Source of the DNA: Paenibacillus sp. JZ16
Lineage (GTDB): Bacteria > Bacillota > Bacilli > Paenibacillales > Paenibacillaceae
DNA length: 64,000 nucleotides
Assembly: GCF_015326965.1 (NCBI RefSeq)
Contig: NZ_CP017659.1
Span: forward strand, 5,708,001-5,772,000
Direction of reading: 5' to 3'
This document shows positions 1 to 64,000 of this stretch, piece by piece. Below the pieces are notes generated by a model. It was given only the letters and a program-made list of their open reading frames with translations, was not told where the DNA came from and searched no databases. Both the position numbers and the translations under genes were made by a program. The stretch's first letter is position 1. Each line of letters starts with the position of its first letter.

Positions 1-2
1 AG

Positions 3-1616
3 CAGTGGAAACGTGCGGGAATTTGGACATGCACCATACTGACGGTCATGACGGCTCCAGGCGCCGCGGTGACGGCGCAGGCTGCGGAAAGCAGCGCGGA
101 GCCACATCTGAGCAATGCAAAGAAAAAGGTTCAGGAGCCGTTCATGATCAAGATCGTGGATGCCGAGACGGGCCGGGGCATTCCTCTTGTTGAGCTGAAG
201 ACGACGAACAACATTCTGTATTACACGGACAGTGCCGGTATCGTGGCCTTCAACGAGCCCGGCCTAATGGATCAGTCGGTCTTCTTTCATTTGTCGAGCG
301 ACGGTTACGACTTCCCTGCCGACATGTTCGGCAATCGCGGGCAGGCCGTACAGATCACGCCCGGGGGCATGATTACGATCGAGATGAACCGGGTCAACAT
401 CGCGGAACGGCTGTATCGGGTTACGGGACAGGGTATATACCGCGACAGCGTACTGCTTGGTTTGAATGCGCCGATTCAGGAGCCGCTGATCAACGGTCTG
501 GTCATGGGACAGGATTCCGTGCAGACGATCGAGTACAACAATAAGCTGTACTGGTTCTGGGGCGATACCGACAGACCGGCTTATCCGCTGGGGAATTTCC
601 GCGTAACGGGAGCGACTTCGAGTATGCCGCAAAACGGCGGGTTGGATCCTGACGTCGGCGTAAATCTGAACTATTTTACGAAAGACGACGGCTTCGTCAA
701 AAGCTTGGTGCCGCCGCTGCCCGACGGCGCCGGTATAGCCTGGGTGTTCGGTTTGATGACCGCCGAGGACAGCACAGGACAGGAGCGTCTGCTCGCCGGC
801 TACAGCACGCATAATCCCGATCTCACCGCCTTCGGGATTCTTGTCTTTAACGACAATACGAAGGAGTTTGAGCAGGTCGTCCAGTTCCCTTCCAAAGACG
901 ATTGGCGCCATCCGGGAGGCCAAGCAACCTATTATGAAGAGAACGGGTCGGGTTACTGGCTCTTTACCGAACACCGGATGCCGAATTTGCGAGTTGCCGC
1001 CAGCTATGACGCCATCATCGACTATACTCAATACGAATCGTTTACGTGCTTGACGCCGGGAACGGCATACAACGGGGCTCAAACGTCGCTGGAACGAGAC
1101 GAGGACGGCAAGCTCGTATGGGGCTGGAAAAAGAACACGCCGCCGCTTACCCAAAGTCAAGAGAAGGAATTGATCCAACTAGGGCTGATCCAAGCGGATG
1201 ACCCGCATTATTATCAGTTGAAAGATGCCGATACCGGCGAAGCGGTGGAAATCGCCTCAAGCTCCGTCGAATGGAACGATTACCGGCAGCGTTACGTGAT
1301 GATCGGGCAGCAGCTGCAGGGCAAGACGTCGGTGCTCGGGGAAATCTGGTACGCGGAGGCTCCGGCCCCTCAAGGCCCTTGGACTACTGCCAAAAAGATC
1401 GTAACGCATGACAATTATACTTTTTACAACGTGGCCCAGCACAAAAACTTCAACAAGGAAAGCGGCCGAATTATCTATTTCGAAGGCACCTACACGAATA
1501 CGTTCACGGATCATATCCCGACACCGCGGTATAACTACAATCAAGTCATGTATAAACTCGATCTGGCGAATCCGGAGTTAGGGCTAGAGCCGGTTCAAGT
1601 AACGACCGGTATATAG
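3..1616 (+). CDS. secreted beta-propeller-like protein, 5' end outside window
   Basis: The frame is open from the first complete codon, so the gene starts upstream. The residues before the first in-window ATG (position 48) read as a signal peptide: a basic KR pair, a hydrophobic run, then a small-residue cleavage region ending AQA-A. The mature protein of roughly 500 residues is rich in Trp, Tyr, Gly and Asp with recurring beta-strand-like segments (YWFWGDTD, GYWLFTEHR, GEIWYAEAP). This suggests a five-bladed propeller of the kind found in GH43-like or DUF4185 proteins, but no catalytic set can be assigned. It ends before a hairpin terminator and faces the AraC regulator tail to tail. A role in polysaccharide binding or hydrolysis linked to the neighbouring sugar importer is inference. 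Confidence 0.6.
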   Translation, partial: QWKRAGIWTCTILTVMTAPGAAVTAQAAESSAEPHLSNAKKKVQEPFMIKIVDAETGRGIPLVELKTTNNILYYTDSAGIVAFNEPGLMDQSVFFHLSSDGYDFPADMFGNRGQAVQITPGGMITIEMNRVNIAERLYRVTGQGIYRDSVLLGLNAPIQEPLINGLVMGQDSVQTIEYNNKLYWFWGDTDRPAYPLGNFRVTGATSSMPQNGGLDPDVGVNLNYFTKDDGFVKSLVPPLPDGAGIAWVFGLMTAEDSTGQERLLAGYSTHNPDLTAFGILVFNDNTKEFEQVVQFPSKDDWRHPGGQATYYEENGSGYWLFTEHRMPNLRVAASYDAIIDYTQYESFTCLTPGTAYNGAQTSLERDEDGKLVWGWKKNTPPLTQSQEKELIQLGLIQADDPHYYQLKDADTGEAVEIASSSVEWNDYRQRYVMIGQQLQGKTSVLGEIWYAEAPAPQGPWTTAKKIVTHDNYTFYNVAQHKNFNKESGRIIYFEGTYTNTFTDHIPTPRYNYNQVMYKLDLANPELGLEPVQVTTGI

Positions 1617-1650
1617 CGTTAGAGCGCCAGACCGTTATTGATGAACGAAT

Positions 1651-1698
1651 AAGGACCTTTCCGTAAGCGCTGTGGGGCTTTACCGGAGAGGTCCTTTT
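1651..1698 (+). terminator. intrinsic terminator, possibly bidirectional
   Basis: A 13-bp stem (1651-1663 with 1684-1696, one G-U pair) is followed by a short T run. It lies between two convergent genes, so it may serve both. Confidence 0.7.
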
Positions 1699-1731
1699 CG
1701 ACTTGAGCTTGTTCCTGCAGAACAGGCATAC

Positions 1732-4023
1732 CTAGCTGCCGCTTCTCCATGATAAGCTGGGAGGAACGATATCTTTAACGGCGGAGTCCCCGTGGATTTC
1801 CCGATACTGCTTCGGAGTAAGATTCGTGAACTTCTTGAATGTGGCGAAAAAATGCCCTTTGGATATGAAGCCGCATTGATCTGCGATCTCCAGTACCGAG
1901 AGCTGGCTGGATATCAGTTTCTCCTTCACTCTCTCGATTCGTTCCTGAAGTATGTACTCGGACAATGACACGTTCATGATCTCTTTGAAAAGCTGCCGGA
2001 TATAGCTCACGGAGAAGGAAAAATTGTCGGCTACCTGCTCGATCGACAATTGCGCATCCTGCAAGTGGTTGTCCACGTACTCTTTGATCTCCAGGACGAT
2101 TTCTTCCTTGCGGCTTGAAGATTTCGGAACCTCGGTCTCGGACGCGAGCATTGTCACGATGCTCTCCAGCCATGCTTGATACTCGGACAGCGTGCTGTAC
2201 CGCTCGAGTAATTGATGAATGCTGCTGATTTCGTGCAGGACGCTGGATTTGTTGAAGTTCTTGAGCAGATCGTAGGTAAAGTAGGTCAGGTTAAGCTTGC
2301 AGTCGCGATAAGGAAGTTCATGGACGTGCTTCATCTGCTGACGCAGCAGAGCGAGCGCGCTCTCCGGGCGGCCGCGGCGGATCGACTTGATGATCTCGGC
2401 TGTCTCCAGCGCCTCAGACGCAGAAGGATACCCTGCCATAAACTCTTCATAATCGCTCTCCAGAAAAAATTGCTTCTCTCCGTTAAGAAATCGCAGCTTC
2501 GTCAATTCGTAGATATGATCATAGATGTTTCGGATATTGGCGCCGAAGTCATAGGCATTGCTGACTGCGGTGGTTGTATCAACGTTCAGGATACGTGCAA
2601 CCTGATTCTGCGTCTCCTCCAGAAGACGTTGTAGTTGAAGCCCGCCGGATGCATGGCCCCCAACGACCAGAATGATATGGTCGCCGCCCATATCCAAGCC
2701 TTCGGCCGCATAAGAACCTGCACCAATCACTTCTTCGCTAATATTGCGTATGGCGTACTTGATCAATTTCCGGGAAGGGAAATCGTAACGTTCGCAAAAG
2801 ACCGTATAGGCTTCGATCCGAAGGACGGCCAAAAACAGAGCTTCACAGGAGGCCAGTTTGGTCTTGGTCTGAATATATTCGTAGCACTTGGTACCCGGCG
2901 TACCGTGGAGCATCCACTGGGCGAGAAGCTCCGTTCGAACGAGCTCGGATTGGTTTCTCATGGATGCATGAAGCTGTTCCACATTGTTCAGAAGCATATC
3001 GATGCCGTCATTGATCCATTGGATATCCGGCCTGGCATCTGACGTGGCATTTGCGAATGCAACCTTTCCCTTCAGCTTTTCCGACAAGAAGGTGATGGAG
3101 CGCAAGGAACGGCGAGAACTCCAGAAGAACAACAAGGAGAGGAGTGCCAATAGAAGCAATGTATACGTTATCAATTTTTGCTGGAATAAGGAGATATGGC
3201 GTGTCAAAATATGATACTCGTTCGAGTAGTATACCGACCAATTTTCAGTAGTCAGCTTGGCTGTATTAACGAACCATCTCTGATGCGGGAGCCGAACTTG
3301 AAAATCGCTGTCCTGCTGCTCCCGGCTCGCTTGATATAGCTGTCCGCTCAGCGCGGGATTAGACACGCCCAATAGAAGTTGCCCGTGCTCGTCCAGAATC
3401 CGAATGTCTTGTTCCGAGGAGACCGTTTGGCCGAACAAAAGCTTCGACAGCAGCGGTTTGTCAACGAGCAGCACGAGATAGAAGTCGGACGGCTTCTTGG
3501 GGGTTGCAGGCAGAATAAGGGCCAGGGAGTCCGAGCCATCCAGCGAATGATTAAAGAAGCGCAAATATTGGGGGTGGAATGACTCCACACGCTTCAGCAT
3601 GCTCTGGTCGGCGAAGGATTCATTGCGGACAATTCCGACTTTGGAATCGACGACAAGATCGAGCTTCAAATTAATTAGATAGGATCGCTGGATGAGCGGT
3701 TCGGTGGACATGAAATTGGATTGGGCGACGAGTGCAGCATGGTTGATGAGCGGATCGTTGCTTGTATTGAAGAACCAGTTCTGAATATTCTGATCGGCGT
3801 ACATGCTGAGCCCGTTAGCTTTCAAATTGCCGAGAATCATTTCGGCCTTCGAAGCCAGGTTGTTGACTTCGTTCTGCGAACTGCTGCGAACCTCCAGCAT
3901 GGTGTATTTTGCGAATTCCGCAGACAGTAGATAGACGAAAGGAATAATGGAACAGATCAGAACGGTGGTCAGTAAAAGAAAGGTTCGAAAATAGGTCTTC
4001 TGTAAAATAGGTTTGATCCTCAT
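1732..4023 (-). CDS. membrane-anchored AraC-family regulator
   Basis: 763 residues. A transmembrane segment at about 13-35 and a second at about 284-303 bracket an extracellular sensor region. A cytoplasmic linker follows, and the last ~100 residues form an AraC/XylS double helix-turn-helix (IEQVADNFSFSVSYIRQLFKE and VLEIADQCGFISKGHFFATFKK). In this architecture ligand sensing and DNA binding lie on one chain, replacing a YesM/YesN pair. ATG 4023 is preceded by AAGGGGTG on the minus strand. The gene is divergent from the importer at 4323-7804 and is probably its activator. Inverted motifs in the shared region are candidate binding sites. Confidence 0.85.
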   Translation of the reverse strand: MRIKPILQKTYFRTFLLLTTVLICSIIPFVYLLSAEFAKYTMLEVRSSSQNEVNNLASKAEMILGNLKANGLSMYADQNIQNWFFNTSNDPLINHAALVAQSNFMSTEPLIQRSYLINLKLDLVVDSKVGIVRNESFADQSMLKRVESFHPQYLRFFNHSLDGSDSLALILPATPKKPSDFYLVLLVDKPLLSKLLFGQTVSSEQDIRILDEHGQLLLGVSNPALSGQLYQASREQQDSDFQVRLPHQRWFVNTAKLTTENWSVYYSNEYHILTRHISLFQQKLITYTLLLLALLSLLFFWSSRRSLRSITFLSEKLKGKVAFANATSDARPDIQWINDGIDMLLNNVEQLHASMRNQSELVRTELLAQWMLHGTPGTKCYEYIQTKTKLASCEALFLAVLRIEAYTVFCERYDFPSRKLIKYAIRNISEEVIGAGSYAAEGLDMGGDHIILVVGGHASGGLQLQRLLEETQNQVARILNVDTTTAVSNAYDFGANIRNIYDHIYELTKLRFLNGEKQFFLESDYEEFMAGYPSASEALETAEIIKSIRRGRPESALALLRQQMKHVHELPYRDCKLNLTYFTYDLLKNFNKSSVLHEISSIHQLLERYSTLSEYQAWLESIVTMLASETEVPKSSSRKEEIVLEIKEYVDNHLQDAQLSIEQVADNFSFSVSYIRQLFKEIMNVSLSEYILQERIERVKEKLISSQLSVLEIADQCGFISKGHFFATFKKFTNLTPKQYREIHGDSAVKDIVPPSLSWRSGS

Positions 4024-4137
4024 ATAATGCCAGCACCCCTTGCTGATGGATTGACGGTTTAAGGGTATAACGTAACTGTTCGATAGAAGAAACGAACCGG
4101 GACCTCCTTACTCAATCATATCCTGACCCTTGTGTGA

Positions 4138-4234
4138 AGTCCTCATTTTGACAAAGTAGAAATTAAGATGATACCGAAAGTCCGATTACCGCACAATCCT
4201 TAAGTTGAGTACCCTTTGTGACACAATGAGGACT
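4138..4234. promoter_or_regulatory. divergent regulatory region with inverted operator pair
   Basis: AGTCCTCATTTTGACAAAG (4138-4156) recurs as an imperfect reverse complement, CTTTGTGACACAATGAGGAC(T), at 4214-4234. The two copies lie about 76 bp apart between the divergent regulator and importer genes. The first copy contains a TTGACA (-35-like) hexamer. This arrangement suits an AraC-family regulator binding two sites. No good -10 element was identified. Confidence 0.5.
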
Positions 4235-4322
4235 ATTCCGAAATCCTCCTTCCATACATAATAAACACTGTCAGGATTTGGCCACATCGGACAGACCAGA
4301 TCGAATGGAGGGATACTATAAA

Positions 4323-5234
4323 TTGAGAATGTTTAGGGATCTTGTAAAGAATCGGAGCTTGTATTCGATGGCGATACCGGGAGTCATCTTTCTCGTTGTC
4401 TTCTCCTATATTCCTCTGTCCGGACATCTGCTAGCGTTCAAGGACTTTCAGATCAGCAAAGGTATATGGGGCAGTGATTGGGTGGGGCTGGATAACTTCC
4501 GCTTTTTTTTCTCCAATCGGGATTGGATTCAAGTTACGGTCAATACGGTTTATTTAAATGCGCTGTTCATTATTTTCGAGATGGTTTTTGCGCTTCTCAT
4601 TGCTCTCTTCTTGAATGAGATTCGCTTGAAATGGTTTAAACGTACGATACAATCCGTCGTCTTCCTTCCTTACTTCATTTCCTGGGTTGTCGTAGGGTAT
4701 ATGACATTCATTCTATTCAACAACACGGACGGTCTGATTAACCGCGTGCTGAGCATGAGCGGACTTCAAGCCGTCGATTGGTACCAGACCCCGTGGGTAT
4801 GGCCGATTATTCTAACCTTAACGCGAATCTGGAAGAGTGCCGGTTACTACTCGATTATTCTGATCGCTGCCATTACCGGGTTCTCCTCCGACTATTATGA
4901 GAGCGCTCGCCTGGACGGAGCCACGAGGCTGCAGCAGATGAAATACATTACGCTGCCTTTGCTGAAGCCGCAAATCATCATTCTCGTCCTCTTGGGAGTC
5001 GGACGTATCTTCTATGGTGATTTCGGTATGATCTACGGAATTATCGGGGACAACGGGATTCTATTTCCGACGACCGATGTCATCGATACATACTCCTATC
5101 GGGCGTTAAGGCAGCTGGGCAATTTTAGCATGTCATCGGCTATCGTGTTCTATCAGTCTATTATGGGGCTTATCGCCGTCGTTTCGTTTAATGCGCTGGT
5201 TCGGAAAATCGATAACGACTCCAGATTATTTTAG
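4323..5234 (+). CDS. carbohydrate ABC transporter permease, LplB family
   Basis: Inner-membrane subunit of a sugar or oligosaccharide importer, 303 residues with about six membrane segments. The cytoplasmic EAA coupling loop is visible (YYESARLDGATRLQQMKYITLP), and the N-terminal YIPLSGHLLAFKDF block is typical of LplB (COG4209). TTG 4323 is preferred over upstream TTG 4278 and downstream ATG 4329 because GGAGGG at 4307-4312 is 10 nt away. It is followed after 32 nt by the partner permease and then by the binding protein. No ATPase is encoded here; such importers usually share an MsmX-type ATPase encoded elsewhere. Confidence 0.9.
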   Translation: MRMFRDLVKNRSLYSMAIPGVIFLVVFSYIPLSGHLLAFKDFQISKGIWGSDWVGLDNFRFFFSNRDWIQVTVNTVYLNALFIIFEMVFALLIALFLNEIRLKWFKRTIQSVVFLPYFISWVVVGYMTFILFNNTDGLINRVLSMSGLQAVDWYQTPWVWPIILTLTRIWKSAGYYSIILIAAITGFSSDYYESARLDGATRLQQMKYITLPLLKPQIIILVLLGVGRIFYGDFGMIYGIIGDNGILFPTTDVIDTYSYRALRQLGNFSMSSAIVFYQSIMGLIAVVSFNALVRKIDNDSRLF

Positions 5235-5266
5235 TTTTGAGAAATCCAATGGGAGGTGAATTCCAT

Positions 5267-6178
5267 ATGAATCGTCCGGTTGCTCTGATCACGCCCCCAC
5301 GAGTTCGACGGACAAACGGGTTCTCCGATAAAATGGCGGTGTTCTTATTCGGACTGTTTTTGATTCTATTTGCACTGGTTTGTTTGTTTCCTTTTTGGCT
5401 GATGGTCATCAATTCGTTCTCCAGCACCCGAAGCTTGGCGGTGAACGGATACTCCGTATGGCCGGATGAATTTACGCTGGAGTCGTATCGCTTTCTCCTT
5501 CAGGGCAAGCAAATGTTTACCAGCTATGGCATCACCATTGCGGTAACAGCCATCGGAACCGTATTCGGCCTCGTTGTCACCGCGTTGTTTGCATACGTGC
5601 TGGCCCATCCGAAGAACCGATACGGCGGCTTCCTCTCGTTCATGACCTATGTGCCGATGGTCTTCGGCTCGGGGCTCGTCGGCTTCTATCTTCTCGTTGT
5701 TCAGTGGCTGCATCTGAAAGATACGCTATGGGCGCTTGTGCTCCCCTATGTCATGAATCCATTCTTTGCGTTTATCCTGGTCTCGTTCTATCGCTCGTTG
5801 CCTTATGAGCTGAACGAATCGGCTAATATGGACGGCGCCGGAGAGTGGACGATCTTCTTCAAAATTATCCGGCCGATCTCAACGCCGGTTATTGCGACGA
5901 TCAGCTTGTTCTATGCGCTGCAATATTGGAACGATTGGTGGCTGTCGCTTCTGTTTATCGACAACAGTGATATGTACCCGCTTCAGCTGCTTCTTCGGCA
6001 GCTCATGTCGCAGATGCAGCTCACGTCGCTTAATCACGGCAATGTGCTGACGCTGCCGCCGGCGGAAGGGGTCAAGTTGGCAACGGTATGCCTGACGATC
6101 GGCCCGATTATACTCGTCTATCCAATGGTCCAGAAATATTTCGTTAAAGGTCTGACCCTCGGCTCGGTGAAAGGTTAA
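5267..6178 (+). CDS. carbohydrate ABC transporter permease, YtcP family
   Basis: Second permease of the importer, 303 residues. It resembles YtcP/LplC (COG0395): an N-terminal membrane segment followed by FPFWLMVINSFSS, and an EAA loop around ELNESANMDGAGEWTIFFKI. ATG 5267 is chosen because GGGAGGTG at 5251-5258 is well spaced; the frame extends to TTG 5237 without a ribosome binding site. It should dimerise with the preceding permease. The C-terminal MVQKYFVKGLTLGSVKG ending is characteristic of the family. Confidence 0.9.
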   Translation: MNRPVALITPPRVRRTNGFSDKMAVFLFGLFLILFALVCLFPFWLMVINSFSSTRSLAVNGYSVWPDEFTLESYRFLLQGKQMFTSYGITIAVTAIGTVFGLVVTALFAYVLAHPKNRYGGFLSFMTYVPMVFGSGLVGFYLLVVQWLHLKDTLWALVLPYVMNPFFAFILVSFYRSLPYELNESANMDGAGEWTIFFKIIRPISTPVIATISLFYALQYWNDWWLSLLFIDNSDMYPLQLLLRQLMSQMQLTSLNHGNVLTLPPAEGVKLATVCLTIGPIILVYPMVQKYFVKGLTLGSVKG

Positions 6179-6265
6179 GATTGGGGCTCTACGCAAATGG
6201 CTGAGCGCGTTATAGACTGGCCAGCCGCTTATACATAAGTTGATAATTTGAAGGGAGTCATTTAC

Positions 6266-7804
6266 ATGGCCAAATCAAAACGCAAATTCTTGGTGACAGC
6301 GCTGCTCGGACTAGCCATCGCTTTGTCCGGGTGCTCCGGATCCGGCGGGGGCGCCTCCGCGCCGGGCGATGCCGGGGAAACCGGAGATCCGTCCTTTGAA
6401 CCGGTCACTTTGGAGGTTGTCATTCCGGGGGCAAAAGGAGCTAATTATGACGAGGTGCTGGCCGAAGTCAACAAGCGATTAAAAGCCGAAATCAATACGC
6501 AGGTTAAATTTACATTTGTCGACTTTGCCGATCTAAATCAGAAGACCAACGTCATGCTGGCTTCGGGAGAGAGCGTGGATTTGATGTTTGATGCCCCGTG
6601 GCTGCATTTGGACACGATGGCTTCCCAGGGCTATTACGAAGAATTAAGCGAACTGCTGGACGAATACGGCCCTAATGTGAAAAAGACGAGGCCGCAACAA
6701 ATGTGGGACGCGAACAAAATTAACGGTAATATCTACGGCGTTCCCTTAGGAAGCGCCTATACCCAACAGAGGTCGATCTTCATCCGAAAGGACCTGAGGG
6801 AGCAGTTAAACTTGCCGCCCGTAAAGACGTATGAAGATCTAAAAGCTTATCTCTACGCCGTTCGTGACAGTAACTCCGGCATCACGCCGCTCCTCGCGGG
6901 CGCAGACGACGTCACCTACAGCTGGGTCAACTGGCTGATCCGGGACGATACCAGCGTCAACATTCGTCCAACGAATTTTGCTGGCGCCAGCTTGATGCTG
7001 TATTACAAGGGCAACGATGGCAAGGTCTACAACTTCTTTGAAACCCAGGAACCAAAGATCTGGTCGGGCATCCAGGATGTCCGCAAGCTGTTCGTTGACA
7101 AAGTCATGTCGCAGGATGTCTTGACGAATAAAAGCGGTCCGGGGGACATGCAGCTCCAGAACAAAGTCGCGGCCACGCCCCAAATGGCCTTTGGCATTCC
7201 CAAGACGTACAACGATCAGTTGAAGCAGGTCGTGCCCGATGGAGAGCTGGAAGCCGTCCGTCTATTCGATCTGACCCCTGGAAAGAACCTATCCAATTAC
7301 AAAATGGATAATTTCATCTGTATTGTGAAGACGAGCAAACATAAAGACCGGGCGATGATGTTCCTCGATTGGGCCAACCGGCAGGAGAATTATGATTTGT
7401 TGGAGCACGGCATCGAAGGCGTGAACTGGAAAGCGGTCGGCGAGCATCAATACGATACACTGAACAACGATGGCGGCATTGTCTCGTTCCAGCTCATGTT
7501 GAATCCTGCGTTAGAGCGGGAGTGGGCCGGTATCGACGAAGAGACCCGAGAGTATAGTCAATTCATTACGCAAGCCGACAACTTCACGAAGGATATTATG
7601 ACCGGCTTCACTTTCGATCCGACGCCGGTGAAGAACGAAGTGGCCCAGTTCGCGACCATTCAGGCCAAATATTATAGCGGATTATTTAACGGCGCGCTTG
7701 ATCCGGACGAATACTTTGCCAGATTCAAAACGGAAGGCGAAGCGGTGCTGAAGAAAATCCAGAATGAGCTGCAGAATCAGGTCGACGCCTTCTTGGCAAA
7801 ATAG
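6266..7804 (+). CDS. extracellular solute-binding lipoprotein (LplA-like)
   Basis: 512-residue binding protein of the importer. The N-terminus has a lipoprotein signal (MAKSKRKF, hydrophobic core, LSGC lipobox), so it should be lipid-anchored outside the membrane. A Gly/Ser/Ala-rich linker leads into a large family 1 solute-binding fold with the length typical of LplA-type proteins (about 500 residues). AAGGGAG lies just upstream of ATG 6266. The gene ends at a strong double hairpin terminator and closes the operon. Substrate not determinable; complex or modified sugars are usual for this family. Confidence 0.9.
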   Translation: MAKSKRKFLVTALLGLAIALSGCSGSGGGASAPGDAGETGDPSFEPVTLEVVIPGAKGANYDEVLAEVNKRLKAEINTQVKFTFVDFADLNQKTNVMLASGESVDLMFDAPWLHLDTMASQGYYEELSELLDEYGPNVKKTRPQQMWDANKINGNIYGVPLGSAYTQQRSIFIRKDLREQLNLPPVKTYEDLKAYLYAVRDSNSGITPLLAGADDVTYSWVNWLIRDDTSVNIRPTNFAGASLMLYYKGNDGKVYNFFETQEPKIWSGIQDVRKLFVDKVMSQDVLTNKSGPGDMQLQNKVAATPQMAFGIPKTYNDQLKQVVPDGELEAVRLFDLTPGKNLSNYKMDNFICIVKTSKHKDRAMMFLDWANRQENYDLLEHGIEGVNWKAVGEHQYDTLNNDGGIVSFQLMLNPALEREWAGIDEETREYSQFITQADNFTKDIMTGFTFDPTPVKNEVAQFATIQAKYYSGLFNGALDPDEYFARFKTEGEAVLKKIQNELQNQVDAFLAK

Positions 7805-7826
7805 ACCTACCGTTCCGCAAAAAAAA

Positions 7827-7883
7827 TGACCGCTTCTGGTAGGAAGCGGTCAGCCTGTTGAAAAACTTCAACAGGCTTTTTTT
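7827..7883 (+). terminator. tandem-hairpin terminator
   Basis: Two adjacent hairpins. The first pairs TGACCGCTTC with GAAGCGGTCA across a short loop. The second is a perfect 11-bp stem (7852-7862 with 7867-7877, AAAC loop) running into seven Ts. It closes the importer operon. Confidence 0.85.
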
Positions 7884-7970
7884 AAATTATAAAATATATA
7901 AATTTCAGCGAAGCTGAATTCTGTAATCGCTAGAAAAACGACATTCAAAAAGTCTGTCTTCTGTGAAAGT

Positions 7971-7984
7971 ACGTCGATCGACGT
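7971..7984. repeat. 14-bp perfect palindrome
   Basis: ACGTCGATCGACGT is a perfect palindrome in the otherwise featureless stretch between the importer terminator and the azoreductase remnant. A smaller dyad (TTCAGC-GAA-GCTGAA) sits at 7903-7917. No gene is evident at 7884-8087. A protein-binding site is possible but unsupported. Confidence 0.3.
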
Positions 7985-8087
7985 TTATCTTATTATTTAG
8001 GGATCGATGCGAATTGATTTCCTGCAGATGAGGCCCCCTTAAAGAAAATCAGAACCAGCTTTTGAAGGCTGACTTTACTTTCCTAAA

Positions 8088-8300
8088 TTAGAATCGTTGG
8101 GCGACTTCCTTAGCATGTTCGATTGCTTTTTCTTTAATAGCCGGAGCTTGCTCCGATGATGCCGTTCCTTCAACCAAAATCGCCTCAGTCGATATCCCAT
8201 AGAACTGTAAAACCTTATTCAAATAACTGTATCCCATTTCAAGCGGGGCAAGAGGACCTTCCGAATAAATGGAACCGCTAGCTTGAATTTGCAAGACTAT
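8088..8300 (-). pseudogene. azoR: FMN-dependent NADH-azoreductase, C-terminal remnant
   Basis: About 70 codons matching the C-terminal end of AzoR-type azoreductases: the QASGSIYSEGP strand-loop, a helix ending in LQFYGI, and the terminal helix KEKAIEHAKEVAQRF. The intact enzyme is about 210 residues and reduces azo compounds and quinones with NADH. Here the reading frame runs into a stop codon just upstream (TAA at 8301-8303 on the minus strand), and no N-terminal flavodoxin-like half can be found. The remnant sits beside the promoter of the epimerase gene, perhaps left by a deletion. Confidence 0.7.
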
Positions 8301-8442
8301 TTAACGGTCGTCCAGGCCAATTGTTCGGCCATTTGCCGATGTTTCTTGGCAGAGGGATGCTGTACAATATTTCCTCGGTGTTGGATATGCCCGAATAATT
8401 AGCTTTGAGAAATACGATGCCATAAATTTGAAATTTGGTTAT

Positions 8443-8500
8443 TGACTAATCAATCACAACTTGCTATAGTGTGATCATAAGTTAGTGATTGATCAATCAC
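8443..8500 (+). promoter_or_regulatory. promoter with TetR-type operator
   Basis: A sigma-A promoter is visible: TTGACT at 8443-8448, a 16-nt spacer, TATAGT at 8465-8470. A perfect palindrome GTGATTGATCAATCAC at 8485-8500 follows where transcripts would begin. The spacer also carries a half site, AATCAATCAC. The palindrome core recurs at 9502-9515 in front of the multicopper oxidase. Size and symmetry suit a TetR-family repressor; no tetR gene is in the window. Confidence 0.65.
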
Positions 8501-8517
8501 AAATAAGAGGAGTGTTG

Positions 8518-9480
8518 ATGAACATGAAAAAAGCAATTGTAGTGGGTGCAACGGGTGGTACTGGTGCTGTTATTACGGCTGAGTTGGTAAAAAGGGGGTT
8601 GCCTGTGATTGCATTTGGACGGTCGCGGCAAAAGCTGGAGGAGCTTGCAAGAGAACTCGGCAATCCTTCACATCTTACATTAGCAATCGGGGATGCATAC
8701 CGGCCGGATGACATTGTAACTGCGGCAAAAGAAGCGGAGGTATTGTTCCATTGTGCGAACGTCCCATACCACGAAATGGAGAGTAAATTGATTCCGCTCG
8801 GCGAAGCCATCATGGAGGCTGCCAATCGATTAAGCTTGAAGGTTGTCGCAATAGACGGAATTTACCCTTATGGAAGAAGACAGATGGATCGGGTAACCGA
8901 GGAGCATCCCAAAAAACCTCATACAAAAAAGGGTAAAGTGCGCCTTGCTTTTGAGCAGATGATCTTTAGCAGCAGATGGAAGAATGTGTCTGCCATGATT
9001 GTTCGTTTGCCGGACTATTACGGACCGACTGCAAATCAAGCATCCTATCTTGGAGGGACACTCGAAGCGATCGCCGCAGGCAAAATGGCATTTTTCATCG
9101 GAAACATGAAGGTTCCTCGCGAATATGTGTACTTGCCTGATGCGGCAGTTATGATTGTAGAGCTTGCGAGACAGGATCAGGCATATGGTCAAAATTGGAA
9201 TATTCCCGGGGCGGATATTATTTCCGGTCATGAGATTGTCCGCATCGCCCAGCAAGCCTCCGGTATGAAGAAGCCTGTTATTGCTCTTGGCAAGGCTGGA
9301 TTGTCGCTGCTCGGTCTATTCGTCCCCGTCATGAAGGAGATTGTCGAAATGCTTTACTTAACGAAGGAGCCGCTGCGCCTAAGCGGGGATAAATATAAGC
9401 GTTTTATCGGCCCAATTCCGGCTACGAAGCCGGCGGATGGAATTGCCGCAACGATTCGCGAACTGCAGAAAAAACGATGA
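8518..9480 (+). CDS. NAD(P)-dependent epimerase/dehydratase-like SDR
   Basis: 320-residue extended or atypical short-chain dehydrogenase. The N-terminal nucleotide-binding loop GATGGTG follows a beta strand (KKAIVV). A conserved DGIYPYGR block and a C-terminal substrate domain follow, as in NmrA/NAD-epimerase proteins. ATG 8518 follows GAGGAG at 8507-8512; an upstream GTG at 8485 lies inside the operator and is rejected. Substrate unknown. The gene shares an operator motif with the downstream multicopper oxidase, so both probably respond to one signal. Confidence 0.8.
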   Translation: MNMKKAIVVGATGGTGAVITAELVKRGLPVIAFGRSRQKLEELARELGNPSHLTLAIGDAYRPDDIVTAAKEAEVLFHCANVPYHEMESKLIPLGEAIMEAANRLSLKVVAIDGIYPYGRRQMDRVTEEHPKKPHTKKGKVRLAFEQMIFSSRWKNVSAMIVRLPDYYGPTANQASYLGGTLEAIAAGKMAFFIGNMKVPREYVYLPDAAVMIVELARQDQAYGQNWNIPGADIISGHEIVRIAQQASGMKKPVIALGKAGLSLLGLFVPVMKEIVEMLYLTKEPLRLSGDKYKRFIGPIPATKPADGIAATIRELQKKR

Positions 9481-9501
9481 ACATTTTTATAAATAAGTAA
9501 T

Positions 9502-9515
9502 TGATTGATCAATCA
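9502..9515 (+). promoter_or_regulatory. second copy of the TetR-type operator
   Basis: TGATTGATCAATCA, a 14-bp perfect palindrome identical to the core of the site at 8485-8500. It lies directly before the ribosome binding site of the multicopper oxidase. Here it could act as a roadblock or cover a separate start point. Confidence 0.6.
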
Positions 9516-9534
9516 TAAAAAGGAGTGAAAGCTT

Positions 9535-11010
9535 ATGCGGAGGCTAACTTGGAAAGGGAAGGTCGGTATAGCGGGGTTGGGAGTGGCGATTCTGCTGGGT
9601 GCGTTGGTTGGCACGTACTTTTGGCAAATTCGCATGCAAAAACCATATGAAGTAAATATGGGCGAAATGCATCACATGGAAGGGATGGCGGGCCATCAGC
9701 ATGGAACCGCCTCTGCAGCAACCCACCAGGCTTCACTGGCGACACGGTCATGCGAAGCAATTACAGAGGGGGAGAGCGACGCGCCCGTACGCGAGTTTCG
9801 GCTCACGGCCTCACAGAGCGAGAAAAAATCAGATAATGGTGATATCGAGAAGGTTTGGACATTCAACGGCCTCACGCCAGGACCAGAAATTCGAGTTGCC
9901 GAAGGTGAAAGAGTCCGTGTCGTGCTAGACAACAAGGACATTCAAGAAGGGGTTACCATCCATTGGCACGGGATTGTTCTTCCTTGTTCGCAGGATGGAG
10001 TAGCGGGTGTGACGCAGGATGCCGTAAAGCCCGGAGAGCAGTATACGTACGAATTTATAGCAGACTCTCCCGGAACGTATTGGTATCACTCTCATCAGGC
10101 TAGCTCCATCCAGGTTGAAAAAGGCTTGCTGGGGAATTTCATTGTCGATCCTCAGCAGGATCGGTTCGAATACGATCAGGAGGAAACGATACTTATCCAA
10201 CAGTTAAATGGAACTTATCTCATGAACGGTTCAACAAAGGGAACGCATATCGAGGCGGCTCCCGGAAAGAAAGTCAGACTGAGGATGATCAATGCTGCGA
10301 ACGAAACGGAAACGATTCACGTCGACGGGGCCTCTTACCGAATAATTGCGATGGATGGCCATGACCTCCACGAACCGGGGATGCTGGAGCATTATAAATT
10401 TCTAATGGGAGCGGGCCAGCGTTATGATCTTCTCTTTGAGATGCCGCGGCAAGGTAAAGTTGTCGTCACGAGTGAATCAGGTTTGAAGGTGACACTCGGG
10501 ACCGGTAGCGAACCGGAGATCCGTTCGGATCACAGCTTATTCAGATGGACCGACTATGGAGAACCAGATCCGAATGCTCCTGTAGACAAATTAACCTACG
10601 ATCAGTCCTATACCTTAAAGCTCGATCAGAATCTGTTCATCAACTCCATTAACGGAAAAAGTTTTCATGAAATACCACCTCTGGTGGTCAAGGAAGGCCA
10701 GCGTGTAAAAATGACGATTACGAATGCTGGCGGAGGGGACCACCCTTTTCATTTGCATGGGCACATATTTCAGGTGCTAAGCCATAACGGCCAGGCTTTG
10801 AGCGGAAGTCCCGTATATCTTGATACATTATTAACGCAAGAAGGTGATACTTACGAGGTGTACGTAAAGGCGGATAACCCGGGACTATGGATGATGCATT
10901 GCCACAATCTGATGCACGCATCTATGGGAATGAGCATGATGTTCAATTATGAAGGTATTTCGACGCCATTTCGGGTCGGGACAAAATCGGGAAATTTACC
11001 GGACTTATGA
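9535..11010 (+). CDS. membrane-anchored multicopper oxidase
   Basis: 491 residues. One N-terminal transmembrane or uncleaved signal segment (about 10-30) is followed by a Met/His-rich stretch (MGEMHHMEGMAGHQHG) that may bind copper. All four copper motifs are present: HWHG at 143-146, HSH at 185-187, HPFHLHGH at 403-410, and HCHNLMHASMGM at 455-466, giving type 1, 2 and 3 centres. Such enzymes oxidise phenols, Cu(I) or Mn(II) outside the membrane while reducing oxygen to water. AAGGAG precedes ATG 9535. The gene is followed by a terminator and shares an operator with the epimerase upstream. Confidence 0.9.
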   Translation: MRRLTWKGKVGIAGLGVAILLGALVGTYFWQIRMQKPYEVNMGEMHHMEGMAGHQHGTASAATHQASLATRSCEAITEGESDAPVREFRLTASQSEKKSDNGDIEKVWTFNGLTPGPEIRVAEGERVRVVLDNKDIQEGVTIHWHGIVLPCSQDGVAGVTQDAVKPGEQYTYEFIADSPGTYWYHSHQASSIQVEKGLLGNFIVDPQQDRFEYDQEETILIQQLNGTYLMNGSTKGTHIEAAPGKKVRLRMINAANETETIHVDGASYRIIAMDGHDLHEPGMLEHYKFLMGAGQRYDLLFEMPRQGKVVVTSESGLKVTLGTGSEPEIRSDHSLFRWTDYGEPDPNAPVDKLTYDQSYTLKLDQNLFINSINGKSFHEIPPLVVKEGQRVKMTITNAGGGDHPFHLHGHIFQVLSHNGQALSGSPVYLDTLLTQEGDTYEVYVKADNPGLWMMHCHNLMHASMGMSMMFNYEGISTPFRVGTKSGNLPDL

Positions 11011-11048
11011 TCGGTATGTTGTTCGAATTTGTGTGAATTATTTCATCG

Positions 11049-11081
11049 AAAAAATGCACTATCAACCTTGATAGTGCATTT
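11049..11081. terminator. bidirectional terminator
   Basis: A perfect 14-bp stem (11052-11065 with 11068-11081, two-base loop) is flanked by an A run on its left and Ts on its right. It can stop the multicopper oxidase transcript and, on the other strand, the lipoprotein gene ending at 11191. Confidence 0.75.
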
Positions 11082-11190
11082 CCTCTAGCTAATCTATTCT
11101 GATATGAATTGTTTTTTTATTGCTTTACAATCAAATATAATACTAGTAAGGATGGTGGAGTCATTTCTCATAGAGCCAAGTTGGCTCTAA

Positions 11191-11898
11191 TTATTTTGGA
11201 CTCACTAATTCCTCACCCTTGACCCTCCAGATATCCGCACCGACTACAAAAGTATTGGATTCTTTATCATATGTCACTTCCTGCGCATCAAGCGCCTCGT
11301 TTAGACTCGTTGCAACGATATGAGCATTCTTGATTTTGTAAATTGATGTTTGGGCAGCAGTACCAACGGTAGCAATAATTTCATTGGTTCCGTCCTGGTC
11401 AACATCTGCTTCCACCGTATGCGCTTCAATTTGCAATACTTTTGGAGAATTTGTATCCGTTTGAATATAGTAACTAATTGGGCAATTAGCTCCACATGCT
11501 CCTGTTACTTTTATATAATTCTTATCAAGTGCATTAACTCGACTAATTGTGTATTGATCGGTATTTTCAGCAGAGTAACCAACTTGACCAATTTCAAAAA
11601 TATTCGTTCCAATCTTTATAGCTGCAAAAATATTTTCATCATCTTGATTTTTTTGATAATAATAGGTAGTGTAATTATCTATCTCTTGTTTGAGTATGAC
11701 TTTAGTCAAGTCTGTTTCAACATTTTTTTTAAGTGGTTTTTCTAGGTTCACTTCTGTGAAACTTAGGGAATATGGCATACGATGTTCGCCGATGTCAGAT
11801 TCATCAATTGTTGAATTAGATACGAGGACATCAGACGCCTGATTGCAACCGGCGAGGAGACAAAATACTGTTAACAACGCTATTCCTATTCTTCTCAC
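11191..11898 (-). CDS. lipoprotein of unknown function
   Basis: 235 residues with a lipoprotein signal (MRRIGIALLTVF, LAGC lipobox). The mature part contains DVDQDGTNEIIATVG near residues 170-185, resembling an FG-GAP/VCBS calcium-binding loop, and a CGANC pair near the middle. Start GTG 11898 is preceded by AAGGTGG on the minus strand. Lower GC content than the neighbouring transporter genes suggests accessory DNA. Function not recognised. Confidence 0.7.
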   Translation of the reverse strand: MRRIGIALLTVFCLLAGCNQASDVLVSNSTIDESDIGEHRMPYSLSFTEVNLEKPLKKNVETDLTKVILKQEIDNYTTYYYQKNQDDENIFAAIKIGTNIFEIGQVGYSAENTDQYTISRVNALDKNYIKVTGACGANCPISYYIQTDTNSPKVLQIEAHTVEADVDQDGTNEIIATVGTAAQTSIYKIKNAHIVATSLNEALDAQEVTYDKESNTFVVGADIWRVKGEELVSPK

Positions 11899-12164
11899 GT
11901 AGTACCCACCTTTTTTCGTGGTGTTTTAGTTTACAAATTTCATTATATTGGATATATGAATTCGAAAAGTTGATACTATGTATTTCTTTAAATAAATTTT
12001 AGTAACAATTTAGGGTCAAATAAGGATTTAACTAAAATATCTCCAGTGGATATTATCCCCTAATAAAGATGATTTATGGGATATCTTTTTAAAGAGTCTC
12101 CTAGGTGGAGAATATATAAAGTTCTTAGAGAGAAGTAAACAGTGAATATGTAAGGGGCAAACTA

Positions 12165-12509
12165 ATGAAGAAAATAAAATGGATGCTAGTAATATGCTGT
12201 CTCCTCTTTATATTGAGCGCTTGTAATATTGTCGATTCCGATTACCAACAGATGCAAGGAGTCGTAAAAGAAGTCGATTCCCCAAATAACAGAATACTAC
12301 TCATAGCCAATTTAACAGAGGGGGATTTAAAGAAAGATACGCAAGAAGTGATCAAATCTGGCGAATATAGGGAAGTCGTATGGGTGAGTAAGATTGATCC
12401 CTCAAAATTTACAGTTGGTGAAGAAATCATTGTTTACTATGAGACTAGGGAAGACTCTTATCCTGGCAAGATGGCAGCTAAAAAATACGAGAAGCTAGAG
12501 ATCCAATAA
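12165..12509 (+). CDS. DUF3221-like small lipoprotein
   Basis: 114 residues: a lipoprotein signal (hydrophobic core, LSAC lipobox) followed by a small beta-barrel-like domain beginning MQGVVKEVDSPNNRILL and ending SYPGKMAAKKYEKLEI. This resembles the DUF3221 family of Bacillus-group lipoproteins, whose function is unknown. A purine-rich AGGGG lies before the ATG. A second decayed copy of the domain end lies at 12610-12741. The 266-nt gap upstream (11899-12164) holds only AT-rich sequence with weak dyads. Confidence 0.7.
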   Translation: MKKIKWMLVICCLLFILSACNIVDSDYQQMQGVVKEVDSPNNRILLIANLTEGDLKKDTQEVIKSGEYREVVWVSKIDPSKFTVGEEIIVYYETREDSYPGKMAAKKYEKLEIQ

Positions 12510-12609
12510 TATTGCCGATTTAAGCAGCACATTATAAAAAAAGTCCCAACACCTCCGCCAGCACCAGCTAAAGCTAAACCCTCCGCTTACTATTACGACC
12601 TCCTGTGTA

Positions 12610-12741
12610 GTGGAGGGGATCGAGTTTAAGGTAGACCATGCAAATTATACTGGTCAGAGAGTAAGAATTACCGCTGATACAGATCAATTAGAATCTCAGC
12701 CGCCAATTAGAGCAGTTAAAGAAATAGAAATAATCAAATAA
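12610..12741 (+). pseudogene. remnant of a second DUF3221-type protein
   Basis: 43 codons ending in TAA read VEGIEFKVDHANYTGQRVRI and then ESQPPIRAVKEIEIIK. This parallels the C-terminal strand of the intact DUF3221 gene upstream. There is no signal peptide or ribosome binding site. A proline-rich reading (PTPPPAPAKAKPS) lies just upstream in another frame, consistent with a frameshifted, decaying gene. Confidence 0.5.
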
Positions 12742-12790
12742 AATGAATCCATATACACCCATTTAATGAAATAGGGAATCATGTTGTTAG

Positions 12791-12944
12791 TTATTCATAG
12801 GTAGAGGATTTTGCACGTGCCTTAATCCGAGGCTCAACATAAACGAAAGTGCGGTTCTCCGGTAATTAACGGCTTCACAACGTTATAAAACGCCTTCTTA
12901 TGCGTAGGACTTGCGCCCAGCTCGATAATACCAGCTGGGCGCAT
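12791..12944 (-). pseudogene. frameshifted C-terminal fragment of an unrecognised protein
   Basis: On the minus strand, 36 codons beginning MRPAGIIELGASPTHKKAFY run to GEPHFRLC-stop. A one-base shift at the HF position continues into VYVEPRIKARAKSSTYE-stop, giving a coherent end of about 50 residues. The two halves look like one protein broken by a single-base indel. A strong inverted repeat (TGCGCCCAGCT at 12912-12922 with AGCTGGGCGCA at 12933-12943, then TTTT) lies at its start. Family not recognised. The rest of the 12510-13069 gap contains the DUF3221 remnant and nothing else I can name. Confidence 0.4.
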
Positions 12945-13069
12945 TTTGCGTTATCAAATAGCCGCCAGCCATCATCATGCAATGGAAAGTTTCTTCAATA
13001 ATATAAAGAGGAAAAAACACCATGAATTCGAATATACTCTAGAAACTATACGAAGAGAGGGATACGCTA

Positions 13070-13927
13070 ATGGATATGCAGACGCTAGCAGAGAGAATGA
13101 GTGCAGGCGTGTTTAACGATATTCTGAAACGTGACTTTTCACAGGACATGATTTCTGAATTAGAACAGATGAACGCGGTCCAAATGGAAAACAAACTGAA
13201 ATACATATTAGCCGTACCGATAGGTATATCCAAGCAGAGGGTATTCGAATATCTTCAATTGTATTATTCGGCCTCTTGGCAGAATCTTTTCATGGAGCTG
13301 AATATACCCCGTGCGTTAAGTCTTTTGGAGGTTGGTGCCGGTGATGTTGTTTACATTCCAAAGGCTTTAGATGCTTATTCCAACAACATGGGCACCTATG
13401 TGACTGCCAATCTCAACAGGGATCTGACACGAAACTTTCAGGAGAAAACGAAAGGGATGGACGTCAGTATACGGGTTGTTGAGGACGATGCAGCCAATGT
13501 CGGTTTATATTATCCGGAGTCCTCTTTTGACGTTGTCGCTTATCACCACGCTATTAACGATATCATCCAGACCATTATCGCGGATCGTGAGGGCATTGAT
13601 ACAGTAAATCAAGATTGGTGGACAATCGAACCTCAAATGTTACAAGCTGTTATGGATTATCACCGAAAAGGCATATTGAAGGATGCAGCATATCATGCGT
13701 TTATCCAAATCATTGACACAAGCCGTAAGCAGTTAAAAAGAGGGGGATACATGATATTCGATAACATTACTTATTCTGGATATGATGAAATGGGGTATTC
13801 CTCTGAATTCCACAGCAACTATATCCAACTGGCTAGAAGCTGGATTAGCGAAGCGAATCTAGGATTGGAAGAGGTTGAAGTCGAATCGTATGATAAGCAA
13901 TGGTGGATGATACTGAGAAAAGTGTGA
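13070..13927 (+). CDS. class I SAM-dependent methyltransferase
   Basis: 285 residues. An N-terminal helical region precedes a Rossmann-like fold with SAM motif I at LLEVGAGDVVYIPKAL (about 86-101) and a later FDVVAYHHAINDII strand-helix in the position of motif II. The end, EEVEVESYDKQWWMILRK, matches the last beta hairpin of these enzymes. GAGAGGG precedes the ATG. Substrate unknown. About 90 nt downstream is the caspase-like gene; the two may be co-transcribed, since no terminator is seen between them. Confidence 0.75.
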   Translation: MDMQTLAERMSAGVFNDILKRDFSQDMISELEQMNAVQMENKLKYILAVPIGISKQRVFEYLQLYYSASWQNLFMELNIPRALSLLEVGAGDVVYIPKALDAYSNNMGTYVTANLNRDLTRNFQEKTKGMDVSIRVVEDDAANVGLYYPESSFDVVAYHHAINDIIQTIIADREGIDTVNQDWWTIEPQMLQAVMDYHRKGILKDAAYHAFIQIIDTSRKQLKRGGYMIFDNITYSGYDEMGYSSEFHSNYIQLARSWISEANLGLEEVEVESYDKQWWMILRKV

Positions 13928-14020
13928 TGACTGGTTGAAAAAGGAAATGCGGTCGGCAATAATAGAATGGGCTCCAATTCCAAATCCATATAATTATCAT
14001 TGTCAGGAGTTGATACAGAA

Positions 14021-14569
14021 GTGAGTAAGCCTGTTATGCAGGTCGCTCTGGTCGTCGGACCGGATTGCGACATGGAGAGCCAAGCGGTAAGGGCGGCTCT
14101 GGAGTATTTTGGGGTGCGCGTCTTTACATACTGGATCGGGACGCCGAATGATCTGATCTCCGTCTTGTCAGGCGTTGATCTATATGAAGGCACCGATATG
14201 ATCCTGTTGAATTTTCACGGGGATGAAGGCAGCTTGATTATGCCGGAGCTCGGCGAAGAGGTATACGAGGAGGAGGAGCCGAAGGGCGACTTCGGGGCAG
14301 ATGAGGTTCGGCGCTATGCGAAGCTGGACGGGAAGACGGTAATCGCGAACGGCTGCTCGCTGGGGGATCCAGCACTGGCCGAAGCTTTCCTGGAGCGGGG
14401 CTGCAAGATGTATATCGGGCCGGATGACTATCCGGACGGCAACGATGCGCTGATGTTTGTTCTGCGGCTGTTCTATGAGATTGTTCAGCAGGGACGGGAC
14501 GTGAAGGAAGCCTTTGCCCAAGCTGTAGCGATGAGTGATGAACTATCCATGTACCGTTTGTATGAATGA
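14021..14569 (+). CDS. stand-alone caspase-like (CHAT/C25-type) protein
   Basis: 182 residues. The fold signature is a beta strand ending in a His-Gly (LLNFHGDEG, His66) and a second strand ending in a Cys (VIANGCSLG, Cys112). An FLERGCKMYIGP strand and an FVLRLFYEIV...VKEAFAQAV helix follow. This order (His on strand 3, Cys on strand 4, then Gly-Pro) is that of caspase-fold peptidases such as CHAT and gingipain C25. Assignment is by motif only; similar proteins may be annotated as hypothetical. GTG 14021 is chosen because AGGAG at 14005-14009 is 11 nt away. No partner domain or signal peptide is present. Confidence 0.6.
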   Translation: MSKPVMQVALVVGPDCDMESQAVRAALEYFGVRVFTYWIGTPNDLISVLSGVDLYEGTDMILLNFHGDEGSLIMPELGEEVYEEEEPKGDFGADEVRRYAKLDGKTVIANGCSLGDPALAEAFLERGCKMYIGPDDYPDGNDALMFVLRLFYEIVQQGRDVKEAFAQAVAMSDELSMYRLYE

Positions 14570-14591
14570 TAGCAATCATAGATAAAGATTC

Positions 14592-14622
14592 CACACCCCT
14601 GCTCATGTCTTGCAGGGGTGTG
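14592..14622. terminator. hairpin between convergent genes
   Basis: A perfect 11-bp stem (14592-14602 with 14612-14622, nine-base loop) lies in the gap between the caspase-like gene and the oppositely oriented response regulator. Confidence 0.65.
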
Positions 14623-14670
14623 TGCAAATATAAGTACGATCGAGCACCTCTCGTATCTAGATTACCCGTT

Positions 14671-15459
14671 CTATCCATTCTTCTCCTCGAAATATTCCTG
14701 ATACTGGCTCGGCGTGACGTGGGCGTACTTCTTGAAGATGCTTATAAAATACTTGTAATCGCTAAATCCGATATCCTGCGCGATGGTATAAACTTTGTTA
14801 TCGCCTGACTTCAGTAATTCGATCGATTTCTGGATGCGATAACGATTGAGAAATTCATTGAAGGTATAGCTGGTCTCTGCCTTGAATTTCTGGTTCAGGT
14901 AATAGGCGCTTAAGCCGATCTCCTCCACGAGATCATGAATGCTGATCTTCTTGGCATAATTCTCCTGTACATAGGCGATCATTTTGGCCACGTATTTCGA
15001 GGTTTTGGTTTCCTTCTCCAGAAACTTGCTGTTTAGAATCTCTTCTTTTTCCTGCGGATGGTTCGAGATCACTTCATATTTGCGGATTAAATCCACTTTA
15101 GCTTTGGCCGATTCGAGTGCCGCGACCAGCTGCTCGTCCTCTAAGGGCTTTACCAGAAACTCGCTCACGCCTAACTGGAGCGCCTGCTGCGCAAGGTGGA
15201 ATTCATTATAACCGGAGATAATAATGCTGCTGAAGGTATGCTGCTTGAGGCCTTCCCGAATCATCGAGATGCCATCCATGATCGGCATGGTGATGTCGGT
15301 TATGACGATATCCGGCTTGAGCTCGCAGATCTTCTCGTAACCATCCTGACCATTCAACCCTTCCTCAATGACGATGCAATCGTATTGAACCCAATCGATG
15401 CTGAATCGGATGCCCCTGCGAATCATATCCTCATCTTCGACCAGCAGTACTTTAAACAT
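14671..15459 (-). CDS. AraC-type response regulator (YesN/HptR-like)
   Basis: 262 residues. A receiver domain (MFKVLLVEDED acidic pocket, phospho-acceptor Asp55 in VITDITMP, conserved Lys in LVKPLED) is joined to a C-terminal AraC double helix-turn-helix. The length is that of a compact YesN/HptR protein. ATG 15459 lies within the last codons of the kinase gene (8-nt overlap); GTG 15468 is an alternative. It is the last gene of the importer operon, so it likely controls that operon in response to the transported solute. Confidence 0.85.
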   Translation of the reverse strand: MFKVLLVEDEDMIRRGIRFSIDWVQYDCIVIEEGLNGQDGYEKICELKPDIVITDITMPIMDGISMIREGLKQHTFSSIIISGYNEFHLAQQALQLGVSEFLVKPLEDEQLVAALESAKAKVDLIRKYEVISNHPQEKEEILNSKFLEKETKTSKYVAKMIAYVQENYAKKISIHDLVEEIGLSAYYLNQKFKAETSYTFNEFLNRYRIQKSIELLKSGDNKVYTIAQDIGFSDYKYFISIFKKYAHVTPSQYQEYFEEKNG

Positions 15460-17152
15460 GATATCCACTCCATTCGTAAGGAATTGTTAGTGCCACGCAG
15501 GTGCCTTTTCCTTGCGCGCTGTCAATGTGGATGCCGGATTCTTCACCATATAGAAGAACTAAACGACGGTGAACGTTATACAGCCCGATATGCTGCGTCG
15601 TGTTCGTCTGGCTTTGCAAAATCTGATTCACTTCCTGCAGTTTCTCTTTACTCATGCCTTGCCCGTTGTCGCGAACCTCCAGAATGAGCTTGCCGTTGGA
15701 GGTGTAGATGTTAATCTCAATCAGCACATCACTTTGATTCTCATAGCCATATTTGATAGCGTTTTCGATAATCGGCTGCAGCAGAAGCTTGGGGACGTAT
15801 ACATCCAGCGTTTCCTCCGCTACGGCAATCCGGTATTCCAGCCGATCATTGAACCGAATTTGCTGCAGCTTTAGATAATCCCGTACATAATTCATGTCAT
15901 TTTTCAGTTGAACATTGCGATCATGTCCGATGCTGTACCTTAACAAGCGGGATAGAATCAGCACGATGTCCTGGGCCTGATTGGCATCGATCTTAATGGC
16001 ATAGCGCAGGGTTTCCAGAACATTAAAAATAAAATGCGGATGGAACTGCGATTGCAGCTGCTTCACCTCAATAATGGTGCGAAGCTCCGACAGCTCTTTA
16101 TTTTTCTCGATCAATTCTTTCAGCCGATCCAGCATCACATTGTACTCATCGCCCAGAATTTGAAACTCGTCATTTGTCTGAATATCGACATAGCCATTGA
16201 AGTTACCTTCGCGCAGCTGTGCCAAGGCATGAATTAATTTATCGATGGATTCGGAATTGCGCGTCGACATTTTGTTCGCCAGGAACTGGATCAACACCCA
16301 CAGCAGCAGGCTGGCCGCAAGGACAAAGAAAGACACCGTATAATAGGTGTATTGCTCCGATTTATAGGAGTTCAGCGTAATGACTTGAATCGGTGTGTCA
16401 GGGATTCGTTTGGCATACATATAATACTTGCCTTCGTTCAGCAGAACATGTCCCCTGTTATCGAGCTTGGGGCTGAATTTGTTGAGAACCCCTTTGGTCA
16501 CATTGCTGGTCGTGGCAATAATGGTGTTATGTTCATCCGTGATCATGGCAATCTCATTATTTTGTTCGAAAATCATCTTCTGAATGTCGGATTCATACAG
16601 CTGATAGATGATATAGCCTATCGTCCGCTTGTCCTTCACGATGGCTTTGCCAAACGTGTAGCTCGTATCGCGGTCATGCGAATAACGAAAACTGTTCATT
16701 TCGGTAAGCGTGTCGCCGGGCCGCTGATCGATCCGATGAATGAGATTGCCGAAGGCAAAATTGGAATACAGTGCATCCGCCGGGGCGGAGCTTGCCAGAA
16801 AGACCCCGTCCGTATTGACGATATGAAAAATACTCTTTACCTTCTGCCGGTTGTTGAAATCATAGAAGGCAGAGTACACCTGTTCGCTGCCCAGATGCGA
16901 GCTTACATAATTGATCACGGTAGGAGAAACGGCCATCCGGTGAATCTCCTCGTCGTACTGCTGATACACGCCGGAAATGGACTGACTGATGGACTGGGCG
17001 GCTTCGGTCGTTTTTTGGGTTAGGTTCATTCTGCCATTAATAATCGTGAACGCCAAAAACAATACGATTAAGATGGAGAACGGGATCATCGTATAGATGC
17101 GAAATAAATGACGGGTTGATTCCTTGAAATTACGATAATGTGTTGGTTTCAT
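15452..17152 (-). CDS. sensor histidine kinase (YesM/HptS-like)
   Basis: 566 residues: a transmembrane segment near the N-terminus, an extracellular sensor region, a second transmembrane segment, HAMP, then a His_kinase domain with HPHFIFN (phospho-acceptor His373) and a HATPase domain with NAIKYG and DNGQGM. ATG 17152 follows a clear GGAGG; the upstream extension in the same frame crosses a hairpin and is rejected. In Staphylococcus aureus the analogous HptA/HptRS set senses extracellular hexose phosphate. The same role here is inferred from gene order. Confidence 0.85.
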   Translation of the reverse strand: MKPTHYRNFKESTRHLFRIYTMIPFSILIVLFLAFTIINGRMNLTQKTTEAAQSISQSISGVYQQYDEEIHRMAVSPTVINYVSSHLGSEQVYSAFYDFNNRQKVKSIFHIVNTDGVFLASSAPADALYSNFAFGNLIHRIDQRPGDTLTEMNSFRYSHDRDTSYTFGKAIVKDKRTIGYIIYQLYESDIQKMIFEQNNEIAMITDEHNTIIATTSNVTKGVLNKFSPKLDNRGHVLLNEGKYYMYAKRIPDTPIQVITLNSYKSEQYTYYTVSFFVLAASLLLWVLIQFLANKMSTRNSESIDKLIHALAQLREGNFNGYVDIQTNDEFQILGDEYNVMLDRLKELIEKNKELSELRTIIEVKQLQSQFHPHFIFNVLETLRYAIKIDANQAQDIVLILSRLLRYSIGHDRNVQLKNDMNYVRDYLKLQQIRFNDRLEYRIAVAEETLDVYVPKLLLQPIIENAIKYGYENQSDVLIEINIYTSNGKLILEVRDNGQGMSKEKLQEVNQILQSQTNTTQHIGLYNVHRRLVLLYGEESGIHIDSAQGKGTCVALTIPYEWSGYHV

Positions 17153-17222
17153 GCTGCCCTCCATCTGCGATAAGGCCCTCGATCCTATTATACTGACTCG
17201 CGGTAACCGCAGATAATCCAAA

Positions 17223-17268
17223 TACATCCAAGCCGGACCTTCATGCTGCAGGTGCCGACTTGGATGTA
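17223..17268 (-). other. hairpin between permease and kinase genes
   Basis: TACATCCAAG (from 17223) pairs with CTTGGATGTA (to 17268) across a partly paired loop. No T run follows on the minus strand, so attenuation or transcript processing is more likely than full termination. It may set lower expression of the two-component genes relative to the transporter. Confidence 0.4.
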
Positions 17269-17297
17269 GTCTTTCGTTATGAATTCTTCTCTTCACA

Positions 17298-18953
17298 TTA
17301 CATGGAAACTTCCTTTTGTCCGGAGAGCTTCAGGAAGACGAGCAGCGACACGACCGTAATGACGGTAAGAATGGTTGACAGCGCTGCCGCCACGCCGTAG
17401 TTTCCGCGGATGACCTCGGTGTAGATGGCAACCGTTACGGTCTTGGTCTTGCCTGTATAAAGAATGATTGAGGTGCTTAGTTCGGTGATGATGGTAATCC
17501 AGCTTAAGATCGCGCCGGAGACGACGCCTGCCAGCATCATCGGAAGCGTGATCTTGAAGAACGTCTTCATCTGGGAAGCGCCCAGACTGATCGCCGCTTC
17601 CTCGATCCCATCGTTAATCTGATGCAGAATGGCCGCACTGGATCGAATCGTATAAGGCAGCCGCCGGATGACAAACGAAATGATCATGATGACGGCTGTT
17701 CCGCTTAGCGCCAGCGGCTTATTGTTGAACGTGATCAATAGAGCAATCCCGAGTATGGAACCGGGAACGATATACGGGAACATTGTGAAAATGTCCAATG
17801 TGTTCGTCAGTGCATTCTTCCTGCGAACGGTTACGTAAGCAATCAGTATCGCTAACAGAATGATGGCGACCAGCGAGACGATGGCCAGAAAGAACGTGTT
17901 CAGAATGACGCCGCCAATATTACTGAAAGCCTCTTGATAGCTTTGGAGCGAAAATCCTTTTACAAAGATTCTGCCGTTAGATTTCAGGAACGAAGTATAG
18001 ATGACATAGAGCTGCGGCAGCAGTGCGATTAACGTATACAGATAGATAACGGCATGAGCCGCAATGTTGCCGATCCCCTTCTTCTTCTTGGCTTCGATCG
18101 GATGCAGTGCACTCATCGTAAAGGATTTGCGATTGGCTACGAATTTTTGCAGTAGAAATATCGTGGTGGCGAACAGAACGACGATGACACTGATCGCTGC
18201 CGCAAAGCCGTCGTCGCCCCCGACCTCACTGATGAACTCGTTAAAGATCAGTACAGGCACGGTCTTGTATCCCTCACCGATCAGCATCGGCGTACCAAAA
18301 TCGGCAAGCGCACGCATGAAGACGAGCAGGCCGCCTGCCAGCAGGGTTGGCGTAATGAGCGGAAGGAGCACTTTGCGCATTTTGCCTAAGCCTGTATAAC
18401 CCATGCTCTCGGCTGCTTCCATCAACGATTGATCCATATTCTTCAGTGCGCCGGACACATACATGAAGATCAGAGGAACCATCTGCAAGGTTAAGACCAC
18501 CAAGATCCCCGTAAATCCGTAGATATCCGGCATCGTAATGCCGAATGTGCTGCTAACGAATTTCGTAATGACGCCGCTTCTGCCCAGCAGCAGGATCCAG
18601 GAGTAAGCGCCAATGAAAGGAGCCGACATCGAGGAGATCAGAATCATGACCCGAATGGCCGAACTGCCTTTAATCTTCACCGTTGCCATGATGTAGGCCA
18701 GCGGCGTTGCGATAATGGCGGCAAGCAAGGTAACGCTGACGGTAACTTTCACGCTGTTGAACAGCGCGTTTAAATAATAGGGCTTACTGAAAAACTTCGT
18801 GAAATAGGCGAGGGAAAAATCGCCTGTCGTACCGTTGTACACACTCTTGAACAGCATCGTAAACAAAGGCAGAGCGAGAAAAAGAATGTAGAATACAAAG
18901 ATCAGTAACGAAATGTTGGTCCAGACGTCAAATCGTTTGCGCGTCTCTCTCAT
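17298..18953 (-). CDS. fused double-domain ABC permease (AfuB/FbpB-like)
   Basis: 551 residues with about 12 membrane segments, formed by two homologous permease halves in one chain. Two EAA loops can be seen: LMEAAESMGYTGLGKMRKVLLP in the first half and IEEAAISLGASQMKTFFKITLP in the second. This fused arrangement is typical of FbpB/AfuB/ThiP-type importers. Its start overlaps the ATPase stop by 4 nt, showing translational coupling. Together with the ATPase and binding protein it forms a complete importer. Confidence 0.9.
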   Translation of the reverse strand: MRETRKRFDVWTNISLLIFVFYILFLALPLFTMLFKSVYNGTTGDFSLAYFTKFFSKPYYLNALFNSVKVTVSVTLLAAIIATPLAYIMATVKIKGSSAIRVMILISSMSAPFIGAYSWILLLGRSGVITKFVSSTFGITMPDIYGFTGILVVLTLQMVPLIFMYVSGALKNMDQSLMEAAESMGYTGLGKMRKVLLPLITPTLLAGGLLVFMRALADFGTPMLIGEGYKTVPVLIFNEFISEVGGDDGFAAAISVIVVLFATTIFLLQKFVANRKSFTMSALHPIEAKKKKGIGNIAAHAVIYLYTLIALLPQLYVIYTSFLKSNGRIFVKGFSLQSYQEAFSNIGGVILNTFFLAIVSLVAIILLAILIAYVTVRRKNALTNTLDIFTMFPYIVPGSILGIALLITFNNKPLALSGTAVIMIISFVIRRLPYTIRSSAAILHQINDGIEEAAISLGASQMKTFFKITLPMMLAGVVSGAILSWITIITELSTSIILYTGKTKTVTVAIYTEVIRGNYGVAAALSTILTVITVVSLLVFLKLSGQKEVSM

Positions 18954-20059
18954 AGCCGAGCGCCCCTAGTATAGTTCAGTTCGCCTGCCGCATCATAGAC
19001 ATTGATCTTCTCTTTTTTCACTTTGAGATAGATGACTTGGCCAGGTTCGAGGATCTGTGACGTTTTCGATTCCTGCGTGATCTCCATGCGTTGACCGGAC
19101 GACAAGTCCACAAAATAATGGGTGTTCTGCCCCAGAAATACGCTGTGCACAATCGTTGCTTTCATGCCGGTTTGGTCCTCGGTTAGAATGAACTCTTCCG
19201 GCCGAACCGAGATTTGAACGTTAAGTGTATCAGCCTTGGCATCGGATTTCGGAACCTCGATGTTAGACAGCTCTTCCATATAGCCGGAGCCGAAGTGCAG
19301 GACATGGCTGTCTGCCAATTTGGTTAAAGTACCGCCAAGAATGTTGGTACGGCCGATAAAGGTTGCAACGAATACGTTTGCAGGACGCTGGTAAATCTCC
19401 TGTGGTGTTCCGAGATGCTGAATCACGCCGGATTTCATGACCGCGATGCGGTCGGATACCGCCATGGCTTCCTCCTGATCGTGCGTAACGTAGACGGTTG
19501 TAATCCCGACTTCTCGCTGAATGTCTTTAATGGCATTACGCATGTCGACCCGAAGCTTGGCATCCAGGTTGGATAGAGGCTCATCCATCAGCAGGACATC
19601 CGGGCGGATGACGATCGCTCTGGCTAGCGCAACGCGCTGCTGCTGGCCGCCGGACAGATTCTTCGGCATACGATCTTTATAGGGCTCAATCTGAACGACC
19701 TTTAAGATCTCATCCACCTTGGCGTTAATCTCCGCTTTGGATAATTTTCGATTCTCCAGTCCGAACGCGATGTTTCCTTTGACGGTTAAGTGAGGGAAGA
19801 TCGCATAGCTCTGAAAGACCATCCCGATATTCCGCTTGCCCGGTTCCACCTGGTTAATGACGCGCTCGTTAAAATGAATGGTTCCGCCTTCAATGCTGTT
19901 GAAGCCGGCGATCATGCGCAGCAGTGTCGTCTTGCCGCACCCGGAAGGCCCGAGAAGGGTGAAGAATTCACCCTTTTTAATCTCCAGGGACAGCTCGGGA
20001 ATGACGGTTGTGTCGCCGTATTTTTTGATTAGGTCTTGAATGGTTATGGTTACGCTCAT
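18950..20059 (-). CDS. ABC transporter ATPase (AfuC/FbpC/PotA-type)
   Basis: 369 residues. Walker A GPSGCGKTT, Q-loop FQSYAIFPHLTV, signature LSGGQQQR, Walker B VLLMDEPLSNLDA and a switch His in VTHDQEEA are all present. The C-terminal ~130 residues form a TOBE/OB regulatory domain. ATG 20059 is placed 5 nt after AGGTGA on the minus strand. The ATPase energises the permease downstream, with which it overlaps by 4 nt. Confidence 0.92.
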   Translation of the reverse strand: MSVTITIQDLIKKYGDTTVIPELSLEIKKGEFFTLLGPSGCGKTTLLRMIAGFNSIEGGTIHFNERVINQVEPGKRNIGMVFQSYAIFPHLTVKGNIAFGLENRKLSKAEINAKVDEILKVVQIEPYKDRMPKNLSGGQQQRVALARAIVIRPDVLLMDEPLSNLDAKLRVDMRNAIKDIQREVGITTVYVTHDQEEAMAVSDRIAVMKSGVIQHLGTPQEIYQRPANVFVATFIGRTNILGGTLTKLADSHVLHFGSGYMEELSNIEVPKSDAKADTLNVQISVRPEEFILTEDQTGMKATIVHSVFLGQNTHYFVDLSSGQRMEITQESKTSQILEPGQVIYLKVKKEKINVYDAAGELNYTRGARL

Positions 20060-20081
20060 GGTTGTCACCTGATTCTATAGT

Positions 20082-21104
20082 TTATTTAACGCTAGTGAAC
20101 AAATCGACATAACGCTCTACGATCTCGGATTTATGCTCGCTGACATAGTCTGTGTCTTCATCAATCATGTGAATTTCTTCATAAGGCTTCATGTGGTCGC
20201 CAAGCTTCGTATCCTGGCGGAGCGGACGATTCGTTAATTGCGTCCCGAATGCATCCTGAGCTTCTTGAGACAGAATGAAGTCGATGAATTTCTTGGCGTT
20301 GTCCATATGCGGTGCATCTTTGATAATGGCAGATCCCGCATCCAGGAATACCGCGCCTTCTTTTGGATATACGATTTCTACCGGAGCTCCGTTCTTTACA
20401 TAGGTGCTGGAAGGGTCTTCATAGGTAAGGCCGACCACATATTCACCGTCTGCCACGCTTTTGTGAACAGCACCGGAACCGCTCGCGATTTTGCCGTCCA
20501 GGTTCTCGATCAGCTGACCGACGTAGTTCCAGCCTTGTTCATTCTCATAATCGCCGCCCATCGCTTTCAACATATTGGTTAACTGGGCGAAAGCGGAGCT
20601 TGAGCTTGCCGGATCAGCGGAGGCAATCTTCCCTTTGAGCTGCGGGTTCAACAAATCCGCATAACCTTCGATTTTGATGTCGCCGATTAGATTTTTGTTC
20701 ACGAGCAGCACGCTGCCATCCGAGATATAAGGAGTAGCGAAGCCCGACGTATTGCGGTGACCTTCCATTAAGTTCTTGTCTTCAGGTGATACGGAAGGCT
20801 CGTATAAAGCTTCATTTTCACGGAAACCGGCCATAGAACCGCCGAACATCACGTCAGCGTAAGGGTTTTGCTTCTCGGACTGTAAGCGCTTAATAATTTC
20901 GCCGGTACCAGCCGTTACAAGCTCAACCGTAATCCCGGTCTGCTTCTCGAACATCGGGATGATGGTCTTGATGATCTCCTCGCTATTCGGACTGTAGATG
21001 ACGAGTTTATTAGACGAAGCCGAGTCGGGCTCGCTGCTTCCGCAACCGCTTAGCGCCCCCATAATCAACACGCAGGTTAACAGTAAAATCGACAGCTTTT
21101 TCAT
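20082..21104 (-). CDS. solute-binding lipoprotein, AfuA/HptA-like
   Basis: 340 residues with a lipoprotein signal (LSGC lipobox). The fold is the Fe(III)-binding-protein type (SPNSEEIIKTIIPMFEKQTG near the N-terminus, then VGLTYEDP). I do not see the paired tyrosines that ferric-binding proteins use. Family members of this kind include AfuA, which binds sugar phosphates, and HptA, which works with HptRS. Linkage to a YesMN-type two-component system in one operon favours a phosphorylated solute over iron; this is inference. ATG 21104 follows AAGGGGGA. Confidence 0.8.
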   Translation of the reverse strand: MKKLSILLLTCVLIMGALSGCGSSEPDSASSNKLVIYSPNSEEIIKTIIPMFEKQTGITVELVTAGTGEIIKRLQSEKQNPYADVMFGGSMAGFRENEALYEPSVSPEDKNLMEGHRNTSGFATPYISDGSVLLVNKNLIGDIKIEGYADLLNPQLKGKIASADPASSSSAFAQLTNMLKAMGGDYENEQGWNYVGQLIENLDGKIASGSGAVHKSVADGEYVVGLTYEDPSSTYVKNGAPVEIVYPKEGAVFLDAGSAIIKDAPHMDNAKKFIDFILSQEAQDAFGTQLTNRPLRQDTKLGDHMKPYEEIHMIDEDTDYVSEHKSEIVERYVDLFTSVK

Positions 21105-21148
21105 GTATAATCCCCCTTGAACAAAGTTCATTTCGTAATTGCATGTTC

Positions 21149-21177
21149 ATTGTAGCAAGCTTGGTACCGTTTACATA
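21149..21177 (-). promoter_or_regulatory. importer promoter overlapped by cre-like site
   Basis: On the minus strand a TACAAT -10 (21149-21154) lies 17 nt from a weak TATGTA -35 (21172-21177). Between and across the -35 lies TGTAAACGGTACCA (21162-21175), one base from the CcpA cre consensus TGWNANCGNTNWCA. Catabolite repression of the importer operon is likely. Confidence 0.5.
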
Positions 21178-21350
21178 ATCCCATAATCCGCAAACATCGT
21201 CTAAAATACGCAACCTAATTTGGAGTAGAAGAGATCTGGGCCGATATACTTTTAAAGAATTCTTTCAGACTCGTTAGGGCAAGATATGGTTTGGAACAAC
21301 GTCTGGCAAGATGGAGCTGTTCCTATCACAATGTCGAGGGAGTGAGATGG

Positions 21351-21578
21351 ATGGCTAATAAAAACGATCGTAATCAAAAGGTTGATTCTGACCGCGACAC
21401 GACCAACATGGATATTGAAGCTGGAGAAGCTTTAGGAACAGCTGGCGGCGGCGCGGTGGGTGCTGCTGTAGGTTCCGTTCTGGGTCCAATCGGCACGATT
21501 GCCGGCGGTATCGCAGGCGCAGCATTGGGAAACAAAGCTGGCGACGCTGTAGACAATGACGACAACGATTCAAAATAA
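21351..21578 (+). CDS. small glycine-zipper protein
   Basis: 75 residues: a charged N-terminus (about 25 residues), a central Gly/Ala-rich hydrophobic stretch with repeated GxxxG/AxxxG spacing (GTAGGGAVGAAVGSVLGPIG), and an Asp/Asn-rich tail. Such sequences insert into membranes as glycine zippers. GAGGGAGTGAG precedes ATG 21351. The gene is monocistronic with a strong terminator. Function unknown; a stress-related membrane role is a guess. Confidence 0.65.
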   Translation: MANKNDRNQKVDSDRDTTNMDIEAGEALGTAGGGAVGAAVGSVLGPIGTIAGGIAGAALGNKAGDAVDNDDNDSK

Positions 21579-21666
21579 ACGGCGTTAACACTTCCATCTG
21601 TACGAGTACAAATAAGAGGACCCAAGGAATATAGGTGCCCTCAATAATTTGAGCTGTTATGTAGAT

Positions 21667-21698
21667 AAGAACCGCGCTCTCGCGCGGTTCTTTAATTT
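21667..21698 (+). terminator. intrinsic terminator
   Basis: A perfect 11-bp stem (21667-21677 with 21682-21692, TCTC loop) is followed by a T-rich run. It closes the glycine-zipper gene. Confidence 0.85.
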
Positions 21699-21751
21699 TA
21701 CGTATAAGTTCAATGTAGTAGTAAATTTCAACTTCCTTCGCTTGACATATC

Positions 21752-21797
21752 ACTACGTGATGTAGTAGGTTATAATCACTACATCGTGTAGTGATTA
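21752..21797 (+). promoter_or_regulatory. tandem BlaI-type operators
   Basis: Two dyads sit upstream of blaI. Site 1 is ACTAC-N5-GTAGT (21752-21766). Site 2 is a perfect TAATCACTAC-N5-GTAGTGATTA (21773-21797) with an ACTACA-N3-TGTAGT core like BlaI/MecI operators. Centres are 26 bp apart. A TATAAT lies at 21771-21776 and a TTGACA at 21742-21747, but their 23-nt spacing is too long for one promoter. Autorepression by the following gene is likely. Confidence 0.7.
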
Positions 21798-21838
21798 AGT
21801 TCGTTATGGACGCATAACGACGTAAAGAGGTGTTCACC

Positions 21839-22213
21839 GTGAACCAAGTTCAAAAATTATCGGATACCGAAATGGAGCTAATGGAGGTGATTTGGGAGTG
21901 TACGCCGCCTGTCACATCCACCGAATTGCTCGCTCTGTTTGCCGAGAGAGGTAGGGAATGGAAGGCACAGACCATCTCCACCTTCTTATCGCGTTTGGTG
22001 GACAAAGGGGCGCTCACGGCTACAAGGGATGGGCGGACCAATAAATATACGCCTCGCATTTCGCCTGAAGATTATAAGCTTATGGAAACGCAGCATGTTC
22101 TGGACGGATTATATCAAGGCTCGGTTAAAAATCTAATTTCAGCTTTGTATGACGGCGAAAAGCTTTCAGATGAAGATATTGCAGAGCTGAAGCAATGGTT
22201 TTCGCAAAAGTAG
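21839..22213 (+). CDS. blaI: BlaI/MecI-family repressor
   Basis: 124 residues. An N-terminal winged helix begins LSDTEMELMEVIWE and contains the recognition region KAQTISTFLSRLVDKGAL; the C-terminal helices allow dimerisation. GTG 21839 is chosen because AAAGAGG ends 8 nt upstream; GTG 21830 overlaps that site. Members of this family repress genes until a BlaR1-type membrane protease triggers their cleavage. It sits 8 nt before the BlaR1-like gene. No beta-lactamase gene is in the window. Confidence 0.9.
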   Translation: MNQVQKLSDTEMELMEVIWECTPPVTSTELLALFAERGREWKAQTISTFLSRLVDKGALTATRDGRTNKYTPRISPEDYKLMETQHVLDGLYQGSVKNLISALYDGEKLSDEDIAELKQWFSQK

Positions 22214-22221
22214 GGGGGCTT

Positions 22222-23712
22222 ATGAATACGATTCTTGAAACGCTGTTTACCCTTACCGCTGCTGGAAGTGCCGTCGTAGCCAGCATGCTTGTCCTGCGGA
22301 TCGTATCCGTCCATGCCTTTCCTACAAAGTGGCGTTATGGAATGAACAAAATGGCAATAGGCTTTTATCTTTTACCCGTAGTCCTTGGTATTCAGTGGAT
22401 CTTGCCGCTTTTTACATTCAATGCAACAGCAACCGTTCCCATCGTGAACGAGCTGCCTTCAACTGTGCAGCATGCGCTGCCCGGTCCATATTCAGGGATT
22501 CATCCGGAGCCGCTCATCCGAGATCAGACCATATCAGCAAACATAGCACTTCCCCTGATTGTCCTATGGGCAGTCGGCGCTATAGCTTTTGCTGCATGGC
22601 AGATGTATTGTTATCGCAGATTTTTAAAGAAACTAGAACATACACGTACCAACGTTCCGACAAGCAGCGAAGCAGCCAAACAGCTCTCCTTCATTAAGGA
22701 AGCCCTTGGTGTGAAAAGCAGTGTCAGGCTTGCCTACAGCTCCATCATTCGGAGTCCTGTTCTTGTCGGCCTATGGAAACCAACCATTTATCTCCCTATA
22801 GAGAATACCGTTAACGTGGACATGGTGATCCGACATGAGTTGATCCATCTGAAACGGAAAGATTTATGGGTCAAAGCGTTTACGCTCGGAGCAAGCGCCG
22901 TGCATTGGTTTAACCCTTTGGTGCACATTCTTCGCAAGGACATTCATATATGGAGCGAGCTGTCTTGTGATGAAGAGGTCGTAAAAGAGATGTCCTATGC
23001 CGAGCGAAAACGCTATGGGGAGACGATCTTAAGCGTCATGGCAGGATCAAGGAATTTACCCGTGCAATTCTGTGCCTCCTTATCCGGTGACGGCAAACAA
23101 TTAAAGAGGAGATTAATGATGATGCTGAATGTAAAGAAACAAAAAAAGAAAACGATGTATCTCACGATAACAGCAGTGTTTTTGGTTGCTGCAATTAGCA
23201 CATCCGCAGCGGCATGGGCTTCTAACCATACGCCCAGAGTCATTGGAAATGAGGAAAGTCATGCTGAAGCTCAACGACAAGAAGCTGCCCCTAGGCCGGT
23301 ACCTCCTGAAACCGTCGTTGAGAGTGAAGGAAACGATGTTGAAACTCAGCTGGAGGAAGCTCGTCCTGCACCTGTTGTAGAGCATGAAGGAAGCAATGTT
23401 GCAGCTCTTTCACAAGAAGCTCGTCCTGTACCTGTTGTAGAGCATGAAGGAAGCAAAGTTGTAGCTCCTCCACAAGAAGTTCGTCTTGTACCTGTTGTAG
23501 AGCATGAAGGAAGCAATGTTGTAGCTCCTCCACAAGAAGTTCGTCTTGTACCTGTTGTAGAGCATGAAGGAAGCAATGTTGTAGCTCCTCTTCAAGAAGC
23601 TGCCCCTTCGGAGGCGGTCGTTGAGAGTGAAGGAGACCAAGATGTAGCTCCTCCAACAGTTCGTCCTGTAGACGATCCACACGAGCTCCCCCAGGTAGTT
23701 CCATCACGGTAA
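22222..23712 (+). CDS. BlaR1/MecR1-like M56 membrane metallopeptidase with repeat tail
   Basis: 496 residues. N-terminal membrane segments flank a cytoplasmic M56 peptidase domain with zinc motif HELIH (205-209), preceded by SPVLVGLWKPTIYLP as in BlaR1. A last transmembrane helix lies at about 311-335. The outside part is not the penicillin-binding sensor domain of BlaR1/MecR1. It is a low-complexity tail with 20-residue repeats (VVEHEGSNVVAPPQE). What it senses is therefore unclear. It probably cleaves or inactivates the BlaI protein encoded just upstream. Confidence 0.85.
   Translation: MNTILETLFTLTAAGSAVVASMLVLRIVSVHAFPTKWRYGMNKMAIGFYLLPVVLGIQWILPLFTFNATATVPIVNELPSTVQHALPGPYSGIHPEPLIRDQTISANIALPLIVLWAVGAIAFAAWQMYCYRRFLKKLEHTRTNVPTSSEAAKQLSFIKEALGVKSSVRLAYSSIIRSPVLVGLWKPTIYLPIENTVNVDMVIRHELIHLKRKDLWVKAFTLGASAVHWFNPLVHILRKDIHIWSELSCDEEVVKEMSYAERKRYGETILSVMAGSRNLPVQFCASLSGDGKQLKRRLMMMLNVKKQKKKTMYLTITAVFLVAAISTSAAAWASNHTPRVIGNEESHAEAQRQEAAPRPVPPETVVESEGNDVETQLEEARPAPVVEHEGSNVAALSQEARPVPVVEHEGSKVVAPPQEVRLVPVVEHEGSNVVAPPQEVRLVPVVEHEGSNVVAPLQEAAPSEAVVESEGDQDVAPPTVRPVDDPHELPQVVPSR
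23341..23600 (+). repeat. 60-bp in-frame tandem repeat
   Basis: Four copies of a 60-bp unit lie end to end inside the BlaR1-like gene, with a degenerate fifth unit. Copies at 23461-23520 and 23521-23580 are identical; those at 23401-23460 and 23341-23400 differ at a few positions. The unit is a multiple of three, so copy changes keep the frame. Such near-identical copies suggest recent expansion. Confidence 0.85.
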
Positions 23713-23778
23713 GATTTATAACGCCTGAAGAACTTGCCGAGTATGATTTTGATAAATAAGAAACCTCATTTTAAAAAG

Positions 23779-23806
23779 AGCGCTGTCATTAGGGCAGTGC
23801 TTTTTT
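23779..23806 (+). terminator. intrinsic terminator
   Basis: AGCGCTG pairs with CAGTGCT (one G-U) across a nine-base loop and is followed by six Ts. It closes the blaI-blaR1-like operon. Confidence 0.75.
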
Positions 23807-24004
23807 GTGGCTTGTATCACTACTTATCAATGTTGATAAAACTAAAGTAGCAGGCGATTAATCTAATTTGGCTTCATACAGAATGGCTCAGATAGCATCT
23901 GTAGTTGTAGCTGTATAAGCCCGCCTATGGTACGATATGAAGGATTGGCAAGCGACTCAGCTAGCGAATCATGCGATCATAGACATGGGATTGGGGATAA
24001 CATC

Positions 24005-24880
24005 TTGAAGACGTTTAAGAAAGTTTACATAGAAATTACGAGTATTTGTAATCTGGCCTGCACGTTCTGCCCGCCGACGGAGCGCAAGGCCAACTTCATT
24101 AAAGTGGAAGACTTTGCGAGAAGATTGGATGAGATCAAGCCGCATACGAGTTACATTTATCTGCATGTGAAGGGGGAGCCGCTGCTCCATCCGAAGATCG
24201 ATGAGCTGCTGGATATCAGCCATGAAAAAGGGTTCAAGGTCAACATTACGACCAACGGCACGTTGATCGCGAAGAACCGGCATAAGCTGCTGGGCAAGCC
24301 GGCCTTAAGACAGATGAACTTCTCGCTTCACAGCTTTGATGGTCATGTCGGGTCCACGGACCGTGAGGGATATTTGCGGGAGATTCTATCCTTTGTTCGT
24401 GCTGCCGAGGAGCATAAAGTCATCTTCTCGTTCCGTTTGTGGAATCTGACCCAGGACAACCAAACGAACCTGGAGAAGAGCCGCAATCGCCAGACACTCG
24501 AAATTTTGGAGCAGGAATTCAACCTGGACTACCGAATCGAGGAAAAGGTTGAACCCGGCGGCGGCGTGAAGGTCGCCGACCATGTCTATCTGAATCAGGA
24601 TTATGAGTTTCAGTGGCCAAGTCTGACAGCCCCGGAGGATGAAGGCAAAGGCTTCTGCCATGCGCTTCGCAGCCAGGCGGCCATTCTGGTAGACGGGACG
24701 GTCGTGCCGTGCTGTCTGGATGGGGAAGGGGTCATCAACTTGGGCAATATCCATCAGAAGTCCTTCTCGGAGATCGTTGACGGGGAGCGGGCGAACAATC
24801 TTGTGGATGGATTTTCGCGCCGGGAAGCTGTTGAGGAGTTATGCAGAAAATGCGGGTATCGGCAGCGGTTTGGGGCATAA
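24005..24880 (+). CDS. radical SAM/SPASM-domain protein
   Basis: 291 residues. The radical SAM cluster motif CNLACTFC gives Cys15, Cys19 and Cys22. A LHVKGEPLLHP block is in the GGE-motif position, and the C-terminal region has further cysteines (GFCHAL, VPCCLDGEG, CRKCGY), typical of a SPASM domain binding an extra Fe-S cluster. SPASM enzymes often modify peptides or mature enzymes, but no precursor peptide gene is evident nearby. TTG 24005 matches the usual family start (LKTFKKVYIEITS); upstream codons lack a ribosome binding site. Substrate unknown. Confidence 0.85.
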   Translation: MKTFKKVYIEITSICNLACTFCPPTERKANFIKVEDFARRLDEIKPHTSYIYLHVKGEPLLHPKIDELLDISHEKGFKVNITTNGTLIAKNRHKLLGKPALRQMNFSLHSFDGHVGSTDREGYLREILSFVRAAEEHKVIFSFRLWNLTQDNQTNLEKSRNRQTLEILEQEFNLDYRIEEKVEPGGGVKVADHVYLNQDYEFQWPSLTAPEDEGKGFCHALRSQAAILVDGTVVPCCLDGEGVINLGNIHQKSFSEIVDGERANNLVDGFSRREAVEELCRKCGYRQRFGA

Positions 24881-24937
24881 CTGGAACTGGATATAAAGAC
24901 GTAGTGTACGTTTAGAAAATAGGAACAGTGCCGTCAT

Positions 24938-24972
24938 AAAAAACGATCCATAATATAATTGGATCGTTTTTT
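24938..24972 (+). terminator. intrinsic terminator
   Basis: AAACGATCCA pairs with TGGATCGTTT around a short AT-rich loop, with six Ts at the end. It follows the radical SAM gene. Confidence 0.8.
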
Positions 24973-25097
24973 GTGTAATGATTTAGTTTATTATGGGTTT
25001 TTCGCATATTCAGACTTATAATTGGATAAACATGATTTTTCAAGCTGGAGTTACTCTTTGAATTACTTAAAAACAGGAATTCGGGGAGGCAGTATAA

Positions 25098-25283
25098 ATG
25101 AATAACAACTGTGATCATGAACGAGAAGAACTTGAGAACAAACTAAGGAAAGAGTATGAAAAAAATGCAATTTTGAATTTTTCACAATCCATTGGAAAAA
25201 CAATGATTGGTCATCAAACAGGATGCTTAACTACGCTAATAGCAATATTTATCATATTCCTAATTTTCTTCTTGAATAAGTAA
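25098..25283 (+). CDS. small single-pass membrane protein
   Basis: 61 residues: a charged, probably helical N-terminal half (EREELENKLRKEYEKN) and one C-terminal transmembrane segment (LTTLIAIFIIFLIFFL). GGGGAGG precedes ATG 25098 at good spacing, and a terminator follows, so the gene looks real. Function not recognised. Confidence 0.6.
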   Translation: MNNNCDHEREELENKLRKEYEKNAILNFSQSIGKTMIGHQTGCLTTLIAIFIIFLIFFLNK

Positions 25284-25343
25284 AATCAATGATCCAAAGA
25301 AAGGGGGGTTGAATGAAATTTTGCGGTAGATAATAGCCGAAAC

Positions 25344-25376
25344 AAGAGGCGGAGAAAAATTCCGCTTCTTTTTTTA
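25344..25376 (+). terminator. intrinsic terminator
   Basis: AAGAGGCGGA pairs with TCCGCTTCTT (one G-U) and runs into seven Ts. It ends the small membrane protein gene. Confidence 0.75.
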
Positions 25377-25495
25377 TACTAAAGTATGGTATCGTTATAT
25401 GTTATGACGTAAAGGAACGGCTTGTGGAGACTCTATATGAGATGCCCCATGTTACGTGATGAGACAATATAGGTATTCACCTTAAAGGAGACCCC

Positions 25496-26968
25496 ATGAC
25501 ATTTCAAGATTTAAATATATCCCCCGTGATTCTCAAGGCTTTAGCGAAGGAGAATTACAAGACGCCAACGCCTATTCAGGCTCAGGCGATCCCGGCTGTG
25601 TTGGCCGGCAGAGATTTGCTGGGCTGCGCGCAGACCGGAACAGGGAAGACCGCCGCTTTTTCGGTACCGATGATTCAGCTGTTGAACGAACAACCCCCTA
25701 AACCAGGGATGGCGCGCCGTATTCGCGCGTTGGTGTTGTCGCCGACCCGGGAGCTTGCCCTGCAAATTTCGGATAACGTGAAAGCCTACAGTCAGTTCAC
25801 AAAGCTGCGGTCGACGGCCATTGTTGGCGGCGTTTCGCAAAAAACACAGGAGCGGGCGCTTCAGCAAGGAGCGGACATCCTCATTGCTACGCCAGGCAGA
25901 CTTCTGGATCTCATGAATCAGAAGCGTGTCGATCTGCAGCATGTGGAGATTCTGGTGCTGGACGAGGCTGACCGGATGCTTGATATGGGCTTTATTCATG
26001 ACGTAAAACGAATTATTGCCAAAATGCCGAGCAAAAGACAAACGCTGTTCTTCTCGGCTACTATGCCTGCGGAGATTACCCAGCTTGTCAAAACCTTATT
26101 GCAAAACCCTGTAAAAGTAGAGATTACGCCGGTTTCATCAACGGCCGAACGGATCAAGCAATCGGTGTACCTGCTGGAAACAGGAAATAAGCAGAAACAG
26201 TTGAATGAGCTGATGAAGGACCCATCCATCGTGTCGGCCCTGGTCTTCACACGTACAAAGCGCGGGGCTGACCGGGTTGTTCGCGATCTGACGAAGGTGA
26301 ACATCTCTGCACAAGCCATTCACGGGAATAAATCGCAGGTCAGCCGTCAGACGGCACTCAAAAATTTCAAAAGCGGGGAAACCCGGGTTCTGGTGGCTAC
26401 GGATATTGCGGCGCGAGGCATTGATATCGACGAGCTGTCGCATGTCATTAACTTTAACCTTCCGAACATTCCGGAAACGTACGTTCACCGGATTGGCCGG
26501 ACGGGGCGTGCGGGACTGAGCGGAACGGCGATATCGTTCTGCGAAGTGGACGAGGTGCCTTTTCTCCGGGATATCGAGAAGTTAATCGGCAAGTCCATTC
26601 CCGAAGTGAAGGACCATGCCTTCCCGATGTCAGGATCATTAAGAGCAGCCAAGGTAGACCGATCGCCGAAATCGGGCTCGGCCAAACCCGGAAAAGCCAA
26701 ATCAGCAGCAGTTAGACCTGCTAAACCGAAGGCCGATGCCACCCGTAAGCCAAAGACCGACACGGCTCGTAAACCGAAGTCAGACGCGGCTCGCCATTCG
26801 AGCACGAATTCGGCACGTAACCCGAAGGCGGAAGTTGTTCTTAATCCGTATTCAGAGATGGCACGTAAGTTCAAAGCGGAAGCGGTTCATAACCCTAAGG
26901 ACGGTCAAGCCCGTAAACGCAAGTCCGGTGGATTCAACAAGGGAAGCAAGACCGGCAGACCCCAGTAA
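25496..26968 (+). CDS. DEAD-box RNA helicase (RhlE/CshA-like)
   Basis: 490 residues. All core motifs are in order: Q motif TPIQ, Walker A AQTGTGKT (Lys51), [16 protein letters not shown] at 156-159, [15 protein letters not shown] and [10 protein letters not shown]. After about residue 375 comes a basic low-complexity tail with repeated RKPK-type units, which should bind RNA. It unwinds RNA duplexes in ribosome assembly or mRNA decay, often during cold growth. AAAGGAG precedes the ATG, and a terminator follows. Confidence 0.92.
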
Positions 26969-27024
26969 GAGGAAAAGACGCGTAGGCGTTCCCCGGCCTC
27001 CCTGACAATCATCCTAAACTTAAG

Positions 27025-27066
27025 AAGCACCCTGTTCCACTTGTGATGGAAGGGTGCTTTTTTTTC
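27025..27066 (+). terminator. intrinsic terminator
   Basis: AAGCACCCT (27025-27033) pairs with AGGGTGCTT (27051-27059) and is followed by a run of Ts. It closes the helicase gene before a convergent gene. Confidence 0.8.
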
Positions 27067-27081
27067 GGAATGGAATGGGAG

Positions 27082-27810
27082 TTACGCGCTCTTTCTCCCC
27101 GCCAGAAACAGGAACAGTGGAATTCTGCGCCTGCGCTCATAGGTTTCCTCGTGTATGAAATGTTCTCGCACGGGACTGGATTCCCTAAGCTGCTCCACGA
27201 TAAAGCCGGCTTCCTGCATCGCCCTGAAATAATCCTCGACGGTTCGATGGTACTTGTGAACGGTACCGCCGAGCCATTGCTGCTCCCGGTAGCCTTCGAT
27301 GAAGTAGTTGTCCACCACCCAATTCGTTCTGGTACCGGACGGCTGAAGCGTGGAGGTAATAACGGGATGCTCGACAGAGAAGACAAACCTGCCGTTCGGC
27401 TTCAAGCTCTGATAAATGCATTGAAAGACGCGCTCGATATCCTGCAGATAATGAATGGCGAGCCTGGAGAGCACCAGATCATAGGAATCGCGGGGATATG
27501 TAAAGTCCTCGAGCCTCGTGTGTACAACGGTTCCGTTGCAGCCGGCGAGATTGTTCGAAGCGGCTTCCACCATATTACGGGAACCCTCGATTCCTACATA
27601 TGATGCACATCCTTTTTCCAACAATTCCACGCCAAAGCCAGCATCGCCGCAACCCAGGTCTAATACAAGCTGGTCTGAGACATCTCCCAGCAGCTGCCAG
27701 ATGATGGGCTTCTCCAATGTATCGTTGGCATTCTCCTGCCCTTGCCGTCGCTGCATGTAGTTCTCGAAGTTCGTATCGTTGTCATAAAAATCGGATCCGT
27801 TATAGCTCAT
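27082..27810 (-). CDS. class I SAM-dependent methyltransferase
   Basis: 242 residues. SAM motif I is VLDLGCGDAGFGVELLEKG, followed by VGIEGSRNMVEAA, then DLVLSRLAIHYLQDIERVF and LKPNGRFVFSVEHPV. This is the classical Methyltransf_11/25 pattern for small-molecule methylation. ATG 27810 lies just after GGAGGTG on the minus strand. It follows a cupin gene after 25 nt, apparently in one transcript. Substrate unknown. Confidence 0.85.
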   Translation of the reverse strand: MSYNGSDFYDNDTNFENYMQRRQGQENANDTLEKPIIWQLLGDVSDQLVLDLGCGDAGFGVELLEKGCASYVGIEGSRNMVEAASNNLAGCNGTVVHTRLEDFTYPRDSYDLVLSRLAIHYLQDIERVFQCIYQSLKPNGRFVFSVEHPVITSTLQPSGTRTNWVVDNYFIEGYREQQWLGGTVHKYHRTVEDYFRAMQEAGFIVEQLRESSPVREHFIHEETYERRRRIPLFLFLAGRKSA

Positions 27811-27835
27811 AGGCACCTCCTGCTTGGAATGATCC

Positions 27836-28363
27836 TTACACTCGATATTTCAGAAGATCAGCCAGCCGTGCTAATCCACCTAACACAGCCGTCTGCAAAA
27901 TCCGGGGCGGTCCCGCGAGGTACCCATCCATAACTCTCCAAGCGGCACCGAGCCATAAAGGGTTCGACGGAATCCCCTTGTTGTTAAGTTTGCCTTCACA
28001 TTCCAATTTGTGAATAAGCTCAAACATGTTCCAATGTTGTCCCGGAGGGCGAATCTCATGCAGGGCAACCAGTCGGTCTGTGCTAACATTCCAGAATTGG
28101 TGAATCTGTGTCGGAAGGATGCGGGCCTGCCCCCCTTGCTCTACGATCGTCTCTTCTCCGTTAATCACAAATCGCATAAGCCCCTCTTGTACAGTAAATG
28201 TTTCTTGCAGAACCGGATGCCAATGCGGGCCGTTCATCGGACCTTGCTTAACAATCGTATGTTGTACCAAGAGATAGTCCCCTTGGTCGTCGGTGCCGCT
28301 GTCGAGTAAGGTTACGGTTCGACCATCAGGATGAACAAGGGTTTTTCCTGTCACATGACTCAC
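27836..28363 (-). CDS. cupin-domain protein
   Basis: 175 residues. The first cupin motif HWHPVLQETFTVQEG supplies His-His-Glu metal ligands and the second, PTQIHQFWN, a further His. A C-terminal helical part (about 110-175) follows the barrel. GAGGTGA precedes the ATG on the minus strand. It is the first gene of a pair with a methyltransferase. A dioxygenase, isomerase or sensory role cannot be distinguished. The 248-nt region upstream (28364-28611) holds no gene I can support. Confidence 0.75.
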   Translation of the reverse strand: MSHVTGKTLVHPDGRTVTLLDSGTDDQGDYLLVQHTIVKQGPMNGPHWHPVLQETFTVQEGLMRFVINGEETIVEQGGQARILPTQIHQFWNVSTDRLVALHEIRPPGQHWNMFELIHKLECEGKLNNKGIPSNPLWLGAAWRVMDGYLAGPPRILQTAVLGGLARLADLLKYRV

Positions 28364-28611
28364 CTCAATCCGTTATTTTGGATAATAGGGGATGATTTCC
28401 TTATGGTTCATTATAACGGAACGTTCCTCCCGGAATAATACCTAGGCTATGATTTAAGATATAAAATATCGTGCCGATATGAACCGGGCTATTCCTCCCA
28501 AAGTGGAATACGCTTTATAGCGAATCTGCGACACGCTGGTTCCCGTACTCGAAGCGATGTATAATTGGGTACGATTCATAATCAAAAAAATTACAGTTGG
28601 CGGGTGTAGAA

Positions 28612-29256
28612 TTGCAAATTCAAAAGATAAAGAATAGAAGTTTCTTGTTTACCAACCATATCCCTACTGGATGGGATTTAAATGTTCAACTGATTATGGG
28701 AGACCGGAATAATTACATTATCGATACGGGTCTGGGCTCACGGAACATCGAGCCTGTCAAAGAATACATAAAGCATGACAGCAAGCCAACCATTGTAATC
28801 AATACGCACCATCATTGGGACCATATCTGGGGAAATGGCTCGTTCCGAGACTGTATCATCATATCTCACAAGCTATGCAGGGAAATGATGGAGTCGGGCT
28901 GGGAAGGCATGATCCAGAAAAACATGAGGTTTGTTGAGGGCGAGGCAGAATTGGTTCTTCCCAATCTGACATTTGATAACGAATTATATTTTCCGGAAGA
29001 CAACATACGGCTCATTTATACTCCTGGCCATACCGTGGATTCCATAAGTGTGTTGGATGAGTTAGAGCAGGTGATCCATGTAGGCGATAATGTAGGTGAC
29101 TCCATGGATGAAATTATTCCAAGCATTTATGTTGAACAAGATCTTTATATACAAACGCTTTTGAAATATAAAGAAATGGATTTTGACACGTGTATATCGG
29201 GTCATAATGTGATGTTGGATAAGCAGGTCATAGAGCAGATATTGAGCAAGCTTTAG
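28612..29256 (+). CDS. metallo-beta-lactamase-fold hydrolase
   Basis: About 214 residues. The metal motif THHHWDH is followed by TPGHTVDS, HVGDNVGD and a final SGHN, the usual order of MBL-fold zinc hydrolases. The start is uncertain: TTG 28612 follows a poor GGCGGGTG, and TTG 28597 has no ribosome binding site. It lacks any extra domain, so the substrate cannot be named; glyoxalase II-like, lactonase or quorum-quenching activities all use this fold. A terminator follows. Confidence 0.8.
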   Translation: MQIQKIKNRSFLFTNHIPTGWDLNVQLIMGDRNNYIIDTGLGSRNIEPVKEYIKHDSKPTIVINTHHHWDHIWGNGSFRDCIIISHKLCREMMESGWEGMIQKNMRFVEGEAELVLPNLTFDNELYFPEDNIRLIYTPGHTVDSISVLDELEQVIHVGDNVGDSMDEIIPSIYVEQDLYIQTLLKYKEMDFDTCISGHNVMLDKQVIEQILSKL

Positions 29257-29290
29257 GATCTGGGTAGAGCTATATTGCCGAAAAGCAGAT

Positions 29291-29333
29291 AACCGAGTGC
29301 AACGGGAATAACCCCGTTTTCTCTCGGTTTTTA
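29291..29333 (+). terminator. intrinsic terminator
   Basis: AACCGAG pairs with CTCGGTT enclosing an inner ACGGG/CCCGT stem, followed by Ts. It closes the MBL-fold gene. Confidence 0.75.
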
Positions 29334-29661
29334 TTTATCGGCGGGGATGCATTTATACCTCGGTTATATCACCACGTCGCTCGGACGAATCCGTTGCGTA
29401 GTAAACGGATGGAGCTTGGCATGGTGGATATTCCTCCTTACAGAATTAATGCTGGAACCTATTTTGCGGTCTCCTGTAAGGTGAGAGTCAACAGGTTAAA
29501 AACAACTAAAGTTGCTTAGTTACATTCAGAGAACAATGTTGGAATATCTGTGTGAATGGAAGTTGGTTCATCAGCGGAAACATCGTACCCCCTTATCAAC
29601 AACGGTCCGTATCGTGTAAAGTAATAAAATAAGAAGAATCCAACGAGTTGGAGGTGTGTTA
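29334..29661 (+). other. gap with one possible tiny ORF
   Basis: No established feature. An ORF of 32 codons at 29421-29519 (begins MVDIPPYRINAGTYF) has a GGAG 7 nt upstream. It resembles coding sequence but may be a fragment. The rest is AT-rich leader for the Nudix remnant. Confidence 0.25.
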
Positions 29662-29944
29662 ATGAGCAACCTGTTGCAGGTTAGAGTGACCGGAATCCTG
29701 ATTGAAGACGAACATATTTTACTGGTCAAACAGAGCGTTTCGGCAGAACGTGGCTGGTCGCTTAGAGGGTGAGATCCGACTCCCATCGAACGAGTTCGAC
29801 TCCAATCCCATAGGTGATGTGGTCTTGGTCCCAATCGCAGATCTACCAAGCTACGGGTTCACCGAGAAGTTTATGACGATCGTTCAGCACGGATTTCCCG
29901 AGTCCGGAAGCTATCAAGGACTCAAGGTTAATATTGGATTGTAG
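29662..29944 (+). pseudogene. Nudix hydrolase with catalytic box deleted
   Basis: The first 36 codons (VRVTGILIEDEHILLVKQ, then ERGWSL) are the start of a Nudix hydrolase and stop at TGA near 29770. A second frame continues as the end of the same protein (GRLEGEIRLPSNEF to LKVNIGL) to 29944. The residues that should join them, including the whole Nudix box (GX5EX7REUXEEXGU), are missing. This indicates an internal deletion of a couple of hundred bases that also shifted the frame. The ribosome binding site GGAGGTG is intact. A phosphatase gene follows 17 nt later. Confidence 0.8.
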
Positions 29945-29960
29945 AGGAGGCACTGGTTCC

Positions 29961-30503
29961 ATGAAAAACGTATTTATTGTGCGGCATTGCAAAGCGGAGG
30001 GACAAGCTGCCGACGCTCCGTTAACCGGGCAGGGCATTCAGCAAGCGCTTGAACTTGCGGAGTTTCTCTCGGATAAAGGGATTGATCATATTGTTTCGAG
30101 CCCTTACCGTAGAGCCAGCGATACAATAAAACCGTTGGCGGATCTCATTGGCGTGGAAGTCGTGATGGATGAGAGATTAACGGAGAGAATTCTATCGGGT
30201 CGCAATGAGCCTGCTTGGCGGGAGATGCTTCGCCGAACTTATGATGATTTGGAGTTGTGTTATGAAGGCGGGGAATCAAGTCGTACAGCCATGCACCGCG
30301 CCGTTCGTGTAGTGGAGGAGATCCGGCAGAACTCCAGCCAGAATGCTGTCATCGTGTCGCATGGCAATCTGATCTCGCTTCTGCTGAAGCATTACGACAA
30401 CCGAATTGGATTCAGGGAGTGGGAGGGCTTGTCCAATCCTGATGTATACCATCTTAGCTTTCTGCAAGATGCACCCGGCATACAACGAATATGGACCTCA
30501 TGA
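29961..30503 (+). CDS. histidine phosphatase-family protein
   Basis: 180 residues of the phosphoglycerate-mutase-like superfamily. The catalytic motif is VRHCKAEG (RHC instead of the usual RHG). Later SSPYRRASDTIKPLA supplies the second Arg and VIVSHGNLISLLL the second His. GAGGAGG lies 10 nt before ATG 29961. It was probably co-transcribed with the Nudix gene; Nudix and histidine phosphatases are both household-cleaning phosphohydrolases. Substrate unknown. Confidence 0.85.
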   Translation: MKNVFIVRHCKAEGQAADAPLTGQGIQQALELAEFLSDKGIDHIVSSPYRRASDTIKPLADLIGVEVVMDERLTERILSGRNEPAWREMLRRTYDDLELCYEGGESSRTAMHRAVRVVEEIRQNSSQNAVIVSHGNLISLLLKHYDNRIGFREWEGLSNPDVYHLSFLQDAPGIQRIWTS

Positions 30504-30510
30504 AGGCTTG

Positions 30511-30544
30511 AAACGCTTATGTAAAAAAGAATTCATAAGCGTTT
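30511..30544 (+). terminator. hairpin after phosphatase gene
   Basis: AAACGCTTATG (30511-30521) pairs perfectly with CATAAGCGTTT (30534-30544). The downstream T run is short, so termination may be partial. Confidence 0.55.
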
Positions 30545-30555
30545 ATTCCCTATAT

Positions 30556-30580
30556 TTGACGACAGGTCGTCCCCTATAAT
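30556..30580 (+). promoter_or_regulatory. dyad between TTGACG and TATAAT
   Basis: GACGAC-AG-GTCGTC (30558-30571) is a perfect 6-2-6 inverted repeat between TTGACG (30556-30561) and TATAAT (30575-30580). The 13-nt spacing is too short for a normal sigma-A promoter. It may be an operator next to a promoter that uses only the -10. Confidence 0.35.
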
Positions 30581-30705
30581 GGAGTTGCACAGATATCCAG
30601 CTTGCTCGCCTCGAGGAGATTACAATTCTCATAACAAAGGATAAACGCAATGTAGAACAGCTGTGTGCATGGGTTCGCAACAACATTAGAGAGATTATGA
30701 AATAA
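30580..30705 (+). pseudogene. unrecognised coding-like remnant
   Basis: 41 codons open between two stops read TDIQLARLEEITILITKDKR and then NVEQLCAWVRNNIREIMK before TAA at 30703-30705. The composition is that of a real amphipathic helix-rich protein end, but no start codon or ribosome binding site is present. It may be a fragment of an older gene now serving as leader for the zinc-ribbon gene. Confidence 0.35.
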
Positions 30706-30719
30706 AGGGGATACGAAAC

Positions 30720-30908
30720 ATGGCCAAAACAAAACGGGGCCGCGCACTCTGGAGTATGCCATCACGTGGCCGCGGCACATGCCCGGTATGCAGCACTTCT
30801 CGCATCAAGCTCCTTTACGTCGCCAACAAGTCGGACGGCACGGCGCTGAAGGTATGCAAGAGATGCCAGAATGCCGATCAGTCCAGAGTCGACGCTGCTG
30901 TCGTGTAA
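30720..30908 (+). CDS. small zinc-ribbon protein
   Basis: 62 residues, basic, with two CxxC knuckles (Cys21/Cys24 and Cys46/Cys49) that should bind one zinc. The N-terminal MAKTKRGRALW is strongly positive and may contact nucleic acid. AAAGGGG precedes the ATG. A strong hairpin follows. Possibly ribosome- or RNA-associated by analogy with other small zinc ribbons, but no specific family is recognised. Confidence 0.65.
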   Translation: MAKTKRGRALWSMPSRGRGTCPVCSTSRIKLLYVANKSDGTALKVCKRCQNADQSRVDAAVV

Positions 30909-30966
30909 GACGCGGTTCGTCGGTTAACTGCATGTGAATACGAAACTTGAGAAACGATAGTCATGC

Positions 30967-31003
30967 AGCAGCCCGCTCCTTTATAACAATGGAGCGGGCT
31001 GCT
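30967..31003 (+). terminator. strong hairpin terminator
   Basis: AGCAGCCCGCTCC pairs perfectly over 13 bp with GGAGCGGGCTGCT around an 11-base loop. It follows the zinc-ribbon gene; the T run is short. Confidence 0.7.
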
Positions 31004-31124
31004 TCACGTTCTGTGAAGTTCAGGCGTTACTGAAGGTTTACTTTGAATTTCGGATGGGATAATATCTGATTTAATGAAACATAAATTAGATGTTCGTCAA
31101 ATTGTGTAGGGAGTGAACATATCC

Positions 31125-31733
31125 ATGCAATTGGATAAGGTGGTTAGTTATCATAAGGCGCTTGCAGACCCGACGCGAATCAAAATGCTGATCCTGTTAG
31201 CCGAAGGCGAATTGAACGGACAGGTGCTGGCCGAGAAGATCGGCGTCACCCCCGCAACGATTACGCACCATGCAGCAAAGCTGCGGGAAGCGAGCCTGAT
31301 TAAAGAGCGCAGGGATAAGAACACGATCTATTTTTCGCTAAATGATTATTTTATCGCAAATAGCGCGAGAGCGACGGAGAATTTGATCTATCAGAGAGTA
31401 AGGCCCGCAGGCGTTCCGGAGCGTTTGGAGGAAGACGATCAGCGGACGAGGGACGCTGTCGTGAAGAATTTTTTCACTTCCGAGGGAAAGCTGAAGAGCA
31501 TCCCTGCCCAGCTGAAGAAGAAACTCATCGTGCTTACGCATATGGTATCCCGACTTGAGAAGGGACGTAAGTACACCGAGAAGGAAATCAACGAGTTTAT
31601 TCAGGGTTACCATGAGGACTTTGCGACTCTTCGCCGGGAGTTCATCATGCATCATTTCATGTTCAGGGATAATGGGGTATATGAGCTCAATCCGCAAGAG
31701 ATGTGGGCACGGTGGGAGGATCTATCCTCATGA
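31125..31733 (+). CDS. ArsR-type regulator with DUF2087 domain
   Basis: 202 residues. The N-terminal winged helix (ALADPTRIKMLILLAEGELN, recognition helix TPATITHHAAKLREASL) is of ArsR type. Residues from about 115 form a DUF2087 domain (VVKNFF, KKKLIVLTHMVSRLEKGRKYTEKE). ATG 31125 is 10 nt from GGGAG; GTG 31113 overlaps that site. No cysteine metal site of classical ArsR proteins is seen. The stop overlaps the start of the sigma-VOC gene (ATGA), so the two are translationally coupled. Confidence 0.85.
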   Translation: MQLDKVVSYHKALADPTRIKMLILLAEGELNGQVLAEKIGVTPATITHHAAKLREASLIKERRDKNTIYFSLNDYFIANSARATENLIYQRVRPAGVPERLEEDDQRTRDAVVKNFFTSEGKLKSIPAQLKKKLIVLTHMVSRLEKGRKYTEKEINEFIQGYHEDFATLRREFIMHHFMFRDNGVYELNPQEMWARWEDLSS

Positions 31734-32659
31734 AAGAGGATTCGCCGCTATCGGAACAACGGATAGAGGATGCTAAAGCGGGGGATTTTGAAGCTTATCG
31801 GATGATTGTCCATCAGTATTCCAATGCCCTGTTATCCGTTGCGTACAGTGTACTGGGGGACTTCCACGAGGCGCAGGATGCCGTGCAGGAGGCGTTTTTG
31901 AAGAGTTACCGTAACCTGCATACGCTGAATGATCCTGCCAAGCTTGGCAGCTGGTTATATGCGATTGCGCACCGGACCAGTCTCGATTTTGCCAAAAGAA
32001 GCAGGCGAACGCTCCCGCTGCATGAAACGGCTTTATCATCGGACAATATCACGCCATGGCTGGAACAATATGTGATCCATGACTCCGTCTGGGGAGCCTT
32101 GCAGGAATTGGAGGAGAAGAGTAAAACCGTTGTCGTCCTGCATTACTTAAGCGAGTGGTCCATGAAAGAGATCGGACAGTTCCTTAATATGTCGGTATCT
32201 GCGGTTGAAAGCCGTATACGACGTGCCAGAGAAGTTTTGAAACAGCATCTTGCCCGTGATTTCGAGCATTATTTCCATACCCATCGTCTGGGAAGGGATT
32301 TCGAGCAGCAGGTCTCGGAGCAAGTCCTTAAGCGAGCCGGTCATTTCTATATTCCAGTCACGGATAAGAGGCAGGCGACCGCATGGTTTATCCTGCATTT
32401 TCATCTGGAAACCAGCAGGCACGGAAATCCGGTACTGGAATCCGGACAGGAATTGTATTTGCTCGAATGTCAGCATCACTCACCGGCCAGCATGCCAGTA
32501 CTCACGTTCGAAGTAGCGAGCGTTGGGCAGTTAGGGCACCGGCTGCATCAACAGGGGGTTAGAAGCGAGCCGATCCGGGAGGATAATGTATTCGGCAAAT
32601 GGCTGGCATTTTACGATCCCGATGGCAATAAGTATCTTGCGATTGAAAAACATGGATAA
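31730..32659 (+). CDS. ECF sigma factor fused to a VOC/glyoxalase domain
   Basis: 309 residues. The first ~170 are an ECF sigma factor: region 2 (AVQEAFLKSYRNLHTLNDPAKLGSW) and region 4 (YLSEWSMKEIGQFLNMSVSAVESRIRRARE). The last ~110 residues form a VOC/glyoxalase fold, ending FGKWLAFYDPDGNKYLAIE. In place of an anti-sigma partner, a small-molecule-binding domain may control activity; this is inference. The start overlaps the ArsR-DUF2087 stop by 4 nt and follows GGAGG. A separate VOC gene follows after 79 nt containing an ATATAGAC/GTCTATAT dyad. Confidence 0.85.
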   Translation: MKEDSPLSEQRIEDAKAGDFEAYRMIVHQYSNALLSVAYSVLGDFHEAQDAVQEAFLKSYRNLHTLNDPAKLGSWLYAIAHRTSLDFAKRSRRTLPLHETALSSDNITPWLEQYVIHDSVWGALQELEEKSKTVVVLHYLSEWSMKEIGQFLNMSVSAVESRIRRAREVLKQHLARDFEHYFHTHRLGRDFEQQVSEQVLKRAGHFYIPVTDKRQATAWFILHFHLETSRHGNPVLESGQELYLLECQHHSPASMPVLTFEVASVGQLGHRLHQQGVRSEPIREDNVFGKWLAFYDPDGNKYLAIEKHG

Positions 32660-32738
32660 AAAATATAGACCTCGTGACGGAATTGATCCGGCTCCATCGT
32701 CTATATATTGAAACCACATTAAACAAGAGGTGAATAGG

Positions 32739-33185
32739 ATGACGACAGACAACCAATTAAACGAAGTGCCCAAGCTCCAATCCGTGAACAAGCCTTTGCT
32801 AAAGAAGGTTCATTGCAATTATCTCCCGGTAAGGAATCTTCCGCTGGCGGTAAAATGGTACTCTGAGCTATTTGGCCTTACTGTGAGAAAATGCGACGAC
32901 ACGGGCGCTATCCTGATCCTAGGGGACGGACAGTGGCTATTCCTGCTGGAAACACTCGATAACCGAACAGCCAACTTTGTAACCAACCAATGGGATGGGG
33001 AGAACTATGAGATGTTTTCGTTAACCTTCGAGGTCGAGAACATTACCGAGTTGCACAAACGGCTGCGGGAGAACGGAGCAGAGGTCGAGCCGCTGGTTGA
33101 TCACGGTTCCTGCGGATTGCAGTTCAAATTCAAGGATGTGGACGGCAACAAGTTTAATGTTTGGCAGGATGCACCCACGGGCTGA
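32739..33185 (+). CDS. VOC-family (glyoxalase/bleomycin-resistance fold) protein
   Basis: 148 residues with one VOC module pair: LPVRNLPLAVKWYSELFGLTV at the start, FTFEVENI-like central strand (LTFEVENITELHKRL), and a final FKDVDGNKFNVWQ. Metal ligands typical of the fold (His29-type, terminal Glu) are only partly present. AGAGGTG precedes ATG 32739. It resembles the C-terminal half of the sigma fusion encoded upstream, so it may derive from it or bind the same ligand. A terminator follows. Confidence 0.8.
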   Translation: MTTDNQLNEVPKLQSVNKPLLKKVHCNYLPVRNLPLAVKWYSELFGLTVRKCDDTGAILILGDGQWLFLLETLDNRTANFVTNQWDGENYEMFSLTFEVENITELHKRLRENGAEVEPLVDHGSCGLQFKFKDVDGNKFNVWQDAPTG

Positions 33186-33207
33186 CGGATAGAAGAATGG
33201 AATGGAT

Positions 33208-33252
33208 AGGCAAGCGCTGGCTTTCATAAGGCAGATGGCTTGCCTTTTTTTT
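33208..33252 (+). terminator. intrinsic terminator
   Basis: AGGCAAGC (33208-33215) pairs with GCTTGCCT (33238-33245) and is followed by a T run. It closes the ArsR / sigma-VOC / VOC operon. Confidence 0.75.
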
Positions 33253-33410
33253 GTTGTTAAAGCGCCGGGGCCATCCTTGCTGCTGGGTCTGGCGCCTCTA
33301 ATGTTACTCATAATCACGGGACAAGCGTCGTAAATGTAGGTGGTAGTCTAATTCTCCGGCAACGTTTACAATAGGGGATATAGGGATTAAATGCCAAGTG
33401 AGGTGATTGG

Positions 33411-33674
33411 ATGGAATTCTACCGCTGCATGAACCATCCCGAGAGGGAGGCCGTCGCTCAGTGCACTCGCTGCGGGAAGCCAGTGTGTCAGGAATGCCAT
33501 AATCCGGAGACAGGCCGCTGCCGCTACCGGTGCGGTGAGATGAACCCCGCTCCCGGTATGCCGGGACGGCAAAGGAACGTATGGGTGACCGTGATCATCT
33601 CCATACTGGCCATTTTGGGCGGCCTTGCGCTGCTGCTGCTGACGATTTGCGGCGCAATCTTATTTTCTTATTAA
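33411..33674 (+). CDS. B-box-like zinc-finger membrane protein
   Basis: 87 residues. The N-terminal zinc finger follows the B-box ligand pattern: Cys6-His9-Cys18-Cys21-Cys26-Cys29 (MEFYRCMNHPEREAV, CTRCGKPVCQEC). One transmembrane segment at about 57-80 follows. Similar fingers precede membrane or rhomboid domains in other Firmicutes. It lies 68 nt upstream of the Lgt-like gene and could belong to the same transcript. Confidence 0.7.
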   Translation: MEFYRCMNHPEREAVAQCTRCGKPVCQECHNPETGRCRYRCGEMNPAPGMPGRQRNVWVTVIISILAILGGLALLLLTICGAILFSY

Positions 33675-33742
33675 AATAACGCGTGCCTATTTCCGGTTAG
33701 ATTGCTTTTCCAATTCAAGTTTTGATATCAAGGAGTGGACAG

Positions 33743-34531
33743 ATGGAGTTTCCTGTTTATGTGTACCTGGGTTCCTGGCGGATTCATCCGCACGTGCTGT
33801 TTGAATCGCTGGCCTACTTTATCGGCTTCCGCGTGTATTTATGGACCCGCAGGCCGAGCGGCATGACGAAGCTGATGAGCCTGCAGATTCTGGCTGGAAT
33901 CATTGCCGGCGCGGCCATTGGCTCCAAGCTGCTATTCTGGCTGGAGGATCCGGCCGCCACCTGGGAACAGCTGCGCCAATTCCATCTGCTGTGGGGAGGC
34001 AAGACGATTGTAGGCGGTCTTCTGGGCGGGTTGATCGGCGTTGAGCTGACGAAGCGCTTGGTGGGATGGAAGCATTCCACGGGCGATGATTTTGTTTATC
34101 CGCTGATGCTGGGCCTGGGACTCGGACGGATCGGCTGTTTTCTGACCGGTCTGGATGACCATACCTATGGTACGCCGACGACCTGGTTCACGGGTGTGGA
34201 TTTTGGCGACGGGGTTTATCGCCACCCGACTCAGCTGTATGAGATCCTGTTCCTGATCGTGCTGGCCTTGCTGCTGCTTCCGCTGTACCGCCAAAGCCGC
34301 GGCAGATCCGCTCGCGAGGGCTACGTGTCCGGGCGGATGTTTCAATGGTTCATGGCCGGGTATCTGCTGTTCCGCCTGGTGATCGACTGGATCAAGCCGA
34401 CGCCGCATCCTTACCTGGGACTGAACAATATCCAATTAGCCTGCATCGCGGGCCTCATCTATTATGCGTGGCTGATCGGCGGCAGAAACCGGCTTCGCCG
34501 ATCGATGCCGGGTTCCCAACTTCCAAGCTGA
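33743..34531 (+). CDS. Lgt-like membrane protein lacking catalytic residues
   Basis: 262 residues with about seven membrane segments, matching prolipoprotein diacylglyceryl transferase in layout (LGSWRIHPHVLFESLAYF start, YRHPTQLYEIL near the end). The Lgt signature G-R-x-G-N-F-x-N-x-E is altered: here GRIGCFLTGLDDHTYG, so the conserved Asn is Cys132 and the conserved Glu position is Leu137. It may transfer a lipid in another reaction or only bind lipid. AAGGAGTGG precedes ATG 33743. It is 17 nt before a radical SAM gene, indicating one operon. Confidence 0.75.
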   Translation: MEFPVYVYLGSWRIHPHVLFESLAYFIGFRVYLWTRRPSGMTKLMSLQILAGIIAGAAIGSKLLFWLEDPAATWEQLRQFHLLWGGKTIVGGLLGGLIGVELTKRLVGWKHSTGDDFVYPLMLGLGLGRIGCFLTGLDDHTYGTPTTWFTGVDFGDGVYRHPTQLYEILFLIVLALLLLPLYRQSRGRSAREGYVSGRMFQWFMAGYLLFRLVIDWIKPTPHPYLGLNNIQLACIAGLIYYAWLIGGRNRLRRSMPGSQLPS

Positions 34532-34548
34532 CCAAAGGAGTCTTGATT

Positions 34549-35964
34549 ATGCCAAAAAACCGGCCTTATCTGTATCATGAACTGACCAACAGCATATGCA
34601 CGACCTGTTACCGCAAAGTGGAAGCCAAGATCATCGAGGAGAACGGCATGATCTACATGCTCAAAAGATGCCTCGTTCACGGTCCGGAAAAAGTGCTGAT
34701 CGCAACCGAGGCCGATTATTACCATCAGACGCGAAAGTTCATCAAGCCGTCCGAAATGCCGCTCGTCTGGAATACGCCGATCCGTTACGGCTGTCCTTAC
34801 GACTGCGGACTCTGTCCGGACCATGAGCAGCACAGCTGCCTCACGCTGCTGGAGATCACGGATCACTGCAACCTGCAGTGTCCGATCTGCTTCGCGGAAT
34901 CGTCGCCGCATCGCACTTCCTACAGGTCGCTTGCACAGATCGAATTCATGCTCGACCGGATCGTCGAGAACGAGGGAGAGCCCGACATCGTGCAGATCAG
35001 CGGCGGCGAGCCGACGACGCATCCGGATTTTTTTGACATCCTGGACATGTGCAAGAGCCGTCCCATCAAGCATATTATGGTGAACACGAACGGTATCCGC
35101 ATTGCCCAGGACCGCGATTTTGCGCGGAGGCTCGCCGAATATATGCCCGGCTTCGAAATCTACCTGCAGTTCGACAGTTTTGAGGCGCATGTGCTGAAGG
35201 AGCTGAGAGGGGCCGACCTGCGGCGCATCCGCCAGCAGGCCATTGACCATCTGAATGAATTCAACATATCCACGACGCTGGTCGTCACGCTGAAGAAAGG
35301 CCTCAATGACGGCGAGATCGGAGACATTATTCAGTACGGACTTCAGCAAAAAGCAGTGCGCGGCGTGACTATTCAGCCGATTCAGGCCGCAGGCCGGCTG
35401 GAGGGGTATGATCCGGCAACCGATCGGCTGACCGTGAGCGAAGTCCGGCGGATGATCATCGATCAGTCCGAGGTGTTTACGGATGCGGACATTCTGCCGG
35501 TGCCTTGCCATCCGGATTGCCTGGCGATGGGCTACGCATTGAAGCTGGGCGGGGAAGTGCTGCCGTTGACGCGGATGATCGACCCGGAAATCCTGCTCGA
35601 GGGCGACAGCAACACGATTGTGTTTGAGCAGGATCCGGTCATCCGAAGCAAAATGTTCGAGCTGCTGTCAACGGGCCATTCGCCGCAATCTTCGGCGCTC
35701 TCCCTGAAGAGCCTGCTCTGCTGTCTGCCGCTGGCCGCCGTACCGGAGCAGATTACCTATGACAACGTCTTCCGGGTCATTATCATGCAGTTCCTGGATG
35801 CCCATAACTTCGATGTCCGCTCCGTCAAGAAATCCTGCGTCCACATCATGCATCCCGACGGACGGATGATCCCGTTCGATACCTACAACATGTTCTACCG
35901 GGATGACAAGGAAGAGCTGCTGAAGGAGCTGAAGGCAGAGGTTGCCACGGCCTGGGACCGGTAA
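34549..35964 (+). CDS. multi-cysteine radical SAM enzyme (MJ0619/Tes-like)
   Basis: 471 residues. An N-terminal zinc- or rubredoxin-like part (Cys17/Cys20, Cys41) and a CPYDCGLCPDHEQHSC run (Cys82, 86, 89, 97) precede the radical SAM motif CNLQCPIC (Cys107, 111, 114) and QISGGEPT. The C-terminus carries PCHPDC and further cysteines. This layout is that of the MJ0619 group, which includes pterin methylases and the archaeal tetraether lipid synthase Tes. The substrate here is unknown; the neighbouring Lgt-like gene suggests a lipid. ATG 34549 follows AAAGGAG. Confidence 0.8.
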   Translation: MPKNRPYLYHELTNSICTTCYRKVEAKIIEENGMIYMLKRCLVHGPEKVLIATEADYYHQTRKFIKPSEMPLVWNTPIRYGCPYDCGLCPDHEQHSCLTLLEITDHCNLQCPICFAESSPHRTSYRSLAQIEFMLDRIVENEGEPDIVQISGGEPTTHPDFFDILDMCKSRPIKHIMVNTNGIRIAQDRDFARRLAEYMPGFEIYLQFDSFEAHVLKELRGADLRRIRQQAIDHLNEFNISTTLVVTLKKGLNDGEIGDIIQYGLQQKAVRGVTIQPIQAAGRLEGYDPATDRLTVSEVRRMIIDQSEVFTDADILPVPCHPDCLAMGYALKLGGEVLPLTRMIDPEILLEGDSNTIVFEQDPVIRSKMFELLSTGHSPQSSALSLKSLLCCLPLAAVPEQITYDNVFRVIIMQFLDAHNFDVRSVKKSCVHIMHPDGRMIPFDTYNMFYRDDKEELLKELKAEVATAWDR

Positions 35965-36039
35965 GCCGTTCTAAGGCAATGCACTCCATGCCTATGAAAC
36001 GAAAAGTCGATCCGAGCTTACATAGGGAGGCGATACATT

Positions 36040-37173
36040 GTGCAGAACAATAGCCCTGAATTTGATAAGGTGTCTCCATTTCAGTTGGATCAGAACATGA
36101 AGATTGATAACGCCGGAGCGGACGAACGGTTATGGTATTCCCCATTGGAGGAGCCGTTCCGAGTATCGGGCTTTGCCTGGCTCGACGTTGAACATAAATA
36201 TCGCAGGCTGCCTACCGTTCCTGATGTTCCCATAGGGCCGGAGGTGGATGCATTAGCGAACTGCACATCAGGTGGTCAGATCCGCTTCCGCACGAATTCG
36301 CGAAGCGTCTCGGTCCGCGTGCGGCTGACCGCAGGATCCGGCATGTATCACATGCCGCCAACGGGGGAGTGCGGCGTGGATGCTTATATCGGCGGCCCGG
36401 GCGAGTGGAAACATGCAGGAACGGCCCGTTTCCAGCCAGGTCAGGTAGAGTATGAGAGCAGCCTTTTCACTGTCGAGGACCGCAAAGTACGCTCGTTCCT
36501 GCTCAACATGCCTTTATACCAGGGCGTCGAGGAGATATGGATTGGACTTGAACCAGAAGCGGAGGTCTGGGCGCCGGAATCCTATGATTCTTCCAAAAAA
36601 GTGATTGTATACGGAACATCCATCACGCAAGGCGGATGCGCCTCACGGCCCGGCATGTCGTACACGAATATCTTAAGCCGCAGGCTGCATCTGGAGTTTG
36701 TCAACCTGGGCTTCTCGGGGAACGGCAAGGGAGAGCCGGAGCTTGCCGAGCTGGCCGCCCAAATCTCGGAGCCGGCCTGCCTCGTGATTGATTATGAGGC
36801 GAATTGCGGGGGGACCGAAGCTTATCGGCAGACCTTGCCGCAGTATATCGAGACTTACCGGAAGTTCCATCCCCAGGTTCCCATCATCCTGGTATCCCGC
36901 ATCCCTCATGGAGCCGAGTCGTTTATGCCGGAGTTTCGCGAAGGACGGCTGGTGCGGAAAAAGTTCCAGATGGATCTGATCCGGCAGCTGACCGAGGACG
37001 GAGACCATAACCTAACATTTGTGGATGGATCGGATTGGTTAGGTGACGATCCCGGGGAGACGACCGTTGATGGGGTTCATCCGACCGACCTTGGCTTCAA
37101 GCTGATGGCGGATGGGCTTGAGCCTGTGCTAAGGCAAGTGATTGGCGATAGAGCCGCTGCAGCAGGGCGATAG
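36040..37173 (+). CDS. SGNH/GDSL hydrolase with GxDLY-type N-terminal domain
   Basis: 377 residues. Residues 1-180 form a beta-sandwich with GVDAYIG in the place of the GxDLY motif. The SGNH hydrolase follows: VIVYGTSITQGG (nucleophile Ser), GFSGNG, and DGVHPTDLGF with Asp and His. No signal peptide, so it acts in the cytoplasm, probably as a carbohydrate O-acetyl esterase. GTG 36040 has GGGAGG 9 nt upstream. It precedes the LacI gene of the carbohydrate locus, separated by a terminator. Confidence 0.8.
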   Translation: MQNNSPEFDKVSPFQLDQNMKIDNAGADERLWYSPLEEPFRVSGFAWLDVEHKYRRLPTVPDVPIGPEVDALANCTSGGQIRFRTNSRSVSVRVRLTAGSGMYHMPPTGECGVDAYIGGPGEWKHAGTARFQPGQVEYESSLFTVEDRKVRSFLLNMPLYQGVEEIWIGLEPEAEVWAPESYDSSKKVIVYGTSITQGGCASRPGMSYTNILSRRLHLEFVNLGFSGNGKGEPELAELAAQISEPACLVIDYEANCGGTEAYRQTLPQYIETYRKFHPQVPIILVSRIPHGAESFMPEFREGRLVRKKFQMDLIRQLTEDGDHNLTFVDGSDWLGDDPGETTVDGVHPTDLGFKLMADGLEPVLRQVIGDRAAAAGR

Positions 37174-37275
37174 GGCAGCTAACCGTCCATAGGTTAGCGT
37201 ATCGGTGTATGTAGGTGTATGTATGGAGATTCATTATCGCAATGAAACCTAAATAAGGTGAATCATTAAGTTACA

Positions 37276-37304
37276 AAGTCCGTTCCTGGTTGGAACGGGC
37301 TTTT
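37276..37304 (+). terminator. intrinsic terminator
   Basis: AAGTCCGTTCC pairs with GGAACGGGCTT (one G-U) around a short loop and ends in Ts. It follows the SGNH hydrolase gene. Confidence 0.7.
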
Positions 37305-37423
37305 GTCTGTGCCCTCGCCTAATTCAAAAACTTTTGATTGTTTGCCTAATAAATGGGATGTTATGATAACAAATAACTAATAAATAATAACTAACCGATT
37401 ATGCTAAAGGATGTGTGCAGCTT

Positions 37424-38482
37424 ATGGCAGGAAAAGTCACGATGCAGCAAATTGCCGATCATCTCGGACTTTCAAAGTTCGCAGTTTCTAAAGCGCTTTC
37501 AGGTAAATCCGGCGTCAGTCTGGAGACAAGGGAGAAAATCGTGAACGTCGCGACCCAACTCGGCTATTTTGCCAACAAGCCGCAGAAGGCCGGAGGCAAG
37601 AAGAACGAAACTAAAGCCAGCGGCACCCTTGCCGCAAGGGAGACCGTAATCGTGCTCGTTCCGAATGTCCGTTATCAGACACGCGATTCCCTGTATTGGG
37701 GACGAATTATCGATGGAATCACAAATGAGCTTGAGCTGAGGGAGACGGGGATGGTCATCGTGACCGACCAATTCAAGGACAGCTTTGCGAACCTGATTAA
37801 TCCGAGCGGGGTGAGAGGCATCATCGGCGTCGGATTCATCTCGTCGCAGCTGCTCCTCGAAATCCGGAGCCTGGATATCCCCTTCGTATTGATCGATCAT
37901 GAAGATCCGCTGATTCCGTCAGACTCCCTGTTCATGAACAATGTGGAGTGCACGAGACGGGTAACCAATTACTTGACGGGGTGCGGGCATCGAAAGCTTC
38001 AGTTTGTAGGCAACGTCCGGTTTTCGCGCAGCTTCACCGATCGTTATCAAGGGTACCGCTCCGTTCTCGGCGAGCAGGGGATTCCGCTGAATCAGAACGA
38101 GGAGCTGCTTAGCTTCGAAGGGGACAACCGCTCCGAAATGACGGAGGCGCTGGAGATGATTATTAGTCGGATGGATGAGCTGCCGACCGCTTTTGTGTGC
38201 GCGAACGACTCCATTGCCATCTGCGTTATGACGGTCCTTGGCAAGCTGGGTACCAAAGTGCCTGCTGATTGCTCCGTTACCGGCTTTGACAACATTGAGG
38301 ATGCGGCTTTTGCGACCCCGTCGCTGAGCACCATCCATGTCAACAAGGAGGCGTTCGGACGCAGGGCGGTGGAGATGTTGATGAGACGGGTGGAGCAGCC
38401 GGATAGTCCGCTGGAAAAAATACTGCTTGCCGGCGACTTCATCCTCCGCGAATCCACGGCTTATGCCAAGAAGGTCGATTGA
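37424..38482 (+). CDS. LacI-family transcriptional regulator
   Basis: 352 residues. The N-terminal LacI helix-turn-helix (VTMQQIADHLGLSKFAVSKALSG) and hinge helix are followed by a periplasmic-binding-type effector domain with PTAFVCANDSIAICVM and VTGFDNIEDAAFATPSLST. ATG 37424 is used; GTG 37415 is closer to AAAGG and is possible. GTTATGATAAC, an 11-bp dyad at 37360-37370, is a candidate autoregulatory site. The next gene starts right after the stop codon. It probably controls this carbohydrate locus together with the YesM/YesN pair. Confidence 0.88.
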   Translation: MAGKVTMQQIADHLGLSKFAVSKALSGKSGVSLETREKIVNVATQLGYFANKPQKAGGKKNETKASGTLAARETVIVLVPNVRYQTRDSLYWGRIIDGITNELELRETGMVIVTDQFKDSFANLINPSGVRGIIGVGFISSQLLLEIRSLDIPFVLIDHEDPLIPSDSLFMNNVECTRRVTNYLTGCGHRKLQFVGNVRFSRSFTDRYQGYRSVLGEQGIPLNQNEELLSFEGDNRSEMTEALEMIISRMDELPTAFVCANDSIAICVMTVLGKLGTKVPADCSVTGFDNIEDAAFATPSLSTIHVNKEAFGRRAVEMLMRRVEQPDSPLEKILLAGDFILRESTAYAKKVD

Positions 38483-38483
38483 G

Positions 38484-40361
38484 ATGAATATGCGCGGCTG
38501 CATTGCCCGTCTATGGAAGGAGCGGCCGGCCGGGCGTCTGGACCGGAAGCTGTTTGTGGTCTTTTTGTTTCTGATCATCCTGCCGATCGGACTCATCACG
38601 TATTTTGCGGCAGAACGCTATACGGCCACCATCGAGAATAATACGGTCGCCTACGTGTCCCAGCTGTCGAGCAAAATGATGGGCAAGCTGGACGATTACG
38701 TGACCGATATGATGAAAATTTCGATCATTCCCTCGTACCTCAATGAAATTCAGTCAGGGCTTGAGCTGTCGAATCGGCATTACCAGGCGGAGGGGCAGCC
38801 GAAGGAATCGGCGAGCCTGAACGAGAGCGAGCTGAAGCTCCAGATCACGCGCAAGGTCGAGCGGAGCATCTACTTCATGAACAACATAAAGGAAGGCACG
38901 AGTAACGTGTATCTGTTCGACCTTTTCGGCAACCCGTACTACGTGGTCAAAAGCGGCGGGAACCGTTCGAATCTGCAGCAGTACTATGACAACTGGCGCA
39001 AGCTCGCCACGGCGGCCGGCGGCCGGCCCGTGCTGGTCAGCACGCAGGAGATCGCCGTGTCCGCCGGCAGCAAGCAGTATATGTTCACGGTCGTCCGCGA
39101 CATTATCGATAAATCGTATCATTCCATCGGAACAATTGTGGTGGATGCCAACATCGGCGTGATCGAGAACATTGTCACCGACCTGGAGGAGACGACGCAC
39201 GGCACCACCTTCATCCTGGATGACAACGGGACCGTGATCTATGACAGCGAGAAGAAATATTTGTCCCGCAGCATGACCGACAATAAGGCGCTTGCCCAGG
39301 CCACCGGAACCGAAGGGAGCTTTCGCCTTGACGTTGGCGGGGAGGAGCAGCTGGTCGTCTACCGGAAATCCGAGCAGACGGGCTGGCTGATCCTGATTAC
39401 GGTGCCGGAGCGTCAGCTGATGCAGGATGCGCTTAAGACCCGCAAAATTACGATCGCTGCGGCTGTCGGCGTTACCAGCTTTGCCCTCATCATTTCCCTG
39501 ATTCTGATTTATGCGCTGACAAGACCGCTGCGGTCCATCGTCCATCTGATGAAGCAGGTGCAGACCGGCAAGCTGGATGTGGTGTTCCCGGTCCGAAGGC
39601 GTGACGAGGCAGCGCTGATCGGGGTTTCGTTCAACCGGATGATGGCACGCATCAAACAGCTTATTGATGATATTTACACGATCGAGAAGCGGAAGAAGGA
39701 GGCGGAACTGGAGCGCCTACAGCACCAGATCAATCCGCATTTTATCTACAACACGCTGGAGACGATCCGGATGACGGCCGTCCTTCATGATGATCATGAG
39801 GTGGGGGATATGGTTCAGCTGTTAGGCCAGCAGCTCCGTTACAGCATTCATGCCGGCAGCGAGGTCGTGGAGGTGAAGCACGAGTGGGAGCATGTCAAAG
39901 CCTACATCGAGCTGCTGAATTACCGTTACGGCGAGCGGTTCATGCTGACATTGCCGGAAGATCCGGCAGCTAATTCCATTAAGGTGATGAAGCTGCTGTT
40001 TCAACCGATTATCGAGAATGCCGTCAATCATGGCTTTGACGAGAACAAACCCGTGCTCCATCTGACCATTACCTATGCTATGGATGGCACGGACCATGTT
40101 TTTACCGTGACGGATGACGGGTTAGGCATGTCGGCAGAAGCGCTTGACAGGCTGCGCCACGTGCTGGATCAGGCGCAGCCTCAAGGTACGGACGGCCGGG
40201 GGGTCGGGCTGCGCAATGTGCATGAGAGACTTCAGCTCCGATACGGCAGACCTTACGGCCTTGCCGTAGACAGCGAGGAAGGGCAGGGCACTTCCGTTCG
40301 GATTACATTTCCCGCGGACCATACAGAAGAACCGAGAACAGGAGGACTTGCGAATGCTTAA
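38484..40361 (+). CDS. sensor histidine kinase, YesM-type
   Basis: 625 residues. A transmembrane segment at about 21-41 and another near 330-350 bracket an extracellular Cache-like sensor. HAMP follows, then the His_kinase domain with INPHFIYN (His419) and HATPase with NAVNHGF and DDGLGM. ATG 38484 begins 2 nt after the LacI stop. It is paired with the response regulator whose start overlaps its last codons. Expected to sense an extracellular sugar, perhaps through the binding protein. Confidence 0.9.
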   Translation: MNMRGCIARLWKERPAGRLDRKLFVVFLFLIILPIGLITYFAAERYTATIENNTVAYVSQLSSKMMGKLDDYVTDMMKISIIPSYLNEIQSGLELSNRHYQAEGQPKESASLNESELKLQITRKVERSIYFMNNIKEGTSNVYLFDLFGNPYYVVKSGGNRSNLQQYYDNWRKLATAAGGRPVLVSTQEIAVSAGSKQYMFTVVRDIIDKSYHSIGTIVVDANIGVIENIVTDLEETTHGTTFILDDNGTVIYDSEKKYLSRSMTDNKALAQATGTEGSFRLDVGGEEQLVVYRKSEQTGWLILITVPERQLMQDALKTRKITIAAAVGVTSFALIISLILIYALTRPLRSIVHLMKQVQTGKLDVVFPVRRRDEAALIGVSFNRMMARIKQLIDDIYTIEKRKKEAELERLQHQINPHFIYNTLETIRMTAVLHDDHEVGDMVQLLGQQLRYSIHAGSEVVEVKHEWEHVKAYIELLNYRYGERFMLTLPEDPAANSIKVMKLLFQPIIENAVNHGFDENKPVLHLTITYAMDGTDHVFTVTDDGLGMSAEALDRLRHVLDQAQPQGTDGRGVGLRNVHERLQLRYGRPYGLAVDSEEGQGTSVRITFPADHTEEPRTGGLANA

Positions 40362-41859
40362 CATTGCAGTGGTGGATGATGAGGAACGGATCAGGTTAGG
40401 GCTGGGCAAGCTCATACAGGATGCAGGCGAGCAGTACCGCGTCGTGGGGACGTTTGCAAGCGGTCAGGAGCTGCTGGATCAATGGCATGAGCTGCAGCCC
40501 GATCTGGTCATTACCGATATCAAAATGCCGCAAATGAACGGGCTCCAGCTAATGGCGAATATCAAGCAGATGGGCTGCCATACCAAATTCGCCGTGCTGA
40601 GCGGTTATAACGATTTCGAATATGCCCGGACCGCGATGCGGCAGGGAGCCCTGGAGTATTTGCTCAAGCCGGTCAATATGAAAGAGCTGCTTCGCATGCT
40701 GGAGAACGTCGACGAGCTGGTCAAGGGCGAGCAGAACGAGCGCAAGCTGGAGTCGGACGATCTGGCGAGCTTCCTGTTAGGCGCGGATCAGCGAAAAATG
40801 CCGGGGCATTTGTTCGAGGAAGTCTGCGACCGACTGGATCAGCAGGCGCTGTTCCACGGATATTATGCGGTCATCCTGCTTCGCACATTCCCGGAAATCG
40901 TGGAAGAGAGGCTGCTTGAATGGACATCGGCTTGGGGGGCTGAGCGGAAAATTATCGACTGCGAAGGGGAACGGCAGGCGATCCTGGTGTCCATTGCAGA
41001 GTCCAGCCATGCGAATATCGTAAGGGAATGGGCTGCGATGCTCCTGCAGCAGCTTCCCGCGGGCACATCGGCGAAGGCAGGCATCAGCGGCGTGTTCAGT
41101 GGAAGCCGATGGCTGCCGCAGGCCTATAGGGAAGCCGCGAGCGTGCTGGAGCAGGCTTGGTACAGCGACGAAAGGCGCTGCTGTGGGGGTGAAGGCAGAC
41201 CGCCGGTTCAGAAGGAAGAGCGCTACCGTCTTGTCCGTTCGCTGGATAAGCTGCTGCTTCCGGCACTGCGTTCCGGTGAGTATGCGCGCTTGCCGGCGGC
41301 GCTGCGGACATGGCTGGATGAGACGGCTTCCCTGCAGCCGGGCTGGGCCGAGCTGAGAGAGGTTTGTTTTGCCCTGGAGTCACATGTGGCGGAAGAGATG
41401 AAGCAGAGGGGCATTCCAGCAGGGGATGTGGATTGGAGCCTGGAGCCGGGGAACAGCGAGAATTGGCGCTCCTTCGCGGGCCAGCTGAAGATCGCTGTTG
41501 ACCAGGCTGCCGGGCTTCTGGATCAAGGGAAGAGCGAGCACCGGGCTGTGGAGACGATCAAAGCCTATATTCAGCAGCATTATACCGAGGAAATAGAGCT
41601 GCAGCACCTCGCCGATCTGGTCTATTTGACCCCGAGTTACTTGAGCAAGCTGTTCAAGACCGAGACGGGGGAGACGATTACCGACTATTGTATCGCCGTG
41701 CGAATCGAGCATGCCAAGCGGCTGCTGAAGGAGGATCACGGGCTCAAGACGTATATGGTCGGCGAACGCGTGGGCTACCCGGACCCGGCTTATTTTAATA
41801 AAGTATTCAAAAAAATGACCGGGAAAACTCCAAAGGAGTACCGTGATTTTGTTAGGTGA
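40354..41859 (+). CDS. AraC-type response regulator, YesN-like
   Basis: 501 residues: receiver domain (VVDDEERI, phospho-acceptor Asp55, LKPVN), a long central linker, and a C-terminal AraC double helix-turn-helix (LQHLADLVYLTPSYLSKLFK, MVGERVGYPDPAYFNKVFKK). ATG 40354 follows GGAGGA and overlaps the kinase gene by 8 nt. It likely activates the permease operon and the binding protein gene, both of which carry a GACAATAAAA motif upstream. Confidence 0.9.
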   Translation: MLNIAVVDDEERIRLGLGKLIQDAGEQYRVVGTFASGQELLDQWHELQPDLVITDIKMPQMNGLQLMANIKQMGCHTKFAVLSGYNDFEYARTAMRQGALEYLLKPVNMKELLRMLENVDELVKGEQNERKLESDDLASFLLGADQRKMPGHLFEEVCDRLDQQALFHGYYAVILLRTFPEIVEERLLEWTSAWGAERKIIDCEGERQAILVSIAESSHANIVREWAAMLLQQLPAGTSAKAGISGVFSGSRWLPQAYREAASVLEQAWYSDERRCCGGEGRPPVQKEERYRLVRSLDKLLLPALRSGEYARLPAALRTWLDETASLQPGWAELREVCFALESHVAEEMKQRGIPAGDVDWSLEPGNSENWRSFAGQLKIAVDQAAGLLDQGKSEHRAVETIKAYIQQHYTEEIELQHLADLVYLTPSYLSKLFKTETGETITDYCIAVRIEHAKRLLKEDHGLKTYMVGERVGYPDPAYFNKVFKKMTGKTPKEYRDFVR

Positions 41860-41876
41860 CTGTTATCTAAACTGAG

Positions 41877-41951
41877 GACAATAAAAGCAAACAAAGTCTA
41901 TTATTTTTCGGGGCGCTGTCTTTTATAATGATTGAAAACGGTACCATTTCA
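41877..41951 (+). promoter_or_regulatory. promoter of permease operon with activator motif and cre-like site
   Basis: GACAATAAAAGCAAACAAA (41877-41895) is shared with the binding protein gene promoter and is a candidate YesN site. A TATAAT -10 lies at 41924-41929 with a poor -35 (TTATTT, 17-nt spacing), as expected for an activated promoter. TGAAAACGGTACCA (41933-41946) is one base from the cre consensus and lies within a TGAAA...TTTCA dyad to 41951. CcpA or the local LacI protein could bind there. Confidence 0.55.
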
Positions 41952-41972
41952 TCCAGAAAGCGAGGAAGGGAA

Positions 41973-42857
41973 TTGTTCAATTTCAGTTATAAAACGCAGC
42001 GCTATCTTATTCTGTTCGGTTTCCTTGCCATTCCGGTGCTCTTGTCACTGACCTTCTCTTATTATCCGGCACTATCGCTGTTGTATTACAGCTTGACGGA
42101 CTGGTCGGGTCTCGGCTGGGATATGAACTTTATCGGCTTTGACAACTACGTCGAAATTTTTACGAAGCCTGAAGTGTTCAGTTCACTCAAGAACAATCTG
42201 TATTATCTGGTCGGGGGCCTCATCCAGGTCGTGTTTGCCCTCTATTTTGCCGTCATTCTGACAAGCAAGCTGAAGGGGAGAAACGGCTTCCGGGTTGCTT
42301 TGTTCCTGCCGTACGTGCTGCACAGCGTGGCCACGGTTATCATGTTCAAGAACGTATATCACATGGAGTACGGCTCTTTGAATACGCTGCTCGGCGCGCT
42401 TGGACTCGAATCCTTGCAGCAGAGCTGGCTGGGCGATAAGGGGATCGTGAATTTTGCCCTGGCGTTCATCTCGATGTGGAAGTACATGGGACTGAACATG
42501 GTTATTTTTATTGGGGCGCTCCAATCGATTCCGGGCGACCTGTATGAGGCAGCCTCGATTGACGGGGCATCGGGTTGGCAGAAGTTCCGTTACATCACAC
42601 TGCCTAGCATCCGGGGCGTGCTGGAGCTGATGCTCATCCTTACCTTGACGGGCGCGCTCGAAGCGTTCGATATTCCGTTTGTGATGCTGCTCGGGGCGAA
42701 CGATACGTCGACCTTCGTCATTAAGACGGTGGATACGGCGTTCAAGTATCAGAACTTTGGACTGGCTTCGGCGATGGCGGTTGTGCTGCTAATTATCGTA
42801 CTGCTGTTCATTGTCATCCAGCGGAAGCTGCTGTTCAGAGAGGAGAAGCAATCATGA
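41973..42857 (+). CDS. carbohydrate ABC transporter permease (MalF/UgpA-like)
   Basis: 294 residues with about six membrane segments and an EAA loop (YEAASIDGASGWQKFRYITLP). TTG 41973 is preferred: it follows AGGAAGGG, and the upstream ATG 41928 lies inside the -10 element. The product begins FNFSYKTQRYLILFGF. It pairs with the MalG-like permease whose start overlaps its stop (ATGA). Confidence 0.9.
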   Translation: MFNFSYKTQRYLILFGFLAIPVLLSLTFSYYPALSLLYYSLTDWSGLGWDMNFIGFDNYVEIFTKPEVFSSLKNNLYYLVGGLIQVVFALYFAVILTSKLKGRNGFRVALFLPYVLHSVATVIMFKNVYHMEYGSLNTLLGALGLESLQQSWLGDKGIVNFALAFISMWKYMGLNMVIFIGALQSIPGDLYEAASIDGASGWQKFRYITLPSIRGVLELMLILTLTGALEAFDIPFVMLLGANDTSTFVIKTVDTAFKYQNFGLASAMAVVLLIIVLLFIVIQRKLLFREEKQS

Positions 42858-43684
42858 GAAGGGAACGCTCGATCGGCTTTACGATGTTCAACTATTTCAC
42901 GCTGGTTGTCGCTTTGTTCGTGGTGTTTTTCCCGATTTACTCCTTTTTTGTAGGGGCGTTCAAGACCCAGGTGGAGTATTATCAATCAGGCCTTAGTCTA
43001 CCGGATAATTTTTTTAACTTCGAGAACTTTAAGCGGGTAATCGATATCGGGGATTTGGGACTTGGCTTTCGCAATATCCTGATCGTGCTGGTCATTTCGG
43101 TTGTCGGCAATATCCTGTTTGGCACCATGGTTGCTTATGCCGTCGGACGGTTTGAGTTCAAGATGAAAAAAGCCATCATGGGCATGTATCTGGTCGCTCA
43201 GGTCATCCCGATGGTCACGACACAAGTGGCTACCTTCAGCGTCATCCAGAGCCTGGGGGCCTACAACACGATGTTTGCGCCGATTCTGCTGTACTTAGGA
43301 GCCGACGTGCTCCAGATCGTCATCTATCTGCAATTCGTGAACAGCATCCCGCGGGATTTGGATGAGAGCGCCATGCTGGAGGGGGCGTCCTTGTTCAAAA
43401 TCTACCGTTCCATCATCTTCCCGCTGCTAGCGCCAGCTACGGCCACCTTGGTCATTCTGAAGAGCATCTCGATTTACAACGATTTTTACACGCCGTACCT
43501 GTATATGCCAAGCCAAGACCTGAAGGTGGTGTCTACCGCGATCTATTCCTTCATCGGTCCGAACGCGGCGCAGCTGAACGTGATCTCGGCAGGCATTCTC
43601 ATTATTTTCATTCCGACGGTCGTGTTGTTCTTGTTCATGCAGCGGTACATTTTTGCGGGGGTTACGAACGGAGCGGTCAAATAA
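42854..43684 (+). CDS. carbohydrate ABC transporter permease (MalG-like)
   Basis: 276 residues, about six membrane segments, EAA loop LDESAMLEGASLFKIYRSIIFP, and the family-typical C-terminal end QRYIFAGVTNGAVK. Its ATG overlaps the stop of the previous permease by 4 nt. A ribosome binding site (GAGAGGAG) lies inside that gene. No ATPase is encoded in the operon; a shared MsmX-type ATPase is likely. Confidence 0.9.
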   Translation: MRRERSIGFTMFNYFTLVVALFVVFFPIYSFFVGAFKTQVEYYQSGLSLPDNFFNFENFKRVIDIGDLGLGFRNILIVLVISVVGNILFGTMVAYAVGRFEFKMKKAIMGMYLVAQVIPMVTTQVATFSVIQSLGAYNTMFAPILLYLGADVLQIVIYLQFVNSIPRDLDESAMLEGASLFKIYRSIIFPLLAPATATLVILKSISIYNDFYTPYLYMPSQDLKVVSTAIYSFIGPNAAQLNVISAGILIIFIPTVVLFLFMQRYIFAGVTNGAVK

Positions 43685-43720
43685 CGAACACTTGACGATG
43701 TAGAAGAGGAGAATTGATAT

Positions 43721-44677
43721 ATGAACTCGACAAACACGTGGAAGGAAAAAGTATGCGGCATGACCTGGGGGTGGACCGGCGTACGGGGCTCCTGGACGGG
43801 ACCCGAGGCGGAATTCTCCATGGAACGCATGGCGGACATGAACGTGAATTGGGTGGCCATTGCGCTGTCTGCCGTGCAGGCAACGCCGCAGTCGACGGAA
43901 ATCCCGTTCCGGGAGGAACCGACGGTGACGGATGATGAGGTGCGATGGGCCATCCGCAAGGCGAAGAGCCTGGGGCTCAAGGTGTGCTTGAAGCCGGTCG
44001 TGAACGTGGCGAACGGAACATGGCGAGCCCACATTAACTTCTTCGACGAGGAGGTTCCCGGTGAACCGAGCTGGGCCGAATGGTTCCGCTCCTATGGGGA
44101 ATTCATTCGCCATTATGCCGAAATCGCGGAGGAAGAGCACTGCGAGATGCTGTGCGTGGGCTGCGAGATGGTGCAGGCCGACAAGCGGGATGCGGAGTGG
44201 CGGGCCCTGATCGGGGACGTAAGAAGCGTCTACGGTGGGCTGGTGACGTATAACTGCGACAAATATCAGGAGGAGCGCGTGGGTTGGTGGGATGCGGTAG
44301 ATATCATCTCCTCCAGCGGCTATTATCCGATCGACCAGTGGGAGGAGCAGCTGGACCGGATCGAAGGCACGGTCCGCCGATGGAACAAGCCGTTCTTCTT
44401 CATGGAAGCCGGCTGCCCGAGCCGCGAGGGATCCCCGGCCCGCCCGAACGATTGGTCGCTGCCCGGCGGCCCGTCGGAGGAGGAGCAGCGGCGGTATTAT
44501 GAAGCAATGTTCGCGGCCTGCGCCAAGCGGGATTGGATGCAGGGGTACATGCTGTGGGACTGGCCGGCACGGCTGTACGGTCTGGAGGAAGCGGCCCTGA
44601 ACGATGATTATTGCATGTACGGCAAGTTGGCCGAGGAGACGGTAAAGACATTTTATGCTGCGGGAATTCGGGTTTAG
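43721..44677 (+). CDS. GH113-like glycoside hydrolase
   Basis: 318 residues forming a likely TIM barrel. The start (GMTWGWTGVRGSW) and two Glu-bearing motifs, CVGCEMV as acid/base candidate and FMEAGCPSREG as nucleophile candidate, fit GH113, whose known members are beta-mannanases. WDWPARLYG matches the final strand. No signal peptide, so it should act on imported oligosaccharides. Placed between the permeases and the binding protein, it is probably the intracellular hydrolase for the transported sugar. Beta-manno-oligosaccharides are a reasonable guess. Confidence 0.75.
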   Translation: MNSTNTWKEKVCGMTWGWTGVRGSWTGPEAEFSMERMADMNVNWVAIALSAVQATPQSTEIPFREEPTVTDDEVRWAIRKAKSLGLKVCLKPVVNVANGTWRAHINFFDEEVPGEPSWAEWFRSYGEFIRHYAEIAEEEHCEMLCVGCEMVQADKRDAEWRALIGDVRSVYGGLVTYNCDKYQEERVGWWDAVDIISSSGYYPIDQWEEQLDRIEGTVRRWNKPFFFMEAGCPSREGSPARPNDWSLPGGPSEEEQRRYYEAMFAACAKRDWMQGYMLWDWPARLYGLEEAALNDDYCMYGKLAEETVKTFYAAGIRV

Positions 44678-44739
44678 ATTGTTATCGGCTGGACTTACCG
44701 GGTTCGCCAGGTAGCTGAGCTTAAGAATATAGGGTTGGT

Positions 44740-44778
44740 ATCGCACCGCTTGCTTCTTTAGACGCGCGGTGCGATTTT
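44740..44778 (+). terminator. intrinsic terminator
   Basis: ATCGCACCGC (44740-44749) pairs perfectly with GCGGTGCGAT (44765-44774) and is followed by TTTT. It separates the permease-hydrolase transcript from the binding protein gene. Confidence 0.75.
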
Positions 44779-44838
44779 GCTATAGTTAAGGAGATATTCT
44801 GGAACCTAACAAGAAAATGATATGTTAGCATAATTTAT

Positions 44839-44911
44839 GACAATAAAAACAAAAACACTTCATTTGTTTTGGGCGTGTTAGCGATTATTATTTGGGATGT
44901 AAGCGATATCA
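44839..44911 (+). promoter_or_regulatory. control region of binding protein gene: activator motif and cre box
   Basis: GACAATAAAAACAAAAACA (44839-44857) matches the motif before the permease operon and is a candidate response-regulator site. TGTAAGCGATATCA (44898-44911) matches the CcpA cre consensus TGWNANCGNTNWCA at every position. AAGCGCTT follows as a further small dyad. The binding protein gene appears separately transcribed and subject to catabolite repression. Confidence 0.6.
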
Positions 44912-44971
44912 GTAAGCGCTTCATGAGAAAACAGGAAGCGTAATACATTCATAGTACTGGGGGAAGACGAA

Positions 44972-46288
44972 ATGAAAAAAAGATTCACGATGGCACTGCT
45001 TCTGCTCTTAACCGTATCATCCATTTTGGCCGCCTGCGGAGGAAATAAAACGAATAATGCAGGCACTGAGACGCCGCCGAGCAATAACGCAGGCAGCGAG
45101 CCGACCGAGGCATCAGACAAAACGGAGCTTGGCGGCAAGCTGAAGGTGCTGACGCACCGAACCGACCTGGTGAATGACGGCACGCTGGACAAATACGTGG
45201 AAGCATTCAAAGCAAAATATCCGAAGGCCGAAATTGAATTCGAAGGATTGACGAACTATGCGACGGATATTCAGGTCCGTCTGACCACGGGAGAAGCCGG
45301 CGACGTGCTGATGATTCCGACAGGCCTTGCCACCTCGGAGTACAGCAAGTATTTTGAACCGCTGCCGGATGCGATGTTTGAGGATGTCTATTTTGCGGAC
45401 AATACCCTCTTCGAAGGGAAACGCTATGGGATCTCCACGGGCGTGAATACGCAAGGGATTGTGTATAACAAGAAAGCATTCGAGGCAGCGGGCGTTGACA
45501 AAGTGCCAACCACGCTGGATGAGCTCTACGGGGCTGCGGAGAAGCTGAAAGCGGCGGACATCATTCCGCTGTACATGAACTTCGGGGCTCAATGGACGAT
45601 GGGCAACTGGGCGGATAACTCCGCATGGTACGTGAACGGGGATCCGCAGTTCGCCTCGAAGCAGGTAGCCGAAGAAGCGCCGTTCCAGGTGGATAATGCT
45701 TGGGGAATCCTTGCGAATATTGGACGCACCTTCGTGCAGAATGAATGGGTAGAGAAAGACCTGTACACGAACAACTGGGAGATTTCGAAGGGCGAAGTGG
45801 CTTCCGGCAAAGCGGCGATGTACTTCCTGGGCAACTGGGTAATCCCGCAGGTGATCGGCGCAGGAGCAGCTTCGGAGGATATCGGCTTCTTCCCGCTCCC
45901 GTATGATAATAGCGGCAAGTACAACGCACCGCTCGGTTCGGATTATTTCATCGCCGTCAGCAAAGACAGCAAGAACAAAGAGCTTGCCACGGCTTGGGTC
46001 GATTTCTTCGTGAAGGAATCCGGCTATGTGGAAGATTCCGGCTTCATGCCGATCATCAAGTCGGCAGAGTCCTCCATCTCGCAGCTTGCCGAATTCCAAT
46101 CGTTCAAACCGACGTTGATCGAGAGTGAAGCGACCGATCCGAAGTTTAACGAAATCGCCAATAAAGCACAAATTGGTATCGGTACCGGCGATTATGTTCA
46201 GGAATATATTGTGGCAGACGATCTGCAGGCTGCGTTCGACAAGCTGAATGCGAAGTGGAAGGAAGCCAAAACCGCACTGGGCTATTAA
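44972..46288 (+). CDS. sugar-binding lipoprotein (family 1 solute-binding protein)
   Basis: 438 residues with a lipoprotein signal (LAAC lipobox) and an Asn/Thr/Ala/Gly-rich linker. The main domain shows KLKVLTHRTDLVNDGTLDKY and GISTGVNTQGIVYNKKAFEAAG, typical of carbohydrate-binding family 1 proteins of this size. It supplies substrate to the permeases at 41973-43684. GGGGGAAGACGAA precedes the ATG. A strong hairpin follows. Confidence 0.9.
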   Translation: MKKRFTMALLLLLTVSSILAACGGNKTNNAGTETPPSNNAGSEPTEASDKTELGGKLKVLTHRTDLVNDGTLDKYVEAFKAKYPKAEIEFEGLTNYATDIQVRLTTGEAGDVLMIPTGLATSEYSKYFEPLPDAMFEDVYFADNTLFEGKRYGISTGVNTQGIVYNKKAFEAAGVDKVPTTLDELYGAAEKLKAADIIPLYMNFGAQWTMGNWADNSAWYVNGDPQFASKQVAEEAPFQVDNAWGILANIGRTFVQNEWVEKDLYTNNWEISKGEVASGKAAMYFLGNWVIPQVIGAGAASEDIGFFPLPYDNSGKYNAPLGSDYFIAVSKDSKNKELATAWVDFFVKESGYVEDSGFMPIIKSAESSISQLAEFQSFKPTLIESEATDPKFNEIANKAQIGIGTGDYVQEYIVADDLQAAFDKLNAKWKEAKTALGY

Positions 46289-46329
46289 TCTGGAGGAACC
46301 AACAGGTTCAGCCGTAGTGCTGCTCGAGC

Positions 46330-46364
46330 GGCCTTATCCTGAGGTGATCAGGATAAGGCCGTTT
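46330..46364 (+). terminator. intrinsic terminator
   Basis: A perfect 13-bp stem (46330-46342 with 46348-46360, five-base loop) is followed by G and three Ts. It closes the binding protein gene. Confidence 0.75.
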
Positions 46365-46402
46365 CGTTACGAGTATAGATGGATCGAAGAGGAGGCGGAT
46401 AT

Positions 46403-46951
46403 ATGAAGAGGATATTGTTGCTGGGCGATTCCATCCGGGAGGGATATGAGCCTTATGTTAGAGAAAGGCTGGTAGGCCTTGCAGAAGTCGTGGCACCGGG
46501 GGAGAACGGGCGCTTCTCGTTTTATACGCTGTGGGGCGTCAGTCTCTGGATGAAAGAGCTGGGGACGCCTGATATCGTCCACTGGAACAATGGGCTGTGG
46601 GATGTGCACCGCGAGGCTCCGAGGAATGAATTACTGACGCCGATCATCGATTATGTCACCAATTTGAAGCGGATTGCCCACGAACTGGAGCGGACAGATG
46701 CGCATATTGTATTTGCCACGACGACGCCGGTGCATCCGGAATCCGAGGGCAGAAGCAATGAAGAGATTGACGCCTACAATCAGGCAGCGGTGAAGGCGCT
46801 TGTGCCGATGGGCATTACGATTCATGATCTGAATGCCAGGGTCAAAGAGGATCTGAGCGGTTATTTGTCGGATGACCGCCTTCACTTGAATCAGGAAGGA
46901 TACCGGATGTGCGCCGACTCGGTGGTGGAGATGCTCGGTCGCTATCTGTGA
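46403..46951 (+). CDS. SGNH/GDSL hydrolase
   Basis: 182 residues. Motifs are LLGDSIREGY (nucleophile Ser), a central NNGLWD block and DDRLHLNQEGY with the catalytic Asp and His. No signal peptide. GAGGAGG precedes ATG 46403. Placed at the end of the carbohydrate locus, it probably removes acetyl groups from imported oligosaccharides, complementing the esterase at 36040; inference. Confidence 0.8.
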   Translation: MKRILLLGDSIREGYEPYVRERLVGLAEVVAPGENGRFSFYTLWGVSLWMKELGTPDIVHWNNGLWDVHREAPRNELLTPIIDYVTNLKRIAHELERTDAHIVFATTTPVHPESEGRSNEEIDAYNQAAVKALVPMGITIHDLNARVKEDLSGYLSDDRLHLNQEGYRMCADSVVEMLGRYL

Positions 46952-46997
46952 CGTTTGGGCCAGGCCAATGAGCCTTAAGGCGCGAATCTATGGAATC

Positions 46998-47123
46998 TTT
47001 ACCAAAAATGGCATAAGTCTATTATAGGTTCTAACAAATTTGTTACATCCTACTTGCGTTATGACGATATTATAGAATAATATGAAGGGGCGCGGCTTTC
47101 ATAGAGGGGACCCGCGCTTTTTT
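46998..47123 (+). other. promoter-operator-terminator unit without an ORF
   Basis: TTTACC (46998-47003) and TATTAT (47020-47025) with a 16-nt spacer are followed by a perfect palindrome TAACAAATTTGTTA (47032-47045) and a GC-rich hairpin with six Ts (about 47088-47123). No reading frame fits between. A transcript of about 90 nt is possible. The remaining gap to 47284 holds the SEC-C gene leader. Confidence 0.3.
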
Positions 47124-47284
47124 GCTATCTAACTTGCCTGGACACCTTCTTATCGGAAGCCCCCCCTGTAAGAGAGTGTTATGACGCGGAAGGCCGGCAT
47201 GCCTTAAGGGTCTACAGGCTTGGGATGCGCATTTTCATATTTTCCATGTATAATAGAAGAAATCATTCAAATAGGAGCTAGGAA

Positions 47285-47863
47285 ATGAAAAAGCTAGGAA
47301 GAAACGATCTATGTCACTGCGGAAGCGGGAAAAAGTACAAAAGATGTTGTCTTGAAAGAGATGAACGCACGGTATACGGTAAAGTCATCCAGTTCCCTGG
47401 TGCGAGAGCAGCAGAGCCTAAGCTACAGGTCGATCAATTGCGGCAGATGATTAACGACAAGCTGGGATGGATGGACTGGAACGCTGATGAGCATCGTGAG
47501 CTTGCAGAGTCTGTGTTTCCTCAAATCTGCCGGGATTACGAATTGCAGGATGATCAGCAGCTGTTTCAAGTGTTCAGCCTTCTGATGGTCTGGAACAGCT
47601 TCTCCCGAGAAGCCAATCCGAAGTACCGCAAACAGGGCGGATATGCAAGTGCGTTAGAATATATAGTAACTTCATCGCTTAACATTTCAACAACGAAGTC
47701 TGATATCGCGAAGAAGCATGAGGTTTCCGTAGCTACACTGACCCGCAACAGCGGACAGATTCAAGATTTCATGGATGGCGTAGCTGCATCCGGCGACGAC
47801 GTGAACGTCGAGGATGAGGAATCCGATAGCGAAGTGGACAAGGACTTGTCCTTGGGACGCTAG
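47285..47863 (+). CDS. SEC-C motif protein
   Basis: 192 residues. The N-terminal SEC-C zinc motif GRNDLCHCGSGKKYKRCC has Cys10, Cys12, Cys21 and Cys22 in the C-x-C-x8-C-C pattern also found at the end of SecA. The rest is mainly helical, with a possible helix-turn-helix near residues 130-155 (SDIAKKHEVSVATLTRNSGQ), and ends in an acidic tail. AGGAG precedes the ATG. Function uncertain; a SecB- or ribosome-binding or DNA-binding role could be imagined. Confidence 0.75.
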   Translation: MKKLGRNDLCHCGSGKKYKRCCLERDERTVYGKVIQFPGARAAEPKLQVDQLRQMINDKLGWMDWNADEHRELAESVFPQICRDYELQDDQQLFQVFSLLMVWNSFSREANPKYRKQGGYASALEYIVTSSLNISTTKSDIAKKHEVSVATLTRNSGQIQDFMDGVAASGDDVNVEDEESDSEVDKDLSLGR

Positions 47864-47924
47864 CACTGCCAAAGTGAGGCTCCATAGTATGAGTGCGGCA
47901 TTTGCGCATTCGGTTTCATAGCTG

Positions 47925-47953
47925 TGACCGCTCCCAAACGGAGCGGTCATTTT
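47925..47953 (+). terminator. intrinsic terminator
   Basis: TGACCGCTCC pairs with GGAGCGGTCA (10 bp, five-base loop) and runs into TTTT. Its right half and the bases beyond are repeated exactly at 48886-48912. Confidence 0.8.
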
Positions 47954-47962
47954 GCGTTAATC
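47936..47962 (+). repeat. direct repeat, copy 1 (terminator arm)
   Basis: 27 bp beginning AAACGGAGCGGTCATTTTGC and ending GTTAATC, identical to 48886-48912. Copies lie 950 bp apart and flank the zeta-toxin-like gene pair. Confidence 0.85.
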
Positions 47963-48079
47963 ACCCAGTCGAATTCAAAGATGTTTATACAAGTTAATCC
48001 TATGTGGTGGATTAATCAGTTTGTGATATGATTTAAAAGAGAAACGGTATTCAACGACAATAAGTTGGAGGTTGTGGCT

Positions 48080-48247
48080 ATGACAAAGGATAAACAATTA
48101 ACCAAACTTATTAGGCTGACTGGCGAAAGAGCAAGACTTGAGGCCAAAGTAAACGAATCTTATGTTGTATATAAAGATGATTTTGGCAAACTGGTAAGGG
48201 AGTATTCTAATGGGGAGAAGGAATATGTCTCGGGAAAAGACAGTTGA
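48080..48247 (+). CDS. small partner of zeta-like kinase, putative antitoxin
   Basis: 55 residues, mostly charged: a helix (KLIRLTGERARLEAKVNE) and a beta-strand pair with YVVYKDDFGKLVREYSNGEK. GGAGG lies 9 nt before ATG 48080. Its last 23 nt overlap the start of the zeta-like gene in another frame, the tight arrangement seen in toxin-antitoxin pairs. It is not an epsilon homologue that I can recognise; the antitoxin role is inferred from position only. Confidence 0.6.
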   Translation: MTKDKQLTKLIRLTGERARLEAKVNESYVVYKDDFGKLVREYSNGEKEYVSGKDS

Positions 48248-48833
48248 ACCAACAACGATGTTTGTTTTTGCCGGAAACAACGGGAGTGGGAAGAGTACGA
48301 TTCGTAATCTCATCATCGACCGAATTGGGGTGAGTGTAAATATTGATCCCGATGCACTGGCTAGGCGTCTGAGCCCGGAGCAACCTGAATCAGCCCGCGT
48401 TTCAGCAGGAAAAGAGGCAATAAAATTAGCTCGAGAATGCCTACAATTTCAACGGGATTTCTCCATAGAAACGACGCTCTCGGGTGGGTACGCCATCAGG
48501 CTTATGAAGGAAGCAAAAGCAAATGGTTTCCAGGTCACCATGTTTTATGTAGGCCTTGGTGATCCAAATCTTAATGTTGAACGAGTAGCCGGCAGAGTTC
48601 GTAATGGGGGTCACCACATCCCTGCCAAAGATATCATGCATCGGCATCATTCTTCTATGCAAAATCTTCTCCAATACTTGGGCCTGGTTGATCATCTACT
48701 AGTGATAGATAATAGCGCACTAAGTGGAGAAATTGTTCTGGAAGCAGAATTCGGAATAATTAAGCATAGGGAAATTAATTTGCCGAATTGGGTTTTACCT
48801 ATCGTTAATCAACTGAAAGCGTTGGAAAATTAA
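48225..48833 (+). CDS. zeta-toxin-like P-loop kinase
   Basis: 202 residues. Walker A is GNNGSGKST (17-25), followed by NIDPDALARRL (substrate-binding Asp region), FSIETTLSGG and ERVAGRVRNGGHHIP with Arg residues that could contact ATP. This order matches zeta toxins, which phosphorylate UDP-N-acetylglucosamine, and related chromosomal kinases. GGGGAGAAGG lies just before ATG 48225. The gene pair lies between two copies of a terminator sequence. Confidence 0.8.
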   Translation: MSREKTVEPTTMFVFAGNNGSGKSTIRNLIIDRIGVSVNIDPDALARRLSPEQPESARVSAGKEAIKLARECLQFQRDFSIETTLSGGYAIRLMKEAKANGFQVTMFYVGLGDPNLNVERVAGRVRNGGHHIPAKDIMHRHHSSMQNLLQYLGLVDHLLVIDNSALSGEIVLEAEFGIIKHREINLPNWVLPIVNQLKALEN

Positions 48834-48873
48834 ATCAAAAAAAATTGTACTAAACAAATACCATACGCTCAAG

Positions 48874-48904
48874 CCGCTCCCATTCAAACGGAGCGGTCAT
48901 TTTG
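48874..48904 (+). terminator. intrinsic terminator
   Basis: CCGCTCC pairs with GGAGCGG across a nine-base loop and is followed by TTTT. It closes the zeta-like operon and shares its right arm with the terminator at 47925-47953. Confidence 0.75.
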
Positions 48905-48912
48905 CGTTAATC
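48886..48912 (+). repeat. direct repeat, copy 2 (terminator arm)
   Basis: Exact 27-bp copy of 47936-47962, placed directly downstream of the zeta-like gene. Confidence 0.85.
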
Positions 48913-48948
48913 CATAAACCGGCGTTTCCGTAAGGCTGCTATCCGGAG

Positions 48949-49395
48949 TTAGGCTGAAGCTTTGCGTGAACCCGTCAGCAGCCAGCCCAATGAAATGCCG
49001 TATAACAGATGACCGGCCAGCCAGAATAGGAGGGCAGCGAGGTCAGTTAATTCCGGCGTACGGTTCGACAAAACGGTAGTCGGATACAGGAGAAGTCCTA
49101 CGGCCAGACAGACCAAGGAAACCCAAGACAAACTTCGCCCCCGAGGCCAGTTCTTTGATTTCAGAAAGATGGCTAGAAGAATGCTCAGCAGGACGGAGAT
49201 GACGAGGTGCAGCGCAAACTCGATCAGTTCAGGAAGCTTCAGCTCCTTCAGAACGGGCACGTAATCGACGTTCAGGAGCAGCGTATAGACCTTCAGCGTG
49301 GTGATATGCTCGATGATCTTGAGGAACAGCCCAAGAAGAATGCCCGCCGTGATGCCTGCCCAGACCGGTCCGTTCAACCTGAATATACTCCACAT
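48949..49395 (-). CDS. integral membrane protein of unknown function
   Basis: About 148 residues with four predicted membrane segments (WAGITAGILLGLFLKIIEHI; LIEFALHLVISVLLSILLAIF; WVSLVCLAVGLLLYP; LAALLFWLAGHLLYGISLGW). ATG 49395 is chosen because AAGGGGGCG lies 8 nt upstream on the minus strand; ATG 49422 has no good site. Family not recognised by me. Single gene, unrelated to neighbours as far as can be seen. Confidence 0.65.
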   Translation of the reverse strand: MWSIFRLNGPVWAGITAGILLGLFLKIIEHITTLKVYTLLLNVDYVPVLKELKLPELIEFALHLVISVLLSILLAIFLKSKNWPRGRSLSWVSLVCLAVGLLLYPTTVLSNRTPELTDLAALLFWLAGHLLYGISLGWLLTGSRKASA

Positions 49396-49520
49396 GAACG
49401 ACGCCCCCTTTTTTTTGTTCATTGTATAATACCTGTCGATCCGATGTGAAACGAATATTCGCAGTACAACATGGAACGAATTGAGCGAGTACGAGGGCAG
49501 GCGGATATATGTACATATAA

Positions 49521-49571
49521 AATAACCGGATATCTTCCTCCTCCAACAACGGAGGAAGATATCCGGTTATT
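49521..49571 (-). terminator. long perfect hairpin terminator
   Basis: A 21-bp perfect stem (49521-49541 with 49551-49571, nine-base loop) lies just beyond the GNAT stop codon. T-rich sequence follows on the minus strand. It ends the acetyltransferase transcript. Confidence 0.8.
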
Positions 49572-49587
49572 CACGTGCTCTGTTGTT

Positions 49588-50130
49588 TCACACGGCGCTT
49601 TGCAGCAGCAGGGAGCCGGGCAGTTCGATCCGGTATCCTTTGACAAGATGTTCGCCGTTGAACGTATCCGTGTCGTATGCCCGCTCAAAGCCGAGCCGCT
49701 CGTAAAGCTTCACCGCAGAGGCCATCATGTCGGAGGTATGAAGATTCAGTGTGGTTGAGCCGAGCTGGATCGATCTGCGGGCAGCCTCTTGAATCAGAAG
49801 TGTGGCAATGCCTCGTCCCCGGAAACCTGGAGATACGGCAAGAAGACGGATAATGGGGGAGTGAATTCCCATTTCCGGTTTTCCGTAAGCGTCCTCCGAG
49901 GAGAGGAAGAGCTGGACGCTGCCGACGATTTCCCCGGCAAGCTCGGCGACGATCCGGGCATGCGGCGCATGGCTGTACGCGGAATTCCTGATGGAATCCC
50001 GATACTCCTCCCATCGTTCCGTTGACAGATCGAAGGCATACTGCTGATAAGATTCCAGCATCACAGCCGCAACAGCCTCGCTTTCCCAATCATGTGCATC
50101 CCGTACGATCACTTCTTGCATTGAATTCAT
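49588..50130 (-). CDS. GNAT-family N-acetyltransferase
   Basis: 180 residues. The acetyl-CoA-binding motif A is LLAVSPGFRGRGIATLLIQEA, followed by TLNLHTSDMMASAVKLYERLGF. GGAGTGG precedes ATG 50130 on the minus strand. It is divergent from the LysR gene of the sulfur-type operon. In B. subtilis, ytmI/yxe operons include an acetyltransferase that acetylates S-substituted cysteine before oxidation; this gene could fill that role, as no other acetyltransferase is present. That link is inference. Confidence 0.8.
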   Translation of the reverse strand: MNSMQEVIVRDAHDWESEAVAAVMLESYQQYAFDLSTERWEEYRDSIRNSAYSHAPHARIVAELAGEIVGSVQLFLSSEDAYGKPEMGIHSPIIRLLAVSPGFRGRGIATLLIQEAARRSIQLGSTTLNLHTSDMMASAVKLYERLGFERAYDTDTFNGEHLVKGYRIELPGSLLLQSAV

Positions 50131-50281
50131 CGCTACCACTCCTTTTTACGGTATTTATAGCTTCATAGGATACGGTCATATCCTGATAAGGTGAGATTAG
50201 TATAGCAGTTTATCTCATTAATCGCATCGGAATACAAAAACATTAATCCCCTCATTAAAAAAATCTATAAGCATATTTGGA

Positions 50282-50310
50282 TTGACAATAATTTGCCAAC
50301 TGCCTAAGAT
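50282..50310 (+). promoter_or_regulatory. sigma-A promoter of the LysR gene
   Basis: TTGACA (50282-50287), a 17-nt spacer and TAAGAT (50305-50310) form a near-consensus promoter. The expected leader is about 98 nt. The spacing to the GNAT start leaves room for a divergent promoter. Confidence 0.7.
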
Positions 50311-50414
50311 AAGGATAATTTATAAGGAAATTGCGGTCATAAAACCACCTATATTCATTGGAATAGTAAGTATAGTTATAATAATAATATCATGATGTTT
50401 CCGGAGGTGTTACC

Positions 50415-51293
50415 TTGAACATCGAAAATATCGAGGCTTTTGTCTACATCCATCACTACGGCAGCTTCAATAAGGCGGCAGACGTCCTGTTTCTGTCCCA
50501 GCCGACGGTGACCGCACGCATTCAGTCGCTGGAGAGAGAGCTTGACTGCAGGCTGTTCGACCGTTTAGGTAAACAGATTCATCTGACCGACAAAGGCAAA
50601 CAATTTCTTCCCTATGCTCAGCAAATCCTCCAAACCTTCCAAAAAGGGAAGCACCACCTTCAATCGAAAGCATCCATGCCCAACGAGCTCAGAATCGGAA
50701 GCACGGTTTCGGTATCCAATTACTTAATGCCTAATCTGCTTATGATGCTCAACCGCCGGTTTCCCGAGATGAACTTCAAGCTGACAACAGGTCCTACAGA
50801 AGAGTTGGCCGGCAAACTATCATCTAAGGACATCGATCTGGCTTTCGTTCGCAAGCTGATGAATCCGGCGTTTCAATCCTATCCGTTCTTCGAAGACCCC
50901 ATCCGCCTGTATGTCTATAAGGATCATCCCCTCGCTGCGGCCGGGAGAGCCTCCATTCGGGATATTCGGCGCGAGACGCTGGTCTTCTTCGAATGCGGTT
51001 CGCTGGACTGGCTGCGGATTCACCGGGCATTCGAAAGTCTGGAACAGCCGCCGAACATCGTGTTTCAGGTGGATAATTCCGAGACGGCGAAGAAGCTCGT
51101 GCTGGGGCGGGCGGGGATCTGCTTTCTACCGGGGCTATGCGCTCAGCAGGAGGCAGCCGAGGGAAGTTTGATTCCCGTGGATATTGCCGAAACGGCAGGC
51201 ATTTCCCTGCAGACCCATCTCATCTCCTTGAACGGGCAGAATAATGAGTTTCTGGATTCCTTGCTGGAGCTCGGTCGGGAATTGTCCTATTGA
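50415..51293 (+). CDS. LysR-family regulator (YtlI-like by context)
   Basis: 292 residues: N-terminal LysR winged helix (NIENIEAFVYIHHYGSFNKAADVLFLSQPTVTARIQSLERE) and a two-lobed effector domain (LRIGSTVSVSNYLMPNLL start). TTG 50415 lies after GGAGGTG. It stands directly upstream of the amino-acid importer and monooxygenase operon, as YtlI does for the B. subtilis ytmI operon, and is its likely activator. Confidence 0.88.
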   Translation: MNIENIEAFVYIHHYGSFNKAADVLFLSQPTVTARIQSLERELDCRLFDRLGKQIHLTDKGKQFLPYAQQILQTFQKGKHHLQSKASMPNELRIGSTVSVSNYLMPNLLMMLNRRFPEMNFKLTTGPTEELAGKLSSKDIDLAFVRKLMNPAFQSYPFFEDPIRLYVYKDHPLAAAGRASIRDIRRETLVFFECGSLDWLRIHRAFESLEQPPNIVFQVDNSETAKKLVLGRAGICFLPGLCAQQEAAEGSLIPVDIAETAGISLQTHLISLNGQNNEFLDSLLELGRELSY

Positions 51294-51363
51294 TGATTTG
51301 CATGGATGAATAGAAAAACTCTATTAGACGCGTTTTCCAAATCGCGGCAAAGTTAGTGACAAC

Positions 51364-51392
51364 ATAATTCTTACTAAATCTATAGGAATTAT
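51364..51392 (+). promoter_or_regulatory. candidate LysR-binding dyad
   Basis: ATAATTC (51364-51370) and GAATTAT (51386-51392) form a perfect 7-bp inverted repeat 15 bp apart, about 40 bp before the first operon gene. It suits a LysR-type activator. A clear -35/-10 pair was not found. Confidence 0.5.
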
Positions 51393-51431
51393 TAAATTAG
51401 GATGGGGACAAGATCGAAAGGGGATGAGGTC

Positions 51432-52268
51432 GTGAAGAAATCAATCGTGGCAGCCGTTGTCATGGCGTTGGCAGGGGTGATCGCCGGGTGCGGAGCAGAC
51501 GCGAAGAGCGGAGAGGCGCAAAAAGATAGCACGGTGAACGCGGCGGAAGGAAAAGTAACAAAGATTGTGGTTGGCACGGGCACGGCCTTTCCGAGGATTT
51601 GCTTTATTGACGAGAATGGAAAGCTGACCGGCTTTGACGTTGAGCTGGTGCGGGAGATCGATCAGCGTTTGCCGGAGTATGAGTTCGAGCTGCAGACGCA
51701 GGAATTCTCCAATCTGCTGCTGAGCCTGGAAACGAAGAAGATCGATTTTGTGGCTCACCAGATGGAGAAGAATCCGGAACGAACCGAAAAGTACCTGTTC
51801 AATAAAGAGCCTTACGCCTATTGGCGAAATAAAATCATTGTTGCCAAGGAGAACGACTCCATTCAATCACTGGATGATTTGAAAGGGAAGAAGGTATTGA
51901 CCGGTGCAACCAGTGCGGCTGCTCAGATTCTGGAAAACTACAACAAGGACCATAACGATGCGATCAATATTGTCTATCAGAACGGTGCGGCGAATGATAC
52001 CGTAAGCCAGATTACGACGGGCCGTGTGGATGCAACCGTTGGGGCGGACTTTACGCTGCCGCTGATCGATCCGCAAGGAAAGCTGAAAACAACGGGTGAT
52101 CACCTGTCGGAGGCCGATATCCTGTTCGTATTCCGTAAGGATGACCCGGACAGCCAGAAGCTGTCGGATGCGGTTGATGATGCGATCAGAGAGCTTAAAT
52201 CGGATGGGACGCTGACCAAGCTGAGCAAGGAATGGCTGGGCGACGACTTCACGTCGTCGAATCCATGA
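51432..52268 (+). CDS. amino-acid/cystine-type binding lipoprotein (TcyJ/K-like)
   Basis: 278 residues with a lipoprotein signal (KKSIVAAVVMALAGVIAGC). The family 3 solute-binding fold shows DENGKLTGFDVELVREI, KIDFVAHQMEKNPERTEKYLF and the terminal LTKLSKEWLGDDFT. Most similar in style to TcyA/TcyJ/TcyK sulfur amino acid binding proteins. GTG 51432 lies 9 nt after AAGGGG. First gene of a long operon. Confidence 0.85.
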   Translation: MKKSIVAAVVMALAGVIAGCGADAKSGEAQKDSTVNAAEGKVTKIVVGTGTAFPRICFIDENGKLTGFDVELVREIDQRLPEYEFELQTQEFSNLLLSLETKKIDFVAHQMEKNPERTEKYLFNKEPYAYWRNKIIVAKENDSIQSLDDLKGKKVLTGATSAAAQILENYNKDHNDAINIVYQNGAANDTVSQITTGRVDATVGADFTLPLIDPQGKLKTTGDHLSEADILFVFRKDDPDSQKLSDAVDDAIRELKSDGTLTKLSKEWLGDDFTSSNP

Positions 52269-52300
52269 CGCGATAACCATGCAGGAAGGGAGAAGGATTC

Positions 52301-53086
52301 ATGGGGGCACCGTTCGATTTCACGTATGTGCTTAGCTTTTTGCCTAAACTCTTGTCGACCTTAGGCGTCACGCTGCTGATCGTGGCAGGCTCTCTGCTGG
52401 TGGGGATCGTCGTCGGTTTTCTGGTGGCCCTGCCTCGCCTGTACCGGATCCCGGTGCTGGACGCGTTCTCCAAGGTGTACATATCGTTCTTCAGGGGAAC
52501 GCCGATCCTGATCCAGCTCTTCTTGTTCTATTACGGTCTGCCGGAGATGCTGAAGCTGGTTCATATCGACATGTCCCGGGCGCCCGTCATAGTATTCGTG
52601 ATCCTGACTTACGGGCTTCATACCGGAGCTTTCATGTCGGAGATGATCCGGGCCTCGGTAACGGCGGTGGACAGAGGCCAGGTAGAGGCGGCATATGCCA
52701 TGGGGATGAAGGGACATCAAGCCTTCCTTCGGATCGTTCTCCCCCAGGCGCTCGCGATCGCCGTTCCTGTATTTTCGAATATGGTGATTGCCCTGCTGAA
52801 GGATACCTCGCTGGCGTTCACCCTTGGGCTGATGGAGATGACAGGAAAAGCGCAAACCCTGGGCAATATCACCCAGCATTTTATCGAGGCCTATCTGGCG
52901 CTGGCAATCATCTATCTTGTCATCAGCTTTACGCTGGAGAAACTGCTGCTGCGAGCGGAGCGGAGCCTGATGCGTCATGAGGTTCCGGAGTCGGCGGCCC
53001 GTAAAAGATTCCGTATGCAAAAGAAATGGTCCTACCGCCGCATCATTGCCGGAATGAGAGCTGAAAAAGGAGGTGCGGAGCTGTGA
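52301..53086 (+). CDS. amino-acid ABC permease (TcyL-like)
   Basis: 261 residues. His/Glu/Met-family permease with the SFFRGTPILIQLFLFYYGLP block, an EAA-like loop (VEAAYAMGMKGHQAFLRIVLPQA) and about five membrane segments. A basic C-terminal tail of about 40 residues is longer than usual. GGAAGGGAGAAGG precedes the ATG. Its stop overlaps the next start by 4 nt. Confidence 0.9.
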   Translation: MGAPFDFTYVLSFLPKLLSTLGVTLLIVAGSLLVGIVVGFLVALPRLYRIPVLDAFSKVYISFFRGTPILIQLFLFYYGLPEMLKLVHIDMSRAPVIVFVILTYGLHTGAFMSEMIRASVTAVDRGQVEAAYAMGMKGHQAFLRIVLPQALAIAVPVFSNMVIALLKDTSLAFTLGLMEMTGKAQTLGNITQHFIEAYLALAIIYLVISFTLEKLLLRAERSLMRHEVPESAARKRFRMQKKWSYRRIIAGMRAEKGGAEL

Positions 53087-53793
53087 AAATCGACCCATCC
53101 TTCATATGGACCGCATTCGTAAACCTGCTGTCCGCGATCCCGACAACGCTGTTAATCACCGCCGTATCGGTATCGGTTGGATTCATGATCGGGTTAGTCG
53201 CGGCGTTTGTGCGGATCTATAAGGTGCCGGTGCTCAGCCAGATCGCCACCGTCTACGTGACCTTTATCCGGGGCACTCCCATGCTGACGCATCTGCTGCT
53301 GATCTATTTCGGCCTGCCGGTGCTGGTGGATGCGCTGTCCGCCCAGATGAGCTGGGGCTTTAAGTCATCCTCCATCCCGATGATCTGGTTTGCGTTCATA
53401 TCGTTCTCCATTACGGCAGGGGCGTATATGTCGGAAGTGATCCGCTCCGGACTTCTCGCGGTCAACCGGGGGCAGCTGGAGGCAGGTTATTCGATCGGCA
53501 TGACGACCTGGCAGGCGCTGCGCAGAATCGTATTCCCCCAAGCCTTGGCGGTCAGCCTGCCGAATCTGTCCAATTCGGTGATTGGTATGCTTCACGGTTC
53601 AACCTTGGCTTTTACCGTGTCGGTTGTGGATATTAATGCGCAGGCGCAGATCGTGGCATCGACCAATTGGAAGTTCTTCGAATCGTATCTGGCGGCGGCA
53701 GCTATTTTCTGGGGACTTACGCTCCTCATCGAGAGACTGACCGCAATCATTGAGAAACGAATCAATCTGTACAATCGGGGGGGTGTCGCATGA
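53083..53793 (+). CDS. amino-acid ABC permease (TcyM-like)
   Basis: 236 residues. Same family as the preceding permease: [23 protein letters not shown] loop [23 protein letters not shown], about five membrane segments. GTG 53083 overlaps the previous stop and has AAAGGAGG upstream. The two permeases probably form a heterodimer, as TcyL and TcyM do. Confidence 0.9.
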
Positions 53794-54542
53794 TTCATCT
53801 GACCGGAATTTCAAAGTCATACGGCAAGAACGCGGTGCTGAAATCGATTGATCTGACGGTAAACAAAGGGGAAGTGGTGGTGATTCTGGGGCCGAGCGGT
53901 TCGGGCAAAACCACGCTGCTGCGCTGCGTAAATTTTCTCGAGAAGCCGAATGGCGGCGAGATTGTCATCGGCGATTACCGGCTCGATTGCAAGCGGGCCA
54001 CGAAGAAGGAGATTCACGAACTCCGCCAGCGATCGGCGATGGTGTTTCAGCAGTACAACCTGTTCAAACATAAGACGGCGATCGAGAACGTGATGGAAGG
54101 CTTGATCGTCGTCAAAAAAATGCCGAAGGCCGAGGCAAGGCAGAAGAGTGTCGCCCTGCTCGAAAAAGTCGGTCTTGCCGATAAGCTGGATGCCTATCCG
54201 AGCCAGCTCTCGGGCGGACAGCAGCAGCGGGTGGGCATTGCCAGGGCACTGGCCCTAGAGCCGGAGGTGATCCTGTTCGATGAGCCGACGTCAGCGCTCG
54301 ACCCGGAGCTTGTGGGCGAGGTGCTTGCCGTCATTCGCAAAATCGCGAAGGAAGGGATCACCATGATCGTGGTGACCCATGAGATGGGCTTCGCGAGGGA
54401 TGTGGCGAACCACGTTGTGTTCATGGACGATGGCCTGATCGTGGAGCAGGGGCCCCCGTCCGAGTTGTTCCATCATCCGCGGGAAGAACGAACCAAGCAG
54501 TTTCTGAAGCGGATCACGCCTGAGTTTAACTATAGCATTTAG
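53790..54542 (+). CDS. amino-acid ABC ATPase (TcyN-like)
   Basis: 250 residues with Walker [10 protein letters not shown], signature LSGGQQQR, Walker [15 protein letters not shown] and switch His in [12 protein letters not shown]. The sequence shows the polar amino acid transporter pattern (GlnQ/TcyN). Overlaps the previous gene by 4 nt (ATGA) and follows GGGGGGGTG. It completes the importer. Confidence 0.92.
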
Positions 54543-54555
54543 GAGGCTGACGAAT

Positions 54556-55572
54556 ATGGGGATTACGATAAGCGTGCTTGACCAAAGTCCAATGTATCCC
54601 GGGGAAACGGCAGCGGAGGCATTCGCGCACACCGTGCTGCTTGCCCAAAAGTCAGAGGAGCTTGGCTTCCGTCGCTTCTGGGTATCCGAGCATCACGATT
54701 CGGACCATGTGGCAGGGTCTTCGCCGGAGGTGCTCATCTCCTACCTGTTAGCCAAAACCCGAACCATCCGCGTGGGATCCGGCGGCGTCATGCTGCAGCA
54801 TTACAGTCCCTACAAGGTAGCGGAGAATTTTAACGTGCTGGCCGCGCTCGCGCCGGGACGCGTGGATCTGGGCATCGGGCGCGCGCCTGGCGGGTTGCCG
54901 CGCAGCACGCAGGCACTGCAGCGGGGCGTGCAGGAGGACGCGTCATTAACGGATAAGATCGTCGAGCTTCGAAAGTTTGTGCACAATACGCTGGAGGAAG
55001 ACCATCCGTTAGCCGGGCTGCGCGCCGCTCCGCTGCCGGAGACCGCCCCCGAGCTGTACGTGCTGGGGGCAAGCGCGGGCAGCGCGGAAATAGCGGCCGG
55101 ACTCGGTCTGCCCTATGTATTCTCCCTCTTCATCAACGGGGAGGAATCCGCGGCGTTGGAGGCCATTCGCGTTTACCGAAGCACATTTGACTATACCCAT
55201 GGCAGGGAACCGGAAATTCTTGTCGCTCTATCCGTAATTGTGGCCGATACGGAGGCGGAAGCGGCGGAGCTGGCAGGGGCAATGAAGCTGGTGAAGATTC
55301 ATTTGGCCAGCGGCCGGACGCTGACGCTGGGGACGAGGGAACAGGCGGAAGAATTCGGACGCCAGGCAGGCGAACCGTATACGATTGAGGAACAGGAACC
55401 GTTCATCACTAAAGGGACGAAGGAGACCGTGCGTGAACAGCTGCTCCGGCTTCAGCAGGCTTCGGGTGTTGACGAAATCATCGTCACCAGCAACATCCAG
55501 CCCTTTGCCAAGCGAATCCGCTCATTCGAGCTGCTGAGTGAGGCGTTGGCTGAGGTTCCTGCCGAAGCATAA
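54556..55572 (+). CDS. LLM-class flavin-dependent oxidoreductase (YtmO/MsnO8-like)
   Basis: 338 residues of the luciferase-like family. FRRFWVSEHHDSDHVAGSSPEVL and VGSGGVMLQHYSPYKVAENF are characteristic of the MsnO8/YtmO group. It would use reduced FMN and oxygen to oxidise a small substrate, here probably a carbon-sulfur compound. AGGAGG precedes the ATG, 13 nt after the ATPase stop. The gene order ATPase then YtmO-like protein matches the B. subtilis ytm operon. Confidence 0.85.
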   Translation: MGITISVLDQSPMYPGETAAEAFAHTVLLAQKSEELGFRRFWVSEHHDSDHVAGSSPEVLISYLLAKTRTIRVGSGGVMLQHYSPYKVAENFNVLAALAPGRVDLGIGRAPGGLPRSTQALQRGVQEDASLTDKIVELRKFVHNTLEEDHPLAGLRAAPLPETAPELYVLGASAGSAEIAAGLGLPYVFSLFINGEESAALEAIRVYRSTFDYTHGREPEILVALSVIVADTEAEAAELAGAMKLVKIHLASGRTLTLGTREQAEEFGRQAGEPYTIEEQEPFITKGTKETVREQLLRLQQASGVDEIIVTSNIQPFAKRIRSFELLSEALAEVPAEA

Positions 55573-55615
55573 GGGAATCATCGATGGGTACGTGACTATT
55601 TAGGAGGTTTTACGC

Positions 55616-56833
55616 ATGTCAAACCATGTTTTATCCACGGACATAGACATTCAGCGAATTATTGAGATCCGGCGTCATCTGCACCGATACCCGGAGCTGT
55701 CGAACGAGGAGTTCGAAACGACGCAGCTGATCAGGGGCTGGCTTGAGGAAGCCGGGATACGGCTGGCGGAGTATCCGCTCGCCACAGGCATAATCGCCGA
55801 AGTCGGCGGACTTCAAGAGGGGCCGATCATTGCGCTGCGAGCGGACATCGACGCCCTGCCGATCCAGGAAGAGACGGGGCTTCCGTACGCCTCGACGATT
55901 CCCGGCAAGATGCATGCCTGCGGGCACGATTTTCATACGGCTGCCCTGATCGGGACGGCGTATGCCCTGAAGCAGCGGGAACAGGAGCTGAGAGGAACCG
56001 TAAGGCTGATCTTTCAGCCGGCCGAGGAGAAAGCCAAGGGCGCGAGGCAAGTCATCGACAGCGGGGCGCTCGAAGGCGTGCAGGCGATCTTCGGCATGCA
56101 TAACAAGCCGGACCTGCCTGTCGGCACCATTGGTATTAAGGAAGGTCCGCTGATGGCGGCCGCCGACGGCTTCGTGGTTGAAGTGGCGGGCAAGGGGTCC
56201 CATGCGGCCGTACCCGAAGCGGGCCTTGACCCGATCGTGACCGCGTCGCATATCATTACGGCCCTCCAGTCAATTGTAAGCCGGAATGTGAGCCCCTCGA
56301 AGAGCGCCGTCATCAGCGTTACGAAGCTGCATAGCGGGACCGCGTGGAATGTGATTCCGGATAAAGCGCTGCTGGAAGGGACCATACGCACCTTCGATGA
56401 CGACGTCAGGCAGCAGGTGCTTGAACGATTCAACCAGGTGGTTCAAGGCGTGGCCGCAGCTTTCGGAACGACGGCTGCCGTGCGCTGGATCGAGGGACCG
56501 CCGTCGGTCCATAATGACCGCAGGCTGGCGGAGCTCGGTTATGTCGCCGCTGCCGAAGCGGGATATGAGGCGGTGATACCGGTTCCTTCGCCGGCCGGAG
56601 AGGATTTTGCGGTGTACCAGCGCGAGGTTCCCGGGTTGTTTGTTTTCATGGGGACGGCGGGCACGCAGGAGTGGCACCATCCGACTTTTGATCTGGATGA
56701 GCGGGCGATTCCGGTCAGCATCGATTTCTTCACGAGGCTGGCGAAGCGTGCGCTTGGGCATTACCGCTCCGGCGTGGAGACTTCGCTATCGCCATCGGTA
56801 TCACCCTCGCCCTCGGCAGCACCATCGCCATAA
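55616..56833 (+). CDS. M20-family amidohydrolase (YtnL/YxeP-like)
   Basis: 405 residues. Metal motifs are MHACGHDFHTAAL and QPAEEKAKGA, then GMHNKPDLPVGTIGI and, near the end, PAGEDFAVY. This is the pattern of N-acyl-L-amino acid amidohydrolases such as YxeP, which deacetylates N-acetylcysteine products. The C-terminal Ser/Pro repeat (SLSPSVSPSPSAAPSP) is unusual and may be strain-specific. AGGAGG precedes the ATG. Confidence 0.88.
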   Translation: MSNHVLSTDIDIQRIIEIRRHLHRYPELSNEEFETTQLIRGWLEEAGIRLAEYPLATGIIAEVGGLQEGPIIALRADIDALPIQEETGLPYASTIPGKMHACGHDFHTAALIGTAYALKQREQELRGTVRLIFQPAEEKAKGARQVIDSGALEGVQAIFGMHNKPDLPVGTIGIKEGPLMAAADGFVVEVAGKGSHAAVPEAGLDPIVTASHIITALQSIVSRNVSPSKSAVISVTKLHSGTAWNVIPDKALLEGTIRTFDDDVRQQVLERFNQVVQGVAAAFGTTAAVRWIEGPPSVHNDRRLAELGYVAAAEAGYEAVIPVPSPAGEDFAVYQREVPGLFVFMGTAGTQEWHHPTFDLDERAIPVSIDFFTRLAKRALGHYRSGVETSLSPSVSPSPSAAPSP

Positions 56834-56995
56834 GGAATACCTTCTGTTGCTGTCATCTGAAAGGAAGCACCGGTTTATCTATCAAGCTTTACCGTTATGA
56901 AGCCCGGAACATGAACCTTGCGCGGGATGTGAAGGAGCTTTTTGTTATTATTTCTGTCGGCAGGTCATAATCGAGTTTGTATTGGAGGAGATCGA

Positions 56996-57463
56996 ATGAG
57001 CGAATTCCTTATCGAAGCTTTTGTTAATACCCATGATCAACTGCTGGCCGCCGTCGCCGGCCTTAGCGAGGATCAGCTCCAATGGAAGCAAGCCCCGCAC
57101 ATATGGAGCGTGCAGGAGGTGCTCTCTCATCTGGTAGATCACAGCATCGTGGTTTCGTTCCGGATTCGGGATATTCTGGCCGGGACGACGACCCAGCTGC
57201 CCGGGTTCAATCAGGATGCCTGGGTCAACGGCCAATATTCGAACGAAGGCAGAGCCGAGGATATATTGGAAGCATTCCGGGCGCTGCTGCACTATAACAG
57301 CTTGCTGCTTCGCCGCTTGAGCGGGGCCGATACGACCAAAACCGGCATCAATATCAAAGGGGAGACCGTCAGCGTCTCAGATATCGTCAATGGTTTTACC
57401 CGCCACGTACAGAATCATCTCGGGCAGATCGAACGCATTAAACTGGCTGCCGCTCCGGTGTGA
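56996..57463 (+). CDS. DinB-family protein
   Basis: 155 residues forming a likely four-helix bundle. Metal-binding His residues are seen in HIWSVQEVLSHLVDH and FTRHVQNHLGQIERI. DinB/YfiT-type proteins include thiol-dependent transferases that use bacillithiol. GGAGGAG precedes ATG 56996. The 160-nt gap before it holds no terminator with a T run, so it likely belongs to the operon. A bacillithiol-linked role would fit a sulfur pathway, but is inference. Confidence 0.8.
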   Translation: MSEFLIEAFVNTHDQLLAAVAGLSEDQLQWKQAPHIWSVQEVLSHLVDHSIVVSFRIRDILAGTTTQLPGFNQDAWVNGQYSNEGRAEDILEAFRALLHYNSLLLRRLSGADTTKTGINIKGETVSVSDIVNGFTRHVQNHLGQIERIKLAAAPV

Positions 57464-57499
57464 GACGAGGGCGCCAATATCTGTAAGGAGGAATGGAAT

Positions 57500-58837
57500 A
57501 TGGCAAAGCAAAGACAATTGAAACTGGGGGCGCTCCTGCACGGCGTGGGGGGAGGAACCTCCATGTGGCGGCATCCGGACGCGCAGCCTGACGCAAGCGT
57601 TAATTTTGGGCTGTATAAGCAGTGGGTTCAGAAAGCCGAAGAGGGCAAGTTCGATCTGATCTTCATTGCGGACGGCTTGTATATCAACGAAAAATCAATC
57701 CCGCATTTTCTGAATCGCTTTGAGCCGATCACCATTCTGAGCGCACTAGCCGCCGTCAGTAAAAACATCGGTCTAGTCGGTACGTTATCCACCTCGTACA
57801 GCGAGCCGTTCACCGTTGCCCGTCAGTTCGCTTCGCTCGACAAGATTAGCGACGGACGGGCAGGCTGGAACATCGTCACTTCTCCACTGGAGGGCTCCGC
57901 CCTGAATTACGGCAGGAAGGAGCATCCGGAGCACGATAAGCGATATCGGATCGCAACGGAGTATTTGGAGGTGGCCCGGGGCCTATGGGATTCCTGGGAG
58001 GACGATGCTTTCGTGCGGAATAAGGAGACGGGCGTTTTTTTCGATCCCGAGAAAATGCACACGCTGAATCACGAAGGCGAGTTCTTCTCCGTGAAGGGGC
58101 CGCTGAACATCGCCCGTTCCAAGCAGGGACAGCCGGTTATATTTCAAGCGGGATCGTCCGAGGTCGGCAAGAACTACGCCTCCAAGGAAGCTGATGCCGT
58201 ATTCACCGGTCATGAGTCCGTGGAGGATGCGGCAGCCTTTTATCAGGACGTGAAGGCGCGGGCGGCGGGATTCGGCCGGAATCCGGACGAAGTGCTGATC
58301 TTCCCCGGCATCAGTCCGATTATCGGCAGCACGGCCGAAGAGGCCGAGCGCAAATATGAGGAGGTAGCCAGTCTGGTGACCATCGAGAATGCCCTGGATT
58401 ACCTCGGCCGCTTCTTCGAGCATCACGATTTCTCCCAGTACCCGCTGGATGAACCGTTCCCTGAGCTGGGTGACTTGGGCAAGAACAGTTTCCAGAGCGG
58501 CACTGACAAAATCAAAAGGGATGCCAAGGAGAAGGGGCTCACGCTCCGGCAAGTGGCGCTGCAGTCGGCCACGCCGCGCGGCGGGTTTATCGGCACGCCG
58601 GAGCAGGTGGCAGACAAGATCCAGGCTTGGTTCGAAGCAGGCGCGGCCGACGGCTTTATGATCACCGCGGCGGTGCCGAACGGGCTGGAGGATTTTGTGG
58701 ACCAAGTCGTGCCGATTCTGCAGGAGAGAGGCCTCTACAGAACCGAGTACGAGAGCGACACGCTGCGCGGCAATTTGGGATTGCCCGTGCCCGAGAACCG
58801 GTACAGCAAAGGTAAGGCAGTTGCTGCACGTTCATAA
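57500..58837 (+). CDS. FMN-dependent monooxygenase, NtaA/SnaA/DszA group (YtnJ-like)
   Basis: 445 residues. [52 protein letters not shown] and [23 protein letters not shown] are hallmarks of the NtaA/SnaA/SoxA/DszA family. These two-component enzymes take FMNH2 from a separate reductase. In B. subtilis the YxeK/YtnJ relatives cleave N-acetyl-S-substituted cysteines. GGAGGAATGG precedes the ATG. The likely partner reductase at 60093 carries a stop codon. Confidence 0.9.
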
Positions 58838-58852
58838 TAGGGAGCAGTGGGC

Positions 58853-60082
58853 ATGACGGCAGCTGTAGAACTGGATGAAATGATGGATTTTGCGGGGGAG
58901 CTTCATGAAGAGCTCTCCAGGATCCGGAGGGACCTTCATCAGCATCCCGAGCTCCTGTACGATGTCTTCCGCACTTCGAAGCTTGTGGCTGATCTCTTGG
59001 AGTCGTGGGGGATTGAGGTTAGGCGGAATGTGGGCAGACATTTCGGGATGGGGATCGTCGGTACGCTTCATGGAACGGCCGGCAGCGGACCGACCCTTCT
59101 GCTGCGAGCCGACATGGATGCCCTGCCGATCCGGGAGGAGAACGACGTGTCTTACCGATCGAAACATGAAGGGGTGATGCATGCTTGCGGGCATGATGCC
59201 CATACCGCAATGCTGCTGGGCGCGGCGCGGACCTTGGCACACTATCGCCATCGCGTCCGCGGCACGATCCGCTTTGTCTTTCAGCCTGCCGAGGAAGGGG
59301 CTCTACCAAGTCCGCTAGACGGACGGCTGCTGTCGGGCGGGCGCGATATGATTGAAGACGGCGTACTGGAGCATGTGGATCAATGTTATGCCCTCCATGT
59401 GATGCCTGAGCTGCCTGTCGGTTCGTTTGGCGTCCATACCCGCTATGCCATGGCGGCATCAAGCCATTTTAGAGTGCATTTCCATGGAACCCCGGGGCAT
59501 CACAGCTCCCCTCACCTGGCTACGGATGCCCTCCAAATGGCAGCCCGGTACGTAACGGAGGTCAACAGCTTGATGGCCAACCGGGTGGATCCCTCTGAAC
59601 CAGCCGTGCTGGCATTCGGGACGCTTCAGGCAGGCACCGCCATCAACGTCATCGCTGCGCACAGTGAGCTTGCGGGAACCTTTCGGGCATTTCGGAAGGA
59701 CACCGTGGCGGCGATTACGGAGGGCTTAAGGCGTCTGGCCGCCTCCATTGCGGACCAAGCAGGCGGCAGCTATAAGCTGGAGCTTCGTGAAGGGATGGCC
59801 GTGGTCAACGACGGAACCGCGCTGCGTCGTATGACGCAAGCCGCAGGGCAAGTGCTGGGCGAGGAGCATGTACATGCACTCCACCCACCCAGCCTGGCAG
59901 GCGAGGATTTTGGTTGGTACCTGGATCAGGTCCCGGGCGCTTTTGGATTCATCGGCTGCGGGAACCGGGATCGGGGGATCGTCCATGCGATTCACCAGCC
60001 CCGATTCGATGTGGATGAAGCTGTCCTGGTGCATGGGACGCGAATATGGGTGCGCCTAGCCCTACATGACGTTTACGAATAA
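58853..60082 (+). CDS. M20-family amidohydrolase, second paralogue
   Basis: 409 residues. MHACGHDAHTAMLLGAARTL, QPAEEGALPSP, ALHVMPELPVGSFGV and LAGEDFGWYLDQVPGAFGFIG give the full M20 dinuclear metal site. It differs substantially from the amidohydrolase at 55616, so the operon encodes two deacylases that probably differ in substrate. ATG 58853 follows GGGAG by 8 nt. Confidence 0.88.
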   Translation: MTAAVELDEMMDFAGELHEELSRIRRDLHQHPELLYDVFRTSKLVADLLESWGIEVRRNVGRHFGMGIVGTLHGTAGSGPTLLLRADMDALPIREENDVSYRSKHEGVMHACGHDAHTAMLLGAARTLAHYRHRVRGTIRFVFQPAEEGALPSPLDGRLLSGGRDMIEDGVLEHVDQCYALHVMPELPVGSFGVHTRYAMAASSHFRVHFHGTPGHHSSPHLATDALQMAARYVTEVNSLMANRVDPSEPAVLAFGTLQAGTAINVIAAHSELAGTFRAFRKDTVAAITEGLRRLAASIADQAGGSYKLELREGMAVVNDGTALRRMTQAAGQVLGEEHVHALHPPSLAGEDFGWYLDQVPGAFGFIGCGNRDRGIVHAIHQPRFDVDEAVLVHGTRIWVRLALHDVYE

Positions 60083-60092
60083 GGAGGAAATC

Positions 60093-60662
60093 ATGACGAA
60101 AATCGCCTTTATAGCAGGAAGCCCGACTCAAGGGTCGCGCTTATTCGGATTGACGCAATATGTAGAGGATCGCCTGGTCATTGCCGGCTACGAGATCGAA
60201 TTCATCTCGGCAGCGGATCTACCGGCTGAGGATTTGCTGCGGGCCGATTTCAACAGTCCGGCCATCAAGCAGGCCATAACGGCGGTTGAAGGAGCTGCTG
60301 CCGTGATCATTGCCAGCCCGGTGTATAAAGCTTCTTAATCAGGGGCGTTGAAAACGATTTTGGATATTCTTCCACAAAAAGGTTTGCAAGGCAAAGTCGT
60401 GCTCCCACTGTTCATCGGCGGCACCATCGCGCATTTGCTCGCGGTGGATTATGCGCTGAAGCCAGTAATATCCGCACTCGGAGGAACCCATATTCTCAGC
60501 GGGGTGTTTGCCGTAGATCAGTGGATCACCCGCCTCGAACTGGGCGGTTACGACCTCACGGAGCAGCTGAGAGAACGCCTGGATGACGCGCTAAACGAGC
60601 TGCAATCAGAACTGGCCCGATATTCGGTTGTGCCGGCGGAGCGGCAGGGGCAGGCGGTCTGA
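60093..60662 (+). pseudogene. NAD(P)H-dependent FMN reductase interrupted by one stop codon
   Basis: Reads as an SsuE-type reductase (MTKIAFIAGSPTQGSRL, VIIASPVYKAS) until TAA at 60336-60338. It then continues in the same frame (SGALKTILDILPQKGLQGKVVLPLF) to 60662, about 189 residues in all. Homologues usually have Tyr at the stop position, so TAT or TAC became TAA. The enzyme would supply FMNH2 to the two monooxygenases of the operon. A sequencing error is possible. Ribosome binding site GGAGG is intact, and the rest shows no other damage. Confidence 0.85.
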
Positions 60663-60983
60663 CACCTAAGTTTCCAAGACAAACTGCGTGCGATCTTGAG
60701 ATGCAGCAGCCGCGATCCGAATCCGTGGATCGTGGTTTTGCGCTGCTACAATTAACCGAGGGTTAAGGGCTCAAATAGAGAATCAAGAAGCGAGGATAGA
60801 ACTTCTCTATATGGTCTTGTAGAACAGAATGCTGGGTGATAGAGTAATCAACAACTTAATTCCGACTATACTCATTGGGAAAATAAGTGTATGTAATGCC
60901 AGTGAAAGAGCGAGCCAAAAGCATCCCAGCACTGTAAATGGCGTTCCATTAATAAATCGGATTCGAAGGGAGTCAGTCTGGAT
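60663..60983. other. intergenic region before the peptide-type importer
   Basis: About 320 nt without a supported gene. A small dyad TTAACC-GAG-GGTTAA lies near 60750. A hydrophobic 64-codon frame on the minus strand (60807-61001) covers most of it but overlaps the binding protein start. No T-run terminator for the upstream operon is obvious. Confidence 0.4.
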
Positions 60984-62636
60984 ATGAGAAACCATGCTCA
61001 AAAACGAGGGAAACCGGTTGCCGCTGCTGCTTTGGTATTGATGCTGCTGCTGTCCGCATGCGGAGGGCAGCAGGCCTCTTCAGGGAGCACGACGGCAGCA
61101 GGAGCACTTGCCGCACAAGGCGTACCCCCACAGGGAGGAGAACTCAGCTTTGCCCTTGCGACATCGCCTGACACGCTGGATCCGCACCGCAGCGGGCTGG
61201 CGGTATCCGTTCGAGTCATCCGTACGATTCACGACAGTCTGGTGGTTCAGCTGCCTGATCATACGATCAAGCCTTGGCTGGCGACGGAGTGGGAAGTCTC
61301 GGAGGATGGCCTCAGCTATACGTTCAAGCTTCGGAAGGACGTGAAGTTCCACGACGGTACCCCGTTTAATGCGGAAGCGGTGAAATATAATTTCGACCGG
61401 ATCCTGGATCCGGCCACGAAAGCGTCCAATGCGGCAGCATTGCTGCAGCCGTACCAGTCTTCGGAAGTTCTGGACGAATATACGGTCAAGCTGAATCTGG
61501 CCACGCCATCCCGAGCTTTTCTCGGCAATTTGAGTCAAGCATTACTGGGGATTGTCTCTCCGGCCGCGGCACAAAAATACGGCGATCAGCTCGGGCAGCA
61601 TCCGGTCGGCACCGGGCCGTTCAAGTTTGTGAAATGGGAGGAGAACGCAGGGATTCACGTAGAACGTAATCCGGATTACAAGTGGGCGCCGGAGCTGGTG
61701 ACCAATCAGGGAGCCCCTTATTTGGACGGCATCGATTTCCGAATCGTTCCGGAGGAGGCCACGCGAATCGGAAGCGTTCAGAGCAAGCAGGTGCTTGCCG
61801 CCGAGACGGTGCCGCCCCAGCATATTTTGACGCTGGAGAAGGACCCGAACTTCCAGCTGCTGCAGACGAACACCGTCGGGTTGCCCTACACGCTTTTTTT
61901 CAATAAAGACCGCGAACCATGGAATGAATTAAAAGCGCGGCAGGCCGTACAGCTTGCGGTGGATGTGGATACGATCGTTAAGACATTGTATTTAGGCACT
62001 TATGAGCGTGCCTGGTCCCCGTTAACGCCGGGAACGTTCGGGTATGACGCATCGCTTGAGCAGTCGATTAAGCCGGACATCCCAAAGGCTAATCGGCTGC
62101 TGGATGAGCTCGGATGGGTGAGGGGCGAAGACGGAATCCGGGTTAAGGACGGCAAGAAACTTACGCTTCGCTATGTGGACGGCACGCCGAACCGGGAGAA
62201 GCGCAACGATATTGCGGTGATGATTCAGCAGCAGCTGAAGCAGATCGGCATCGCCGTCGAGGTCGAGATCACAAAGGATATCCGCACGGTGGTGTATACC
62301 AACGGCGATTATGATTTGTACGGCAACAGCCAGGTGAACTCGGATCCGAACGCACTCTATTCGTTCTATCACTCCTATGATCCGAAAGGCCAGGCGAGCC
62401 TGTCCAGGCTGAACGATCCGGATGTGGATCAATGGCTTGAACAGGGGCGGGTGGAGAAGGACGACGCGAAACGTGCGGAGCTGTACCAGCAGGTCCAGCA
62501 ATATATCATCGACCATGCGATCATCCTCCCGATTTATGTGTTTCCATACACGGTGGCAGCATCGAACTCGGTTCAAGGCGTGCTGTTCGATTCGCTGGGC
62601 TACCCGTTATTCAATGATGTGTCTCTGCAAAAATAG
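60984..62636 (+). CDS. family 5 solute-binding lipoprotein (DppA/OppA/NikA-type)
   Basis: 550 residues with a lipoprotein signal (LLSAC lipobox) and a Ser/Thr/Ala/Gly linker. The family 5 fold shows DTLDPHRSGLAVSVRVIRTIHDSLV, LRKDVKFHDGTPFNAEAVKYNFDRILD and LDELGWVRGEDGI. Substrates of the family include di- and oligopeptides, glutathione and nickel chelates. AAGGGAG precedes ATG 60984. Next to a sulfur-scavenging operon, glutathione or cysteine-containing peptides are plausible. Confidence 0.9.
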   Translation: MRNHAQKRGKPVAAAALVLMLLLSACGGQQASSGSTTAAGALAAQGVPPQGGELSFALATSPDTLDPHRSGLAVSVRVIRTIHDSLVVQLPDHTIKPWLATEWEVSEDGLSYTFKLRKDVKFHDGTPFNAEAVKYNFDRILDPATKASNAAALLQPYQSSEVLDEYTVKLNLATPSRAFLGNLSQALLGIVSPAAAQKYGDQLGQHPVGTGPFKFVKWEENAGIHVERNPDYKWAPELVTNQGAPYLDGIDFRIVPEEATRIGSVQSKQVLAAETVPPQHILTLEKDPNFQLLQTNTVGLPYTLFFNKDREPWNELKARQAVQLAVDVDTIVKTLYLGTYERAWSPLTPGTFGYDASLEQSIKPDIPKANRLLDELGWVRGEDGIRVKDGKKLTLRYVDGTPNREKRNDIAVMIQQQLKQIGIAVEVEITKDIRTVVYTNGDYDLYGNSQVNSDPNALYSFYHSYDPKGQASLSRLNDPDVDQWLEQGRVEKDDAKRAELYQQVQQYIIDHAIILPIYVFPYTVAASNSVQGVLFDSLGYPLFNDVSLQK

Positions 62637-62658
62637 AAGAAAGGGGGCCTGAAGAAGT

Positions 62659-63585
62659 ATGGCTAGAACGTTGACCTGGCGAGTGTTGACCTCTTTGATT
62701 GTCATCGTCGGTTCGCTTGTCCTGGTATTCTCCATTCTATATGTCCTTCCGGGGGACCCGACGGATAACATGGTGGATCCCTCCATGGCAACGCCGGAAG
62801 TGATCGCGAATCTGCGGCACGAGCTTGGGGTCGACCAACCCTTTCATATTCAGTTCCTTCGTTATTTCGGCGGCATTCTTCAAGGCGATTTCGGCATGTC
62901 GCTGATCAATTCCGATCCGGTGCTGCCGAAGATCGTGGAGAGTTTCCCGGCAACGCTCGCGCTGACGGCGGCAAGCTCGCTGGTCTCGGTCATCGTTGGC
63001 ATTCTGCTTGGGGTATTGTCGGCGATTCACCGGAACAAGGCGATTGACATCATCGCCCGGATCGTCGGTTTATTCGGCATATCGATGCCCACCTTCTGGT
63101 CGGGCATTCTGCTGATCCTGATTTTCTCCATCACGCTGGGCTGGTTCCCGGCCATGGGCTCGGATGGCTGGAAGACGCTGGTGCTGCCGGCACTGGCGCT
63201 GGGAACGGTGGGAGCAGGCTTCATCGTGCGCATGGTCCGTAACAGCATGCTCGATGTGATCAACGAGCAGTTCATCGTGACCTTGCGTTCCAAAGGCCTT
63301 GCGGAGCGGGCGGTGATGTACCGTCATGCACTGCGCAATGCGCTGATTCCAGCCGTGACCATGATCGGGATGCTTGTCGGCGAGATGCTGGCGGGCACGG
63401 TGGTCATCGAGACGGTTTTTTCCCGGCAGGGAATCGGCAGAATTATTGCCGATGCCATCATGGCCAAGGATCTGCCAGTCGTTCAAGGGGTGATTCTTTT
63501 TTCCGCCATCATCTATGTCATCGTGAACCTGATCGTGGATATTTCCTATGCATGGATCGATCCGCGCGTCAGACGTTCGGCTTAA
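62659..63585 (+). CDS. DppB-type ABC permease
   Basis: 308 residues, about six membrane segments. DPTDNMVDPSMATPEVIANLRHELGVDQP is the typical extracytoplasmic region of DppB/OppB permeases, and an EAA-like loop occurs at YRHALRNALIPAVTM. The spacing of 22 nt after the binding protein and the GGGGG site show the same operon. Confidence 0.92.
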   Translation: MARTLTWRVLTSLIVIVGSLVLVFSILYVLPGDPTDNMVDPSMATPEVIANLRHELGVDQPFHIQFLRYFGGILQGDFGMSLINSDPVLPKIVESFPATLALTAASSLVSVIVGILLGVLSAIHRNKAIDIIARIVGLFGISMPTFWSGILLILIFSITLGWFPAMGSDGWKTLVLPALALGTVGAGFIVRMVRNSMLDVINEQFIVTLRSKGLAERAVMYRHALRNALIPAVTMIGMLVGEMLAGTVVIETVFSRQGIGRIIADAIMAKDLPVVQGVILFSAIIYVIVNLIVDISYAWIDPRVRRSA

Positions 63586-63604
63586 AGAAGAGGAGGGAGT
63601 TCAT

Positions 63605-64000
63605 ATGAGAGAGGCGGTCTCCGCCAAAACGGTTTGGCGTGAACGAAGGCTGACGTCCCCTTCTACGCGCCGGCTCGGCCGATTCTCGGCGAATGATGGG
63701 TTTTTGTACGCCGCAGGTTTGGTTGTGCTGTTTATCGTGGCATGCGCCATCGTGCCGCAGTGGATCGCGCCTTATGCCCCGACGGATATGCTGACGGACC
63801 GTATTATGCAGGCGCCGAGCGCGGCCCATCTATTTGGTACCGACTATTTTGGCAGGGATATATTCAGCGTGGTCGTTCATGGCAGCCGGGATTCGCTCTT
63901 TATCGGTTTTGCCTCCGTCCTCGTGGGAGGGTTGATTGGCGGCACGATCGGAGCATTGTCCGGGTATGCAGGTGGCTGGGTGGATACCGTTCTGATGCGG
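63605..64000 (+). CDS. DppC-type ABC permease, 3' end outside window
   Basis: First 132 residues of the second permease. ATG 63605 follows GAGGAGGGAG. A transmembrane segment (FLYAAGLVVLFIVACAIVP) is followed by APSAAHLFGTDYFGRDIFSVVVHGSRDSLFIG, the standard DppC/OppC block. The frame stays open to the window end. Confidence 0.92.
   Translation, partial: MREAVSAKTVWRERRLTSPSTRRLGRFSANDGFLYAAGLVVLFIVACAIVPQWIAPYAPTDMLTDRIMQAPSAAHLFGTDYFGRDIFSVVVHGSRDSLFIGFASVLVGGLIGGTIGALSGYAGGWVDTVLMR

Follow-up and report, generated by a model that had tools for sequence, protein, structure and literature searches.

What a relative of the lipoprotein-modifying enzyme Lgt and a Tes-like radical SAM enzyme might do together, and on which substrate, is the question raised by three plus-strand genes of Paenibacillus sp. 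JZ16 that lie within the window, the whole stretch of 64,000 nucleotides analysed here. A zinc-finger protein gene, an Lgt-like gene and, after a gap of 17 nt, the radical SAM gene follow one another as a first-pass annotation had described them (Table 1). For the Lgt-like gene the listed start was TTG 33722, a better one being the ATG at 33743 that follows AAGGAG; the radical SAM gene starts at ATG 34549 after AAAGGAG and stops at 35964, a 539-aa ORF from 34345 being merely its longest reading. The zinc-finger protein combines a B-box-type zinc finger (PF00643; profile-search score 25.8 bits, cut-off 24.1), a linker and a single C-terminal hydrophobic (membrane) helix, and a search of its own genome with the zinc-finger query found no paralogue (next E value 0.19). 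The terminator-like pattern upstream is weak evidence on its own, because the stretch has three such patterns and shuffled sequences average 2.6. In a search for an empty site, the mark of a recent insertion, none of 30 other genomes of the genus had both genes that flank the module in the window above our thresholds (the hydrolase occurred in four, the glyoxalase in one).

Table 1. Positions of module features within the window
Feature	Position	Strand	Basis or remark
Terminator-like stem and T-run, 3' of glyoxalase gene	33228..33246	+	Pattern scan; possible upstream module border
Zinc-finger (tail-cysteine) protein gene, 87 aa, predicted substrate	33411..33674	+	PF00643 B-box
Cys80 codon of zinc-finger gene, predicted modified cysteine, context LLLLTIC-GAILFSY	33648..33650	+	Sequence
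Lgt paralogue, 262 aa, Lgt fold	33743..34531	+	PF01790
GRIGCFLTGLDD, Lgt paralogue residues 128-139	34124..34159	+	Arg129 = E. coli R143; Cys132 replaces N146
Tes-like radical SAM enzyme, 471 aa	34549..35964	+	PF04055 and PF23545; match to 7tol
Rubredoxin-like metal site C17, C20, C41, H44 of radical SAM enzyme	34597..34680	+	Tes-layout comparison
N-terminal auxiliary cluster site C82, C86, C89, H92 of radical SAM enzyme	34792..34824	+	
Radical SAM cluster CX3CX2C, C107, C111, C114	34867..34890	+	
Radical SAM enzyme residues 429-444: S C ... D, against CC ... C in Tes	35833..35880	+	

The Lgt-like protein (PF01790, 82.7 bits; 45.7 bits against the TIGR00544 equivalog cut-off of 118.9) had been read as a degenerate Lgt lacking the signature Asn and Glu. 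The loss is real: the column of E. coli Lgt Asn146 is Cys in all 96 aligned relatives of the paralogue (rows of 225-300 or 225-320 aa were kept and locus L194 was left out), and Glu151 has no clear counterpart, its column being mostly Leu or Cys across the relatives. Since the Asn column is uniformly Cys while the separate canonical Lgt of the same genome (G000:C1:4536815-4537654) retains an intact GRWGNFVNQE, this is no artefact of a single alignment, and proper alignment does not restore an intact signature. The protein is nonetheless, judging by its residues, not simply degenerate, because the donor-activating set equivalent to Arg143, Tyr235 and Arg239 of E. coli Lgt is invariant (96/96). 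These residues are reported to line the second lipid site of the E. coli enzyme, where R143 and R239 are described as essential (PMC4728403). The E243 (Asp/Glu) and R246 (Lys/Arg) positions are likewise kept in all 96 relatives and E202 in 92; the equivalent of His103 (HGGL) is Val, Leu or Ile in every one of them, a His that the canonical Lgt of this genome also lacks. We rejected a decayed lgt gene because the paralogue has invariant positions of its own in 96 relatives.

The radical SAM enzyme has 16 cysteines, 13 of them beyond CX3CX2C (at least nine had been noticed before), and its three metal-binding sites listed in Table 1 fit the proposed MJ0619/Tes layout. Its best structural match by sequence is Tes itself (PDB 7tol, E = 4.8e-66), and the predicted model adopts the Tes fold (TM 0.79 against 7tol; unsure at residues 357-399, where C391 and C392 fall), the next folds being those of the peptide-modifying radical SAM enzymes SuiB and SkfB, far lower at TM 0.36-0.38. 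Among the 70 rows of layout A compared (L159, L184, L208, L146 and rows shorter than 440 aa were omitted), C17 and C20 are present in 64, H44 in 65 and the remaining N-terminal and radical SAM ligands in all. The CC...C motif of Tes is broken by the change of two Cys, reading S-C...D in the window (Ser in 60/70 and Asp in 69/70 layout-A rows); the equivalent of Tes Tyr459 is Ile here and in 68/70 rows, and that of Met439 is kept in 65/70. Class B of this comparison was set by gene order and includes L147 and L185; a tree places L147 and L114 (same contig as L185) apart from it. The enzyme misses the cut-offs of both NF045702 (Tes; 281.4 against 450 bits) and NF045646 (TrsS; 323 against 490 bits, with L118 at 700 and L124 at 650) and falls outside the Tes plus TrsS group in the tree, in which several branches are long, including those of Tes, L125, L115b and L139. 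Gene context and score both differ from TrsS, an identity that we rejected. The match to PF23545 is to a family named after a pterin methylase (HMPTM), a name that three relatives carry; for MJ0619, a pterin-based annotation is described as incorrect in the paper on the Tes structure (PMC9433317). A defence role looks unlikely, the match to viperin models (pVip of PADLOC) covering only the shared radical SAM core (47 bits, residues 102-219).

The pairing of the two genes is far beyond chance. Within 148 family-level genomes the radical SAM gene occurs in 23, and a close Lgt paralogue is adjacent in the same 23; conversely, 74 of the best 80 of 556 confirmed named loci from a scan for the Lgt paralogue have a radical SAM gene of the same family. 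The hosts of these 74 belong to Cyanobacteria, Acidobacteriota, Xanthomonadales, Bacteroidota, Verrucomicrobiota, Planctomycetota, Bacillota and Marine Group II archaea, and the shared gene context extends to at least eight bacterial phyla besides these archaea, which does not support reading the pair as a Firmicutes trait. The two genes are seldom apart in the loci searched, an exception being L199, with a paralogue and no radical SAM gene found. Of the three-gene order that the first-pass annotation had singled out, it is the pair that is widely kept; a zinc-finger gene upstream was found only in the window and eight other Paenibacillaceae loci (L069-L075, L078), and elsewhere the third gene usually lies downstream and has another N-terminus, which led us to reject this order as a general feature. 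The open-licence literature and libraries that we searched yielded no description of the module.

The pair does have a third partner, new here: a neighbouring ORF whose C-terminal membrane helix carries a Cys close to its end. By a strict rule, formulated after these loci had been seen, 95 of the 107 loci have such an ORF, compared with 14 of 580 control intervals, the controls being flanks only and the real loci also including the space between both genes. It is present in 63 of 74 clusters at 90% radical SAM identity and in 12 of 14 at 65%. The 107 loci comprise 67 of the best-80 set and 40 of 45 Bacilli loci with a close radical SAM enzyme; the distant L113-L128 were not counted, and loci in which one gene was not called as its own ORF were dropped (13 of the best 80, L130, L134, L142, L143, L149, L151, L153, L174, L180, L194, L195, L199 and L208, and among Bacilli L074, L076, L077, L096 and L100). 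Four distant or truncated radical SAM rows (L146, L159, L169, L184) were retained, and four pairs of loci have radical SAM identities of at least 99.5%, three of them being the same contig found twice.

These tag ORFs (49-373 aa) have varied front ends, including B-box, zinc ribbon, EF-hand and unmatched ones, and a common tail. Lys and Arg just before the helix outnumber those after the Cys in 98 of the 109 tag ORFs (in total 279 residues to 36), and the uncharged stretch preceding the Cys is most often about 20 residues long, predicting that the helix enters from the cytoplasm and that the Cys lies outside. The residue at -1 is small (A/G/S/T) in 73 tags and another one in 36; at -3, Asn and Phe predominate in place of the lipobox Leu. 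Thirteen of the 107 loci have two or three tag ORFs by the strict rule (one of the three in L147 is permease-like), and extra ones were seen by eye at L161, L163, L177 and L179. Twelve loci have none by the same rule: at L146 and L169 the sequence ends inside the module, by eye L129 shows a less hydrophobic tag ORF, that of L206 is on the opposite strand, in the Acidobacteriota loci L186, L187 and L196 a GxCG Cys sits within an earlier helix, and a closer look at L110, L164, L166, L175 and L191, in GC-rich DNA where gene calling is poor, revealed no convincing tag ORF. The match at L168 may be due to chance. The earlier proposal had centred on radical-based lipid modification; the tag ORF favours modification of a protein over remodelling of bulk lipids, with a lipid as a possible substrate of the radical SAM enzyme.

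Our favoured reading, held tentatively and somewhat short of an even chance, is that the genes form a dedicated module for the lipidation of membrane proteins, in which the Lgt paralogue would lipidate the tag Cys and the radical SAM enzyme would act on the lipid. The substrates would be the proteins bearing the C-terminal tag, whose Cys near the outer end of the helix would sit in a lipobox-like setting; in the window this would be Cys80 of the zinc-finger protein. The Lgt paralogue would bind a lipid in the outer membrane half, its Arg143/Arg239-type pair activating the C3-O bond, and would move a diacylglyceryl group (in archaea, a related group) onto the tag Cys as a thioether. The Tes-like enzyme might either make an unusual donor or alter the chain once it has been transferred, perhaps linking it to a second one. 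The pairing, the tag enrichment, the predicted topology, the tandem and varied tag ORFs and the invariant Arg143, Tyr235 and Arg239 all argue for such a module. Against it stand the loss from the paralogue of Glu151 and of His103, the proposed binder of the lipobox peptide, the 36 of 109 tags without a small -1 residue, the rarity of the lipobox Leu at -3 and the 12 of 107 loci without a strict tag ORF. A broader version, in which bacteria and archaea share one system whose radical SAM enzyme fuses or rebuilds the chains on a tagged, lipidated Cys, so that the protein would be held by a covalent and possibly membrane-spanning lipid, we regard as unlikely.

The same genes could instead serve a lipid pathway of the kind that the first-pass annotation had proposed: a membrane lipid would be made or altered by the Tes-like enzyme and bound or delivered by the Lgt paralogue, and the small Cys protein would be an adaptor keeping the soluble enzyme at the membrane. 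The predicted Tes and Lgt folds agree with this, as do a layout-B locus with an added PF04140/PF04191 methyltransferase, from a family that includes phospholipid methyltransferases, and a related radical SAM pair in L115, in a row with what we take to be acyl-carrier-like and FabG-like genes. An adaptor, however, would have no need of tandem copies, or of an outer-end Cys that persists as the cytoplasmic part becomes unrecognisable, and the module is found in aerobic Bacilli, Cyanobacteria and Marine Group II archaea, in which we know of no lipid that a Tes-like enzyme would explain; we consider a lipid pathway somewhat unlikely. If the radical SAM enzyme modified the tag protein itself, for instance by forming at the Cys a thioether or C-C crosslink, and the role of the Lgt paralogue were limited to presenting the helix or a lipid, the substrate-like traits of the tag proteins would be accounted for, and SuiB and SkfB are indeed the next folds after Tes, although at much lower TM scores. 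This is quite unlikely, because the Cys is predicted to be outside whereas the enzyme looks soluble, with no long hydrophobic helix evident in the secondary structure of the model, and because the donor-activating residues of Lgt would not need to be invariant.

That an ordinary bacterial Tes or Mss makes membrane-spanning lipids here beside chance neighbours appears very improbable. Tes is the nearest solved structure, brGDGT synthesis has been proposed for Tes homologues of bacteria (PMC8941075), and Mss/Ger homologues are reported in a few Paenibacillaceae (PMC13274423). Yet the score of 281 against the Tes cut-off of 450, the changed CC...C cysteines and Tyr459 equivalent and the position outside the Tes plus TrsS group speak against it on the Tes side, and the neighbours are not there by chance (23/23 genomes, 74 of the best 80 loci, tags at 95/107).

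By default, relatives of the Lgt paralogue are named prolipoprotein diacylglyceryl transferases, and those of the Tes-like enzyme radical SAM protein or pterin dimethyltransferase. The module gives both groups a common context, in most cases together with one to three neighbouring candidate substrates, so that the role of non-tetraether Tes relatives becomes directly testable on one protein and one cysteine. The ensemble suggests an undescribed way of modifying membrane proteins. If a lipid is indeed placed on the tag Cys, Lgt chemistry would have a second type of acceptor, C-terminal instead of N-terminal in the protein, and lipoprotein biology would include a radical enzyme. The module also cautions against taking Tes homologues beside Lgt paralogues for brGDGT producers unless lipid data are at hand.

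Compared with known systems, the paralogue shares with Lgt (phosphatidylglycerol:prolipoprotein diacylglyceryl transferase, PF01790; PDB 5azb) the fold and the R143, Y235, R239, E243 and R246 positions, and differs in its invariant Cys at N146, the absence of H103 and E151 and the adjoining radical SAM gene. Mss, the membrane-spanning lipid synthase, is a bacterial radical SAM enzyme acting on lipids, and models of it made with AlphaFold reportedly superpose on Tes (PMC13274423). Tes (GDGT-MAS, MJ0619; PDB 7tol, NF045702), the tetraether synthase that joins archaeal lipid tails, resembles our enzyme in its entire fold, in three of its four metal sites as judged by sequence and in the Met439 equivalent; our enzyme is unlike it in the broken CC...C, the changed Tyr459, the sub-cut-off NF045702 score and its clade. 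TrsS, a radical SAM (seleno)protein (NF045646), is of the same family and has a similar N-terminal zinc-ribbon-like domain, but no Lgt was called next to the TrsS-type loci L118, L121, L124 and L127, whose neighbours are presumably methyltransferase, XdhC-like and aldehyde-oxidoreductase-like genes. In sortase and exosortase systems, a dedicated enzyme lies beside proteins that have only a C-terminal membrane tag in common. The module is arranged alike, but no sortase was seen in it: its enzyme belongs with Lgt, and its tag consists of one Cys behind the helix, followed by few Lys or Arg (36 in 109 ORFs).

The genome that hosts the window is a single contig of 7.42 Mb of Paenibacillus type, and the closest database proteins to the module enzymes are, by name, those of Paenibacillus lautus and Paenibacillus sp. 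ISL-20. The first-pass annotation had described a zinc-finger membrane protein gene, a paralogue of prolipoprotein diacylglyceryl transferase (Lgt) with GRIGCFLTGLDD in place of the Lgt signature and, after a 17-nt gap, a Cys-rich radical SAM (rSAM) enzyme; its coordinates, gap, motif and rSAM layout are all correct, and the three genes share one direction. Ahead of a separate glyoxalase gene, an ORF (31703-32659) fuses an ECF sigma factor with a partial glyoxalase-like domain (PF00903 at 17.9 bits, under its cut-off). The same genome contains a third, partial PF01790 match (L003, G000:C1:2242094-2242315; 40.5 bits, one internal TGA).

Coordinates of the module and its upstream hairpin in the window
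Feature	Position	Remark
Terminator-like hairpin with T-run	33228-33246	between glyoxalase gene and module
Zinc-finger/membrane protein gene	33411-33674	
Lgt paralogue gene	33743-34531	
Radical SAM enzyme gene	34549-35964	

The window rSAM falls below both curated cut-offs, for tetraether synthase (Tes) and for the radical SAM (seleno)protein TrsS, the Lgt paralogue lies under every Lgt cut-off among the NCBIfam models matched, and no NCBIfam match was obtained for the zinc-finger protein. Pfam assigns only general families to the module proteins, and searches of open-licence full-text literature turned up no paper on the module. In the interpretation we favour, the module would perform a novel variety of Lgt-type lipidation.

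In the family sample, the rSAM (71-100% identity) occurs in 23 of 148 genomes, the same 23 that carry a close Lgt paralogue (59-100%) immediately upstream on the same strand. Five more have only a distant PF01790-type match (28-33%), without the rSAM, and neither gene was found in the 14 other same-genus genomes of this sample. Close rSAMs are present in 27 of 398 genomes of the class sample (at least 64%), with distant or broken matches in three more, and in 2 of 398 of the phylum sample, with distant ones (31-41%) in 31 more; in two of the latter (G330 and G452), the gene row also includes an Lgt paralogue. One Bacilli genome contains a decayed rSAM copy interrupted by stops (L113, G582:C1, near 1926272-1926724), with no Lgt paralogue match in the surrounding 19.5 kb.

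Loci in other bacterial phyla and in Marine Group II archaea rule out the pair as a Firmicutes trait. Among the best 80 of 556 loci confirmed in a named-genome scan with the Lgt paralogue alignment (A1), 74 have an rSAM of the family (E 1e-5 or better), at just 30-32% identity in three (L159, L184, L208). Four of the six lacking it (L130, L134, L174, L180) are on contigs 3.5-5.9 kb long, and another, L194, may be a true lgt, since it adjoins a gene that, by its look, we take to be lspA. At L199, the Lgt paralogue and a tail-cysteine protein (see below) are present and no rSAM was found at the locus.

The pair occurs in two gene layouts. Layout A runs from Lgt paralogue to rSAM and usually a small membrane protein, and layout B from rSAM to an ICMT/PEMT-type methyltransferase (PF04140), a DUF4395 protein, the Lgt paralogue and a small membrane protein, Pfam names having been checked on one layout-B locus (L117, same contig as L129). 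At L129, L131, L133, L152 and other layout-B loci, the methyltransferase was seen between rSAM and Lgt paralogue, together with the DUF4395-type protein, which is Cys-rich and membrane-located. A tree built from 59 rSAM rows, with long branches flagged by the tree tool, places the 28 layout-A rows in one group (100/100) and 13 layout-B rows in another (100/99), the two joined at 89/84; Tes groups with the TrsS rows, apart from these (100/99). Further branches (L114 with L147, 87/44, and L159/L184/L208) also have an Lgt paralogue at their loci. L115 (G330:C39, 6891-11317) contains two further tandem Tes-like radical SAM genes, preceded by presumably acyl-carrier-like, FabG-like and dehydratase-like genes and followed by a presumed alpha/beta hydrolase-like one, a possible pathway for lipids or polyketides that would include a pair of Tes-like enzymes.

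Layout-A rSAMs of Cyanobacteria, Xanthomonadales, Acidobacteriota, Bacteroidota, Verrucomicrobiota, Planctomycetota and Marine Group II archaea are 58-69% identical to the window enzyme over nearly full length, high values for such distances that suggest spread between lineages. Lgt paralogue, rSAM and tagged proteins were all seen in Marine Group II and related archaea (L173, L178, L188, L190, L193, L207); with their archaeal lipids, these organisms offer a test case.

The proteins encoded beside the pair differ nearly throughout and have in common a C-terminal membrane helix with a Cys, the tag (LLLLTICGAILFSY in the window, FLLNAACFGLV in Bacilli, LLFGACFVS in Clostridium, GFSTCVL in Mucilaginibacter, LLFGFCMLM in an MG-II-type archaeon). 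This Cys lies 5-13 residues short of the C-terminus in 99 of 109 tag ORFs. By a fixed rule defined after the loci had been inspected (Cys near the end, charge-free from -13 to +3, hydrophobic run ahead of the Cys), a tag ORF lies beside the pair at 95 of 107 loci versus 14 of 580 random intervals of the same loci. When related loci are pooled by rSAM identity, this holds for 63 of 74 clusters at the 90% level and for 12 of 14 at the 65% level, where both tagless ones (L146, L169) are contig ends. With a loose ORF definition, 101 of 111 adjacent small membrane ORFs have a Cys within the last 32 residues, versus 35 of 104 elsewhere. No ORF fits the rule at 12 of the 107 loci. Closer inspection revealed no tag protein near the pair at L164, L166, L175 and L191 and no convincing one at L110; three Acidobacteriota loci (L186, L187, L196) encode small two-helix proteins whose GxCG Cys is in the earlier rather than the last helix, with two such proteins in tandem at L187 and L196. 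The match at L168 may be due to chance.

Tag bodies are diverse: a B-box zinc finger in the window, a zinc-ribbon-like stretch at L152, an EF-hand-like stretch, just at the cut-off, in one tagged protein of the archaeal loci (L173), and long unmatched regions of up to 361 aa at L190. Two or three tag ORFs occur at 13 of 107 loci under the strict rule and, by eye, at more (L161, L163, L177, L179). Since the tag is shared, the body is not and copies are multiple, we infer that these proteins may be substrates of a modifying enzyme; in a fixed subunit, the body would more likely be conserved. In 98 of 109 tag ORFs, the flank ahead of the helix has more Lys and Arg than the stretch that follows the Cys, a distribution that predicts a cytoplasmic N-terminus and a Cys close to the outer face. 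As in the lipobox, small residues (Ala, Gly, Ser or Thr) precede the Cys, at -1 in 73 and at -2 in 91 of 109, but position -3 differs, being mostly Asn or Phe in tags.

The nearest solved relative of the window rSAM, by sequence and model, is Tes; the model matches it at TM 0.79 (E 3.3e-38), and the folds that come next reach 0.36-0.38. All three N-terminal metal sites are retained. Across 70 layout-A rows, C17 and C20 are conserved in 64 and H44 in 65, with no exception at the remaining ligands; Met occupies the Tes Met439 position in 65 of 70 and Ile that of Tyr459 in 68 of 70. Where the Tes C-terminal motif reads CC...PFC, the window has S-C...PFD. Ser replaces the initial Cys in 60 of 70 layout-A rows, and Glu does so in 13 of 15 layout-B rows; at the final Cys, 69 of 70 layout-A rows have Asp and 13 of 15 layout-B rows have Ser, whereas TrsS retains both Cys in 7 of 7 rows. 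Layout A has C320, C391 and C392 instead, present in all 70 rows, with the model uncertain around the latter two. Since Tes holds the substrate carbon on a cluster sulfur during coupling (PMC9433317), the altered Cys set may endow the module enzyme with a different chemistry.
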